Assembly: GCA_032718865.1 (NCBI GenBank)
Contig: JALUTQ010000022.1
Coordinates: 1 to 64,000 of the forward strand
DNA: 64,000 nt
From: Tilletia caries
Lineage: Eukaryota > Basidiomycota > Exobasidiomycetes > Tilletiales > Tilletiaceae
Reading direction: 5' to 3'
Part shown: positions 1 through 64,000 of the stretch, piece by piece
Layout: each line of letters begins with the position of its first letter
How positions within the stretch are numbered: the first letter of the stretch is position 1
The notes under the pieces: generated by a model
Databases searched by the model: none
What the model was told of the DNA's origin: nothing
The model's input: the letters and a program-made list of their open reading frames with translations, nothing else
Translations under genes and position numbers: made by a program

Positions 1-79
1 ATGGCGGATCAGCGGGTTTATATTCTTCTCCGCCGCGAACGCCAAGCAGACAATCAGGAGCAAGGCTCGAGAATCTCGC

Positions 80-2203
80 ATGGGACAGTCTCTTCGACAG
101 GACCTGCCCGAAGCAACATGGTCGAATACCTCTTCTTCTTTGGAAACGACGAGCACCAGCGGCCGGGCCTGCCGGATCGATCGGCTCGAGCAAAGCATGT
201 CCCGAATCGACCGGCTCGAACGAGGGCATGTCCCGGGTTCTGGAGCTGCTGGAGGGGGACACACGGTGGAGCACGGGCAGGAACAGGCTCTCGGTCCCAC
301 CACGTCGACCGATCGAACCGTTCTCGCCACTCCGCCGCCGTCACAGCGGCGTCTAGTCCCGATACAGCCCCAACCGCGGCGGCACCGCGGCCGTCGGTCA
401 CATTCGCTCCTTCAACACCACCGGATCCAAACCGCCCGACCTTCAAATCGGCACCCAATCGAAAAGCCGTATTAATGTTCGGGCCACCTCAACAAACCAG
501 CACCCCCATGGCGGTCTCGTTCCTTCCTTCGGCACACCGGCGTCGGAAGCCGGACTTGCTGGGCGACTCGGTGCGCAGGGCGGGTATAGACCGACTGGAG
601 GAATCAGAGGCGGCGGGGGCGGACAACCTTCTGGTCCTGGTGGCGGTGGGCCGAACAGTCCCGGTGGCTTTGGCCCTGGTGGTGGTGGATCCGGCAGCCC
701 CGGCGGTGGCCCACCTGGACCTCCCCCGGCGGTCCACCTGGATCTCCAGGACCGACTGGGGTAGGCTACCCCCTGCAACATCGTCGTCCACTTCGGCGGC
801 GACAAGCCTCGTATTCCCCGACAGTCGGGCACTGATTTCCAATCCACGCGACAAACGCCCCCTCGCCTTTTTGGGCACACATGGAGCACTTTCGATCCAA
901 CAGGTTGTACGAGGACAGGGCGATCCTGTCCTAGCGCTGTAGTAGGCGTAAGTAAAATAGGAAGAGGAGAAGTATGAAGCGAAGTGAAGTAGAAGAAGTA
1001 AAGAAGAGTAGAGTTGAGTAGGAAGTTGAGTCAAGAGTGGCGTGCGGAGCCAGTGGCTTGCACAGAAGCCGGATTTGCATGTATGGAGCAAGAAGAAGAA
1101 GGAAGTGATGATTTCGTGTAGAAGAGGATCTCGTTATTACATGATGATCGCGCTCGTTATAAAGGAAAGCCATGCTTTGGTAGCAGTGAGTGAAGAGAGG
1201 ATTGCGAGGTAAAGTAAGCTGCGAGGGAAGCGAGCTGTTGGGAGGAGAGTGAGCGATCATTTGCGCAACGTTCGAACGGCAAGAGATGTGGAGAGAGGCT
1301 CGGGACGGAGCGAAAGCAGGAGATGAGTCGGACGAAACGGAATGGTGCGAAAGTTGTGGAAAGAAACTGATGCCTGGCGGAGATGCCACGCGGTCGTCAG
1401 GTGTCACTGGGGAACCTCTTCAGCGGCTGTGACTTGGGAGCTGTCAACCAGCACAGATCCTGTCTTGCATTCATGGGTGCGTGCAGAAGCGATTGGTTCG
1501 ACTCCCCTATTCCCGCGTCCGACGACATGGCAGGAATGGCGGGGCAACATTCTTCCAGAAATGGACGGAGGCGGATCCCTCGTCGGCGGCCCTCAAGATG
1601 CTCAATCGGATGTTCAAGCCGACACGCGAGGGAAACTCTGTCTGACGTATCGCTACGACGATATTGGTTGATCGGAATGGAGTCGGGTCGCCCGGCTGCT
1701 CATCTACAAATCGCCAGGCGTCGACGCTGCAGAAGGAGACGTGATGCCCCTTCTTAACCAGAGATCGAGATGGCCGAGCTCGTCGGTCTCGTCCATAATG
1801 GACTGCCAACGACCTGGCAAACGAGGCTGTACGAGCCGATGGAGACCGCTACCTCCTGGAACGATTACCTTCTGAAGATGACGAAGAAGGAGTCGTACAT
1901 TCGTACAGAGCTAAACGTCGGGGTTCGCTCCACCCCGAACGACGATGACTCCGACACGGACATGGGGGCGAGAGAGAGAACAACGTGGAGAAGAGAGGGA
2001 GTGACGATTCCGGAAGAGAGGGAGCCTCGACCAAGAGGAACCTCAAAGACGAAGGCTCGAACTAGCGCCGTCGCTTCGAGTTCCCGATCGAATCCAGCGT
2101 TAACGGAAGCGAACGACGACAGCGCAAGAAGGCTGAAGGACATAGAGAAAATGGAGGCTGCTTCGTCTGCCACCAGAACTGAGGCCATGCCGCGCGCGAC
2201 TGC
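80..2203 (+). pseudogene. TE-A gag remnant
   Basis: Frames change repeatedly. Around 600-760 one frame reads as Gly/Pro-rich repeats (GGGGPNSPGGFGPGGGGSG type), a composition common in Gag of basidiomycete Gypsy elements. About 1770-1920 reads like the end of a capsid domain (LVGLVHNGLPTTWQTRLYEP). At 2159-2203 the order C-F-V-C, then His, then R-D-C resembles a zinc knuckle (CX2C-H-C) but contains a TGA at 2180-2182 and five rather than four residues before the His. A normal Gag would be one reading frame, so this is a relic. Confidence 0.5.
943..1340. other. Purine-rich non-coding stretch within TE-A
   Basis: Very rich in gaag, gtag and gaga on the + strand, with no convincing frame on either strand. 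It separates two parts of the gag remnant and may be a small insertion. I could not define ends or a target duplication. Confidence 0.3.
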
Positions 2204-2459
2204 CCCAACGGTCAAGACGAGAAGACGAGAGCGTACGTTCGTCCGAGTCGAGAAAGCGTATCCTCGCATCCAATCGCTTGTTCACCTCTGTGCTGAAGGA
2301 CGCGGGTCTGCTTCTGGCTCGAGCTCCAACGAAGACGAAGAAGACTCGTGCGCGGACGACGCCACCTCGGACGAATCTACGTCCGAGCATGATGTCCGAC
2401 GAGTGCGCAGCGTTAAGATCATCCGCAAGACATCAACCCGACCGTCGGGACGAGAACCT

Positions 2460-2830
2460 GGAACCTTACACCGCAACACGACGACCTTCAAGCTCTGCGT
2501 CCGGGTTGAGGGCCAGGATCGATACGAGCGTTCAGAGATCAGTTTGATCTCTACCCGCGCACTCAAATCAGTCGCGCCTGACGTCGAACGTCTACCCGCT
2601 CAGCAGATCGAGCTGCACGGGTTCGATGACGGGGACAGGCAGATGACAAAGTCAGTCGTCGTGCTCCCCAGTCACGTTCGTAGGAAGAGATGGGGAGGGA
2701 AGACGGAGTGGTGTGAATTCCACGAGGTGGATCGATGTGCGGACGGATGGCTGCTGGGCGTCGACAACATGGTCGAGGTCGGTGTCGTCTGCGACCCGAC
2801 CACCTGGACGGCTACCTCGTCGAGCTCCAG
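2460..2830 (+). pseudogene. TE-A protease-like remnant
   Basis: The frame that is open from about 1770 to 2870 contains a retropepsin-like pattern. A strand-forming start (FKLCVRVEGQDRYERSEIS) is followed by ISTRAL, a VVLPSHV strand and the C-terminal WLLGVDNM (the family usually has LGxDFL). The catalytic D-S/T-G triad is not present where expected, so the enzyme would be dead. The call rests on position between Gag and RT and on overall pattern. Confidence 0.45.
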
Positions 2831-3083
2831 CAATGACCGCGGAACTCATCAGGTCAAAGGACAAAGATAGGACCAAGCAGACGTCGTCGACTCATCGTTA
2901 ACGGCCGAGACGGCGGACGGCACGAGTCGATCGACTTGTCCGGGCTGTCCCAGGAGGAAAGCACGACCTTCCGAGAACTGGAGATCGAGTATCCTCATGG
3001 GTCAGAGCCATCCAAGTCGCTGTCTCGTCGAGCCTTGACGACTCGCAGCAAGAGGCTCTCCTCACCGTCATGCAGTCTGCTAG

Positions 3084-4440
3084 GTGTGTCCGACCAAAGA
3101 ACGTCCTCTAGGCCTGGACGAGCAAGAATTGTTCGATATCGAGCTAAAGGACGGACAGGACGGGTGGAAGCATAGTGAGCCACCACGACGGACATCACCA
3201 GCACAGAGGACTGCCATCGAGGAGGCCTTACGAGAACACGACGAGCTCAACCTTTCGGAACCGGGCACGAGCCCACACAGCTCGGGAGTCGTCCTCGTTC
3301 CCCAAAGGGACAAACTCCGATTCTGCGTCGATTATCGTCCGCTAAACAGCGTAACGAAGGATGTCAGCTACTTCTCACCCAAGACAGACGAGATCTACGG
3401 ACTCCTCACCTCGGCGGTCTTCCTAACAATCGTCGACTGCAACAAAGGCTATCACCAGTTCGCCTGCACGGGAGAGGACCCGACAGCTCACCGCCTTCAT
3501 CACCATGTTCGGCACGAGGCTCTGGAACCGAATGCCTCGGACCGAAGACGGCACCCGCCTTCTTTCAGCGGGTGATCGATAACATTCTCGCAGCGTTCCG
3601 GTTCATCTGCGCCATCGCATATCTGGACGACATCCTGGTGTTTTTCTCCGACCTACGAGCAACATCTCGTCGACGTAAGGAGCGTCCTCTCAGCCCTGGG
3701 CGATGCCGGTATCACGATCGGCGCCAAAGAAGTGCGCCTTTGCGTTCACCAGCCTCAAGCTTTCTGGGGTACCGGGCTCACGCCCTGGGCATCATGGTGG
3801 ACGAGGAGAGAACAAGAGCGGTTCGAGAATTCCCAGTCTCGACCACAGCGAAGGAGGCGTTGCGATTCTATGCGATGGCCTCGTGGTATCGCAAGTCTCT
3901 GTGGAAAACTCGCAACGAGAGCAAAAAGCCCGTCAATCAAGCCATTCACTCAGAACCGTTCCGATGGTCGGAGAAGCAGCAACAAGCCTTTGACGACCTA
4001 AAGAGAGCATTGACGACTGCGCCAATTCTACGACGCCCCGACTACGCCAGACCCTTCATCCTGGACGTCGACGCGTCCGCCGCTGGATTCGGAGCCGCCC
4101 TCATTCAGCTGCAGGAGGACGGCAAGGAGCTATCCTGTCGTCTACATCTCTCGGAAAACCAGAGCAGAGACTCGATACGGCGCCGGATCTGGAGCTTCAG
4201 TGCGTCGTGTGGGCCGTGTGGGCCGTCTCAAAGTTGCCATTACATTGACGGATCGCATCTGACCGTCAGAAGTGACCATCAGGCGCTCAAGTACCTCTGG
4301 GACCTTAAGTCTGAAGCACCAACAGGACGACTCCAACGACTCGCTCTGCCCTGGCTCCGCTTCGGGACAAGATCAAGGTGGAGTACCGGAAGGGCTCGTT
4401 CAACAACGTCGCTGACGCCCTTTCCCGCAGCCCTCTACCA
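3084..4440 (+). pseudogene. TE-A reverse transcriptase and RNase H remnant
   Basis: RT fingers and palm start are readable at about 3230-3480 (SSGVVLVPQRD, LRFCVDYRPLNS, VDCNKGYHQF). After a frameshift, the catalytic YLDD is at 3620-3631. The connection reads FRWSEKQQQAFDDLKRAL near 3960, followed by RNase H FILDVDASAAGFGAAL near 4050-4100. After another frameshift, VTSDHQALKYL-like sequence and NNVADALSRSP close the domain near 4430. RNase H is thus continuous and lies before integrase, the normal arrangement. At least three frameshifts prevent translation. Confidence 0.8.
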
Positions 4441-4762
4441 GAACAAAGCACCGAACAACAAATCAAGTACCTCACCATCAAGCAAGTACAAAAACAAAAC
4501 ACGACATCAACAAGCATCATCCTCGACAAATCAGAACGACAATCGTGGGCAACGGCATACAACAACGACAAGACATACCGACGAATCTACAGCAAGCTGA
4601 AGAAGAAAAAAGAAAAAACGACAAAGAAAAAGAAGAAGAGGCCGAGGACGACCAACAAGAAGAACAAAGCGGCGGATGAACGCGATGGAAACGGGGAAAA
4701 CAATGGTGGAGAGGGTACACTTGGAGGAGATCTTCTGGCGGACAATGGTGGAGGAACGACGG

Positions 4763-5113
4763 GCACCGTGGTGGACTTGGGCTCTTTTTGTTGGAACGGA
4801 CACCGTGGTGGACATGGGCTCTTTGGTTGGAAAACATCGTTCGACGGACACCGTGGTGGACTTGGGCTCTTCGGTTGGGAAACATCGTTCGGCGTTCGAC
4901 AGCGGTGGAACGGGAACATCTGGAGGACATCAGCTGGCGGGTAATGGTGGAGGACCGGTGGACATTGTGGTGGACTCGGACTCTCTGGCGGGCGAACGAC
5001 GAAGGGACAAGAAGCACAAGACGGACATCGTGGAGGACAAGGGACCAAAGGTTAACGATCAGCAATCGGACATCGTGGAGGACAAGGGACCAAAGGTTGG
5101 CGGCCAGCAATCG
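4763..5113 (+). repeat. Minisatellite-like spacer between RNase H and integrase of TE-A
   Basis: Two sets of imperfect direct repeats. Three copies contain caccgtggtggac plus ttgggctctt and a ggttgg..aaacatcgttcg tail (near 4763, 4800 and 4850). Two copies of about 45 nt begin gacatcgtggaggacaaggg and end cagcaatcg (about 5023-5113). One frame would encode Gly/Asp-rich repeats; the region matches no retroviral domain. Confidence 0.7.
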
Positions 5114-5339
5114 GATATCCAGGATGGAAAGGGGTCGGACGGTACGGATGGGAATAGAGGGAGGTGGAGCGAGGGAAGAGAGGACGTGGGCGGCTCGGAC
5201 AGGAGTAGGGACAGCGGAGGAGCCCCAGGCTGCGAGAGCAGGTGCAGGTGGCCGTGGCGATACGACAAGATGATGAGGGATCTCATCCGAGATGTCGTTG
5301 AGGACGACCTCCTCTTCGAACGGTCGGGCCCTGGAGTTG

Positions 5340-6240
5340 GATCAGATCAGGATCTGCGTTCCAGAAGACAAGATCCAGACAATCATTGACGAATTCCACA
5401 AGTCACCTCGGGCCGGACACCCCTCCGTCAAGAGAACAACAAAGGCGATCAAGACCATCTTTACATTCGACCTCAACTCACGGGTCCTGGAGGCGGTTGC
5501 AAAATCGCTGACGAATGCCAGACGAATAAGGCGCGACACCACAAGGAGTACGGACAACTGATCCCGATCTACAGTCCGCCCAAGGTCTTCGATACCCTCG
5601 GGATCGACTTCGTGACGGGGTTGATACCTGCCGGCGATCAACGATTCGATGCCATCACGGTCGTATCGGACAAGTTCTCTAAGTTCGCCATCTTTTACGC
5701 CAGCAAGACGACCGATTCAGCGAAGGACACGGTGGAACGATTCCTCACGAACGTCTACCCGTGGACCGGCATCCCCCAGGCGCCTCATCAGCGATCGCGA
5801 CGTACGATTCTACCTCCGAGTTTTGGAGGGCGCTGACTCAAAGGCTCGACATCAAACACGGCACGTCTGCGGCATATCACCCTCAGACCGACGGTCAGGT
5901 CGAGCGTCTCAACCAACAACTGGGAACGCTTTTGAGGCACACTGTTGCTCTCGATCAACACGACTGGCCGATGATGCTGCCCGCGGCCATGATGGCCTAC
6001 AACACACAGACGCAAGAGACGACGCAAGAGCCCCCATACAAGATCGTCTTCGCGAGGAACCCTCGTGTGTTCCGGCCGAGACACTCCATCAGATACAAGA
6101 CCAAGAGGCGCGGCTTCCACGGACGGTCACAGACCTCGGTGCCCTCCCTAGCCTTTCACGCCGACGTCCAGATCGCATCATCCGTGCACAAGATCGCCAG
6201 TCGGAGGAGTACAACCGTCGACACCTCGCTGGACGCCTAG
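5340..6240 (+). pseudogene. TE-A integrase remnant
   Basis: The zinc-binding region begins near 5380 (ESxH..GHPSVKRTTKAIK pattern). The core has the first Asp in LGIDFVTGLIPAG (about 5600-5625), the second in a frameshifted SDRDVRFYLR (about 5795) and the Glu in HPQTDGQVERLNQQL (about 5880-5920). Thus a complete DDE set remains, but in three frames. The C-terminal part runs to a stop at 6238-6240, shortly before TE-B starts. Confidence 0.8.
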
Positions 6241-6365
6241 CGTCAACGACTCGGGAACTCGTCAGGACGGAACATTACAAGGCAACGACTCGATCCAACG
6301 CAAAGCATGGGCGAAGGTCTCCTGCTACGGGAAGGTTCCGAGTTGCCGAATTTGACGGGATTCCG

Positions 6366-6667
6366 TGTATATTGTTGTTACATTTCAGTTCTCTATGTCC
6401 CCGATCCGTTCCGCTCCGATCCCCGATCGCTCTCAACACTTTTCCTCACTCACTGCTCCAGAATCGTTACGCAACGTCTCACTTTTCCTTCCTCTTTTCC
6501 CTTCATCAGCCGCACCGGCTTCTCTCTCTCCTGCGCCTCATTTGTATATAAGCGGCTGCGCCCCACTTCCCCCTCTCGCTTAGAACTGATCCGTCATTGC
6601 ATATTCTCATTTGTTTAGCCTTAGCTACAGGTAAGACACTCTTCTACCGAACCATTGTGTTCGCACA
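6366..6667 (+). repeat. TE-B 5' LTR
   Basis: Near-identical to the 3' LTR from 6385 on; ends cgcaca directly before the primer-binding site. The start is taken at a TGT but is uncertain because the first bases do not match the 3' copy. TATA-like tatataa lies at 6545-6551. Confidence 0.8.
6545..6551 (+). promoter_or_regulatory. TATA-like box of TE-B 5' LTR
   Basis: The sequence tatataa in gtatataagcgg, about 120 bp before the LTR end. The same box occurs in the 3' LTR at 13360-13366. It is probably the core promoter for the genomic transcript. Confidence 0.5.
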
Positions 6668-6680
6668 TGGTGATGAGAGG
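6668..6680 (+). promoter_or_regulatory. TE-B primer-binding site
   Basis: tggtgatgagagg begins directly after the terminal CA of the LTR, as expected for a site pairing with a tRNA 3' end (CCA). TE-D has exactly the same 13 bases at the same place. The tRNA species was not identified. Confidence 0.75.
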
Positions 6681-6734
6681 GTTCTCTAGCTGAATCGCAC
6701 CTACCGATTACAGCAACGCCCACAAGACGCCCTC

Positions 6735-6850
6735 GCAGAGACATCCATATCTCCAGTGGTCTCTTCCTCCGCAGGCCCCGCAGAGACCCCCATATCTCCA
6801 TCGGCCTCGCCCAACTAGCCTTGCAGAGACCACCATATCTCCATCGGCTT
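6735..6850 (+). repeat. Three tandem leader repeats in TE-B
   Basis: Imperfect units starting gcagagac and containing ccatatctcca occur at 6735, 6780 and 6823, a period of 43-45 nt, in the untranslated leader between primer site and Gag. Function unknown; packaging or dimer-linkage signals are known from this region in other elements. Confidence 0.6.
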
Positions 6851-7010
6851 CTAGCCTTGTCCAGAGCACTTCTCTCCTTTCTCTCTCGATCTCTCACCAC
6901 TCCATCCTTCACTCCTCTTTTTCTCTTTTTCGATCTCTCACCCCTACCTCTCTCAACCTCTCCTCTCACAACACACACGCACTACCTACGCACACCCGTC
7001 AACAGCCTCC

Positions 7011-8834
7011 ATGAGTTCCCAAGCCTCAAACAACTCTTCCGTCCGAGGACGGCGTGGACGACATGGCCGCGGTGGACAGGGCGGAGGACACGGCGGACAA
7101 GGATCGGCAGCTGCGCTTCCACCTCAACTTCACGTTTCGCCCGACACGATCCTCCCGCCCACACAACCCTCCGTTTCCGCCATCATGCACGAGTCCATCG
7201 TCGACGAAATACGGGCTATGCGGGACGAGTTGGCGTCAAGACTGGACGGGTTCAACGCGCGGCTTGGCGAGGTCGAGAAGTGGCAGCGGGCCACCGGCGA
7301 AGATGAGGAGGAGGACACTTCCGGACAACCCGAGCAAGAGGCCGGCACATCCACCCCCCTCCTCGACACGACAGGACAAGCTGGGTACCCGCCAACGACT
7401 CCTGCTTTCGTCACGCGCCGTTCAGATCGGATCCTCCCCCACCAGGTCCCACGGTCCTCGGACCCACAGTCATCGCCCATCCAGGCACATGCTCTTCGCT
7501 CCCAGCTCTTCACCACTCCGTCACCGTCGGGATCCACCCCGCTGGATCGCTTCAAGGCAATGACGACTCCAGAGCGGCGCAAGATCCGCCTGGCCATGAA
7601 GAAGCTCGGCATCCAGGTCCAGGAGTTTATGGGCGCTGCCGACGACAGCGGGTCTGTCACCTCCCAAGATGCTCACGACGGCAATCTTGCGGTGGATGGA
7701 GAAGACACGTCCAACGAGAGTCCCCTTCGACACGTCGTCCAGCCGGACACCCCTCCCGGTCCTGCCATCGCTCCCGCTCCCAACATACGTCCCGGACAGC
7801 CGCTCACATGCAAACAGGAGTTCCTCGGCAAGTACTCCGGCGATCCGACTCGCTTGGAGGCCTTCCTCAGTCGCGTCCGCGACGTGATCCGATCAGACAA
7901 CTCCGCGGCCTGGACCGCCGCTGTCATGCGTGCGTTGCCCATCGCTCTTACCGATGAGGCAGCCGTGTGGCACGAAGGCCTCCAGGACTCCACGGCAAGC
8001 TCTCTGACGTCCTTCGAGGCTTGGTCGACCACGATGAGGAAGGCTTTCCCCATCAATACTGCTCAACAACGCCGAGAAGCGTGTGAGCGTGTATGGACGC
8101 CGGCAACAGAGACTGCCCTGGCCTTCTACTTCCACAAAGTCCGGCAGCTTCGTCAAGCATTCGGCTTCGATCAACCCGACGAAGCCTTGGTGACCGACAT
8201 TGTCGATGCATTGCCCACCAGCTTCCAGACCATGCTACGACTTCCGCGTAATCAAGCTACGCTCGACGATCTCCAACACGAGCTCGGACGATGGGAGTTC
8301 TCCTGGCGCGACATGAATCGGATCTTCCTCCATACCGCCTCGTCCCCATCCACGCCGGCTCAGAGCTCGTCGTCGGCCATTGGTCGCTTCACTCAGCAAC
8401 AGACCATGGCGCGCTCGGTTTCCGCGCCGGTTCTCGCTGTCAAGAACCCCGTTCCAGTTCCGACAGCGGCAATCCCAGTCGCGGCTCCGCCTGCGACGAC
8501 CGCCATCTCAGCTATGGCTGCTGCCTACGATCCATCTCGTGTCATTCCGGCACGCAACGGTGAGCCTCGCAAGTACCGAGTCGAAGGTCGATCGGTCCCG
8601 ATGGTTCTCAACCGTCCTTGCGGGAAGTGCGGAGGAGACCACTTCAACTTCGAACACGCGCATCTCGTTCCTCAAGTCCGGACCCTCACCGTTGACGAGG
8701 ACGATGACTACCCGTTCGAGGACGAAGTGGTCGTAGGCACGTCAAGCTTTTACACGGCGGAACGTCAGGAGGAAGTAAAGGAGGAAAATCAGGGCACTCA
8801 GGAGTCCACATCCTCCTCCGTGAGTCGCGACTAA
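7011..8834 (+). CDS. TE-B Gag (607 aa)
   Basis: Starts at the first ATG after the leader (MSSQASNNSS). The N-terminus is low-complexity and Gly/Arg-rich. The capsid-like part spans about residues 260-440 (FLGKYSGDPTRLEAFLSRV, VWHEGLQD, RRKAFPI-like, LPTSFQTML), a layout seen in Ty3/Gypsy Gag. Near residues 540-550 lies CGKCGGDHFNFEH, a CX2CX3HX4H knuckle rather than the usual CX2CX4HX4C. The last eleven nucleotides plus stop lie inside an in-phase intron (8820-8902), so unspliced RNA gives Gag alone and spliced RNA reads on into protease-RT. Confidence 0.85.
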   Translation: MSSQASNNSSVRGRRGRHGRGGQGGGHGGQGSAAALPPQLHVSPDTILPPTQPSVSAIMHESIVDEIRAMRDELASRLDGFNARLGEVEKWQRATGEDEEEDTSGQPEQEAGTSTPLLDTTGQAGYPPTTPAFVTRRSDRILPHQVPRSSDPQSSPIQAHALRSQLFTTPSPSGSTPLDRFKAMTTPERRKIRLAMKKLGIQVQEFMGAADDSGSVTSQDAHDGNLAVDGEDTSNESPLRHVVQPDTPPGPAIAPAPNIRPGQPLTCKQEFLGKYSGDPTRLEAFLSRVRDVIRSDNSAAWTAAVMRALPIALTDEAAVWHEGLQDSTASSLTSFEAWSTTMRKAFPINTAQQRREACERVWTPATETALAFYFHKVRQLRQAFGFDQPDEALVTDIVDALPTSFQTMLRLPRNQATLDDLQHELGRWEFSWRDMNRIFLHTASSPSTPAQSSSSAIGRFTQQQTMARSVSAPVLAVKNPVPVPTAAIPVAAPPATTAISAMAAAYDPSRVIPARNGEPRKYRVEGRSVPMVLNRPCGKCGGDHFNFEHAHLVPQVRTLTVDEDDDYPFEDEVVVGTSSFYTAERQEEVKEENQGTQESTSSSVSRD

Positions 8835-8902
8835 GCATTCCCTCCCGCACACATCTCCCATCATTCCCGTTCTCAATTGTGCTCTTTCTCTTGTCATTGT
8901 AG
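8820..8902 (+). other. Intron joining Gag to Pol in TE-B
   Basis: The 83-nt segment begins gtgagt at a codon boundary of Gag and ends tcattgtag. Removing it skips the Gag stop at 8832-8834 and joins ..TSSS to TSTEIGPAPS in the exact protease frame, with no stop before 8933. A pyrimidine-rich stretch (gctctttctcttg) precedes the acceptor. Length and signals match the host introns in this window. Splicing itself is inferred. Confidence 0.7.
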
Positions 8903-11008
8903 ACTTCCACGGAGATTGGCCCAGCGCCCTCCATGTTCAATCAGACCACTACGCATCACGATGACTCCTTTGCTGCTGCGCCTCGTGCTACGAGTGAGAA
9001 TCAGTCCAACAACGCGTCCATACCGGCGTCAGTATCGGCAGGAACGTTGTTCTTGACGGATCGCCCCGTCTTCACCACACCGCGGACGATCCGTCCCAAC
9101 GAGGTCGTTCCTCCTCTGGCCCAGCCAAAGCGTGCGTTCGGGCAGGTGGTGGTACTTCCCAAGAATCCAACTACCGGCACGGGTCGAGGTTACCGGGCAC
9201 ACATTCCCTTGACCGCCCATATCCGCGTCAACGACACCGACGGTCGCGCCCTCTCAACCCTGTTGGATACAGGGGCGACGTTGTCCTGTATCGACGCTTC
9301 GGTCCTCAAGCGAATGGGCGGTTCTCCTTCTGGATCGCCCATGCATGTCAAAGGGATCGGCGACTCGATGACGCTCGGTTGGGCGACTCTTCCCGTGTTC
9401 CTTCACGCCACGGATCCTCAAGGCAAGCATGTGCACTTGGAGTTCGATCAAGACTTCCATGTCCTTCCGGAATTCCCCCCCGGTCTATGTCTTGGCCTCG
9501 ATTTCATCACTGCTTACGACGTATCGATCTCCCCGACTCGAGGCCGCGGCCGGATTGGTCGATACACGTTCCAAGTCCGCGAACGTGTTCCCAGTCCCTT
9601 CGCGACGGAGGCCGAACTTGTTTCTTCATCCTCCATCTCGTTGCCGCCCGGTTTCCAGACGTGGGTCTCGGTCAACGCGGCGTGTTTGGCCCCAGGGGTC
9701 GACTACACTGTCGCGCCCCGCCTCTCCATCACGCCTGACGAGTCCGTTCGATTGGCCGGTCCTGTCGGCCTCCTCCATCACGGGCCCGTCCGGCACATCC
9801 TGATCGGGAATTACGGATCGGCGGCATTTGAGTTGGAAAAGGGCACTGTGGTTGCCGATGCCACTGCCGCCCGGATAGGCGACCGCATCTCCGAGGGAGG
9901 CGAGCTGTTCCATCTCGGCATCCCATCCCAACCCAATCCTTTTACCGTCGCACCATCGGCCGTCCCTGACCCGGACGAGGCTGCCCTTCCGCTCGACGTT
10001 TTCGACGAGATCGACTCCCCCGTCAACTCGCTGACGCAGGACGCGGAAACCGCCCTTGTGGACGACGTATATCGGGTGGGGGTCGACGCCGATGGTAACG
10101 CTCATGCCGCTGTCATAGAGCTGTTGAGGGCCCACTCCGCCGCCTTCGCTTTGGATGGTTGCCCGGGGCAGATCGAGGGCCACGATATGGCCATTCACCT
10201 CGAGCCCAATACGAATCTGCCTCCGGAACCTCCTCGTCGGGCGAGTCCTGAAAAACGGGCGGCGATGGACGCTGCCATCGAGCAACTGCTGGAGTGGGAC
10301 GTGATCGAGCCCTCCCAGAGCCCGGTCTCTTTCCCCGTGGTAATGGTGAAGCAGAATGGCAAGTGGCGATTCTGTGTTGACTATCGCCAACTCAACTCAA
10401 ACACGATACCCGACCGCTATCCTCTTTCCACAATCGATGCCATCTTCCAAACCCTCTGTGGCAAGAAGTGGTTCAGCTCCTTGGACGCCATTCGTGGCTA
10501 TCATCAGCTCGGCGTTGTTCCGGAGGATCGATGGAAAACGGCGTTCGTTTGCCATCGGGGGCTGTATCAGTACAAACGAGTGCCATTCGGGTTAAGGAAC
10601 GCCCCGGCAGTCTTTCAGCGCATGATGGACAAGGTCCTCGGGAATCTTCGTTGGCAACAAGCCATAGTATACATTGACGACTCCGTCATTGCCACGGACG
10701 ATCTCGACGAACACCTTCGCGCCCTCGACACGCTCCTTCGGAACGCAGAGGAAGTCGGACTACGCTTCAGCCCGGCTAAATGCACGTTTGCAGTTCCGAG
10801 CCTCACCTTGCTCGGGAGGAAGGTGTCGGGTGCTGGTGTGGCCGTCTGGCAGGACCGCGCCAAAGCCGTTCAAACCTTGGCACGACCTCACACATTGCAA
10901 GAACTTTACCACGTTCTGGGCTTGTTTGGGTATTATCGCGCATTTATTCCCAGTTTTGCTGCGATCGCGGCGCCCCTCACGCGGTTACTAAAAAGGCTGG
11001 CGGTATGA
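8903..11008 (+). CDS. TE-B protease and reverse transcriptase
   Basis: The in-frame ATG at 8933 is probably not the real start; the frame is open from the intron acceptor at 8903. The protease DTGAT is at 9266-9280, with the typical LGLDFIT strand about 80 residues later. RT then shows FCVDYRQLN, LDAIRGYHQL, PFGLRNAPAVFQRMMD and the catalytic YIDD at 10670-10681, followed by the thumb and LGLFGYYRAFI. The frame ends at a stop at 11006-11008, just after an A5 run (10990-10994). Homologous TE-D reads TKGWRYE here, so one base is likely miscounted or mutated. Confidence 0.88.
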   Translation, partial: TSTEIGPAPSMFNQTTTHHDDSFAAAPRATSENQSNNASIPASVSAGTLFLTDRPVFTTPRTIRPNEVVPPLAQPKRAFGQVVVLPKNPTTGTGRGYRAHIPLTAHIRVNDTDGRALSTLLDTGATLSCIDASVLKRMGGSPSGSPMHVKGIGDSMTLGWATLPVFLHATDPQGKHVHLEFDQDFHVLPEFPPGLCLGLDFITAYDVSISPTRGRGRIGRYTFQVRERVPSPFATEAELVSSSSISLPPGFQTWVSVNAACLAPGVDYTVAPRLSITPDESVRLAGPVGLLHHGPVRHILIGNYGSAAFELEKGTVVADATAARIGDRISEGGELFHLGIPSQPNPFTVAPSAVPDPDEAALPLDVFDEIDSPVNSLTQDAETALVDDVYRVGVDADGNAHAAVIELLRAHSAAFALDGCPGQIEGHDMAIHLEPNTNLPPEPPRRASPEKRAAMDAAIEQLLEWDVIEPSQSPVSFPVVMVKQNGKWRFCVDYRQLNSNTIPDRYPLSTIDAIFQTLCGKKWFSSLDAIRGYHQLGVVPEDRWKTAFVCHRGLYQYKRVPFGLRNAPAVFQRMMDKVLGNLRWQQAIVYIDDSVIATDDLDEHLRALDTLLRNAEEVGLRFSPAKCTFAVPSLTLLGRKVSGAGVAVWQDRAKAVQTLARPHTLQELYHVLGLFGYYRAFIPSFAAIAAPLTRLLKRLAV

Positions 11009-12400
11009 ATCCGCTGATGGGAATACTCGGCTCGTCAACGCCGAAGGACGTGCCGTGTCCGCCGCTAAGGTTCCACTGTCCTGGGGATCGGAGCAGCAGA
11101 GTAGCTTCGAAGCTCTGCGGGCGGCCGTTGCGAACCCACCCGTGCTCGCCCATCCCGACCCGTCTCGACCGTACATTTTGTACACCGACGCGTCCAAAGG
11201 AGCTCTGGCTGCCATCCTCCATCAGGTCACGTCGTCGCCGGCCCCCGTCCCCATTGATCCGGTCGGGGCACATCTCAATACCTTGTCCGTACCTCAACTG
11301 CCCGCCGCCATCGCCCGAGATCGATGGACTTCCTGGTTGTACGAGGACAAGTTCTTTGCCCCGATCTTGCGGCAGGTTCAGGACCGGCCGACGCTCGACG
11401 ACGAATGGGTGGTCCGGGATAACGTCCTCGTCCGCCGCATTGATGACCGGATCGCTTTGCCTGCCTCGGGTCTGTCCGTCGTCTTGCGACATGCTCACGA
11501 CCATGGAGGACATTTCGGTTTCTGGAAAACCTTCCTTGCTGTCAACAAACATTTCTGGCGTCCCCAGCTGTCAACCGCCGTTCGTGCGTGGGTCAAGCAC
11601 TGTGAGCAGTGCCGCCGAACTAAGTCTTCGCCCAAGACTGGCTTCTTGGACATCTCACAGGACCCGACCTTACCATTCGACCATATCTCGCTTGATCTGA
11701 TTTATGGGTTCCCACGGTCGCGAGCGGGGAACGACGCGGCTTTGATCATCCAGGACCTCTTCTCGCGTATGGTGATCCTTGAGCCTTGCACCAAGGACAT
11801 CACCGCGGAGGGGGGGTGGCTGCCGTCGTGAGCAACCGTGTGCTCCGGTTCGGTTGGCGACCTCGTCGTCTCGTTTCGGATTCCGAAGCCCGGGTATCCG
11901 GGTCGGTCATGTCGGCTCTGTGCGAGTCGCTTGGTGCGGTCCGTACACCCTCCAGTCCCTATCACCAGCAAGCCAACAGTGTGGAGCGTGTGGTCCAGAC
12001 CATACACCGCGTCCTCCAAGTCATGGCTCTTCCGTCGAAGGCCCATTGGGATCGCCGCCTGCTGCCTTCGGTTGAATTGGCCCTCAACAGCAGTCCATCG
12101 TCGGTAACGGGACAGCGGCCGTTCGATCTCGTCTTCGTCAGCCACCCGACGGTGGTCCACGCCATCTTCGACGCAGAGGAGCACCTCGGCGTGGGCTCGT
12201 TCGACGAACGCCTGTCGGCGGCCCAGGATCGTCTGGCCGAAGCCCGTCAGCATATCGCTGCGGCTCGACTTGAACAGAAGCGTCGCTACGACTCACGTCG
12301 TACGACTCCGGCCCTAATCGTGCCAGGCATGTCTGCGTGGATTCGTCTTCGGGATCGGCCCGTCGTGGGCGCCGTCTCGACCAACTCGATGCGCGTAAAC
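11009..12400 (+). CDS. TE-B RNase H N-terminal part plus integrase
   Basis: After the frameshift, the tether SWGSEQQSSFEAL leads to YILYTDASKGALAAILHQV, the first RNase H strands, with the first catalytic Asp at 11187-11189. Instead of the remaining RNase H, the integrase follows. It has a His-His-Cys-Cys finger (HAHDHGGHFGF ... HCEQC, about 11490-11610), the first Asp in SLDLIYGF (about 11695), the second in VSDSEARV (about 11877) and the Glu in QQANSVERVVQ (about 11985). A second frameshift lies at a G7 run (11810-11816); the third is near 12390. The C-terminal part (GPFPVEEVLSAHRVRLALP) resembles the GPY/F region. Confidence 0.85.
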
Positions 12401-13185
12401 TCGGACCGTTCCCCGTTGAGGAAGTTCTGTCCGCTCATCGCGTTCGCCTCGCCCTTCCCCCTCACCTCGGCGTCGACCCGGTCTTCAGCATTGAACAGCT
12501 CGATCTTGAGTCGACAGACGACGATCCGTTTGCTGCTGATCGGACTACGGTCGTCCCGGATACGCGTGTGGCGGATGCGGAGGATGCGGCTCTCTCGTCG
12601 GACTCGTCTCTGATCCAGGAGGCTTCGTCTGCACCGGACTCGGTTGCGGATCCTGCTCCTGCTCTCCCGCCTCGCGTCCGACGTCACCCCGCTGCCCTCG
12701 ACGATTTCATCATGGGGACCGTCCAGTCGTCGACGCCGTCTGACGAGCTGAAGGACCTGATTCGCGGCCCGCTTCCTCGGCCTCGTGTGGTTCAGGACGG
12801 CCCTGATCGCATCCTTCTCACCGAGCGGCCCATAGCCTTTCTCTCCCGGCTCACAACGTCCGCTGAGTCCAAGCTCGTCGCGGCCGAGCTGGAGCTGGTC
12901 TGTTTCGCCTGGGCCTATAACAAGTTGGCCCATTTGCTCGAGGGTGCATTCACGACGGTTGTTACAGACCACTCGCCCATGGAACGCATGCTGCGCTCTC
13001 ATACAAATATCCCATACGGTCCTACAATTACGCGTTGCAGGACATCGATGATGCCCCATCTCGGAAATCTTCGATTCGTCTATCGACCAGGACCGCGCCA
13101 TACCAATGCCGATGCGCTTTCCCGCCTACCCATCGACCAGGGACGGTCGTCTTCTGCCGGTGGGGATGTGCTGGCGAGCAGCTAA
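12390..13185 (+). CDS. TE-B integrase tail and RNase H C-terminal part
   Basis: The frame starts in the integrase C-terminus (LDARKLGPFPVEEV) and continues through an acidic linker into an RNase H that lacks its first strands. It has RPIAFLSRL, then ELELVCFAW with the catalytic Glu at 12892-12894, VVTDHSPM with Asp at 12967-12969, and a closing TNADALSRL with Asp at 13111-13113. In other Gypsy elements all of this lies directly after the DAS strand and before integrase. The stop at 13183-13185 falls within the 3' LTR if that begins at the TGT after the polypurine tract (13167). Confidence 0.85.
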
Positions 13186-13482
13186 TAGTTACTTACTTCT
13201 CAGTTCTCTATGTCCCCAATCCGTTCCGCTCCGATCCCCGATCGCTCTCAACACTTTTCCTCACTCACTGCTCCAGAATCGTTACGCAACGTCTCACTTT
13301 TCCTTCCTCTTTTCCCTTCATCAGCCGCACCGGCTTCTCTCTCTCCTGCGCCTCATTTGTATATAAGCGGCTGCGCCCCACTTCCCCCTCTCGCTTAGAA
13401 CTGATCCGTCATTGCATATTCTCATTTGTTTAGCCTTAGCTACAGGTAAGACACTCTTCTACCGAACCATTGTGTTCGCACA
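13167..13482 (+). repeat. TE-B 3' LTR
   Basis: The polypurine tract cggtggggA directly precedes the TGTGCT start, exactly as in TE-D. From 13200 to 13482 the sequence repeats 6385-6667. The first about 33 bases differ from the 5' copy. It ends cgcaca. Confidence 0.8.
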
Positions 13483-13839
13483 CTTGTGGGGCGAGGTAGG
13501 GGTGCGTGTACTGTGGACGCTAATCTCGAGCTGATGATCATTCTCTCATGCTCTGCAGCTTTAACGCTGCCATCTGAGCCAGTAATAATGATGAACGATG
13601 AACCGCCGGTTCAGCAGCCAGCAGCAGGTTGACAGTATATCGCGATTCGCAAGACCTCGCTCCTCCAGCCTCCCCAGGTCCCGCCCGCACGCTCACTCAT
13701 ATATACTCACATCTCACAGATTTATCCTCATTCTGACTCAGCGCTCAGACCCTATAGTCCTGGAGCATGGAGCCTGGGCAGGTGGGCGTTGGGCGGCGAA
13801 GGTGACTTGTCATTATGTTTATATGTTCTTCGCTCTCGG
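13483..13839. other. Segment between TE-B and TE-C, nothing recognised
   Basis: Non-coding in appearance, with a tata-rich part near 13700. It may be a relic of the sequence into which the elements inserted, or of TE-A. No match to the LTRs described here was seen. Confidence 0.4.
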
Positions 13840-14084
13840 TGAAGGGCCGCAGACCTCACAGCTCGCAACGCAGTTGACAGTAACGCGCCTGGTTCTGATT
13901 CTTGTTCGTTGTTGTGGTCTAGATACAAGAGGAGACACTCCGTCGAGAGGGAAGTGAAGAAACGGAGAGGGAAAAGAGTGGAGTGATCACTTGATCAACA
14001 AAGAGAGACTAGTCGTGTATGAGAAAGAAAGGAGAGAAAGGAAACGTATAACCTAAAGCTGTGGGTACCGACCCAAGCCCTACA
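13840..14084 (-). repeat. TE-C 3' LTR (left copy)
   Basis: Plus-strand sequence runs TGAAGGGCCGC ... AAGCCCTACA; on the element strand it is TGTAGGG...TTCA. 245 bp. A relative at 51670-51903 is a solo LTR with a perfect target duplication, which confirms the ends. Confidence 0.85.
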
Positions 14085-14097
14085 CCGTCCCCCAACC
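14085..14097 (-). promoter_or_regulatory. TE-C polypurine tract
   Basis: On the minus strand ggttgggggacgg directly precedes the TGTAGGG start of the 3' LTR, the place where plus-strand priming is expected. Confidence 0.6.
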
Positions 14098-15790
14098 GAG
14101 CGAGGCCAAGAGAAATTTGAGAATGTATGAACGGTGGACGAGGTCGACTAAGCAGTCTTGCGAGCGGATCGACGGGGACGTTGGGTGCGGGAGAGATCGG
14201 CGGGTAGGTCGGGAAAGTGTTGAACAACGTTTTTCGGCGTTTTCCCACGTGTCTGCTGAAGGAGAAACGTTGTCGATTCCTGTCCAACGCACCAAAAACT
14301 CGCGACTCGACCCCGCGCCAACCCCGACATCCCGGTAGTCCACGACACACACGGGAACGACGTCGCTTTCGAAGGCATCGTGTCTTGGAACGCTTGTAGA
14401 GTCGGGATCTCCGTTCCAACGTTTGAGGAGCTTGGTGTGGAAGACGGGATGAACACGCAGCCACGGAGGCAAATCGAGCTCATAGCTGGGGCTCGCTGCA
14501 CGAACCACCACGAACGGGCCCACCCACTTCGGAAGCAACTTGGAAGCCCACGGGCGCCTTTTTTCTTCGCGAAGGCGGAGGTTGGATGTTGAAAGGAGAA
14601 CCTGGTCTCCCACGGCGTAGGTGGGGTCCTCGCGCCGCAACTTATTTGCGTAGCGTGCTTGTGCAGTGCGAGCAGCAACCACGCCATCCCAAGCCCAGTC
14701 CCGGAGAAACGTAAGGCGGGTGGTGAAACCGGAAGAGTCTTCAGATCCAGATGTGTCGTCCGGGGTCGGAAAAGCTGAAGGAGTCTCGCCGTAAACGAAG
14801 TCAAATGGGGTCATTCCAAGTGATCGATTGAGGGACGAGTTCATAGCAAACTCAACGTGGGGAATCAACTGTTCGCAGTCCGCCTGAGGCAGGCGACGGT
14901 CCAGAAGTAGGGAGCGAAGGATTTGAACCACTGTTTTGTTTGCTGCTTCCGCTTGTCCGTCTGTTTCGGGATGAGCGGCAGTGGACATCTTGAGATCAAC
15001 GCCCGTGCTCCGCATCAAGCCCTGCCAGAACGCGCTGGTGAAACGTGGATCCCGATCGGAAACGACCGAAGAGGGCCAACCGTGCAGATTGTAGATCGTG
15101 CGTAGGTAAAGCTCGGCGTCGAACCTGCGTGGAGGCTCGATCGATCGTGACCATCAAAAAATCGTTCCTCGTCTTCCCAGCGGGAAACGGTCTGACAAAG
15201 TCGATTGCGACGTGCTTTCAAGCACCACGAGGAATCGTCAACGCGCGGAGGAAGCCAGCAGGCTGCTGAGAAGAAGACTTTGATCTTTGGCAGGAGTCAC
15301 ACTCCGCGCAGAAATTCACCACGTCCTTGACGAGGCTGGGCCACCAATAGTGTCGACGGATAGCCTGAGCCGTGTACCGAGTCCCTTGATGACCAACACT
15401 GTCGTGCCCCTGCCGCATCACTTCCTCCCTCTTACTGTCTGGAACAGCAAGCAGCTCCGGCTCCCCGGCGCGTGTGACATGCAGTCTGCCCGTGTCCGAG
15501 TCCCAACGATAAAGGTTCTCGTACCTCTCCGGGTGGGCTACGACGTCGGAGAACGTCCGATCGAGTAAATAGGCCTCATGCCAGCCCATGATCTCATCGC
15601 CTGCGGCAACATCAGTGGCCTGGGACTCGACGATGGTGAGAGGCTCCCCGTGGAAGGAGAGCTGCCCATCCTCGTCCTCTCGCCGACAAGGATCGCAGAC
15701 CTCGTCCTCGAGAGTCGTGAAGGCCTCGGGGTACTCCCCGGACAACTTCGATAGGTAGTCGCTGACCATGTTCCGACTGCGGGGCACGTG
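14098..15790 (-). pseudogene. TE-C integrase with chromodomain-like tail
   Basis: The zinc finger reads HDSVGHQGTRYTAQ ... CAECDSCQ (about 15290-15400). The core Glu region reads HPETDGQAEAANKTV near 14960. The C-terminal region follows (LPKWVGPFVVVRAASPSYEL, then VHPVFHTKLL, the GPY/F module). The last part, REFLVRWTGIDN and ADTWENAE (about 14230-14310), matches a chromodomain pattern (YLVRWxGY..xxTWEp), which places TE-C among chromoviruses. The middle of the core (about 15015-15220) is frameshifted, so no intact enzyme remains. Confidence 0.75.
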
Positions 15791-15799
15791 TATGATGTC

Positions 15800-18237
15800 G
15801 CGAACATAAAATTCAGAGAGGAAGTCGTCCCAACGCCAGGACTTGCCCTTCAGCTCTGCTTGTCCCGCAGTCGTGACGCGGTCTGGCTGTCTGTGACCAG
15901 CGTCACAGGTACTCCAAGAAGCTGTCTGCGGAAAGCGTTGAGAGTGGCGATGAGAGCGAGTAGTTCTTGATCAGGAGTACCTCAATTCGATTGAGCGGCC
16001 TTATATTTCTTCGACAAGAAGCCTGCGGGTCGCATCAGATCGTGAGACTCTCCCTGTCCAATCCAGCCGCCAACCTCGCTCGCTGCGTCCGCAACAACCC
16101 ACACCCTTCCAGCTGTGTCTTCAGAATCTGCCAGCGCCGAACTGATGGGCGAGAGTGCGACTGTGTTTGAAACGAGATCTTTGACTCGCTCAAACGCTTC
16201 CTTCCGAGTTAGATTCATGAAGAAGCGAGCGCCCGCGGTCGCAATTTCCGAGAGCGGAGCACAAAGAAGAGCAACTTCGGGCATTCTGTCGGCCAGGTAG
16301 TTCACCAGTCCTAGGAAAGACTGGAGCTGCTTGACATCCTTCGGTTTTGGGTGCTTGATTACGTCCCATGCCTTTCTTGCATCGACATGGACTCCTTCGG
16401 CGTTGATGCGAAACCCGAGAACCTCGAGGTCGTCACGCGCAATCTCCGCCTTCGCGAAGGAGACCTTCCACCCGTATTTCCGAAGTCGCTCCAGCACCCA
16501 ACGCAGCGCCTCGACATGATTCTCGACGCTGCTGTGAACGTATACGTTGTCCAAGTATACCATTACACCAACCTGTTCTCCCCCTTGGAACGTGATCTCC
16601 ATGTCCCTCTGGAACGTTGCACCGGCGTTCGTATCGCCCTGTTGCATAACCTGCCAGAGTATGATGCCTATCGGCGTCCTGGTGGCAGTCTTGTGAACGT
16701 ACTCGGGCTCCGTTCGAATCTGATGATAGCCGTCGGGAAAATCGAGGGCGGAGCACACGCCACCCTTGTGCTGAATGGTTCGACACACCTCATTCCTGAT
16801 AGCTTCCTGATCAGGCGGAGCATTCTGATCCTTCACGGTGTTCGAATTACGCTGTCGAAGATCGCTTACGAAACGGGCCTTGCTGGGATCAGAGGGCTTT
16901 GGACGCGCCATGATGGAAGAGGCCCCTGCAGCGACTCCTCGAACCCAAGTTCCGCTCTTTAGATGCTTCTCGGCGAGGGCGTAGAACTGGGTGAGAAATG
17001 CGTCTGGCATCTTGTAGAGACGAGTGTTGGGAGTCAGAGTCGCATTGATCAGCGGGATTCGATGGTTCATGCCTTCTCGCAAGGGGGGAAGCTTGTTGCT
17101 GACACCATCCTGGAAGACATCGGCAAACTCGTCCAGCAGGTCGGTCAATTGTCGTCGAGTCGTCAAGGGGACCCGCTGGCTGGTAACGACTAGCCCTTCG
17201 GTATCACGGGAAAAGCCTGGTTTTAAGACGACCGACGCAGAGACTTGTGCGACGGGAGGGAACTCTCCTGTGAGTGCCCGCGCGTACCTGGCCCCGATCT
17301 GACTCGCCTCGTCCTTGTCAAATGCACCCTCCCCAACTTGTACTTCCCCGTTGACCCATACTGCAAACGTATCTCGGTGCACAAGAAGGTTCCGCTTGAT
17401 CCAGTCCATCGATACGAACGCATCGTACTTGTCCAACGCAACCAACTGGAATACCTCGGAGGACAGAACTTCGCCGCCCGGAGACTGCGTGTCGAGCTGG
17501 GCCCAATGATTGATTGACCCCTTCGACTCCACGGTGGTCTGCTTTAGCGCGAGAGGATCCGGATACCTGTGGTAGGCAAGTTGGTGCAGCTTGACGAAGC
17601 TGGGCTTGATTAGGTTGTGGGTGCAACCGTCGTCCACGAGGGTGTACGCGAGCTTGCCGCCGATACGAATCATGAGCTTGAGTGGCAGCGCCATTGACTC
17701 GTCTCCGTCGACGGGCTTGATTGTTGAACTGTCGATGAGGCTGACTCCATGCGCCTCCGCCGTCCCGCCTTCTTCATCGTCATCTTCGTCCAGAATGTGA
17801 GCGGGCTGGGAGTGATTCGAGCTCGCTTGCTGCCAACGCGGACAGTCAGCCTTTGTGTGGCCGGACTGAGAACAACCGAAGCACAAGTTGGACTTGAGAT
17901 GATGCGAGAGCTGCTCGGCGGTGAGCTTAACGCCTTTATTGTTCGTGGCGGCGGTGCGAAAAATTCTACCGGCAGGAGCCGAGGAAGACCCAACGTCGGA
18001 GGCATGAGTGAGTACCTGGGTGGCTGTCCAGGCACGCTTCTTCTGGCCGTCTGCAGCCAGGCGCTCTCGTACTGGGGCTGTCTGGGAAACCCGCTCCTCT
18101 CTGTTGTCTTGGATTTGACGGCGGCGTTGGTCGGTCTGTAACGCATTCTCGCGAAGCTCGTCGTAAGTATCGGCTCGAACTTGAAGCATCGCTGTCCGCA
18201 TACCGTCCGAGAAGGTTCCCCACAATCGATTCAACAT
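15800..18237 (-). pseudogene. TE-C knuckle, protease, RT and RNase H
   Basis: From the 5' side: a canonical knuckle CFGCSQSGHTKADC at 17842-17883, then protease with VDDGCTHNLI where D-S/T-G is expected, then RT (SALDFPDGYHQI, GATFQRDME, palm motif). The palm motif reads Y-L-D-N at 16546-16557 instead of YLDD, which should abolish polymerisation. RNase H begins VWVVADAASEVGGW and, after a stop near 15982, continues DQELLAL, VTLVTDSQ and VSDYLSKL down to about 15740. The order is canonical, before integrase. The 751-residue frame is otherwise long and clean. Confidence 0.8.
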
Positions 18238-18249
18238 AATCTCCTGGTT

Positions 18250-19720
18250 TCAGGACGAACCGATACGAAGCTGTAATGCTTCGAGCTCTTGAATAACCTC
18301 GATGATCGGTCGCTCCTTCCGTGCCTTCTGATCGTATTGCATGACCTTCCAGAAGCTGTGCCAAGTAACTTCTGGCGTGGCCAGCGGCAGGAACCGAGCC
18401 TGAAGTTCCTCGCACACCGTCTGCCAGTCGGTGCGGTAGTAGTCCTTCGAGTTGAAAAATATCAACGCATCTCCCTGCAACCTTCCGGCCAGAACCGAGA
18501 TCTTGCTCGCCTCTGGTACGTGAACCGGGTATGTATTGAAAACGCGCTCCATGTCGTAGACGAACGCCTCATAATGGTCGCGACTGGGTCCACCGGAGTA
18601 GTATGTAGGTGGAAGGCTCGATCCTCGGGTAACAGTTTCCGCCTTGGGACGCATGCGACGTCCCGTAGCTTCCTGCCGCGCTGGTCGGTCCTTGCATCAA
18701 TTGAGGATCAAATTGCACGCCAGGGGGAGCCGGACCTCTGGGTCCTCCTGCATCATGACTTCACGCTCTAGGAAGCACGATGGGGCGAGGCTCGAACAGA
18801 GAACGTGCTGGAGAACGGATTCCGAGGCGGCCATCTTTCCCCTGGGACATATGCGCCTGGCGACTTCCCCTATCGTCTGGTCCTTGGGGTCGGTCGAACG
18901 ACAAGCCCCCGACAATACCCTCGGGTCGTCGGTGCACGCTAGGGCGGTACGATGGTGCTGCCGATGCGGTCGGATTGCGAAGAGCACGCGGCGCACTCCC
19001 GTGACCAGCCGTGGTCTGACTGTTGACCTCGTCGGCAAACGTAACTACCGATCCTTCTCGCCGACCTTCCCGCGCTGCTTGTGCTGGAGAGGCAGTGGAG
19101 AACTCCTTCTCCTGAGTGACCAAAGCTTGCTCCAGGTACCCTGCGAGTGCCGAAACCGCGGCGGGACTTTGGAGAAACGGAGCAAGCGCGGGATCGTCGA
19201 GCTTGAATCCGGCTCCGGACAGGAAATCGAGGCTCTCGGTGTGGATGAGGCTCTCTTTCTGGGTCGGAGGAGGCGGGAAGTCGCGTGTTGGTGTCGTCGA
19301 GGCTCGCACGGAGCGATTCGGGGCTGATGGACGGAAGCCGCTGAACGGGTTGGTGTCCGTCGTCAAGTCGATGAGATCCTCTGGTTCCTGCATCGCTGAC
19401 GTCATCGGCTGGAGAGGCGCATACCACGACATCTCCGCCGGCGGGGCCGCAAGTTCGTGCTCCGGTTGACCGCTTCTGCTTGTCTGCGGGCTCCTCGAGC
19501 CCTCCGCCGATGCCTCCTCAATAGGTGACAGGCGCTCCATCCCGGTCTTTCCGCTGGATGGCTCCACTTCCTTAGAAGCAGCTGCTGCTTCTGCTGCGTC
19601 GTCGTACGCAAGCAAGGAGAGGGTTGGCGTCGTCGTACACCAAGTGGAAAGTGCAAGCACGTCGTCGTACATGCGTTGCATACAGGCGTCGTCGTACACC
19701 AAATCAGAACGCGCGTCGTC
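18250..19720 (-). pseudogene. TE-C Gag
   Basis: Two frames. The upstream frame (down to 18761) is Pro/Ser-rich and low-complexity (DLIDLTTDTNPFSGF region). The downstream frame (18654-18250) is a capsid-type stretch with DHYEAFVYDMERVFNTYP, LQGDALIFFN and WQTVCEELQARF, typical of Ty3/Gypsy Gag. No ATG is found at the leader end; the open frame there starts at a TTG, so the real start may be an internal Met near 19680 or later. The frame break at about 18655-18760 separates the two halves. Confidence 0.6.
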
Positions 19721-19724
19721 GTAC
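19597..19724 (-). repeat. Five copies of an 11-mer in the TE-C leader/Gag start
   Basis: The plus strand cgtcgtcgtac occurs at 19597, 19628, 19660, 19687 and 19714, spaced 27-32 nt. In the Gag frame each unit would read Y-D-D-A/V, with different residues between. Spacing too regular for chance; role unknown. Confidence 0.75.
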
Positions 19725-20080
19725 GCCGCGTAGGAGAAAGAGGAAGGGAGGATGGTAAAGTACCAGATCAGCTCAAGACTCAAGTTTGTGGACGAGCGGG
19801 TGCTCGCAGCCAGAGGTGTCCACCTCCGACTCGAGCCCCTCGAGCGGAAGTGAACTCCCCTGGATGCGAGCGGGGAAGGTGCGTACCAAATTGAACCCTT
19901 GTTCCAGGCTTTGGATTGGCCTGTTGTGAGCAGCACTACTTGTGTGCTATGCGTGTACGAGCGCGAACCAGTGTCGGTGGATGCGTGCGAGATGAGAGGT
20001 CGACGACTACTCCTTGAGCTACTGTGAGCGAAGATGAGTGGTGCGGATTGGTCGACCAAGCTGTGCGTGTGTCAAAAAAG

Positions 20081-20161
20081 TGAAGGGCCGCAGACCTCAC
20101 AGTTCGCAACGCAGTTGACAGTAACGCTCCTGGTTCTGATTCTTGTTCCTTCTGGTGGTCT
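20081..20161 (-). repeat. TE-C 5' LTR, first part
   Basis: Starts TGAAGGGCCGC and matches 13840-13920. It is interrupted after ggtct by TE-D and resumes at 29199 with the duplicated ggtct. Confidence 0.85.
20157..20161. other. Target-site duplication of TE-D, left
   Basis: ggtct; the identical five bases follow TE-D at 29199-29203. Confidence 0.9.
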
Positions 20162-20426
20162 TGTGCTAAACGGGTGATTCCCTTTGTCCTTTCCCTTTCT
20201 CTCTTCCATTGCTCCGGTCCGTTCCGCTCCGCCTCGTTTCCGTTCCTTTTCCGTTTTCCCTTTCTCTTGATCTCTCCACTTGCTCCACTCGCACCTCCAC
20301 ATTTTCCCACGCTCTTCTCGCTGCGCACTCGCTCCTCTGCTTATATTCCACTTCCTGTGTATATACTTGCTTTCTTCCTCATCGAATCACACCTCAATTT
20401 CACTGATAATAGCATTGTCTATTACA
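20162..20426 (+). repeat. TE-D 5' LTR
   Basis: TGTGCTAAAC ... CTATTACA, 265 bp, TG/CA ends; same sequence at 28934-29198. TATA-like tatata lies near 20360. Confidence 0.92.
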
Positions 20427-20439
20427 TGGTGATGAGAGG
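20427..20439 (+). promoter_or_regulatory. TE-D primer-binding site
   Basis: tggtgatgagagg starts directly after the LTR; identical to the site of TE-B although the two LTRs are unrelated in sequence. Confidence 0.78.
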
Positions 20440-20482
20440 AGATTCCTCGCTCTTGCTCTAGACATCTTCACCACTTCATTTG

Positions 20483-22047
20483 ATGCCCACAGACGCTCCA
20501 GAGCGACCAAACACTCGATCCCAACTCTCGATTCCTGGTTCTGTATACGACGTTCCCGACTACAACCCCTTGATCGGCCAACGCACCATGTCGGCTCGCC
20601 CTGCCACCTCGGCGTCTGCTTCTGCTGCTCCCCTCGCTTCCGCCATCACCCCACTCCCCGAGCAGACCTCGCTCGCCACAGCCGACATCCTTCGGTCAAT
20701 GATGGACGACCTGACTGCGAAGGTAACGTCATCAGTCAGCACGGTGTTCGACGACAAGCTCGAGGATCTGGCCACGCAAGTTCGCTCGATCTCGACTCGC
20801 CTTGACAACGTCGAGCATCCGCGAGCCTCGACCCCGGCCGCGTCCACCGAGCCCGCGGCCACCGGCATACATGCGGTTTTCCCTGGTGCCACCGGGGGAA
20901 ATGCCGTTCCGATCACGCCCACCAGTCGCCACTTCTCTCCGTCGTCGGGTGGCGTTCGTGACTCGGCTCGCGACACGTGGAACAACCTGTCGTACTCGGA
21001 GCAAAGCATGGCTCGCGCCCACTTTGCTGGTCTGCCCACGGGCACGACCTCCGTCTTCCCCTCCTCGCAGGGAACCTCGCGCTCCGGAACCGAGCAGTCC
21101 CCTCCCGTCGGTCGCCCCCTTCACTGTAAGACTGACGAGCTCCCAAAGTTCGACGGCAACGCCCGGAACCTCGACCGGTTCATCAGTCGGGTCTCCGACT
21201 TGGTTCGATCCAATCCGGATCGAGCTTGGGATATCGCCGTCAAGTCCGCCCTGCCTCGCGTCTTCACTGGCGCCGCAGCGGCGTGGCACGAGACTCTTCC
21301 GACGGAGGTGGTCGTCGGCCATCAATCCGTGGCCGATGTGTTCGAGGCCCTCCGGAAGGCGTTTCCGAGCAACCTTGGCACACTGCGCAAGGAGGCTCAC
21401 TCCCGAGTGTGGGAGCCCACCAAGGAGTGGTCGACGACGTATGCGTACGACAAGCTGGCGCTGATCCGTCATGCCTACGGTCGCACGTCGGCCGATCGCC
21501 TCCCCATCGAGATCGCGGAGATCCTCGACGGCTTGGTCGACACCATCAAGCCGATGGTGCGCTTGTCGCCTTCGCCGACCATGGACGAACTGCAGCGGGA
21601 ACTCGTTCAGTGGGAGCCGATCTGGCGCGCCATCCACAAGGTCCAACTCACCGATGAGACCTCGGGATCGGTTTCGGGTCAGACTGGCCCTTCGGGTTCC
21701 TCCACGGTCACCACATCGGCTCGCAAGCAAGCGGTTGCCACGCCACTTCGGGCTCGGGTGGTCGTCCGCCCGCTGCTCCGTCTGCTTCGTCCGCTCCGTC
21801 TGCTCCGACGGCCGATCCGCGGCGATACGATCCCTCTCGTGTCGTGGAAGCGTCCGGCGACCTCCAGCGTGGTTACCGTCGCAATGACGGGAGTCTGATG
21901 CGTCTCAAGCGTCCGTGTGGTCGGTGCGGTGAGCAGCACTTCGACTTCGAGCATGTGTACTTGAAGGAAGGGGCGAAGGTGTTCCCCATCATCTCCTTCG
22001 AGGCGTCTGACGAAGAGGTCGTTTCCACGGAGTCGGATTTCGCTTAG
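20483..22047 (+). pseudogene. TE-D Gag, one frameshift
   Basis: Starts at ATG 20483. The capsid-like region is about residues 215-390 (LPKFDGNARNLDRFISRVSDL, AWHETLP, LRKAFPSN, MDELQRELVQWEPIW), clearly homologous to the TE-B Gag. The first frame ends at 21896-21898. The C-terminal part continues in another frame (about 21844-22047) with CGRCGEQHFDFEH, the same CX2CX3HX4H knuckle as TE-B. The frameshift is between about 21760 and 21860. Confidence 0.75.
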
Positions 22048-22204
22048 ACCGCGACGTCGTTAAACTAGCGGCCGTTCCATACGCGCCAAGCCCTCCCCGA
22101 ATACCTCCTGAGCCTCCCGACGGCGTTTGCCACGTCACGTCTGAGGGAGCTCAGTGCGGTACCGGCCGAGGAAGGGACGACGGTGCCCGTCCGCTGTATA
22201 ACAG

Positions 22205-22256
22205 CACACAAGATGGTCAGCATGATTATTTAGAAAATGGTCAGCATGATTATCTT
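22205..22256 (+). repeat. Short tandem duplication between Gag and Pol of TE-D
   Basis: atggtcagcatgattat occurs twice with a short spacer. It lies in the 340-nt stretch between the Gag stop and the protease frame. Confidence 0.6.
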
Positions 22257-22388
22257 GGTGAGTCGGCACATCGAGCGACTCACCGCAACCCTCGTCCTCT
22301 TCCCGAGGACGGATGCAAGAGCGGCAGGGAGTGGGTTGCGTCCCCCTCTGGTCCAGGAAGGGACCTCCCTGTCGGGTACAACGACGAC

Positions 22389-23764
22389 GTGGAGACCGTA
22401 GGTGGAGATGGCCAGGGTTCTGGACCACCCCTGGACCTGAGACCCCACGGTCATGCTTTCAGGGGAGTACAGACTCCCCAACCTGTAGAAGCGGAACGGA
22501 CTAATGAGCACGATCCTCTTTCTACAGACAATGATGCTATGCTAGTCACTGACACTGGAGATGGTCAAGTGGTTTCTGAGATTGATAAAGAATCGGTTGT
22601 TCTTGCTGTAGCGGCTGCGGATGCCCCGATTCCGCTGTCGGCCGGGGTGGTGCTGGCGGCGGTTCGATTAGCTCGCGTGCAGGCAGGTGTTGCAGGGGCG
22701 AAGGAGAGTGCTACATGTCGCGTCGGACAGGGAGATGATTCATCAGCCTTGTTCTTCACAGAACGCGACGCTTTCTACACTGCTCACTCGTGGTCAGTGG
22801 AAGAAACTCGTGGGCCTTTGTCCAAGCCGACTCGGCGAGGGAAGCACTCGGTGCCGCTTCCATCCCTACCTGTTGTCGGCACCGGGCTCGGGTATCGCCG
22901 CCATGTTCCCCTCACCACAAAGATTAGGGTGAATGACGCTGAAGGGGTGGCGTTGCCTTGTCTGGTCGACACGGGTGCGTCTCTTTGCTCCATTGATGCT
23001 GCCTTGCTGGCTCAGCTAGGCGGCGAGGCGGGGGGAGCACGTATTCCGATACACGGCATCGGCCACACGGAGTCGTTGGGGTACACGACGATCACATTCT
23101 TCGTCGACGCTCACGACGACCGTGGCATGCCGGTCCAGCTGGAAGCTCGGCAGGACTTCCATGTGTTGCCCTCGTTCGCGCCGGGCCTGCTGTTGGGTTT
23201 GGACTTCATTGCCGCCCATCATCTCGTGCTGGAACCCGGGAAGGGGAAGGCGTCGGTCGGTTCTTACACCTTCGCGGTGCGGGAATCCATGACGGGGCCA
23301 CATGCAGTCGAGGCAGAGCTGTGCCTGGTGAAGTCTGTCGTTGTGCCGGCGAGGTCGCAGTGCTGGGTTCCTGTGGATGTCGGTTCCTTGACGCCGCAGA
23401 TCGATTATGCCGTTCATCCTCGGGTGATCGTGTCCATGGACGAGTCCGTACAAATCGTCGGCCCAATGGCGTTGTTCAACGCCTCTCGCGGTCACCTCTT
23501 GTTGACCAATGTGGGGTCCAAGGAGGTCGTGCTTGATCGACGCACGCCCGTGGCTGATGCCGTTGCCGCTCGTCTCGGTGACGTCTATGTCCCCACGTCC
23601 GGTACGTTCACGCTGGTGCCCGGCCTTGTTCCTTTGTCGGCCCCCGCCTACACGCACCAGACCGAGATCGATCCGCCCTCCGTGCCGGACTCCTTGCCGA
23701 TCGACATGTTCGAGGGCGAGCACGGTTTTGGCTCCGAGTTGGCAAAGGATAGTGCGACTGTCCT
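22389..23764 (+). CDS. TE-D protease region
   Basis: The catalytic Asp is in LVDTGASLC (codon 22969-22971), followed by LLLGLDFIAAH and a strand-rich C-terminal part closely resembling TE-B. How this frame is joined to Gag is not clear. A branch-like ctaat at 22501 and a ctttctacag acceptor ending at 22527 could end an intron, but no donor gives a matching phase. The frame breaks near 23764 (ccttagtgg), after which RT continues in another frame. Confidence 0.8.
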
Positions 23765-25975
23765 TAGTGGATGGACATTGGCGAGTGGGTCTTGACGAGG
23801 CTGGCGCTCCTCATGCCGATATCTTTGCTCTGCTGCGTCGTCACGAGCAAGCGTTTGCTTTGGATGGTCGGCCTGGCCGTGTTGTGGGGCCAGAGATGGA
23901 GATCAAGCTGATTGACGATGCGGGCCTCCGGTCGGAGGCGCCGCGTAGAGCCAGCCCCGCCAAACGCCAAGCCATGGATGTTTCGATCGACCAGCTCCTT
24001 GCTTGGGATGTGATTGAACCGAGCGCCAGCCCGGTGTCTTTTCCTGTGTTGATGGTTCGACAGAACAACAAGTGGCGGATGTGTGTCGATTATCGGAACC
24101 TCAACGCGAATACCGTTCCGGATCGATATCCTCTGCCTCGGATCGATGCTGTTTTCAACACCCTCTCTGGGAAGCGCATCTTCTCCTCGCTGGATGCCAT
24201 CCGAGGGTACCATCAGCTTGGGGTCCGGGCGGAGGACCGCTGGAAAACCGCATTTGTGTGCCACAGGGGTCTTTACCAGTACAAGACTGTTCCCTTCGGC
24301 CTCCGCAATGCTCCTTCCGTGTTCCAACGCGTGATGGATCGCATCCTTGGGGATCTTCGTTGGCAGGACGCGGTTGTGTACATCGACGACGTTGTCGTGG
24401 CCTCGTACTCTATGGCCGAACACGTCGTTGCGCTGGACAAGCTGCTCGGTCGTGCCGCGGAGGTCGGCCTTCGTTTCAGTCCTGCTAAGTGCACGTTTGG
24501 GGTGCCTTCGCTGGTGTTGCTGGGGCGAAAGGTGTCCGGTGCTGGTTTGGCAGTGTGGAAGGAGCGGGCGTCCGCGGTGTCTGAGTTGCGTCGACCGACA
24601 ACCTTGCGTGAACTCTATCACGTACTTGGGCTGTTCGGTTATTACCGGCCTTTCGTCGATAACTTTGCTGCGATTGCTGAGCCGTTGACCTCGATCACCA
24701 AAGGCTGGCGATACGAGCACAGCGATGGTCGTTATCGTTTGGTGAATGCCGATGGCAAGCCGGCGTCGGCGGATCGTGTGGTACTCCCATGGAGTCTCGC
24801 GGCGCAACGCAGCTTCGACACGCTACGGTTGGCTATTGCAAACCCGCCTGTCCTTGCGCACCCTGATCCATTACGGCCGTTCATCCTCTACGTGGACGCC
24901 AGTAAACTCGCCTTTGCGGCGGTGCTGCACCAGGTCTTCGAGCATGATATCCCCGTTGCGTCTGTCACCGATGGTGTGGTAGCGAAGTTGGCTACGCATC
25001 AGGTCTCTCGTCTGCCTTCCCCTATCGCGCGAGAACGTTGGGTGGCTTGGCTTCGGCAGGATCGAATGTTTGCGTCGGTGTTGCGTCAGGTCGAGGCAGG
25101 AGAGGATGCCTCGTGGCTGTTGGATGATGGGTTGCTGGTCCGCCGTGTGGATGGACGTCTTGCGTTGCCGGAGGGTGCGCTGCCGGATCTGTTGCGGGCC
25201 GCCCATGACGACACTGGTCACTTCGGTTTCTCCAAGACGTTCTTGGCCTTGTCCAAGGATTTCTGGCGGCCCGGGTTGGCGACGGCTGTCAGAGCGTGGG
25301 TGAAGTATTGCCTCACGTGTCAACCGGTGAAGCTTCCGCGTCGCGTCGGGACGTTGCGCGTGGATAATGATCCTCAGGAGCCCTTCGAAGCGATCTCGAT
25401 TGACTTGGCTTTGGGGTTGCCGAGGGTCCGCAACGGGGTCGACGCAGTTCTGGTCATGTTGGACCTGTTCTCCCGTATGGTGCTGCTCGAGCCGTGCTCG
25501 TCGGACGTCACCGCTGAGGGTATTGCTGCCATCATTGCCGACCGTGTCCTGCGCATGGGTTGGCGACCGCGCCGTCTCGTGTCCGATTCTGAAGCTCGTA
25601 TGACTGGCGCGGTGATGCAGGAGCTCGCGCGGTCGTTGGGCGCAGTCGTTGTGGCCTCACCTCCTCACCATCAACAGGCGAATACGGTTGAACGGTTCAT
25701 CCAGACCGTACAGGTGACTCTTCGCGCGATGTGTCTGGAGTCGAAGCGCGCGTGGGATCGCCGCGCCGTTCCAGCGGTGGAGCTCGCTGTCAACAGCACT
25801 CCCAATGTGTCCACTGGTCTTCGTCCTTTCGACCTGGTCTTCATTAGCCACCCCAGTATCGTTCACGCCGTATTCGACGCGTTGGAGCACGAGGGAGTGG
25901 GCTCGTTCCAGGAGCGGTTGGCCGCGGCAGCGGAACGGCTTGTTGAGGCACGTGAGACGTTGGTTGCGGCGAGCA
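23765..25975 (+). CDS. TE-D reverse transcriptase, RNase H start and integrase
   Basis: RT shows MCVDYRNLN, LDAIRGYHQL, FGLRNAPSVFQRVMD and YIDD at 24379-24390. The thumb and tether lead to FILYVDASKLAFAAVLHQV with the first RNase H Asp at 24895-24897. Integrase follows at once: AHDDTGHFGF ... YCLTCQ finger (about 25200-25320), AISIDLALG (first Asp), VSDSEARMT (second Asp, about 25585), QQANTVERFIQ (Glu, about 25690). The frame breaks just before EQKRRYDTRRQ (about 25973). All catalytic residues needed for RT and integrase are present. Confidence 0.88.
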
Positions 25976-26582
25976 GAAGCGTCGGTATGATACTCGACGT
26001 CAGCCGCTCCCCGTTCTTGCGGTCGGGGACAAGGTGTTCGTTCGGCTCACGGATCGTCCGGTTGCAGGGGCGATCACGTCGAAGCTCGACATCCGAAAGC
26101 TGGGTCCTTTCCCCGTGGCAGAAGTCTTGTCGCCGCACCGCATCCGTCTCGCCTTGCCGCATCCTCTTCGCATCCACGATGTGTTCAGCGTGGAGCAGTT
26201 GGATGTCGTTCCGGCGGGGAATGATCCGTTTGCGGGCGCGCGCGTCGCTCCACCGTCGCTTCCGTCTCCTGTGGCTGCGCAAGAAGAAGAGGACGCGTCA
26301 GCGGAGTCGGCGTTGGCATCGGATGAGGTGGTGGAAGACTTACCATTGGTTCCCCGCCCATCGCGTGCTCCGCGGTTGCCCGTCGCTCTGCGCGAGTACG
26401 ATGTCGGTCTCTTCGCCGCCAGAGTCGATGAAGAGCTGCTGAGGAAGCCGTCAGCAAAGGCGCGATCGGTGATGGTCGACGGTCGGCAGATTGCCTTGCT
26501 CGAACATCCAGTGGCTTTCTTGTCGCGTTTGACGTCGGTGACCGAGAAGAAGCTGGTTGCTCCCGAGCTCGAGCTGTGTTGG
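25973..26582 (+). CDS. TE-D integrase tail and RNase H C-part, up to hAT-1
   Basis: Reads VGDKVFVRLTDRPVAGA, LGPFPVAEVLSPHRIRLALP (GPY/F-like), an acidic Ala/Glu/Pro linker, then HPVAFLSRLTSV and KKLVAPELEL with the RNase H catalytic Glu at 26571-26573. hAT-1 interrupts here. Without it the reading frame continues directly at 28632 (CCLAWAIGRLL). Confidence 0.85.
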
Positions 26583-26933
26583 CAGTGTTGAACATACTAT
26601 TGGAGTATGGAGTATTCCTATATACTATCGGGTCCCGGGAGATTTTTTTGGAAAACATACTATATACTATTTCAAAATCTGGCGGAGGTTATAGTATACT
26701 ATAGTACCAATTTTGGTCCGAGACCCCGAGCACGTCGTCTCAAAGTACTATAGTATATCTATAGTATACTATACTCCCTGCAAATTGTACTATACTCCTA
26801 CGATAGTACAAATTAGTACTATAGTATACATATACTCATCAGTATACTATACGTCTATACTACCTGCCAATTATACTATACTTCTACGATAGTACATGGT
26901 AGGACTATAGTATGCATATACTATTACTATAGT

Positions 26934-27713
26934 TAAGGTTGTCCCCGGAGTAACGCGGAGGGCTCCGCCTCCGCACTTCCAAATTCCGCCGGAATTTTGA
27001 CTTTCTGAGGCGAGCTCCGCCTCCGCAGACTAAGACAGAGCGGAAAAAAACCAGCTCCGCGTTCCGACGGAATTATACAAAAGTTGAAATCCCAGCTCCG
27101 CGCTCCGCGTTTTTTCTGTGCGTTTTCGTAATGCTCCTCCGTGCTCCGTGTATGCGGAGCTCGGAATTCCGTCGGAGCGCAGTGGTGGTATAAGTTGCTC
27201 TCAGAATGACTCTAATACACTCAGAGCTATACATTCACCATCCGACATTGTTGCGGTATTGACTCCAGTGCTATTTTGAAGCTCTCAACGGATGATGGTG
27301 CCTGTTTTATCCCCTGCGGGTGTCTCGAGGATGCCTATTTTTCTCGAAATTCCGCACTTTCCGCGGAAATTTTGCGGAATTCCAGCGGAGCGCACCCAAA
27401 ATGAGGTCACGTGACCCTTATTTTTCAACTATCACGTGACCTCATAGCTCCGTCGGAATTCCGCGGAAATTCCGCCGGAATTTTCACACAATTTTGACGA
27501 CTCCGCGCTCCGCACTTTTTGGCAAGTGGGCCCAGGATTGGGCTCCGCCTCCGCACAAATTCCGGCGGAGTCCTCCAAGCGGACTCCGTGCTTTTTTAAG
27601 ATCAAAAATTTCTCAAAAGTGAGCTCCGCGCTCCGCCTCCGGCGGAGCCCTCCGTCGGAGGAGTGCGGAGTCCGCAAAACCCCAGCTCCGCGTCAACTCC
27701 GGGGACAACCTTA
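26934..27713. mobile_element. hAT-2 copy a: MITE inside hAT-1
   Basis: 780 bp with ends TAAGGTTGTCCCCGGAGT in inverted orientation, flanked by perfect 8-bp duplications actatagt (26926-26933 and 27714-27721). About 95% or more alike to copy b at 42838-43631 by eye. Rich in ctccgc/gcggag and ggaattcc. GC-richer than the surrounding hAT-1. No protein is recognisable. By TIRs and 8-bp duplication a hAT-type MITE. Confidence 0.88.
27402..27444. repeat. Inverted repeat with two CACGTG cores in hAT-2a
   Basis: tgaggtcacgtga (27402-27414) and tcacgtgacctca (27432-27444) are exact reverse complements around a 17-nt loop; each arm carries its own cacgtg palindrome. Same structure in copy b near 43320-43360. 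Confidence 0.85.
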
Positions 27714-28631
27714 ACTATAGTACTACTATAGTATATCATTTTTGCCTGGATTGCGTTTGAGAAGGAAGTATTTAAGTATTACAATACTCAAGGCTCGGCA
27801 ACTATCTTCACTATGTAACTATGATAACTATATAGTTATAACTTATAGTGATAACTTGACTATACTTTGGGCGGCGAAGCCGCCTAGAAAAAATAGTAGC
27901 TATAACTTTTTCAGATCGGCGCGGGCCGCGGAGTAACTAATAGTTGAAATAGTTATGCAAAATCGCATTTGGCTGAGATAGCCACTACATAGTCACTATT
28001 TAGTAGCTCCAGCTACTCATAGTCACATATAGTCACTATCTCAGTTACTCATAGCCACATATAGTGACTATTTCACCCAAATGTGATTTTCTGTGTTGGA
28101 CAGGGGCTGTCTGACACAGCTGCTGGTTAGTTACTATGTAGTAGTTCCAGTCACTTATAGCCACATATAGTGACTATGTCGATATCACCTTGTGCTGAAC
28201 TAGTCACAGGTAGCTACTGGAAGTGACTATAGTGGCTATTTCAGCGAAAATCCAACGAAAATTTTGCATGGTTGAAATAGTAACTATTAGTTTTTATAGT
28301 AGCTATATCTCACTTGACTATACTATTTCCCGCCGACCACTCACTATAACTTGACTATACTATTTCGCAGAAAAGTGGTAACTCTAGTAGCTTGCCGAGC
28401 CTTGACAATACTACTATAGTATGATGGAAATTTTGCGCATACTATAGTAGTATTATCATAATACTATAGTACTACCCCTTTTTGGCCTTGGAGTATAGTA
28501 GTATTATAGGAAATACTACCATACCATCCTATCCTATATACTACCTTCGCCCTCCCGACGACCAAAGGTAGTATGGAGTATACTACCCGAGCCCCTGAAA
28601 ACAGTATACTATAGTATGTTGTTCAACACTG

Positions 28632-28903
28632 TGTGTTGCCTTGCGTGGGCGATCGGACGTCTCCTTCATTTGCTGGAAGGAGCGCCCGTGACGGTCGTGA
28701 CCGACCACCAATCGCTCGGCCCCATGTTGACGGCGGGGGAGTCGAATGAGTACGGACCGATGATCTCCAAGTGCCGGGCCATGATCATGCCTCACTTGCC
28801 AAACCTGCGGTTCGTGTACAAGCCCGGCCGCAAGCACAAGAATGCGGATGCACTCTCCCGCCTTATCGCTCCTGCGGACGACGACGACTTGGATGATCAA
28901 TGA
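28632..28903 (+). CDS. TE-D RNase H C-terminal end
   Basis: Continues the domain cut by hAT-1: AWAIGRLLHLLEGAPVTVV, Asp in TDHQ at 28703-28705, NLRFVYKPGRKHKNADALSR with the last catalytic Asp at 28847-28849, and a short acidic tail ending at 28901-28903. This is the extreme C-terminus of Pol, beyond integrase. Confidence 0.85.
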
Positions 28904-28933
28904 TCCGGGACGATCGTCTTCTTGCGGTGGGGA

Positions 28934-29198
28934 TGTGCTAAACGGGTGATTCCCTTTGTCCTTTCCCTTTCTCTCTTCCATTGCTCCGGTCCGTTCCGCT
29001 CCGCCTCGTTTCCGTTCCTTTTCCGTTTTCCCTTTCTCTTGATCTCTCCACTTGCTCCACTCGCACCTCCACATTTTCCCACGCTCTTCTCGCTGCGCAC
29101 TCGCTCCTCTGCTTATATTCCACTTCCTGTGTATATACTTGCTTTCTTCCTCATCGAATCACACCTCAATTTCACTGATAATAGCATTGTCTATTACA
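28934..29198 (+). repeat. TE-D 3' LTR
   Basis: 265 bp, same as 20162-20426. Preceded by the polypurine tract gcggtgggga; followed by the duplicated ggtct. Confidence 0.92.
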
Positions 29199-29364
29199 GG
29201 TCTAGATACAAGAGGAGACGCTCTCTTGAGAGGGAAGTGAAGAAACGGAGAAGGAAAAGAGTGGAGTGATCGCTTGATCATCAAAGAGAGACTAGTCTAA
29301 AAGAAAGGAAAGAGAATACGGAAACGTAGCACCTAGAGCTGTGGGTACCGACCCAAGCCCTACA
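29199..29364 (-). repeat. TE-C 5' LTR, second part
   Basis: Begins with the TE-D target duplicate ggtct, continues the LTR broken at 20161 and ends AAGCCCTACA, matching 13920-14084. Confidence 0.85.
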
Positions 29365-29734
29365 TCTCCCTCGCTACTCACGGTAGTCGAGAGGCTTGGT
29401 GCCTTTGGTGGTAAAGAAATGCGTTCTCAGCTCCGATCTTTATGTGTGTTGTTTCTCCACTGATCTTGGTAATGTCGCGAGAGGACTCAGGGAACAACAG
29501 AGGTAGCTATGATATCAAAAATCCCAGGATACTAGTAACAAGTTAGCGAGTCAGACAGGGGTTGACGCCCATGAAGACGGAAGGATGAAGTAGCATTCGA
29601 TATAGATTCTTGTAGCAGGACCCGCATGGGAGTAGGTACAACCAGCCATGCTATGCCGAGAATTGGTCAAGGGTCCACCGTCGAATGTTTCTCGACATCA
29701 AGCCTTCAGCTACATGTCAGACACGGGAGTGACC
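29365..29734. other. Intergenic between TE-C and host genes
   Basis: No coding pattern, LTR or RNA gene recognised. Confidence 0.5.
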
Positions 29735-30300
29735 CTACGACGGGGGCGAGGAGGGCCCAAGACGAAGGTGAGCGCCCCATTCTTGCGCTGCTTTAGCTGC
29801 TGCCTCTGCCTTAGCTGCAAGCTCTGCTTCGAATATAGCCACCTTTTCAGATGCCACATTCGCTTTGGTGACCAAGGTTCGGTATATGCCTTGGCCGCCA
29901 GACCCGCGTCTGTGTGAAAGCGCCTCTTGTTTCGCCTGTTCGGATTCTGCCTTCAATTTCTCTGGTTGTACAAGTTGGACATCAGAACTACGGTGAGCAT
30001 GCACACTGCAAGAAAAAACGTAGTGTGCCTCTTGACAGCTTACCGACTAGCGTTTCAAGCTGTTCCATGCTCAGCTCGGGAAGTACTCGCTCTGCACGGA
30101 AAGCGTTGTGAGTAGGATTTGCTGCTGCTAGGGTCCGACTCGAGCGACTCACTGAGGAGAATTTCTTCCGGCTGATGCTCGAGACCATACGAGCTGGCGG
30201 AAGCTTGCACGGGGGCAGCCGCAACCATGGCCAAGGTCATCGAGCAGAAGATGACGGCCGCAAGGAGGAAGGTGAGGTTGGAGGAGCGAAGGATCTGCAT
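29735..30300 (-). CDS. Small secreted protein, hypothetical, with introns
   Basis: ATG at 30298-30300. The first exon encodes a clear signal peptide: charged start, then a hydrophobic run FLLAAVIFCSMTLAMV ending AAAPVQA. Intron 1 is gtgagt...gtgcag (about 61 nt), then a short exon (VLPELSMEQLETLV) and an intron gtaagc...cttgcag of 38 nt. The strict splice gives a short protein of about 80 residues. An alternative frame downstream (to 29735) is open and Ala/Glu/Lys-rich (KVAIFEAELAAKAEAAAKAA), possibly a coiled coil, so the 3' structure is uncertain. Function unknown. Confidence 0.5.
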
Positions 30301-30460
30301 CGTGTTGATGGGTGAAGAGGTGAATAGGTGTGTGGGCGAGGCCGATGTCAAATTGTTTGGAAGGTGAGGGCTGCGTCAAGCAGGAGTGAGATGGTGAGAG
30401 AAAAGATGTAGCGGTGATGAGTGAATGGCTCCAATGTCGTCCTGATGGTCGTCGGGCGTC

Positions 30461-30469
30461 TATTTATAC
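30461..30469 (-). promoter_or_regulatory. TATA-like box upstream of the small secreted protein
   Basis: agtataaatag on the minus strand, about 165 bp before the ATG at 30300. Confidence 0.4.
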
Positions 30470-30559
30470 TTACACCCTTCCCCTCTCGGAGGTACGCTCA
30501 ATGGATGATATTGTCAGCAGGAAGGCAAGGATTACTGCTTGTGCGCAACTCAACGACGT

Positions 30560-33479
30560 TCGAAGGCACTCAACTCAACGACATTCTGCTTTGAAAAAGA
30601 GACGAGGAGTCTATATGGATACAGGATATATGTGATTGCGGAAGAATGACGTTCCCTTGACATCTCTTGCGCTTTCGTAAGCTGAAACCCTGCCTCCATG
30701 AATCGCCCAGCAGCCTCGAGACATTGAATGTGCAAAAGGAAAGCTGTCTTTCTCGTCGAGCTTCCATAATATTCCCCTCCATCAAAGCCAGGCTCTCCAC
30801 AATCGCGACGGCGGCCTCGGAGTCTCGACCAGCGCAGAGCAGGGACGCGGCGAGGAAGACGAGCAGGTGGGCCAGGTTGATCTCGTGCATATTGATGTCC
30901 GATTCCATGTCTAGACCTTCCAGATTGATGCGGCCGATTCGAGTCTCTGGTTCGCAGGATCGGAGCGATTCTTTATGGTTGCCGAAGGCACAATGTACGG
31001 CTCCCAGCCATGCGATGGCAAGGACATCCGCCGGATCCAGCCTTTTCTCATCCTTAACCATTCCGTGCTGCGTATAAGCAAGTTCGTGCTCTCCGTCAGG
31101 GGTTCCAGTGCCTCCGCCGGTCTGTCCATCATCAGCAAGGCATAACCATGGATAGCAAGTGCTTCTGAAAGCCTCGCCAAGACGCACGTGAGTCCTCGTC
31201 GTCGCGGTAGTAATGCTCGCCGGACTGGGCCTGGTCCAACGCTTTCTCGTACATCTCCAGCATTGCACATGAGAGCGCGTGCAGCTTCACATCGGATGTG
31301 CAGTCGAGATACTTACTCATTTATAGAGAGCTCGACGCCCCGACGCAGGGTAGGCTCGGCCTCTCGAAGTTGTTGTAGATGGCAAAAAGACCACCCACAG
31401 AGCAGAGTTGCGTCGCCAAGTCCGCGTCGAAATGTCGTCCCCATGTGCGTCGCAAGGACTCGTATAGTGTGATGGATTTCTCCGTCGCCTCCATGGCTTA
31501 GTCCGGTTCGTCGTCGCACATGGACTCATACACGGACAGAAGCCTGACCAGCGGGAGTCTTAGCAGGTGCGGACGAATCTTGATCAACTCCCGGTAGCGC
31601 TCGATAGCTTCTTCGGCGAGCTCGAGGTGCGATCCCTGGTATGCCGGACATCGGCCGGAATAGCCGAGTCGGGCGTACAGATCGAGTGCGCTCGCCAGAC
31701 CAGCTTGCCTTCCCATTCTGGTCCGTTGACGGTGTTCACTCTGCGCCACAGAGAGACGGCCTTCATTGCTGCGCGGGCACCTTTGGCATACGTTGTGTTG
31801 GGGGTACGTCGATCGATCACGAGGATGCAACATGCATACTGCAGTTGCAAAGTTGCCATCTGGACCAGATCAGAGCTCGATTTAGTGTTCTCCGGGTCAT
31901 CGTCAAGTTGCCGTACGAGCCTGATTGCCTCTTCAAAATCATCGACAGCGGGCACATGGTTTTCCGACTGGCAGAGCAGGACGGCCAGCGTGGCGAGGGA
32001 GTTGCAGAGCCATCGCCGGAGACCAAAGTTCGAGCTGTCCTCGAAAGCCTCGCGGACGATGACGGTGTTCAGTTCGGCAATGACGGCCGCGTGTTGGAAC
32101 AGACCGAGCTGACAGATTGAGACGAGGGCTTACTGAAGGAATGCAATAAATTTGCGGGGTTCCAAATCTGCGTATGTCACTGCAAGTTGCTCAGCTTCCT
32201 CTAGGCGTGAGCGTGCATCTCTCCAGAGCTTCATGTAGGCCTCCTGGTCTTTGAAGTCGAGAGAGCCGCGATCGGTATAGGTTTCGGTGAACTTGGGGAT
32301 GATGTTCTCGAGTGTAGGGTCACATGGCAGGTCGTCTTCGTGCCGTTTGCGACTGTGATCGGAGCCGCCGTTGGCATCGACTTCATCATGGGATCTCTTG
32401 AGCGCCTTTCTGCGAGCGTTCAGACCACGCAGGAAGGGATATAGCACGTAAAGGGTCTGAAGGTCTGGGACAACTTTGTCCGTGTTGACTCGCCTGACTG
32501 TCGGATCGATGTCGTCCATCGTGAGTTGGAATAACCTTTGGGTTGACGTAAGTGAAATGATAGGTAGAGGACCTTCCGAAGGACTTCGCAGCCCTGGTAG
32601 ACGATAAAGTGTTCAGTATTCCGAATTTGGTCCGGGAGTCACTCGGAGGAAGCCCTAGAATCAGCATGGACAGGTCATGACCACAGAGCGGGACTCTTAG
32701 ATGGACTCACCCGCGCGATCTTGACAGTATTTTTGAGATGATCAAGCACTTTTTCTACACGTTTGCTTAACAGCTCCGCACCATCTTCCAGTTCCGAAGC
32801 AGAGCGAAAACTGTTGCGTGGTGAGAATCTTGCGCAGCTGGTCCATTTCACTGGTGCATGGTGCTGAAGAGATCTGAATGAGAGGACCGTCTACTCTCTT
32901 CTCTGCCGCGCGCACCGAGCTCAGGCACTCACGAGACGACAGTTCTGACGAGCCAGCTGCATGCAGTAGCGGGACGAGCGTGTCTGCCGGCTGCGGACTG
33001 CGTGCGAGCGACTCGGAATAAGAACCGGAGTGCGATGACGCAGAACAGCTCGACGGACCCAACAAGCGCTCCGACCCTGTTCGCCTTCTCCATGATCTTC
33101 CGCGTGAGCCGCAGACCGTCGATGACACCTGTGCTTCTTCTCGTGGCGAGCTTGAGGACGTCGTTGTACCATCGCGTCACGGCTGGAGACGCAGGCAGCG
33201 ACGCGCGCCAGACGTGATCGCTGTGGAAAGCGCATAGAGATCAAGGGTGAGCGCAGCTGATTCCTCTCAGCACTTTGTGCATGCAATATACTCACAGTTT
33301 GAGTTGGCTGTCTCCTCCTCGTCGTCATCGTCCGAAGCCTCGCTGCTGCTGCTGTCTGTGCTGTCGGACGCTGACGACGAGACAGACGTGCTCGAGCTGC
33401 TGGAGTATTCAGACATCGCATCGGAGCGATCACCGCGCGAGGCGCACTCTGCAGAGACAGCGGTCGAGAACGAGAACAT
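30560..33479 (-). CDS. Putative TPR-repeat protein, multi-exon, exact structure unresolved
   Basis: The likely ATG at 33477-33479 opens a Ser/Asp-rich acidic N-terminus ending at a gtgagt donor near 33291. Further exons read TRWYNDVLKLATRRSTGVI and a helical stretch to about 33030, ELLSKRVEKVLDHLKNTV near 32750, and MDDIDPTVRRVNTDKVVPDL from 32519. From 32110 to 30600 come helix-turn-helix repeats of TPR type (HLELAEEAIERYRELIKI, AALWSLRR-like, LSEALAIHGYALLMMDRPAEAL, LLVFLAASLLCAGRDSEAAV). Frames change often and not every change has good splice signals, so part may be sequence error or decay. Role unknown; TPRs mediate protein-protein contacts. Confidence 0.45.
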
Positions 33480-33790
33480 ATTGCTGTAATGGAAGAAATG
33501 CTGATTTGGGAGCTGGGAGAGAGAGAGAGAGATCACAGGTCAATCGATTCTCTATCGGTCTGTTTGTCTGCACATGGCCTTGTCTGGACAGAAGCACAGC
33601 AGTCTTCGGTATTCGGACTCCTGGACTCCTCCCATATTCGACAGACAATCATGAAAGCAAAGGAGAGGAAAGGGTTGGATCATTTTGGTGAGGAATTGAA
33701 AAGGAACGGAACCAGAAACAGGTACGTTGGGACTTTGGGAGCCGGGAGCTCAATAGAGAAGCGAACGCTCGAAGAAGAGTCGGTGCGCAA

Positions 33791-35923
33791 CTAGTCGAGA
33801 GCAAGGCGGGGTGGACCGGGGACATGCTCAAGGACCGTAGCCGTCCGCATTGAATGGAACGACCGCTCCCACACACCCTCCTTCGTGATCCGCGCACGAG
33901 AAACAGCAGGCACGCGCTGGAGCTTCCCGAGCTTGCCACCCCTGACGTACGACGAGTCAAACCCATGGTAGATCGCCGTGGGCACGAAACGGAAGTACTG
34001 CGGCATTCGGTTCGGCGCCTCGAGCCATGCGAACAGCTCGAGCGAGGGCGGGAACACGGTACCGTTGCAGAGCTCGTTTGCCTTGATTTGTCGCGAACCG
34101 TCGCACATCCGCAGCACACGGAGCTTGGACGCAGAGACGAGATTCACAAGTGCATACTGCAGCATCTGATCGAACTGGGCAGTCGTGAACTGCCGGTCGC
34201 CCTCATTGTCGCCGAACACAAGGGAGAGCTCGGTGAGGTTCGGCAGGCACGTGCTGCTGAAGGCCTCATCGAAGTACGGGATCGAGTAGTTCAGGTCGCC
34301 ATGCTCCTGCAAGATCTCGAGACAGGTCACCGCCTTGGCCGCGTCACTATTCCCCGCGAGCCAGGTGACGACCGAATTGACCTGTAACCAGGGCTTAGGG
34401 CTATACTGGTCGAAGGCGACCACAACGTGCGAGAGAAAGCGGCCTTGCATGGCGAGGAGCTGGAGCTCTCTACGGCCGGAGAGAGGTGTAAATTTCAGGT
34501 TCGGATATGGGATCAGACTGGGCAGATCCGGATTGGTGGGTGCACCCGTAGTCGTAACCGGGATGAAGCTAGGATAAAGAAGGCTCGTGACGCCCTGATG
34601 GCGAGCGGCGAACCCAAGCTGGTCTTCAAATGCTGGCGCGGGATCCGAGACATGGACCCACTTAAGATGCGGGAACGTCTGACGCATGCTCAAGAATTGG
34701 CCTTCGGCTTGCAAGCCGGAAGAACGGTAATTACGTAGCGTGTTGATGTAGAGTTCGCGCAGACGGGTCGTATGGTCGAGGAAGTCGTCAAGCTCGGCCG
34801 ACTTCTGGAGCCCATCACGTTCGAGGTTGAACACTTCGAGCTTGCTGAGGTTCTCGCTCGCCAGAATCGCATCCGGAATATCGACGGTGCCAAGGTTGAG
34901 CGACAGATCCAGGAGATGAGCGGCGTGCTGGGTGACGAGCGTTTCCCAGAGCTGCTGGAGGAGCTGCTCCGATGGCGGGTTGCCCGCGGGGCATTCAAAG
35001 ACGCCAAAGTGAAAGGTACGCAGACCGGGACCGTTGCCTGCCTGCTGGATGATGTCGATGAGCTCCTTCCATCCGCGCTGCTCCTTCGCGGCCACCAGGC
35101 GCTTTCGAGATTTGTCTTCGTACCCCCACAGCTTGTCCAGAAGATCCATAGTCACCTTGGGTGGGTCTGACCCGCTGAGCTCGGGGTCGGACTCGGGCTC
35201 AGGGTCGTCGAGCTCTATGGGAGTGCCCGGCTCGGAGGCCGACTCTGGAGTTGACGGTCGCTTCTGCTTCTGCTTCTTCTTCGGTGGATACGGGCCGTCT
35301 TCGTCTGAGTTGTCTTCATCGCCGTAGTCCATGCTGTCCTCGTCGTCACAGTCAAAGTTGTGCTCGTCGTCATCGTCCGATTCAAGCTCTTGATCAATCC
35401 TGGAGAGACGGTCGTTGACTGGCAGAATTCGAAGGGCTACAACCCGTTGCTTGAGTACCGACGGAAGGCGCAGGCGGTCTTGCGGGCGAATGGTGACGTC
35501 GATGAGAGGGAGAGCTCTGTCCCCCGACGACGATGCTGATATGATCTGTCCGTCGAGCATGCTGAGAAGCTTGTTGAGCTTCGTCCAGCTGGAGGGCTTG
35601 GGGCCACGCGAGGTGGATCCGTAGAGACCGCGATCGACGACATCGTTGCGAATGCGCAGAAACCGGACCGCGCTGAGCAAGCTCGGGTGGGCGCTGAAGA
35701 GGCGGAACCGATCGATGGCCGCCGTGATGGGGATGTCGAGATGACGACTCCAAGCGTGGAGTGCCTGCACGCGGAGGGACCTGCAGACGAGACTGAGCTG
35801 GAGCAGGTCGGTGCGGTCGCGGCTGAGGTAGCCCAGCACCATGCCGACGAGCTCAGGGACGTCGAGGAAGCGCCGAACGACGACAGCCGACGCGGACTGG
35901 GTCTCGTTATTGTCGATGTCCAT
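33791..35923 (-). CDS. F-box protein with acidic insert, 710 aa
   Basis: Single long frame, ATG at 35921-35923. Residues about 17-60 read RRFLDVPELVGMVLGYLSR ... LVCRSLRVQALHAW, an F-box pattern (substrate adaptor of SCF ubiquitin ligases). Residues about 180-245 are strongly acidic (DDDDEHNFDCDDEDS) next to a basic PPKKKQKQKRPS that may be a nuclear signal. The C-terminal 450 residues contain leucine-rich strands (LLDLSLNLGTVDIPDAIL, LSKLEVFNLE, LPNLTELSLVFGD), as in F-box/LRR proteins. The C-terminal pattern (FPPSLELFAWLEAPNRMPQY, then GVWERS) recurs in the neighbouring gene at 36295. No intron visible. Confidence 0.8.
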   Translation of the reverse strand: MDIDNNETQSASAVVVRRFLDVPELVGMVLGYLSRDRTDLLQLSLVCRSLRVQALHAWSRHLDIPITAAIDRFRLFSAHPSLLSAVRFLRIRNDVVDRGLYGSTSRGPKPSSWTKLNKLLSMLDGQIISASSSGDRALPLIDVTIRPQDRLRLPSVLKQRVVALRILPVNDRLSRIDQELESDDDDEHNFDCDDEDSMDYGDEDNSDEDGPYPPKKKQKQKRPSTPESASEPGTPIELDDPEPESDPELSGSDPPKVTMDLLDKLWGYEDKSRKRLVAAKEQRGWKELIDIIQQAGNGPGLRTFHFGVFECPAGNPPSEQLLQQLWETLVTQHAAHLLDLSLNLGTVDIPDAILASENLSKLEVFNLERDGLQKSAELDDFLDHTTRLRELYINTLRNYRSSGLQAEGQFLSMRQTFPHLKWVHVSDPAPAFEDQLGFAARHQGVTSLLYPSFIPVTTTGAPTNPDLPSLIPYPNLKFTPLSGRRELQLLAMQGRFLSHVVVAFDQYSPKPWLQVNSVVTWLAGNSDAAKAVTCLEILQEHGDLNYSIPYFDEAFSSTCLPNLTELSLVFGDNEGDRQFTTAQFDQMLQYALVNLVSASKLRVLRMCDGSRQIKANELCNGTVFPPSLELFAWLEAPNRMPQYFRFVPTAIYHGFDSSYVRGGKLGKLQRVPAVSRARITKEGVWERSFHSMRTATVLEHVPGPPRLALD

Positions 35924-36294
35924 CGCGGAGGAGTCTGAGGTTGATGGGATCAGAATTCAGAAATTTAGAAGTGAGCTGGAAGGGCTGCGAGTGGGGAACA
36001 GTAAGTGCGCTTCGGAGCGGCCGCTGCTGTGGTGGAAGGGGGCGAGCAGAGATTGGAGAGTGACAGAACCCGTTAGCATTTATTCATCTAGCATCGATTC
36101 ATTCCTTTGTGCTCTCGAGAGTCGGAGTCGAGAGTCGAGAAGAGACCAACACTGAGACCAACACCGAGACGCGGTCTTTATGCGATCATGAGCTGGATCT
36201 AATCGAATGCACGCAGCCTGACTGATATTTCTTTTTTGTCCCAGACTTGTACTGAAGTCGTACTGCACGCGCACACCAAGAATCAACGATCAAG
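35924..36294. promoter_or_regulatory. Divergent intergenic region between two F-box genes
   Basis: 371 bp shared upstream region of two head-to-head related genes. Contains gagtc repeats near 36118-36150 (gagagtcggagtcgagagtcgag) and gagaccaacac twice near 36150-36165. No clear TATA box. Confidence 0.5.
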
Positions 36295-38209
36295 ATGGAC
36301 GAGCGGATGAGCCTCGACCTTCCTGAACGGCCCGTTCTCGATAGGAAGCACGCCCTTCAAGTTCCCGAGATCCTCACGCTCATTCTGGAGAACCTGAAGC
36401 GCGACAAAGTCGACCTCATCATTGCGTCGCGCGTCTCCAGGCACTTCCGCGCCGTCGCACAACCAATCTTGTTCCGCGAGATGAGCGTTCCCCTATCAAG
36501 GGTGCCCGAAATGGTGCCAATTTTTAAGCCTCGCCGGTCGAGGGCCCTCCTGCAGCACGTCAAGGCTCTCAGGCTCTGGGATGATGAAGCTCACAACATC
36601 TTCAAATTTGAGGAGCACAGCCAGTCAGTCCTTGGTTCCAGGCAATTTCGGCGCAGAAAGTACAAGAAACGCATGATGGATCAACGCGATCAATCAGACA
36701 AAGAAGAATGCGACCCGAGATGGACTCAGGAAGTGTACGAGTTCCTCGACCTTCTCACCTGGTCCCGCACGCACCCGCTCCCTTTCCTCGATTTGTCGTT
36801 CGGAGTCGTCAGCAGTTTGGCCCTGCATCGTCTAATTTCCGAAATCCCCGAATTTGCAGAGCGCGTGACGGCCCTTCGTGTCCTATCGGACTTCCCTTGC
36901 ACTACTGCTGCAGTACACGATTGGTCACAATGGGACGCCAATATCGGAACTTGGTGGAAATCCCTCGGCAGCTTGCTTCAGAACATCACTTCAGCTCAAG
37001 ATCGAGCTAGCTCTTCAGTCCTCAAGGTCTTCACGATGGAGTGCTACGAAGGGAATTTGTCAAGACGACGGACGATCCGTCCAGACCTCTGGCAGGTGTT
37101 TCAAACAACACTCTCTCCTCGCATAGAAGATCTCACTTTTTACCTGACCTTGAGTGACAACGCGAACGACAACGCCGACGGCGACTACAAAACTCTACTC
37201 CGAGCAAATTGGCCGCGTCTCCGTCGATTTCGTCTGGTAACACCCGCAGCGACCCCCCCATGGAACGGCTGGCTCGAAAGCGTCGAAGACTTCCTAGAGC
37301 GCCACCCTCGACTCGAAGAGCTTGACATTCGCGCACCACCATCAGCACCATCATCAATTCCTGCCCTATCCCTGTCCCAAACTTTCCCAAACCTCAAGCG
37401 CGCTTTCGTACACACCGACACCATCAGCACCGTCAAGTCCTTTCTGAGCAGACATCCAAAGCTTGTTGACTTTGGCATCGACCCTCTGCAAGATGACGAT
37501 GGCATCGACTACTATGCTCTCACTGACGTTCCCGAAGCACTCCCCGCGCTTCAAACCATTCTCAGCCACGAGATTGAGTTTCAAGCCTTCATCTTGGCCG
37601 ACTTGCCCAATCTCGCACGTTCAGTTCAGAGCCGAGAACGATATCAGAGACATCAAGTATCTGAACCCCGAGTGGCGGTCCGCCCGTCGCTCAAAATTAC
37701 TATCCAGGCCAGTGACCTGTATTAGCGTTGAGCTTTTGAACGAGCCCATTGGAGATATCATCGCTCAGCTTGGCCCCGTCTTCCACCCAGCGGAGCATCC
37801 CAAGCTTACCGAGCTACTGATCTGCTCTACGCACGACGACACGAGAAATCCAAACGAGAACGAGATCGATGCGGCTACACGCCTTCGTCGATCGCTTCTT
37901 GCTCTGCAGTCCGCCACAAGTTTGCGTGTCCTCCACATCGAGTACAGCGCCGCGCAGCTGCTTCCCATAGACTCTCACCTCAACGAAGAGCTCGCGTGTT
38001 TCCCTCCGTCTCTCGAGTTCATCTCTTGGCATTCGCCTCAGAACAACCGCACTCAGTACTACCGAGTGCAGGGCGGCGTCGTGCGCTCGATTCCTGCATC
38101 TTTCCGGCTCCGAGTCGACAATCACGGCGTCTGGAACGAGTCAAGCGACCTTCGGATGGCAAAGGTGCTCCTCGACCATTCAGTCTTCCCGCCTCGACTG
38201 CTGGCATGA
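36295..38209 (+). CDS. F-box-like protein, paralogue of the 33791 gene, one frameshift
   Basis: ATG at 36295. Residues 18-60 read RKHALQVPEILTLILENLKRD, ASRVSRHFRAVAQPILFREM, an F-box pattern. LRR-like strands follow (IEDLTFYLTL, WPRLRRFRLVT, HPRLEELDI, FPNLKRAFV). The first frame stops at 37723-37725. The homologous C-terminal half (LTELLICSTHDD, FPPSLEFISWHS, GVWNESS) lies in another frame from about 37610 to 38209. No splice pair was found at the switch, so either a one-base error or a real frameshift. About 635 residues if joined, similar to its neighbour. Confidence 0.7.
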
Positions 38210-38608
38210 ATCTCTGGGACGCTTGGCTTCTTCTCCCTCTTGACCGCCGTGCTTCTCTCCTGCTGCCTCTCCCGTTCTCGCTTGTCCGACACAGATCGGA
38301 TTCTGTCCGCTGATCCACGAAATACTACTTCAAACCCGCGAGCGGCAAAACTATCGTCAAGCAGGCATTCATGAGGTAGGTATAGCGACCGCCCCGTGCA
38401 CGAGGGTCTTAGTATTGACAACACGGAAATGAAGGTAGGCGAGGCTCAAGCAAGTTGTTCTCCTCGTTGTTCTCCTCGTTGTACTCCACTTTCTCCGGTG
38501 CCAAGAAGTATTTACACTCGTGATAACTGACGAATATCCAGCTCACTTCTGCTCCTTCCACTTCCCTATCTTCTGCTGACTCTCCCTCCCTTCTGTGACC
38601 TTATCCAG
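38210..38608. other. Intergenic
   Basis: 3' flank of the F-box gene. Near 38455-38490 the unit gttgttctcctc is repeated. Nothing else recognised. Confidence 0.5.
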
Positions 38609-39294
38609 TTATTCCCATTGCCGACCGCCCTCCCTTGCATTCCTTCAGTGTTGCTTGCCGTCGTTTTCCTGGCCACCACCTGCTTGCGACCACTGCCCTC
38701 GATTACTTCCCCCGATGACAACAGTGCTGCTGTTTGCCCCACATCTGCTGCACATTCGTCGAGGTCGGTAGCTATCGATCGAATGGTTCCTACTGCTCAG
38801 ACAAGGTACAACTCGACCGTTGTACCACGAAGAAGGCTTGCTGGCGCCGGTTCTCCAAACTGTGAGTGCTTCTGTGATGCAGATACCCTTGAGGTGAATT
38901 TATGCCGAGCTGTTCATTCAATTCTTTGCCACACCCGCAGTCCGTGGGTCTCTCGGTTTCTTGCGGTCCGAGGTTGCTGGTGCCGCGAAAGGTATGCCGG
39001 ATTACGCGGCTCTTTTTCCCCCGGTGAGCTGACAGAGTCATTCAGTGAAGTGGGACTCCGATCATCGTTCGGGCTCTCGAGTCCTGGCACGATGATGAAC
39101 TCGGCCCCAGTTGGTTTTGACCCAGTCCGCTCAAAACCATCAACACGACGTTGATCGACAGCGGTCGACCCGTTGCCGAACTCACTCCTTCTTTAGAGTG
39201 CGATGGCACGCTTTTTTAGCTAACGATCTCTCAGCAGGCCGGAAACACTCCTCTGCAGCGATTCATTGTCACCCAGGTTGCAGTTTGACCACCA
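38609..39294 (+). CDS. Possible small multi-exon gene, unrecognised
   Basis: A hydrophobic stretch (CIPSVLLAVVFLATTC) starts near 38640, without an ATG in frame nearby. Good intron signals follow: gtgagt at about 38861 to cccgcag at 38940; gtatgc near 38992 to cattcag near 39043 with a ctgac branch; and a ctaacg branch with ctctcag acceptor near 39235. The last piece would read AGNTPLQRFIVTQVAV to a stop at about 39287. Exon phases do not all fit and one in-frame TGA is left, so this may be a decayed gene. Confidence 0.25.
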
Positions 39295-39732
39295 TGCAGA
39301 TCCTATGCAACCGCTTCATTCCACTGATGGCTATCTTCGTTCTGCCCTGACTGATCAATGAATCATTTCGCTCTCCTGCTCGGAACTCCCGCGGGCATCG
39401 ATCAGGAGGTTCTGCGTTCTCCGCCAGGCGACGGCCGTGAGATCGGACGCCGCCCATTCACAGTCGGAATTCGCTCGCGGCTTTCCCTTTCCGTCATAAT
39501 GGCAAGGTCAGTCCGGATGGACGGCGGCAAGATGTGGTGAAGGTGGCCGACGAGAAGTCACAGCAGCAGCCACGAAGACTGAGGATATCTGGATTTTGCA
39601 AGCCTTCTTCCTGCGACCGCTTTTCTTCGGTTGCATGAACCTCGGAAGTCTCTAAAAAGAACATCATATGTCTTGGTATAGCAACATCATGAAATAGTGT
39701 CAGGTGCGCGCTGGCCGCTTTTCTCAAGGAGC
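39295..39732. other. Intergenic before TE-E
   Basis: No coding pattern or repeat recognised. Ends with atgt, the left target duplicate of TE-E. Confidence 0.5.
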
Positions 39733-39736
39733 ATGT

Positions 39737-40144
39737 TGTGGTGGACTGAGTGGAGCTGGCCTGTGCTCTCTCCATCAGGCCTCATAAGCCAGCGGTCCAA
39801 CATCGGCAGTCGGCCTCGCCAACTGCACCCTCTCGTTCGCCGTCGTTCTTTCTCCTTCCATCGCGAGTTTCCTTTCATCTCCTTCTCATTCTCCCAACCG
39901 CCTCGCTGTCCTCTCTCATCCCATCGAACCTTCTCGTTCTTCGCCTACCCTTGACCCTATCCCTATAAAGGAGACGATATTGTACCTAGCGTCCCCTCTT
40001 GGGAGAGTAACAAATCAGACCTTCCTTTTCCCTCTCAGCTCCTTTCCTTTTTCACTCGTCCCTTTTTGATTGCGTTCCGCCCTCCTACCAACCTCCTCTT
40101 TTCCCCCGCCTCAACTCCTACCCTCGAGCAGGTTCTCGACTACA
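39737..40144 (+). repeat. TE-E 5' LTR
   Basis: Matches 47156-47560. TATA-like ctataaagg near 39961. Confidence 0.92.
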
Positions 40145-40147
40145 AAC

Positions 40148-40160
40148 TGGTAGCTCCGCC
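40148..40160 (+). promoter_or_regulatory. TE-E primer-binding site, initiator-tRNA-Met-like
   Basis: tggtagctccgcc begins three bases after the LTR. tggtagc is the complement of the GCTACCA 3' end known for fungal initiator tRNA-Met. The match beyond the first seven bases depends on the host tRNA. Confidence 0.6.
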
Positions 40161-40437
40161 TCGTCAAGGTCTCCCTTTTTTTGAGCCACACGCTCTTCGC
40201 CCTCGTCTCGTTACTCGTACCGCCTCGACATCTGTCCTCGTCAGTACTACCCGCTTTCTTTTTCCTTCTTTACTCGTTCCCCTCGCTGACTCGTTCTCGT
40301 ACTCGCCCTCGCACTCGCTCGTCTCGACACTCGATACTCGTTTACTCGCTCGTACACTCGCTCGCTCGCTCGACTCGTCTCGCTCTCGACCCATGCTCCA
40401 CCCATTTCAGTCTCATCCCCTTTTCTTGCTCGTCAAG

Positions 40438-42840
40438 ATGCCTGAAGGCCAGCAGCCGGACATCAGCGTCGCGTTCGCAGCTGCTGCCCTCAGGAAAGGC
40501 CTGGCTTACGTCCCGGATCGTGGGGATTTCGGCGCCCCCAAGGCATTCAAGGGCGACAAGCCCGACAAGCTCGAATCCTTCCTTCGAAAGGTCGACAAGA
40601 TTCTCACCTCGTATGAGGTCACCGACGAGCGGGAGTGCGCCAAGATCCTCTTCGAATACCTCGGCGGTCCAGCAAAAACGTTGTTCCGAGAGCACCCCTC
40701 CTACAAGGCGGGGAAGTACGACGAGATGCTCGCGGCCCTCCGCAGCTTGTACCCCTCTCGCAGGCACCGGTTCAAGTACTCCTCTGCCGACCTCGAGCGA
40801 ATTGCCAAGAAATGGCACAAGAAGAAGTGGTCGTCCCTAGAACACGTTGCTGCCTATCGTCGCAAGTTCGAGTCGGTCGGGCTCTGGTGTCTGAACAACA
40901 AGAAGGTCGAGCCGGAAAGGTACAATCGGATCTTCTGGGACGGTCTTCCGAAGGCGCTTCAGCGTGATCTCAAGGTCCACGGTAGTCAGTGGGGTCTCAA
41001 GGTTGACCTCTCCAAGACCCCTGGCGCCGAAGACGTCTTTAAGGCACTCTGCAAGTATTTCAGCTTCGACGACTTCGATGCCGACCTTCGATACAAGCGC
41101 AAGAAGTCCCACCGTCGCAGCCCTTCCTCAAGTTCTTCGGAATCGGATTCAGATTCGGATTCGGACTCGTCAGACTCCGAGAACGACGACAGTGACGAGA
41201 AAGGCAAGCGCAAGCACAAGTCCCGTTCTCGTCGACGTCGTGAGGAGAAGACGGAGGCTGCTTCCTCGCCCCCTGCCTCGGCTTCGACAGACAGCAGCTC
41301 GAGCGACGAGGATAGCGAGTCAGATGAGCCGGAGTCCAAGCGCATGACGGTGAGCACCAAGGACAAGAAGAAGAAGGGCAAAGTTCATTTCCCGGACCCG
41401 CCATCGACATCCGCCCCCGCTCCTCCAACATCAGCGTCTCAGGAAGATCCTTCGATCGAGCAGCTCGCTCGGCAGCTCGCCAACCTCGATGTGCACTCGG
41501 CCGAGTACCGCTCGATGTGGGTACGGATGGCCGAGAAGGCACCGACGGTTGCCGCGAATATTCCTCGCCCCGCCGAAGCTGTCAATGTCAACGCCATCTC
41601 TGGCCCTTCTCGAGTCCCGCCTCATCTCGGCCTTCCCCGCTCTCCAGGATTCGCTCGGGACTTTCGGTGCTTTGGTTGCGGTGGGGCCAATCACCAGATG
41701 CGCGACTGCGAAGCCCTCAAGCAGTACCTCGACGAGCGTATCCTGGTGAGGGACTCAAGGGGATACTACCGCATGGGAGATCAGTCACCCCTTCCGGCAT
41801 ACAGCGCTGAGAACCCGCTCGTCAAAGCCTTGCGCGATCTAGGCATTGTCCCTCGCTCGCAGGCGCCAGCCACAGCCTCGGTGCCGACGACAACCAACAG
41901 TGTCATCTACCCTCACGTTGGCGTCATCGAGCTTGCGGATGCCCCTTTCTCTGGTCCAATCTCGGTCTATGGTGCAGCCCGTCGATCGCAGGAGCCTTCG
42001 GAACGGGCCAAGCCGTACGAGCGCCCCCCTACTCCGCAAGGTCCAGCTGCTCGCACGCGCTCGGCTCAGGTGCAGGACGGCCAGGGTCAGCCAGTCGTAC
42101 AAGGAGGCCTCGCAGCATCGGCTCCCGCTCCGACTTCAGCACCAGCCCCAGCAGCAGCGGCGTCGGTACCTCAGCAAGCTCCTCCTATCGCCCAGGCTCC
42201 ACTCTCCGTCGTGGGAGATGCGGAGATGACGGAAGCAGGCGGTGAGAAGAAGCGACAGACTCGGCGCTACACGCTGACCAGCGAGCTCGGCCGCACCTTT
42301 CCCGTTCGCGACACGCTGCAGAAGATCATCGACAACCCCATCATGATCTCCACCGGCGAGCTTTTGGCCCAGCCCGAGCTGCAGAAAGCGCTTGCTCCCA
42401 TGTTGCAGCGGCACAAGAGCTTCGACGCGAACGCGGTGCGAGTGGAAGAGGAGCCGGACATCATGGACGTGGCATTCTTGGAACCGAAGATCAGTCGTGT
42501 GCTGTTCTCGTGCGGTGTTGGCAAGGTTCAAGTTCGAGTCGGGAACTCGGATGTGACGGCGCTCTTGGACCCTGGCTCGGAGATCAACGTCATCAATCGC
42601 ACCACCTGTGACCGTCTCCGTATTCCTCTCACACCATTCGACGGCACGATGAGGAACGCAGATGGTCGCCTGTCCCCCATGAACTACCGCTGCTGCAACG
42701 TCGAGCTAGAGGTCGGAGGTGTTCGTTCGCGTGCACACTTATACGTCGTCGAAGGTCCCTCTTACGAGCTCCTCCTCGGTCGGCCTTGGCAGCGTCATGT
42801 TCGTTACCAGCACCGGGACATCGATGAGGGTCTACTGTAA
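40438..42840 (+). CDS. TE-E Gag-protease, ended by the MITE
   Basis: The frame is open from within the LTR, but the first ATG in good position is at 40438 (MPEGQQPDISVAF). Capsid-like region: residues 40-230 (FKGDKPDKLESFLRKVDKIL, YPSRRHRFKYSSADLERIAK, RIFWDGLPKALQRDL). Next comes an Arg/Ser- and Ser/Asp-rich low-complexity block at about residues 225-330, then a knuckle (CFGCGGANHQMRDC, CX2CX4HX4C) near 41670. The protease catalytic stretch ALLDPGSEINVI lies near 42560-42600, with D-P-G rather than D-S/T-G, and LLLGRPW near the end. The stop TAA (42838-42840) is the first three bases of hAT-2b. Confidence 0.85.
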   Translation: MPEGQQPDISVAFAAAALRKGLAYVPDRGDFGAPKAFKGDKPDKLESFLRKVDKILTSYEVTDERECAKILFEYLGGPAKTLFREHPSYKAGKYDEMLAALRSLYPSRRHRFKYSSADLERIAKKWHKKKWSSLEHVAAYRRKFESVGLWCLNNKKVEPERYNRIFWDGLPKALQRDLKVHGSQWGLKVDLSKTPGAEDVFKALCKYFSFDDFDADLRYKRKKSHRRSPSSSSSESDSDSDSDSSDSENDDSDEKGKRKHKSRSRRRREEKTEAASSPPASASTDSSSSDEDSESDEPESKRMTVSTKDKKKKGKVHFPDPPSTSAPAPPTSASQEDPSIEQLARQLANLDVHSAEYRSMWVRMAEKAPTVAANIPRPAEAVNVNAISGPSRVPPHLGLPRSPGFARDFRCFGCGGANHQMRDCEALKQYLDERILVRDSRGYYRMGDQSPLPAYSAENPLVKALRDLGIVPRSQAPATASVPTTTNSVIYPHVGVIELADAPFSGPISVYGAARRSQEPSERAKPYERPPTPQGPAARTRSAQVQDGQGQPVVQGGLAASAPAPTSAPAPAAAASVPQQAPPIAQAPLSVVGDAEMTEAGGEKKRQTRRYTLTSELGRTFPVRDTLQKIIDNPIMISTGELLAQPELQKALAPMLQRHKSFDANAVRVEEEPDIMDVAFLEPKISRVLFSCGVGKVQVRVGNSDVTALLDPGSEINVINRTTCDRLRIPLTPFDGTMRNADGRLSPMNYRCCNVELEVGGVRSRAHLYVVEGPSYELLLGRPWQRHVRYQHRDIDEGLL

Positions 42841-43631
42841 GGTTGTCCCCGGAGTAACGCGGAGAGCTCCGCCTCCGCACTTCCAAATTCCGCCGGAATT
42901 TTGACTTTCTGAGGCGAGCTCCGCCTCCGCAGACTAAGACAGAGCGGAAAAAAACCAGCTCCGCGTTCCGACGGAATTATACAAAAAGTTGAAATCCCAG
43001 CTCCGCGCTCCGCGTTTTTTTCTGTGCGTTTTCATAATGCTCCTCCGTGCTCCGTGTATGCGGAGCTCGGAATTCCGCGGAATTCCGTCGCAGCGCAGTG
43101 GTGGTATAAGTTGCTCTCAGAATGACTCTAATACACTCAGAGCTATACATTCACCATCCGACATTGTTGCGGTATTGACTCCAGTGCTATTTTTGAAGTT
43201 CTCAACGGATGATGATGCCTGTTTTATCCCCTGCGGGTGTCTCGAGGATGCCTATTTTTCTCGGAATTCCGCACTTTCCGCGGAAATTTTGCGGAATTCC
43301 GGCGGAGCGCACCCGAAATGAGGTCACGTGACCCTAATTTTTCGACTATCACGTGACCTCACAGCTCCGTCGGAATTCCGCGGAAATTCCGCCGGAATTT
43401 TCACACAATTTTTGACGACTCCGCGCTCCGCACTTTTTGGCAAGTAGGCCCAGGATTGGGCTCCGCCTCCGCACAAATTCCGGCGGAGTCCTCCAAGCGG
43501 ACTCCGTGCTTTTTTAAGATCAAAAATTTCTCGAAAGTGAGCTCCGCGCTCCGCCTCCGGCGGAGCCCTCCGTCGGAGGAGTGCGGAGTCCGCAAAACCC
43601 CAGCTCCGCGTCAACTCCGGGGACAACCTTA
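42838..43631. mobile_element. hAT-2 copy b: MITE in TE-E
   Basis: 794 bp, ends TAAGGTTGTCCCCGGAGT inverted, flanked by perfect 8-bp duplications gtctactg (42830-42837 and 43632-43639). Removing it with one duplicate restores one continuous Gag-Pol frame (802 bases, a 1-base shift). It differs from copy a mainly by single-base homopolymer lengths and a short gaattccgcg expansion near 43070. Confidence 0.92.
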
Positions 43632-44524
43632 GTCTACTGGCTACCATCTATGACCCAACCACCAACCTCCCCTACTCGTTCATTGTTGCCCCTGCCGAGC
43701 AATCTGATCCCCGTTCCTCTTACTCGTCTCGCGGCATTGAAATGGTGCGTGAGGTCTCTCACTTGTTGTGTTCAACGAAGTTGGAAGAGCTGCTCGAACA
43801 AGAAGACAGCCAACAAGAAGAGGCACTCCTCGCAGGGGAGCTGACAGACAGGCAAGACGACAAGACGCCTTCGGTCCTGACGATGTACAAGCCGGTCGCG
43901 CGCAAGGTTCGGCCCGTTGCTACCAACATCACCGAGGACGACCGGGTCAAGATCAACATTCCCCCCGACTTCGAAGACGATCTTCCTCAGGTCCCCTTCT
44001 CCGCCCCTGCCTTCGAACCAGGAGAGCGTCTCACGCAAGCGCGCCTGGACGAGCTCAATCTCGACCCGGACAAGCTGCTCAATGACGAAGAGCGGAAGAT
44101 TCTGGTTGCAGTGATTCGACAGAACGAGCTCGCCCTCGCCTTCGATGAGACGGAGAAAGGGGTTGTCGATCCCGACATTGTTCCCCCAGTCAAGATTCCG
44201 GTGGTAGAGCACACTCCATGGCACCACAGGAACATCCCGATCCCTGCCGCGATCAAGAAGGACGTCCTCCGCTTGCTTCAGGACAAGGTTGATTCGGGGC
44301 TATACGAGCCGTCGTCCGCGGGGTACACAAGCAAGTGGTTCGCGGTGGCCAAGAAACAGAAGGGTCAATATCGGATCGTCCACGATCTGCAGCCGCTCAA
44401 CGGAGTCTCCGCGCGGAATCCTGGTGGGCTTCCCCAGATTGATGCGTTCGTTGGGGAGCTCAGCGGCAAGGCATGTATTGGAACCTTGGATCACTTTTTC
44501 AGGTTTTTGATCAAGTCTGGTTAG
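43632..44524 (+). CDS. TE-E linker and RT N-terminal half
   Basis: Continues the Gag-protease frame after the MITE (ATIYDPTTNLPYSFIVAP). Then RT fingers: PIPAAIKKDVLRLLQDKVDSGLYEPSSAGY-type start (about 44235-44330), SKWFAVAKKQKGQYRIVHDLQPLN, then ACIGTLD. The frame stops at 44522-44524 after two T5 runs (44495-44499 and 44504-44508). The true continuation (LFQVFDQVW) is in the next frame. Confidence 0.85.
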
Positions 44525-46404
44525 CTGTTGAATCTCGCGACTTTACTACCTTCGAGACAGAGCTCGGTCGTCTCAGGCACACCCGACTTCCTCAAGGCGG
44601 CACCAACTCATGTGTGGTCTTCCATTACATTGTAGTGGCGATCGTTGGTAGAGACGGAAAGGTGTATGTCGACGACACATTCATTCCCGGGCCAGATTCG
44701 ACGTACGACGACGAGCCCATTCCCGAGAACCCAAAGGTCCGTCGTTTCGTATACGAGTACCTGGTCAAACTCAACCGCGTTTTGTCCCGTGTCGGGAAAG
44801 CCAAAATGACGATCTCTGCTCGAAAGATGGCGCCGATACGACGAGCAGCCGAGGTTCTTGGGCAGGAGGTCAGTCCAGAAGGTCGTCGGGTCGCGAAGGG
44901 AAAGGTTGAGGCGATCGAGAAATGGAGCCGCTGCAGCACCGTTTCAGAAGTACGCAGTTTCCTCGGCATCGCAGGACAAGCACGCGCATGGATTCCAAAC
45001 TACTCGGCTGTTGTCAAACCTCTCACCAACTTGACTCGGAAGGGTGTCGTGTTCGACTGGGGGGAGGAGCAGCAGAAGGCGATGGACGCGGTCAAGCAAG
45101 TTATGGCCCAGCGAACACACCTGGTCGAGCTCAAGTATGGCGAGGATATGAAGCCGATCAAGCTTGGCGTCGACGCAGGGCCACTGGCTTGTGGCTTTTG
45201 GCTTGGACAGGACGACGAGGGAGGCGTGACGCATGTGGCGAGATACGGGTCGCTCCCCTTCAACGATCGCGAGCAGGCGTACTCCCAGGCCAAGCGCGAG
45301 TTATACGCCATCTTCCGTGCTCTGAAGTTCTTCAGGCACTGGTTGTGGGGTACTCGGGTCATTGTTTTCTCGGACGCCATGTTCATCAAGGGTATGCTTG
45401 CCAATCCGGAGCTTCCCAACTCGGCGATGACTCGATGGCTCGCGTATGTCATGCTGTTCGATCTGGCGGTGCAGCATGTCAAGGCCAAGGACAACGAGCT
45501 TGCTGACGGCCTGTCTCGTAGGCCGCCCCAGCCTGACGACGTTTCGGTCACCGATGATGAAGAATGGCTGACAGACCGTCTCGAAGACTTGCCCTCTGCT
45601 GGAGGATCAGATGAGACCCAGAACGTTGACCAGACCATCCTTGAACATTCTCACTCTTACTCCACTTCCTTCACTCCCGACCCCTCTCTTCTTCCTACCT
45701 CAGAGATAGAGCCGGTTGACCTGTTCTCCCTCCTGGTCGATGGTGGGAACGTTTCTTCCGTGTCGGCAGGTGTTGGAGTCGAGGGCTCCACGATTCGGAC
45801 ACTCTCGGATGAGCACCAAGGCGTTTTCGATTTCCTTGCCCTTGGCAAGAAGCCAGCGGGAGTCAACGACTTTGCTTCGAACAAACGCTTTCTGAAGAAG
45901 GCCTCGCAGTACTTTGTGGCAGGAAGGGCTCTGTGGAGACGTGGAGGAATCGAAGGAGCGGGCAGACTGGTTGTGGACGAAAAGGGGGAACAAGAGCGTT
46001 TGATGGGTTTGGCACACGAGGAGTCGGGTCACAAGGGTGTTCAGGCAACGGCACAGCAGCTGGAGAAGCGTTACTTCTGGACTTCGCTTTGGGCGGACGT
46101 GAGAAGCTGGATCGAGACTTGTGACGCTTGCCAGAAGCGAGAGCGGAGCAGCAGCGAGGCAATGATCCGACCCACAGCACCTCCAGACCCCTTCCAGCGC
46201 ATCGGACTCGACATCACCTACATGCCAAAGGCGCTCGGCAGACGATACCTTGTGGTGGTCCGCGACGATCTAAGCGGTTGGGTTGAGGCACGAGCTCTCA
46301 AAAGGAAGACGGCTAGAGCAGTAGCTCGTTTTTCTGGTCGAAGACGTCCTCACGCGCCATGGTCTCCCTCTCCAAGTGACCACGGACCAAGGCACGGAGT
46401 TTAA
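44490..46404 (+). CDS. TE-E RT palm, RNase H and integrase core
   Basis: RT goes on with RDFTTFETELG, TRLPQGGTNSC and KVYVDDTFI (catalytic YVDD near 44664). The thumb is followed by the RNase H tether (FDWGEEQQKAMDAV), KLGVDAGPLACGFWL, AKRELYAIFRALKFF, VIVFSDAMF and ELADGLSRR, complete and in the usual place. Integrase follows: HEESGHKGVQAT ... CDACQKRE finger (about 46017-46140), then RIGLDITYMPKA with the first Asp. The frame is lost at a T5 run (46329-46333). Confidence 0.85.
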
Positions 46405-47131
46405 GGGCGTTGTGGACGTGTTGCTCAACAAGTATAAGGTCGACATCACACGTACCAGCCCTTACAACCCTCGAGCCAATGGCGCGGTCGAACGAGGTCA
46501 TGGCCCTCTCAAAGAAACCATCATCCACATTGCCCGTTTGCTGGACGTTCCATGGCCTCAAGCAGTTGAATTGGCTTGCTGGATCGATCGGACAACGGTG
46601 CGACGACAATACGGCCATTCTCCGTTCTTCCTGCTCCACGGCCACGAACCACTGCTTCCCCTCGACCTCGCTGGACCACTTTTAATCGAGAAATACCAGT
46701 CCATTCTCGACGATAAGGCAGCGCTGGCGGCGACAGTTGCGGATCGAATCAACAGGCTTGCCTCTCATCAGCTGGTCGTTAATCTCGCTCGAAAGGCAAA
46801 GACGGATGCACGAGCAATTTCTTCCGCCCATCGAAACCTTCAGGAATCCCTTGTCGAGCCCAACTTCTCGCCCGGTCAGCTCGTCCTCATTCGCAACCTC
46901 AAGGCGATCGAGATTAAGAAGTCAGAGATCAAGCTCCAGGACACTTGGCATGGTCCTTACAAGGTTGTCTGGCAAGGCATCAACGGAGGAGTACACCTCT
47001 CGACACTCGAAGGCATCGCACTCCCCTCTGCATTTCACCCGACGCATGTCAAGAGGTACCGCCCGCGCATCAAAGCCCTGCTGCAGCGAGACCCGGCCAC
47101 CACCACCAAGGATGTCGTTGAGAAACCCTAG
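46334..47131 (+). CDS. TE-E integrase C-terminal half
   Basis: Continues the integrase: VTTDQGTEF with the second Asp (about 46380), NPRANGAVERGHGPLK with the Glu (about 46475), then HSPFFLLHGHEPLLP, and a C-terminal SH3-like stretch (FSPGQLVLIRNLK, DTWHGPYKVVWQG, HPTHVKRYRP). Ends at a stop at 47129-47131, just before the polypurine tract. No chromodomain seen. Confidence 0.85.
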   Translation: MVEDVLTRHGLPLQVTTDQGTEFKGVVDVLLNKYKVDITRTSPYNPRANGAVERGHGPLKETIIHIARLLDVPWPQAVELACWIDRTTVRRQYGHSPFFLLHGHEPLLPLDLAGPLLIEKYQSILDDKAALAATVADRINRLASHQLVVNLARKAKTDARAISSAHRNLQESLVEPNFSPGQLVLIRNLKAIEIKKSEIKLQDTWHGPYKVVWQGINGGVHLSTLEGIALPSAFHPTHVKRYRPRIKALLQRDPATTTKDVVEKP

Positions 47132-47155
47132 GTTCTCTTCCTCGGTCGTGGGAGA

Positions 47156-47560
47156 TGTGGTGGACTGAGTGGAGCTGGCCTGTGCTCTCTCCATCAGGCC
47201 TCATAAGCCAGCGGTCCAACATCGGCAGTCGGCCTCGCCAACTGCACCCTCTCGTTCGCCGTCGTTCTTTCTCCTTCCATCGCGAGTTTCCTTTCATCTC
47301 CTTCTCATTCTCCCAACCGCCTCGCTGTCCTCTCTCATCCCATCGAACCTTCTCGTTCTTCGCCTACCCTTGACCCTATCCCTATAAAGGAGGCGATATT
47401 GTACCTAGCGTCCCCTCTTGGGAGAGTAACAAATCAGACCTTCCTTTTTCCTCTCAGCTCCTTTCCTTTTCACTCGTCCCTTTTGATTGCGTTCCGCCCT
47501 CCTACCAACCTCCTCTTTTCCCCGCCTCAACTCCTACCCTCGAGCAGGTTCTCGACTACA
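47156..47560 (+). repeat. TE-E 3' LTR
   Basis: 405 bp. Relative to the 5' copy: T5/T4, T5/T4 and C5/C4 length differences plus very few substitutions (for example gaga/gagg near 47391). Confidence 0.92.
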
Positions 47561-47564
47561 ATGT

Positions 47565-48000
47565 TGTAACTCAGGGGCGCACTTATCGCCTTTGACACGC
47601 TCCTCCGCTCAATTGACCTCTGCTCAGTCCGTGTTTCTCCTATAGACCTGTTTGACTGCTGGGAGACATTCGCATCCCGAATCAACCAAATGCTCACAGT
47701 TTTGAAGTCCCACTAATCCAAGGGCGAGGCACACGCTCCGTCCACGCGTCCGAGCTTGGGCCCCTTGGTCACGAGCTTGGGCCTCTCAACCCAGAAAGTG
47801 CGGTTTAGAGTGTGGGGGGCCACCGGGCCATTGCTCCTTCCCCCACACACTTACTGTGAGTGGATGTCCATCTCTGAACAGTGAACGATTTAAAGGCATT
47901 GCTGAACCTTTTTGTTCAACGATCATCGACCTCTTCCCTCTCTTCCTCCCTCACTCATTATCCCTCTCTGTGTCCTTGCCAGTTCCCATAGCAGCGGCAA
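47565..48000. other. Upstream region of the first membrane-protein gene
   Basis: Contains two cgagcttgggcc units near 47750-47785. No coding pattern. Confidence 0.5.
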
Positions 48001-49652
48001 ATGTCCTCCGAATCGATTTATGATCGATTCAATTTGCTCCCGGCACCTCCGCCAACAGCATTCTCGCATCATGGACCCGCCGTCCGGATGCGCCTGCCCG
48101 ACTTTCAGACCGTGCAAGATGCCAGGGACTTCCTCGACAAAATGTTTGTCTGTCACCATAGCGCTCTCCTGACTGGTACACGAACAACATTCGCCTCTCT
48201 TGTGGCGGTTTTGTGTATCTTCGTCGTGGGCTGGGAGGTCTCCCTGTACGTACACAGACGTCGATGGTTCCTTCGAATCGTCAAGACGCCGGAAGGAGTC
48301 ATTATTGTACCGAACAACAACGCCGTATGGGCCACTTTCGGCCCGATCTTCTTGGCACTCAACTGCATCCAGGCCTTTGTCGAGCTCGCTTACCTGCATC
48401 GAGATCTTCCACTACCGCACATGCCCCTTTGGGTCATTCTCCAGTTCGTCCCACTGTCGTATGCCATGATCTGGTCAAGCTGGGCGAGCTATCACGGCCG
48501 CGTCCCGGGCTCGCAGCACTACGAGCTTCTTCATCGGGAATCACGAGGACTAAAACTGTCGCCTTTTGCTGCGAATTGCGTCTGGATCGTGACTCCAACC
48601 GTGCTGGCCGTAATCGTCGCCATCCCGGCGTTTCTCAGCGACGCTGTGAATCAGTCAGCGAGGCGAGACGCTATCCTCAAGATGGCGGAGATGTCTACGG
48701 CCACATATCTTTCGGAGGAGCTGATCAGATCGATACAAGAGGTGAGCCTTAAATGTTACTGCTGTGGTGGGGTTTCATCGTGGCTGAGCAGAGCCTCCCA
48801 ACACTTTCACAGCTTTGGCTGCGACGACGGAGCGGTGCTGAATTGATCAGCATCGGTACGATGATTTGGTACATCATTCTGCTCGGCTACATTGTCGTGT
48901 ATGCCAGCATCTCCTTCCGACTTGCGATCAAACTGCATCAACATTTGTCCGCGCTTCTCCAGATCAAGCAAGCGCGGGCGGCCGTTGGAACCGTTCAAAT
49001 CGAATGCTCGACATCGGTCGTTGTCTCCCCTTATGACGAAAGGGTGAAGCGGTGGTTCCCGGATTTGCCCTTATCTACTGCCGTCCTCGTTGAGGAGAAG
49101 GACGACGTCTTGATCACCAGCCCTACGGTTGGCCTTTTTCCAAACGTCGCTCCCGGGTCCGCTCGGCATGAACCACTAGGAGACGGACAGGGCTTCCGAA
49201 AGGTCCTTTGGCTATTCGGCCTACATACCGGCCTTATCACCATTGGGGCCGTGATCTTCGCCGGTTTGGCCCTCGCTATCACCGTCGTCTCCGTCGATCT
49301 TGTCGAAATTAACGATTCAGAAAAGGCTCTGGGCATCGGGTTCCTGGTGACTCAGCTGATCGCTGCTTCGCTGGGTACTATGATAAGCGTTTGTAACACG
49401 ATCTTGGACCACTCCGAAGCGTTCCAAACGCTGATGCATGGGACCTATCGGGTGGGAACGATGGCTCTTCAAGACCAAAACCGACGATTTCACGAACAGC
49501 ACTCACAGTACGATCAGCAGATAAAGATGACGAACAGAAAGTCGCCTTCGAGGACCAGCTCCAGCTCGACGGCAAAGATGAAAGATCCATCTGATGCAGG
49601 CCATGCTTGCGGAAAGAACAACACCGATACTATCGCGCATAACGCAATGTAA
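48001..49652 (+). CDS. Seven-pass membrane protein, family member 1 (526 aa)
   Basis: Exon 1 48001-48741 and exon 2 48813-49652, joined by a 71-nt intron gtgagc...tttcacag, phase 0. The splice was chosen because it aligns residue by residue with the gene at 52331. Hydrophobic segments lie at about residues 57-80, 100-125, 135-155, 183-205, 258-283, 370-398 and 410-435, with a 90-residue loop between five and six and a basic Ser-rich tail. The topology resembles a 7-TM receptor, but no receptor family was recognised. The N-terminus shares the motif YDRFNLLPAPPPTAFS with its paralogue. Confidence 0.75.
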
Positions 49653-50160
49653 CGCTATTTACGGGTTGCTCGTCTCCAACGCAAACTTCACTCACTTGAG
49701 CGACTATGAACATGAGTATCATTGAAACCTTTTGCTGAGTATCGCGAGTGGCTGTCGCCTGGCCTTGAGACCGCGAGGACGTAAGCGCGAGAAAACAAAC
49801 CATTGCTGTCTGGCTGCGAATGCATCCTAATATCACGGTTGCATCGCAACCGTTTCCCATTGCGCTACCACATCATATTCGGGTTGATATTCGCGCTGTC
49901 CGGCGTCGCCGTACGTGTAGCCTGAATGAAAGCCGCAGACGAACTCCTGGTCTTCCCGTGCTCTTGCAAGCTGGGCTGTTGTACCCGAAGCCGTGGAAGA
50001 GCATTACCAGTTACTATTGATTCGGAGAGCTCTTCGTGCATCAAGGCCGCGGACGTATCTTCGAAGTAGGTGTGCGTTGACGAATTTACTGTTGACGTCC
50101 GCAGAGGAAGGTATTGGTCATTATCGCGTGTCAGGCCACATTGTGCAGGATTTCAGGTCG
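49653..50160. other. Intergenic
   Basis: 3' ends of a plus-strand gene and of a minus-strand pseudogene; nothing else recognised. Confidence 0.4.
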
Positions 50161-51190
50161 ACCTGCCTCGAGCATGAGCACACAGGTAATGATGGAGTAG
50201 AGCAGAATGGACAGAAATATAGCCGCTGCGGTGCAGACGGTCACTGTGCGAAAAACGTAGGTCAACACTTGATCTGATTACAGAGCGAGCGGGGTGATAT
50301 ACTCACAGGATTGGACTGGTTCACCAAAGGAGAGGAGAGAAGATGTGTATGATCTCAGCTGTTTGAAAAGGCGCCACCACACTTTGTACACACTGATGAA
50401 GTGGAAAAGAACCTTTTGAGCTCGACGTGTGGGTACCGTGGCCACAATCTTCGATGGCTTGATTGACCGGAGGAAAGAACCTCTTCGTCGCGTCGTATTG
50501 CACTCGGTCATGTTGAAGAGCCAACTGAAGATCTTGGCTGGACCGGCTTTGCGCTGTGAAGGGCCCGCGTCAGCGGAGGGAGACACCACAGTCGACCCAC
50601 CGGGACGATTTCCTTCTCCACTCCTACTGCTACCCGGCGTAGACGGTGAGGGGGGCTGACTGTCTTCGTTGCCAGAAAGGACGTATCGATTGTGAGTGAG
50701 CTCGTGGTTCGGGTTTCCAAGTTCCAGTCGGAAAGGGTTTTGCGCTATGTTCGGGCTGAGGACTGAGTCATGTAACCAGCGTTGGATTTGAAGATGCCGA
50801 CGAAGTTGCAAAATGAGCAGAAAAGCCAGCGCGATGTGTTAGCGACCCAGCCAGGATGGTAATAACGATCCAGATGATATTGCCGATTGTGTGTAGAAGT
50901 GAGCGCCTTTCAGCTTCGAAATCCAGATGCCCTATGATGAGCATCAAAGTCTTTGCATTAATGACATTGCACTCATGGTCAGATGTTGTCTTGTATTACA
51001 CATTTTGAAGCGGTTCAACCATTCAACTCACATTGTGCATGTATGGAATGATAACGTTGCCATTCCCCTGCGGACAAACCCGCAACAGTCACCAGCTCTG
51101 ATCTGCAATCTTTCGCAGTACATATCACGTACGAGCCATATCCACCAAGCAGCAAGCGGTACGCGAACAAGAGCAGACAATGGAAAGGGT
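50161..51190 (-). pseudogene. Decayed member of the membrane-protein family
   Basis: Pieces on the minus strand match the two neighbours. An exon 51032-51067 (VIIPYMHN, compare ILIPNVH) has a gtgagt donor. It is followed by an 81-nt intron and by EAERRSLLHTIGNIIWIVITILAG and, one frame off, LAFLLILQLRRHL (fifth membrane segment). A long Ser/Pro loop follows, then a gtgagt intron (50244-50306), then a hydrophobic TAAAIFLSILLYSIITCVL. The N-terminus and segments two to four are missing and a frameshift lies near 50845, so probably not functional. Confidence 0.5.
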
Positions 51191-51262
51191 TTCAGCCTCG
51201 GTCACTTCACCTCTTCAGAATCTGCATCCCCTTGCCACTTTCCTCTCATCACGAGAGGTTGA

Positions 51263-51669
51263 TTCTATGCCCTTGACCCCTTTTTAGCCCAGGCAAGCAG
51301 ACCAAAGTGCTTCGAATCGACAAACTGAATCTTTAGGCCGGCCGCTCGGGAAAAAGAACACGGAGCAAGCTCGAAAGATGAAAAACACAAGGACGACGAC
51401 GAAGCACGAACAACCATAGGTCTGTGCATTGAGAATCAAGGCAGGAACGTCTCTTTACGTCCAACATCCTCAAGATACATAAATGCAACGAACGGTCACG
51501 GACCTCCTTCGCTACTCCCGTCTCGTGCGTGGCGACATCTGTTCACCGGCTCCTCCAGGCACCCGGATCAGAGTTACTATCGGATTGGGCAATTCGAGAT
51601 AATGAAGATTTGAAGGTGCAACAGGAATCGCGACATCGATCAGAAAGACTATAACACTCCGTCGTAGCT
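51263..51669. other. Intergenic
   Basis: No coding pattern. Ends with gtagc, the left target duplicate of the solo LTR. Confidence 0.5.
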
Positions 51670-51903
51670 GAAGGGTCGCGGACCTCAGATCGCCAGTTGA
51701 CTGTAACGCGCTTGGTATTGTTCTGCTCTAGCTGGTGGGCCTCTAGATACATTCGCTCGTACAGAGGGTTCGGAAGAAGGAAAAGGTGAAGAGAATGATC
51801 ATGTGCAAAAGAGTGTGGGAATTGATCATGGATCGAAAGAAAGTGAAGGAAGAAACGGAAGAAGTAACCAAGGTATCCGAAGGGTCAGATGTCAGACCCT
51901 ACA
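51670..51903 (-). repeat. Solo LTR of a TE-C relative
   Basis: TGAAGGGTCGCGGACC ... GACCCTACA, 234 bp, clearly related to the TE-C LTR but diverged. Perfect flanking 5-bp duplication gtagc (51665-51669 and 51904-51908). Left by LTR-LTR recombination of a full element. Confidence 0.88.
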
Positions 51904-52330
51904 GTAGCAATCTCTGTGTCGTCGCTTCCCGAAGTTCAGAACCCAACCTCGAATTTCTGTCGGACAGCTTTGGATGAGGGTTGACAGACGGTTTTGCTCC
52001 CTATCGCTTCGCCCGCTTCGGGGGTTACGTTGTCTCTCAACACAATCGATGGCGATGTGGGCCCGAGTCGACCCCTCTCTCTGGCCTTATGACTGTGAGC
52101 TATGAAGCGCTCGGCGCCGAATCACCTACACTTCGCTGTTACCCTCATTGCGAGGAACGCAAGGCTTAAAGGAAGCACCGGGTTGAGAATAACGATGCGG
52201 ATGAATAAATAGTGAGCTTCCAATCAAGGGTTTCCTACCTTGCTAACCGATTCGTCATCGCCTTTGCTCCGCTATCTCTCTTCTTTTGGATCAACCTACC
52301 TTCTTTGTACAGCACACAGCAACTCAAAAC
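51904..52330. other. Upstream region of the second membrane-protein gene
   Basis: No coding pattern recognised. A cgcttcgcccgcttcgggg hairpin-like stretch is near 52005. Confidence 0.4.
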
Positions 52331-54076
52331 ATGGATATCTACACTCGCTTCAATCTCCCTCCGCCGCCGCCTCCGACCATGTTCTCTCGAGACCACACCG
52401 TTGCCAGAGCTCGAATGCCGAACTTCAACAGCGTCGATGAGATTGCTACTTTCCTGGACGACATCAACCTTCCGCGGTACTCAACAAGCGCAACTGATTT
52501 CACTATCTTTGCGATCGCATTTGCCGTGGTTCTGTTGACAACCCTTTCGCTCTTCATTCTTCAAAGAATCTACAACAAGACCTGGTGGGTCTTTCGCCTC
52601 ATCCCACGCGGTCACAGCAAAATTCTGATCCCCAACGTACATACTTCCTGGGTCGTTTATATGGCCATCTACGGATGGGTTCGGGTCGCGTTCTACGCGG
52701 CAAATTATATCGCTCACGTACGACACGAGCCGATACCCAATCGGATCTTATGGGCGAGCATGATGTGGTCGCCAATCGCTTTCGCATGTTGGTACCAAAC
52801 ATGGGCCATCACAGCAGCGAGAGGAACGAGCGGATCGTCATCATCGAACAATGTCCCCAGCCGGTCATCATCTCGGCCGATCCCATCATGGCTTGTCAAC
52901 ATCGTGTTTTTGTGTTTGCCACTCGGTCCCGCCATTGCAGCCCTGGTTCCAGGCGTGATCGGAAATCGCTCAGATGAACACGCGAGACATGGATGGTACG
53001 AATGGCACAGTAAATACGACGGCAAGACAGAGATGACCCGTGATATGCTCTTGGATGCCCAGAACGTGAGTTGCTTCTAGCTGGTGGCTGAGAAAACTCT
53101 GCTGATGGACGCGTATACATTTGCAGATCTTTCACCAAACTCTTGAAGGCGTCTACTTCCTGAGTATCGCACTGACGATCTGGATGATCGTGTGCGTCCT
53201 GTGTGGCGGCGCGTACGCTTTCGCCTCATGCTCGCTCATCCTCGATCTCCGGAAACACGTCGCAAGCAAACTGCCACGCACATCCAGAACTTTCACACGG
53301 ACGCCTTGCAATCTGTCATTTCCTGCTTCCAGAATCGAGGCGCCCCCCAGATGCATGCAGCGAGGGGAATGCATCGAAAAGCAAATGTCTTCTATAGACA
53401 AGGACGAGATTACCACAACTGGCAGCTGGATCGACGAAGGGCATCAACGTCCCATTGGGAGCTCAGCATTCGCCGACGAAGCGCAAAATCGGCCCGTATC
53501 CTTCCTGCCAGCCGTGCCTCTGCTTGCAAAGCTCAGGTCTTTCACTCGCGGAGAGAATCTTAGGGCATATCAAGTCCTTCTGACGTTCATCAGTGAGTAG
53601 AAGATGTTGAGGCTGGCAACCTTACTTTAATTGACTCACAATGCCATTCTCTGACCCATTTCAGTTCAATCTGGTGGGTATTTCAGGCCTTCAGTACATG
53701 CTTCAGCCCACAACTGACCCTATGCCTTCTTTCCCTACCATCGATGCACGAAGCGAGCGTAGTGCTGGGCTGCGTCATCTTTATTGTCCTTCTTCTGGTC
53801 GCAGTCGCCCGATTTTACCCTGATGCCGAGCGTGGTCACTTTGGTCACATTTTCAAAGCTACCGGGATGGCGGCTACGATCGCCAGTCTCATTGCTGGGA
53901 CTACTTCCACCATCGCAGTCACACACACCACGTTTGAGGCCTCGTTTTCGATTCTTCTCCATGCATGGCGGAACGAAAAACGCAACCAATCCAAGGATAC
54001 TGCGCAAAGTTTCGACGAAATGGGAGGAAGAGAAGACAAGGGCTGCTCTGCTCCATCTCCATCATCGCCCCCATGA
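52331..54076 (+). CDS. Multi-pass membrane protein, family member 2
   Basis: Start at ATG 52331 (MDIYTRFNLPPPPPPTMFS) by homology with the 48001 gene; an upstream ATG at 52286 is in frame. Exon 1 52331-53065; intron 53066-53126 (gtgagt...tttgcag); exon 2 53127-53592; intron 53593-53664 (gtgagt...atttcag); exon 3 to 54076. Hydrophobic segments: FAIAFAVVLLTTLSLFIL, an amphipathic second, WASMMWSPIAFACWY, VNIVFLCLPLGPAIAALV, IALTIWMIVCVLCGGAY, VVLGCVIFIVLLLVAVA, MAATIASLIAGTTSTIAV. The exon 2-3 junction is one base out of frame, so either an error or early decay. Confidence 0.65.
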
Positions 54077-54583
54077 CTTCCTACACTCTCGACAAGGCCC
54101 GCCTGTTGATTATGCTTGAAATTGTGTTTTAAACAGAAGCCAGACATGTCGAAGTGCGGCCTGCCGGTCTATGTTCGAAGTCGGCGCAACGCAACGACAA
54201 TCCGTCCCTAAGCCTTAAGCCTCAAGGTGCGGCCGCAATCAACTCATCTCATTTCTTATATGATTCTAGGCCCTCGCCAAGCCCAACTTTCATCTCGGAC
54301 AGCCGGCTGTCGTCGCGCATCCTCTGGGCATGAGGACGTGGAGGACTTCCTTGTTTATCTCATCCAGCGGCGGAGTGTGCGACGTAATGAGTCATGTAAC
54401 GCCCAGAGCTTGCCTATGGAGTATGGACGCACGGTCAGTTGCAAATGTACATAAGAGGGCGTCCTTCTCAATGCATTTTGATCCCTCACCGCCTCGTCAC
54501 TCATCCCTTGCATTCCTCCCTCCACCCTATCAACTTTTGCGGCTTCCAATCCTTACCCAGCAACCTGCGATCAGTCAACGGCC
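54077..54583. other. Intergenic, promoter side of the Cys-rich gene
   Basis: No coding pattern; a tacataag element lies about 135 bp before the ATG at 54584. Confidence 0.4.
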
Positions 54584-55200
54584 ATGAAATCGTTCACTGC
54601 CCTCATGCTCATCGGTATGCTTACCGTCATCGGTACCGTCAAAGTCAAAGCCGATCCTGTAAGTCTTGTCCACAAGTCCCGTCTTCTCTCCCAAGTCCCA
54701 CAGTCAGGCATCATAACGTTTCTGTCTTTCCTCACGCTTTGTTCCTCTGCAGAACCATGACCTACTTCGCCACTGCCAGGCGGTTGCCAATACTTGCCAT
54801 AACATGGACGATTACGAGGACGCATGGATGGTACTTATTTGCCTGTGACCCATGTACAAGGCTTTTTTCAGCTGCTTTACTGACATTACGCTCTCCCATC
54901 TCGCTTCCTATTATACAGTCCTGCCTGTGCCAGAAATGGACCAAGAATGGCCAAGCCGTACGTTCCCAAGCTAAGCAGCAGCGCGTTCTTCTTGATTGTA
55001 GGAAACCGTGCCAGGGAACTGAACGAATTAGACCTTTTGGTATCACTCTATTGCAGGACTGCGTCTCGGCCTGCAACAAGGGCGGTGCCAAAGAACAGTT
55101 CTCCGACGGATGTGAGGCCGCCTGTGCCCAAATTTTTGCGAACCAGCACAAGAAAAACACATGCAACCCAAGGCCTAAGGGCTGCCGTTCGCCGCCCTAG
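54584..55200 (+). CDS. Small cysteine-rich secreted protein (111 aa)
   Basis: Exons 54584-54658, 54753-54830, 54919-54957 and 55057-55200; introns gtaagt..tctgcag, gtactt..tatacag and gtacgt..attgcag, all phase 0. Exon 1 is almost exactly a signal peptide (MKSFTALMLIGMLTVIG then KVKADP). The mature part has ten cysteines (HCQ, NTCHN, SCLCQKW, DCVSACNKG, DGCEAACAQ, NTCNP, KGCR), suggesting disulfide-rich, apoplastic or cell-wall protein. Small size, signal peptide and Cys content are those of effector-like or surface proteins, but no family is recognised. Convergent with the GH45 gene. Confidence 0.7.
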
Positions 55201-55828
55201 CCCGTCGATCACAATTCGCAGCAAGGATCAGTACCCAGGCTCTGCCAGGCGTCGCCTCCGTCCCGATCACACTCTTCCACTTGCAGAGGGGTACATCCTT
55301 GCACTATGAACCGTTTCAAACATTCTCACCCACCCCGCCAACTTCTCCATCCACCTTTTTCCCTTCATTCCTTTTGGCCCCTCTTTGCTCTACTTCGTCT
55401 GGCTGCTAGGCTTGACGGTCCGGTTCCCTTGACCGAGCGAGCATCAATCCATGTGACTTCGTTTTTCGTACAGATATCCCATCCTTCACGAAACACACCA
55501 GAGAAAGAACGTCCTCGAGCCTTGTCTGCCTTGCCCTGATCAAAACCAGTCAAACAGGACGAAGCATGAAGTAGGTCCGGTTTTTCTCGATCTTGAGCAT
55601 GATTAAGTTCGTCTTCCTATTCGGTTGACATTTGCCGAGAGACGAAAGACGAAAGACGAGAGAATAAAGGGGGGCTAAATTAGAAGACTGGACTCTGGAA
55701 CAGTACAATATGGAAGAAATTGGAGATCGGGCATGAGCAGTCGAAAGTGCGCGACCGAGTCAGACATAAAGCAGGCGTGGGTGCTCCGATGAGATGACTG
55801 GTGGTAAGGCTTTCCTTCGCATTGCCGA
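55201..55828. other. Convergent 3' region
   Basis: Between two convergent stops. Contains gacgaaagacgaaagacgagaga near 55640. Nothing else recognised. Confidence 0.5.
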
Positions 55829-57028
55829 TCACTGAGGTGCTTCAGAGTAGTTGCCGTCGTCATAGCGAATCGTGCCAGTGTTGTCGGTAAGGATCTTGGG
55901 GCACTTGACGCGGCACATGGAAGAAATCGTCGGGTTAAGTCCGTACGGGTGGTCCGGAGGGATGAGCCAGTCGAAGCGCTGTGTGAAGCCAGCAGATGGT
56001 TCCGTGAGGGTCAACACACCCGTACCATATAGAGGAAGCGACTGGGCTTGGATGTCTCGATATGGAACGTACCCATTGGCAGCCAGGCTGGAGCTCAGCT
56101 GGAAGCTGGCCGCAGCTGTCCCTGTTCATGATGCCACCAAACCGACGACCCCAACCATCGGCAGGACTACCCCACTGCGAAGGGCACGTGTTCAGCTCGC
56201 CCACTCCAGCTGCGTCAAGAAAGTATCACAATTGTTGTCAGCATCATGACATTGAGTTGTTGAGTATCCTGAACTTACCGCCGGGCGTCTGGATGTCGAT
56301 CTGCCTGTGGTCGCCCATATCGCCGGAGTTGATGGCCTGAAAGACAAGCGTCTTGCCGGGAAGCTCTTGGAACTGCATCGAGTAGCATGCACCGAAGAAG
56401 GAGTCCTCTCCCAACGCAATGGGACGAGCTCCGACCGCATAAGACAGCATCGGATTTGACGACGATACGAAGGGCTGCTGGCTGTTGCACTGTTTACCAA
56501 CAACAGAGATATCTTAGCATGCTGGCTGGGTACGAGTTCATTTGGAGGAACACTCACAGCAAAGGCGCTTCCTCCCTCGGAACCGCTCGTGGTCATCGGG
56601 TCTTCCAGACGCGTCAAGCCGTCCTTGGCACACGAGTGCGCCGGACGTACGACGACATTTTTCCCCGGCCATGCTGCACCGACTTTGCAGCAGTCCCCTG
56701 TGGACCAAAAGCACATCGCCGTGAGTACCGGAGAGGAGCTTCGTCAGCTTGGACATAGAGACATACTCACAGTACTGCGTGGCCTGTCCGCCAGTCTGCA
56801 AGGTTTGCACGAGCAGAATTGTTTTGCAATGAGCAATAGAAACATCAATGCCGCGAGGCCAAAAACATCACTCACAACTTCGCAGTGCTGACCGTCTGGA
56901 GACTGGCGGCGGTTGTATTCATCAATCTGACGTTGTGTGCTTGACGACGAAGGAACGTGCAGACCATCGGCGCCGAGGAGAAGAACGCTTGCGAACAGTA
57001 TGAAGAAGGGATGTCCGAGAAGTCGCAT
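55829..57028 (-). CDS. Endo-beta-1,4-glucanase, glycoside hydrolase family 45 (271 aa)
   Basis: Six exons (57028-56876, 56795-56771, 56697-56558, 56489-56279, 56209-56073, 55978-55829) with good GT-AG borders sum to 816 nt in frame. A signal peptide is at residues 1-22. The GH45 signature spans the exon 2/3 junction: TQYWDCCKVGAAWPGK, containing the N-terminal catalytic Asp. Further family features are SGSEGGSAFACN, FGACYSMQFQELPGKTLVFQ, INSGDMGDHRQIDIQ with the second Asp, GVGELNTCPSQWG, GWGRRFGGI and GCQWRFDWL. Cys-rich, secreted, cleaves cellulose internally with inversion. No cellulose-binding module is seen. Confidence 0.88.
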
Positions 57029-57154
57029 CGTGAGTTTCTAGAATGTTGGAACCGTAGTGAGAATGGGAAGAATAGAAGTGGAAGGGAGTGTGAATAGTAA
57101 GAGACGAAAGGTTAGGATGAAGGACAGAATCGTTAGCTCTGTCAACAGCTCTTC

Positions 57155-57161
57155 TTTTATA
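57155..57161 (-). promoter_or_regulatory. TATA box of the GH45 gene
   Basis: tataaaa on the minus strand, about 130 bp before the ATG at 57028. Confidence 0.5.
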
Positions 57162-58598
57162 CCTTTGTCTACCTGCCACGTCTGGGCTAGCTCTACGCAG
57201 CATCTTGGACTCGCTGGCGAGCCGAAGGCGTGTTTGTTCCAGAAACGGGAGAACGTGCTGGCTTCCTTCGGTAAGACAAGCTTACCAGCGCACGGTCATA
57301 GGCTTTTTGTACCGCTGTGAGCAAAAGTGTGTGTACGACAGGATGGTTAGATGAGGAGTACCGGTGATTGGTCGTCTCCTCGACAGCAGGTGGGAAAAAG
57401 ATTGCCACCCACGAAGAAGCTGGCGATACGCACACGTTCTGAGAACGTCGAGAGCACGTAGGGGTTGCGTCAAAACGGAAGGGAGGAAGTCAGACTGTCA
57501 GAAAGAAGAGGACAAGATAAATCAGCCACGCAGAGGTTCCAGCAAGAGTCGAGACATCCAGACGAGATGCTGGCAAAGGCTGGTCCAAAAGCGTCGGAAC
57601 GATCAAATGGATTCCCACATACGTATGTTTCCAGCTAGAGCATATCCCGTGCCGATCAGAGGAGCCGATCAGAGGACATTCAGTTAAGTCGGCATTGGCC
57701 AGCACTTGACCAGCACGAGCTCAGGAACGGAGAGAAATCGCGTATCTGGTTACTGGTAGTGGTACCGACCAATGTGAGCCTGAAGCTCTTGTGCCTGGGA
57801 ACTGAGATGGGCGAGGCAATACCGAAGATTTCCACCAGGACTTCATGGTGCCATCATATCCGTGAGCCACGGAAAAAGCACATAATCGCATGATCCTACA
57901 GAGGCTGGTCACAGAGCGCCAGCGAGTCAGCATCAGAGCTATGAGGTCCTGACGAAATGGGTACAAAACGCCTTTCTCGCTCGCTGTGGTATCGTCTGTC
58001 TGTATGTAATGGAATGTAATTGTCAGCGTCAGCGTGTCAGCACTTCCTTACGCCTCTAACGAGACGCGTGTGTGGGTTTTGAGCGGAGTTGCTCCGCTCG
58101 AACGCTGCAACCGAGCCCGTGCGGCTCCCATCTGCGAAACGCTACCGCTCCGGGAGGTCTGTCGCATTGCGCAAACCCACTAGCAGAGCCTCGAGAGTGG
58201 AGGCCTGCCGCCTTGGCGTCCGATTCACCTGCTCAAACCTGGTTGAGGCCAACATGGGACCAGAACAGGGAGTAAGAGGCACGAATGATCAATGAACTGC
58301 TGACTGGCAAATGAAAATGGGGGAAGGCATTTAGCTAACTGCATTGGAGGGCAGGAAACGTCAGCGACAGATCAATGGGAGAAGGAAGGGGGGGGGGGGG
58401 GGGGGTTGGAACGATCAGCGGAGTAATGTGTTCAGAAATAAGACAGGGCAGCTGGCGGCTGATGTTGAGTGGCCGAGAGTCGTTATCATCTGGAGGAAGT
58501 GAATGGTGGTGTGATTGTCCAGAGTCAAGATCCATGAGTATCGAAACTCTCCGGCAGAAAATGGTCCGTATTAGTCAGCAATTGGTGCCACACACATG
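57162..58598. other. Long intergenic region
   Basis: About 1.4 kb without a convincing gene on either strand. Contains a gcggagttgctccgc inverted repeat near 58083 and an 18-base G run at 58388-58405. Confidence 0.45.
58388..58405 (+). repeat. G18 homopolymer
   Basis: Eighteen consecutive G on the plus strand; could form a G-quadruplex. Length is likely imprecise. Confidence 0.7.
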
Positions 58599-59600
58599 TC
58601 AACCGTAAAACAAGTGCGTTGCGTCAACATCGCCAAACAGCTCCGCGTGTCGGACATAGCTGTCCCGTATGTACACCAGGTACGCGTCCGATTCCCAGCC
58701 ACCCCTAATTCGAATGTCGTCTAGGGGCTTCTCCGCACTGAAGAAGAAGGTGGCACCCCCGATCCGGAAGCAATGGCCTGTCACACGCTCGCGACCTGCG
58801 GCGTGCAGCCAGGCGTTGACGGTCTTGGTGAAGTGGCTGTCCGTGAGCTCCCGGCGTTGTCCTGTGGCGGTGATGTACGAAAAGGCGCCAGTCTTCGTGG
58901 CGTCTTCGTTAGGTCGCGGCGCATTGGAAGCCTGGTGTTGGTGAAATGCGGCCACTGGGCATAGCTCGGGCATTTTCCGCTGTTGGGCGACAATTCGATC
59001 AAAACCTGCGGACCCATGTACCTTTTCCGACGGGAGCTTCAACACCACCGACGCAATATTTCTCGCCCCCCGTGAGGCCACAAAACTGAAATCCGACCAC
59101 CGTGCTCGCTCGGACGTGTCTGCGTTCAGGGTCCGAACTGAGATCTCGCCCGGTCGGTACATAGCGAAGAGCGCAAACAGGGCCGCTGCCCAAATCGCAC
59201 AATGGCCCGGCGTCGAGAGGTCCGCGTGCTCACGCATAGCCTGAAGATCAGGAAGGCGGACGGGGCGGCGTTTCTCCAGGGCGGGGAGCGCCGTCAACTT
59301 GGCCGATCGTCGGAGAAGCCTTGTGGCGGAAGCGTCAAGTGCCCATGGCATCTTCTGAACACGATGCCAGTGCATGAGTGCGTATGTTCGCTGTTGTGAC
59401 GTGCTCGCCCGTCTCTTGTCTTGGTCGTGCGTCAGAAAACACGAAAGGATGTTGGTGCCAACAGGAAACTGGTAATGGTGCGGCAACCCGATCTCTTCGC
59501 ACCAGCGCAAGTACTGGACGACCACCTGACCATAGGTGATTCGTGTCGATGTCTTGACCGATTGGGCGAGGGGTGCCGACAAACTGATTGCCAATGCCAC
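58599..59600 (-). CDS. Tyrosine recombinase of a DIRS-like retroelement (333 aa)
   Basis: One open frame with the tyrosine-recombinase pattern. The N-terminal SAM-like part (RITYGQVVVQYLRWCEEIG) is followed by the first catalytic Arg in FAMYRPGEIS, the His-x-x-Arg box in TGHCFRIGGATFF, and GGWESDAYLVYIRDSY, where the YLVYIR tyrosine is the expected nucleophile. This form is typical of recombinases in DIRS/Kyakuja-type and Crypton elements of fungi. RT/RNase H directly upstream supports DIRS-like. It looks intact. Confidence 0.78.
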   Translation of the reverse strand: MALAISLSAPLAQSVKTSTRITYGQVVVQYLRWCEEIGLPHHYQFPVGTNILSCFLTHDQDKRRASTSQQRTYALMHWHRVQKMPWALDASATRLLRRSAKLTALPALEKRRPVRLPDLQAMREHADLSTPGHCAIWAAALFALFAMYRPGEISVRTLNADTSERARWSDFSFVASRGARNIASVVLKLPSEKVHGSAGFDRIVAQQRKMPELCPVAAFHQHQASNAPRPNEDATKTGAFSYITATGQRRELTDSHFTKTVNAWLHAAGRERVTGHCFRIGGATFFFSAEKPLDDIRIRGGWESDAYLVYIRDSYVRHAELFGDVDATHLFYG

Positions 59601-60338
59601 GTCTGAAGTCCCATGCGCAGAATTGATCAGGTGGTAAGCCGGTCACCGGTGTCATGCGCAAGACTACGTCTTCTTTGGGTCGGATACTCATGGCGAATGT
59701 CGTGGCCATGTCACACGTGGGTTTGTTTGATGGTGACAGGGACTCCCACGTCCAAGCTGGCTCAATATTGCCAACCGGGCGCAAAGATCCTCTGGAAGTT
59801 GCATTGATAGGCTGATTCCCTCGCGTGCTCCTCTGAGCAGCTCTGCTCGCCGAAGATGAAGCTGCTGATGCTGACGCAGAAGCCTGTCGAGGCTGCTCGC
59901 TAACGCGAGGATAGGGGTGGTGTGTCGACTGGTGAGAAGAGGGACGATTTCGATTGGCGAGAAATGACCGGCCAAGTCGGCGGGGTGCTTTGACGTCGCC
60001 GGTGGTGGGGCCAATGGTGGAGGGGAGCAAGGAGGCGGGCTGCGTCCTCACCGCTGGGGAAAGGCGGGACGACAGTTTGGAGAGTCCCAGACGACGCGGC
60101 GGACGAGACCGAAGGGAAACGGTGGCCGATGAGGAGGACTAAGAGGCGGGGTGTGATGTTGATGGTCTGCAAATGACCTCGGTAGCGGAGGCCAAAGACG
60201 ATGCATGTAACTCATCGGACGATGATTCCAATGAGCCCGTGCTGGTGAGGAAAACAGGGAAAACCGGGAGGGCTCGACTCGCTTCAGTGTTAGGCTCTTG
60301 TCGCGCGGAGTCGACGGCGCGGCAAGAGAACCTGGTCC
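59601..60338 (-). other. Linker region between RNase H and recombinase
   Basis: The frame 60051-59335 is Ser/Ala/Pro-rich (QASASASAASSSASRAAQ) and overlaps the recombinase. 60050-60338 has a Ser/Glu-rich frame. No domain recognised; may belong to the DIRS-like polyprotein. Confidence 0.35.
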
Positions 60339-61195
60339 TCATTTGGAGGCGGCCGGCCTTGCGGTAACGTATTCCCAAGGCTCGGCCAGGTGGAGGAGGA
60401 GAGGAGCGAACGCCGTAGCGTCACCCCGAGATGGCGCATCGGCGATGTTGTCGGCCGATGCCACGTAGACGATGGACATGATGATGTTCGCACCCATTGC
60501 GCGCATGGCTGCATCGTTCAAGCATGAGTTGGTGAGCTTGGATCGAGACCGTCCCTTCCTCGCCGCGAAGACAACACCCAAGTTGTCGACGTGGAAGGTA
60601 ACGACACTATCTCTCACACCGAGTTGTATCACCGCCTGAAGAGCCAAATGCAACGCCCACATTTCCATGACCCCAATATCGACACCGACAGTCCGCGCGT
60701 GCTCTGGCAACGCCCAAAATTGGGCCCGTCTGCCCACGACTATACCGCAACCTGCGTTTGACGCATCGGAGTAGATTTCGAGTGACGAGTTGGTTGCGGG
60801 AAGGGAAAAGGAAGCACTGAGGTCCGACATGCGCAGGAAGCGTGCCCAGTCCTTGAGCTCGATCAAGACGTCGCGGGGAAGATGAAGGCGGTGTCCTCTT
60901 CGCTCGGGATGGAAGCGATTGCGATGGGCATAAAGGGCGTTGAGATTCGACCTTCGCTCGGAGAAGATGACGCATATATGGACGAGCGAGCCAATGACGC
61001 TGGAGATGTCCTTGTAGTCGTAGGTGAACGAGACTTGCTCGGGAGGGGTCTGACGCAGAAGATGGTGGATCTTGGCCAGATATTTGTCCCGCTTGTGGGG
61101 AGTGAGCTCGACGCTATGACGGTCTAGATCCCATTGAAATCCGAGTAGCTCAAACTGGCGTGACCAGCCAAAGCGCTTCGTCGGGTGTAGTGTTT
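60339..61195 (-). pseudogene. DIRS-like RT C-terminus and RNase H, 5'-truncated
   Basis: Begins within the RT (FELLGFQWDLDRHSVEL, the strand after the palm in DIRS-group RTs), followed by a thumb (DISSVIGSLVHICVIF). RNase H then reads SLEIYSDASNAGCGIVV with the first Asp, VMEMWALHLAL with Glu, VTFHVDNLGVVFA with Asp, and ASADNIADAPSRGD with the final Asp. The fingers and palm are missing. The frame is open upstream into a kinase fragment, which is what made one continuous reading frame of 471 codons. Confidence 0.7.
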
Positions 61196-63255
61196 GTCGA
61201 TCGGTCCGAAACAGAATCTTCGGAGCGCGATAGCTGAGCGAACAAAACACGCGCCGGCTCGAAGGATTCGTCAAGTCTTCGCTGACATCGAAGTCCGCAA
61301 TCTTGATTTGATGGTTCTGTCCTACAAGAACATTGTCCGGCTTGAGGTCGCCGTGGTGGATTTCCTTCCGATGTAGATACGCGAGTCCGGAAGCAAGTTC
61401 CTTCACGTAGTACTTGATGGGCCCAATCGTCGGCCTTCTATTGTGGTCATAGATGAGAGCCCGCAGGTTGGTGGGTATGTAGTCCATGACGAGCCATAGC
61501 TCGGCGTGGTGCCGTCCACTGGATTCCATGTAGACGACGCGAGCAGACTCATGACGTTTAACGACCGCTGATTCGCCATGAAGACAACCTCCCGGGCGGC
61601 AGAGTTGTAAGGTCTGCCGGATGGTTGGCATCTGGTGATCTTGATGGCGTCGTCTCTTCAGTTGAGAGAATCGATAGCGTGTTCGACCACACCGTGGACA
61701 CCGCGGCCGAGATCGGTTCCCGTGAAATTGTAACGGCCGTTCCCCTTCCGCCACAATTCCTCCATCCAGGTCTCATTGGACGGACCCCTCTGTGACCGGA
61801 GCGTCACGAGATCACGTTCCGTTCTCTCAAGAATACCCCGCAAATTGCCCACCTGTCTCCCAAGCTGCCCCTTGACGACACATGTGGCGTTTGATTCCAC
61901 CCGAAGCCGATCCAACTCGTGGTGACCTGCAAAGGTTTGATTCGAGTATGTCCGCAACTTTTGCACCTCGTCCTCCAGTCCGTTGGCCATCTTCCGCTGT
62001 CGATCAACCTCGTCCTTCGCTGCCTTCAAGGAAGCCTCAAGTTCCGGATTTTTCGTCGCATATGATTGGAGCTGATTGTTTGTTTGTTCGAGGATAAATT
62101 CGTGGTTGTCACGATCGTCAATAGCGGCGTCCCGTTCCTCCTCCAGGCGCTCGTTCTCGGCCTTGGCTTCCTCCAACAGCCTCTCGAGCTCTTCAATCCG
62201 GTCGGAGTCCGATTTGCGAACTTGAGATCCAGTGGGCGGCTGCGCCTGTTTCGTCTCCGTGTCGATGTCCATCGCATCGGAGCTCCTGGCAGCGTGATTG
62301 AGCTGCGCCAACGACGACCGCAGCTGGGCGAGTTCCTGCTTTTTGTTCCCGGAGGTTCCCCTCCAGCGCCGCATTCTTGTTGAGGGCTGCGACGAGGATT
62401 TCCTCTCGCTCCGCCAAATCCTTACTCCGCGCTGCTTGCACCTCCTTCGTGGCGGATTCCGCCACGTCCAAGCTTTTCTGGAGCTCGGCCACCGCAACAT
62501 CCGATTCCATCCGTTCTTGAGCTGCTTTGGTTCGTACTTGATGCAAATCCTCAGCAGCGCGGCGCTTCGAGTTCTGCAGCTGAACCTGAGAGTCGAGGAG
62601 CTGTCGTTGCAGCCCATCCAACGTGGATCGCAGCTCCACGACCGTGCCTTGAGATCTCTTGAGGTCCTCCTCCCTTCGAGCAGCTTCGGCCTGCAGCGTT
62701 TCCGAATGTTGGACGGCGGCTGCGAGCTGCACTTCACGTTCCCGACCTTGTTCGGTAGCATCTTGAAGACCTAGTCGGAGAACGCGGACCTCGTTCTCAA
62801 ACTTGTCGATCTTCGAAAGGACAGGGAGGACCGCTTTGGATAAGGGCAGCCGGATCCTCCCGTACACGATCGCTTCTGGATCCACCAGGACTTGATCGTC
62901 GTAGTCCTCGCTCTCCTCCCGCAGATGCCGATAAAGCACAGCAGCTTGACACGGTACCAGGAAGGGAGCGATATGTTGAATGGTGGCTTCGTCCGCGTTT
63001 TTGACGAAGAAGATACTGGCGCGTAAGTTGAAGAAATTTGAACTCCATAGCGGGTCCTAAAGGACCTGTGCCTCGTTCTTCAGCGCCATCCTTAGGCGGT
63101 GGTTCCAGGAGGAAGACTTGAGCGGCTTGGCTGCCTGGACTTTGGTCGGTCCCGAACAAATACGAATCGACATCGAAGTCGTCGTAAACCGCCTCCGTTG
63201 GCCATCGCTCGCGGAATGAAATGGCCTGCAGTTTCTTGACCTGTGCCTCGTGCAT
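61196..63255 (-). pseudogene. Coiled-coil protein kinase gene, broken
   Basis: ATG at 63253-63255. The N-terminal domain is unrecognised (about 250 residues, one frameshift near 63055-63110). A long coiled coil (about 62830-61830, one frameshift near 62350) is rich in heptads such as RIEELERLLEEAKAENERLE. A CDK-like kinase domain follows: FTGTDLGRGVHGVVEHA (Gly loop), a TGA at 61658-61660, then DAIKITR (Lys) and AAREVVFMA (Glu). After another frameshift come LWLVMDYIPTNL, HHGDLKPDNVLV (catalytic loop with HGD instead of HRD), IADFDVS (D-F-D for DFG) and SLSYRAPKIL. The domain ends there at the DIRS-like junction, so the C-lobe is missing. Confidence 0.65.
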
Positions 63256-64000
63256 GATGGAAAAGCTGCTGTGATGTGACGATCAGGAGTAAATGGTGGT
63301 GAAAATGTGGATGGGTGTTGGTGGCGGGTCATAGAAAGGCAGAATGAGGCCTACTCTCGAGAAAACCATGAGAAGGGAAAAAGAGCGCAACAGACTGCAT
63401 GTTATGTGACTAAAAGTTACATAACTGAGCCAAGGGTCCATGCATCATGCAAGATCTACGTATGTCACGTGCATGACACACAGCTTCGCACGGACTACCA
63501 CAAGAGAAACACTGCTGACATTCACATGACATGTAGCATACATAGGTTCAAACTACGTGTCATGCACATGACACGTAATAAAGAGCTCCAACAGATGTTA
63601 GCGTGTATCTACTTGACATTCACATGTCATGCAGCATTATGATCCCACTCCGCCGAACAGAGAGCTATGTGTATCATGGCAATGACATTTAGTACATCTA
63701 TATTCTATGGGGCATCACTATCCAACCGCTGTCCATATGATTGCATGTGGCTGTCATCATACCACATTACTTTCCGGCATGTCCCCATCTTCCGGTCCAT
63801 GATTGATGCAGGATAGACGAACCTCCTTCTTTCCCAACGTTAGCCCATGGATTCGTCCGTTCACCCCACGGAAAGTGGACTCCGTTTGCCCAGTATCCAG
63901 ATCCTACTTACCCAAAATTTTGCCACAAACCACCCCGTCAAAAGGTCCGTTCCCCCGCTTCCAAAAATAAAAAGTCATGGCTAATCCTGAAAATTAAAGA
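63256..64000. other. Intergenic with palindrome cluster
   Basis: No gene recognised. Between about 63440 and 63690 catgaca/tgtcatg words recur, several forming palindromes. The last 60 bases are AT-rich. Confidence 0.5.
63555..63576. repeat. 22-bp palindrome
   Basis: acgtgtcatg and catgacacgt are exact reverse complements separated by ca. Similar words nearby: gtcacgtgcatgacac near 63466 and cacatgacatgt near 63522. Confidence 0.8.

What the first reader, a model, noticed from the sequence alone, without database searches (positions are those of the whole stretch)
11160..13185. RNase H split by the integrase in TE-B
Seen: the first RNase H strands with the first catalytic Asp (TDAS, 11187-11189) directly follow RT. 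The sequence then goes into the integrase finger and DDE core. The remaining RNase H motifs (RPIAFLSR, Glu 12892-12894, TDH Asp 12967-12969, NADALSR Asp 13111-13113) come only after the integrase C-terminus, at the end of Pol. Known: Ty3/Gypsy Pol is PR-RT-RNaseH-INT with a contiguous RNase H. Inference: integrase sits in the loop between RNase H strands two and three. The enzyme would have to assemble from two distant segments of Pol, or from two cleavage products inside the particle. I know of no described element with this plan, but I could not search.
Basis: partly seen in the sequence, partly recalled or inferred. Interest (0 to 1): 0.93.

Follow-up and report, generated by a model that had tools for sequence, protein, structure and literature searches.

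The report
Integrase nested inside retrotransposon RNase H
In a family of fungal jumping genes, the enzyme that destroys the RNA template is encoded in two pieces with the whole DNA-inserting enzyme lodged between them, a rearrangement shared by elements of several smut-related fungi, while other elements in the same genome keep the ordinary order.

The parts
6378..6667 (+). 5' LTR of TE-B (boundaries approximate)
   Evidence: 290-nt direct repeat, 99% identical to 13193-13482; local alignment
7011..8834 (+). Gag-like ORF, 607 aa
   Evidence: ORF; weak Retrotrans_gag match, E 0.031, below cut-off
8933..11008 (+). Pol piece 1: protease and reverse transcriptase
   Evidence: ORF; Asp_protease_2 residues 103-144 (E 3.2e-4, under cut-off), RVT_1 residues 473-628 (E 6.8e-32)
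11079..11237 (+). RNase H N-half (strands beta1-beta2, first catalytic Asp at 11187-11189)
   Evidence: RH profile 2-54, E 2e-14; PF17919 1-52
11481..12166 (+). Integrase zinc finger and DDE core, between the RNase H halves (a frame change lies inside in this copy)
   Evidence: INT profile 6-117 at 11481-11810 and 118-235 at 11813-12166; PF17921 E 4e-16
12370..12501 (+). Integrase C-terminal SH3-like domain
   Evidence: PF24626 SH3_Tf2-1, residues 12-55 of the 12337 ORF, E 1.1e-5, below cut-off; above cut-off in 4 of the 9 relatives scanned
12820..13119 (+). RNase H C-half (beta3 to the end; Glu 12892-12894, Asp 12967-12969, Asp 13111-13113)
   Evidence: RH profile 56-150, E 3.7e-18; PF17917 30-90, E 3e-12
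13193..13482 (+). 3' LTR of TE-B; its repeat starts 8 bases past the end of the pol stop codon (13183-13185)

Best explanation
TE-B belongs to a lineage of Ty3/Gypsy-type LTR retrotransposons, branching among chromovirus-like elements, in which the Pol order is PR - RT - RNase H(beta1-beta2) - integrase (zinc finger, DDE core, SH3, in some members a chromodomain) - RNase H(beta3 to end). The integrase module is nested in the beta2-beta3 hairpin turn of a single RNase H. The two halves fold together into one ordinary RNase H docked on the RT. The N-half supplies the first catalytic Asp and the C-half the Glu and the other two Asp, so neither half holds a whole active site. The plan arose once, by moving the RNase H C-half behind the integrase or, equivalently, the integrase into the hairpin, and was inherited in Ustilaginomycotina. 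Shown here: the domain order, conservation, selection, one branch in RT trees, and predicted co-folding. Inferred: that RNase H is active, that the halves assemble in the same Pol molecule before any protease cut, that after a cut the product would be a nicked RNase H holding RT and integrase together, and the vertical inheritance.
Against: No biochemistry. AF2 may rejoin the halves because it knows contiguous RNase H folds; pTM is only 0.54 and 0.46, and the fourth Asp of L034 lies at the edge of a low-confidence tail. The aligner gives only first and last residues of a match. dN/dS rests on 7 of 190 pairs (6 for RH-C, with median dS 0.82). RH-only trees support the grouping weakly (85 for RH-C, 67 for both halves, P0179 loosely placed). 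13 of 148 proteins with split-type order lack one half; I did not check them one by one. TE-B itself has a broken Pol frame. 177 of the 297 hits were not listed and not examined.
Confidence: 0.9

Rival explanations
1. Two elements joined by assembly error or nested insertion, or a unique decayed copy.
For: The window is TE-rich, and TE-B's pol changes frame several times.
Against: 20 of 20 long natural open frames fetched from the genome and 135 of 228 database proteins, from several genera, have the same order; 41 sampled split elements form one branch.
Confidence: 0.01
2. The C-terminal piece is a second RNase H captured later (as the archaeal-type RNase H of plant and oomycete elements), and the N-terminal piece is a degenerate remnant like the retroviral tether.
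For: Dual RNase H lineages exist (passages of PMC5348765 and PMC9040795).
Against: The two matches are complementary: N-half matches stop near 53, C-half matches start near 56, with at most a small overlap. The first Asp in the N-half is kept in 84 of 85 rows with one gap, and the N-half has low dN/dS. The RH-C tree keeps the split rows together and shows no second source, though with few columns.
Confidence: 0.03
3. The element's own RNase H is dead and host RNase H does the work; the halves are structural.
For: No activity data exist.
Against: All four catalytic acidic residues are conserved across the aligned lineage, and dN/dS of RH-C is close to that of the integrase core.
Confidence: 0.05

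Closest known systems
Ty3/Gypsy chromoviruses (Metaviridae; e.g. contiguous relatives P0141, P0180, P0183)
   Same: LTRs, Gag, PR, RT, RNase H and INT of Ty3 type; RT trees place the lineage among contiguous elements of which several carry a chromodomain; some split members carry a chromodomain too (PF00385 listed for P0126, P0127, P0130, P0174).
   Different: In those relatives RNase H is contiguous and precedes integrase; here integrase lies inside RNase H and Pol ends with the RNase H C-half.
Gmr1-like Gypsy elements and Ty1/Copia (recalled: integrase before RT)
   Same: Shows that Pol domain order can change.
   Different: There whole domains are permuted; no domain is split (recalled).
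Dual RNase H elements (Tat, Chronos, Odin, retroviruses; passages of PMC5348765 and PMC9040795)
   Same: Unusual RNase H arrangement in Ty3-type elements.
   Different: They carry two RNase H domains; here there is one, in two parts.
P element and related transposases with insertion domains (passages of PMC7776569)
   Same: An RNase H-like catalytic core interrupted by a whole domain.
   Different: There the insert lies between beta5 and alpha4 of a transposase core; here an integrase lies between beta2 and beta3 of a true RNase H. PMC3985635 (passages) says insertions between the first three strands are relatively rare outside RNases H2 and H3.

Membership tests
Ty3/Gypsy (Metaviridae) LTR retrotransposon | Flanking LTRs, Gag-like ORF, PR, RT, RNase H, INT | tested here: met
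   (Gag and PR matches weak, under cut-off)
Ty3/Gypsy (Metaviridae) LTR retrotransposon | RT groups with Ty3/Gypsy-type RTs | tested here: met
   RT trees of homologues found by search; best structural match Ty3 RT. No Copia RT was in the trees.
Ty3/Gypsy (Metaviridae) LTR retrotransposon | Pol order PR-RT-RNase H-INT with contiguous RNase H | tested here: not met
   Hence filed as a derived lineage with its own order, not as a standard member.
Chromovirus | Chromodomain C-terminal to integrase | tested here: inconclusive
   PF00385 listed for P0126, P0127, P0130, P0174, weak in P0110; not found in TE-B
Ty1/Copia or Gmr1-like order | Integrase before RT | tested here: not met
   Integrase follows RT in TE-B and in the relatives scanned
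Dual RNase H elements | Two RNase H domains in Pol | tested here: not met
   The two matches are complementary parts of one profile

The most novel reading that the evidence does not exclude
The element's protease cuts Pol on both sides of the integrase module, giving RT with RNase H beta1-beta2 and integrase with RNase H beta3-end. RNase H is then active only as an RT-integrase complex, a built-in lock that ties template destruction, and so cDNA completion, to the presence of full-length integrase.
Probability: 0.3. Interest if true: 0.93.

Novelty: new variant of a known kind. Interest (0 to 1): 0.87.

Why it matters
The order of Pol domains is used to classify LTR retroelements, and RNase H is treated as one contiguous block after RT. 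A lineage found in two classes of a fungal subphylum, with integrase inside RNase H, shows that this block can be opened and kept, gives a natural split RNase H, and ties RT and integrase together by fold or at least by translation. It makes the question of how RT and integrase cooperate in the particle testable by comparing two sister lineages. Annotation by domain hits may report such elements as having a truncated RNase H or a wrong order.

Tried and rejected
Considered and rejected: an intron or splice event in TE-B (cannot reorder domains, and other copies are open); a second RNase H; a chimeric assembly. Paper searches: (no hits) listed no paper that describes this plan by title or abstract start; five were opened and searched by term, none read whole; the library holds open-access papers only. 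LTR edges and polypurine tract of TE-B: I saw by eye no clear purine tract before the 3' LTR and no clear TG..CA ends; left open. A sequence search of the PDB with the C-terminal piece alone found nothing at E 0.01. Rfam found nothing in the window. Counts: P0137's C-half match starts at position 44; it was called full and C-half after I moved the rule by one position, and its N-half match is weak (E 4e-4). Rows dropped: one search used 16 of the Tilletia proteins, left out proteins lacking a half, and left out P0174 because its RT stretch is short; one search dropped 11 named rows and P0110, rows under 60% filled, and had no window or locus rows; one search used the 41 split and 25 of the 77 contiguous rows. 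One search took 98 of the 151 RT matches, those near full length, and 82 of the 150 PF17919 matches, those that could lie beside them.

Full report
WHAT WAS CHECKED. TE-B is an LTR element with 290-nt repeats at 6378-6667 and 13193-13482, 99% identical (alignment). Reading all frames gives Gag-like 7011-8834, PR-RT 8933-11008, a piece with the first RNase H strands and the integrase finger 11055-11831, integrase core 11786-12613, and a last piece 12337-13185. Pfam on the pieces finds RT_RNaseH_2 positions 1-52 and RT_RNaseH 1-27 in the RNase H/integrase-finger piece, and positions 55-98 and 30-90 of the same two profiles in the last piece, with Integrase_H2C2 between; the weaker match of each pair is under its cut-off. 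A profile built here from contiguous elements gives 2-54 and 56-150. In the same window two other elements, at 3959-4372 and 45052-45513, match that profile in one stretch before their integrase (the first to position 135). A second member of the split family (24790-28855) has the same cut, with its C-half broken by about 2 kb of other DNA.

NOT AN ARTEFACT. The window's own genome (38.1 Mb, 40 contigs) has 149 matches to the C-terminal piece and 151 to the RT; both counts are lower bounds. Twenty loci were fetched, picked from the C-terminal matches for their long open frames. In all 20 the longest natural open frame (1079-1626 aa) holds an RT motif, RNase H N-half, integrase and RNase H C-half without a stop; in L049 and L050 the C-half match is cut short. 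Pfam on nine of these frames agrees, nine of nine, with the short C-half of L049 among them. Since these loci were picked by the C-terminal piece, a check without that pick was made. All PF17919 and PF17917 matches of the genome that the tool scored (150 each, capped) were listed, and 98 near-complete RT matches were paired with the PF17919 match next to them. Of 71 RTs at 55% identity or more to TE-B, 50 are followed by an N-half only, 0 by a full domain and 21 by no listed match. Of 27 RTs at 43% or less, 24 are followed by a full domain, 2 by none listed, and 1 by a match to position 62 only, whose remainder (PF17917 28-92) overlaps it directly in another frame, so it is contiguous but broken. 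In one search, 69 of 150 PF17917 matches begin at 27-30 and cover the C-half alone; most of the other 81 span the domain. Six loci with more distant RT were fetched too: L051-L055 (RT 36-43% identical) have a contiguous RNase H after RT, five of five, and L056 (55%) has the C-half after integrase.

HOW WIDE. Three database searches gave 297, 65 and 82 hits; only 120 of the first 297 were listed, and 228 different proteins could be mapped. With the two profiles: 135 have N-half, integrase, C-half; 10 N-half and integrase only; 3 integrase and C-half only; 76 have a full RNase H (73 of them as one match before integrase); four are single cases (CI, NCI, F, I). Over 134 split proteins N-half matches end at 51-69 (median 53), C-half matches start at 44-59 (median 56), and 448-646 residues lie between. 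The cut is thus the turn between strands beta2 and beta3. Some contiguous relatives have small insertions at this turn: P0185, P0186, P0188, P0190 and P0192 carry 4-6 residues, and P0184 about 24, so the site tolerates additions. Named hosts of split members are Tilletia (laevis, controversa, caries, indica, walkeri), Jaminaea pallidilutea, Parajaminaea phylloscopi, Pseudozyma flocculosa, Ustilago trichophora, Ustilago sp. and Melanopsichium pennsylvanicum. The window's host is most likely a Tilletia of the wheat-bunt group: L034 is 100% identical over 76% of the query stretch to a T. laevis protein; this is inference.

ONE ORIGIN. In an RT tree of 118 rows, 41 split and 77 contiguous, the split rows lie on one side of one branch (SH-aLRT 96). 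A careful tree of 66 rows gives 96/96 for that branch. Contiguous rows near it include chromodomain-bearing elements, but which is closest is unsure. Trees of the short RNase H parts agree weakly (85 for the C-half, 67 for both halves, P0179 loosely placed). The Tilletia, Ustilaginales and Jaminaea-type members group largely by host, which suggests long vertical inheritance; this is inference.

STILL WORKING. In an alignment of 85 members the N-half Asp is present in 84 (one gap), the C-half Glu in 85, the Asp of TDH in 85 and the last Asp in 81 (four gaps); the integrase DDE is 85, 85 and 83. Among 20 own-genome frames, 7 of 190 pairs had usable RT divergence. Median dN/dS was 0.032 for RT, 0.092 for the N-half, 0.040 for integrase, 0.050 for the C-half (6 pairs) and 0.16-0.17 for the linkers; the short tail after the C-half gave 0.55 in one pair. 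Both halves thus look kept by selection, on few pairs.

MECHANISM. The simplest reading is a domain-in-domain Pol: the chain leaves RNase H at the beta2-beta3 turn, builds integrase (and in some a chromodomain), and returns to finish RNase H. RNase H can only form once the integrase has been translated. If the element's protease cuts around the integrase, the result is a nicked RNase H that keeps RT and integrase together; if it does not cut, Pol works as one RT-RNase H-integrase protein. I could not tell these apart.

LITERATURE. Ten searches listed no paper describing this plan; most subscription papers are not held. Passages found by term search in five papers: PMC3248453 (fungal LTR elements), PMC5348765 and PMC9040795 (extra RNase H domains), PMC7776569 (P element RNase H interrupted by a GTP-binding domain between beta5 and alpha4) and PMC3985635 (insertions among the first three strands are relatively rare, with helices between beta2 and beta3 typical of RNases H2 and H3). 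Gmr1-like and Copia orders are recalled.

Noticed in passing
window 24790-28855: A second member of the split family: N-half 24790-24939 and integrase 25186-25869 in a 977-aa open frame; its C-half is interrupted by about 2 kb of other DNA.
   Followed up: partly
window 4759-5113: Imperfect 48-nt repeats between RNase H and integrase of the neighbouring element TE-A.
   Followed up: no
window 45052-46675: Another Ty3-type element with contiguous RNase H before integrase, a control in the same window.
   Followed up: partly
L001 (G000:C4:10526-14371): A copy 100% identical to TE-B over the RT and C-terminal stretches searched; it has one open frame across the point inside integrase where TE-B changes frame.
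   Followed up: no
P0110 (Jaminaea pallidilutea): One predicted gene of 2176 aa joins a split pol and the start of a second pol in tandem.
   Followed up: no
window 13119-13193: The RNase H C-half match ends about 60 bases before the stop codon and the 3' LTR repeat follows within 8 bases, with no clear polypurine tract seen by eye.
   Followed up: no
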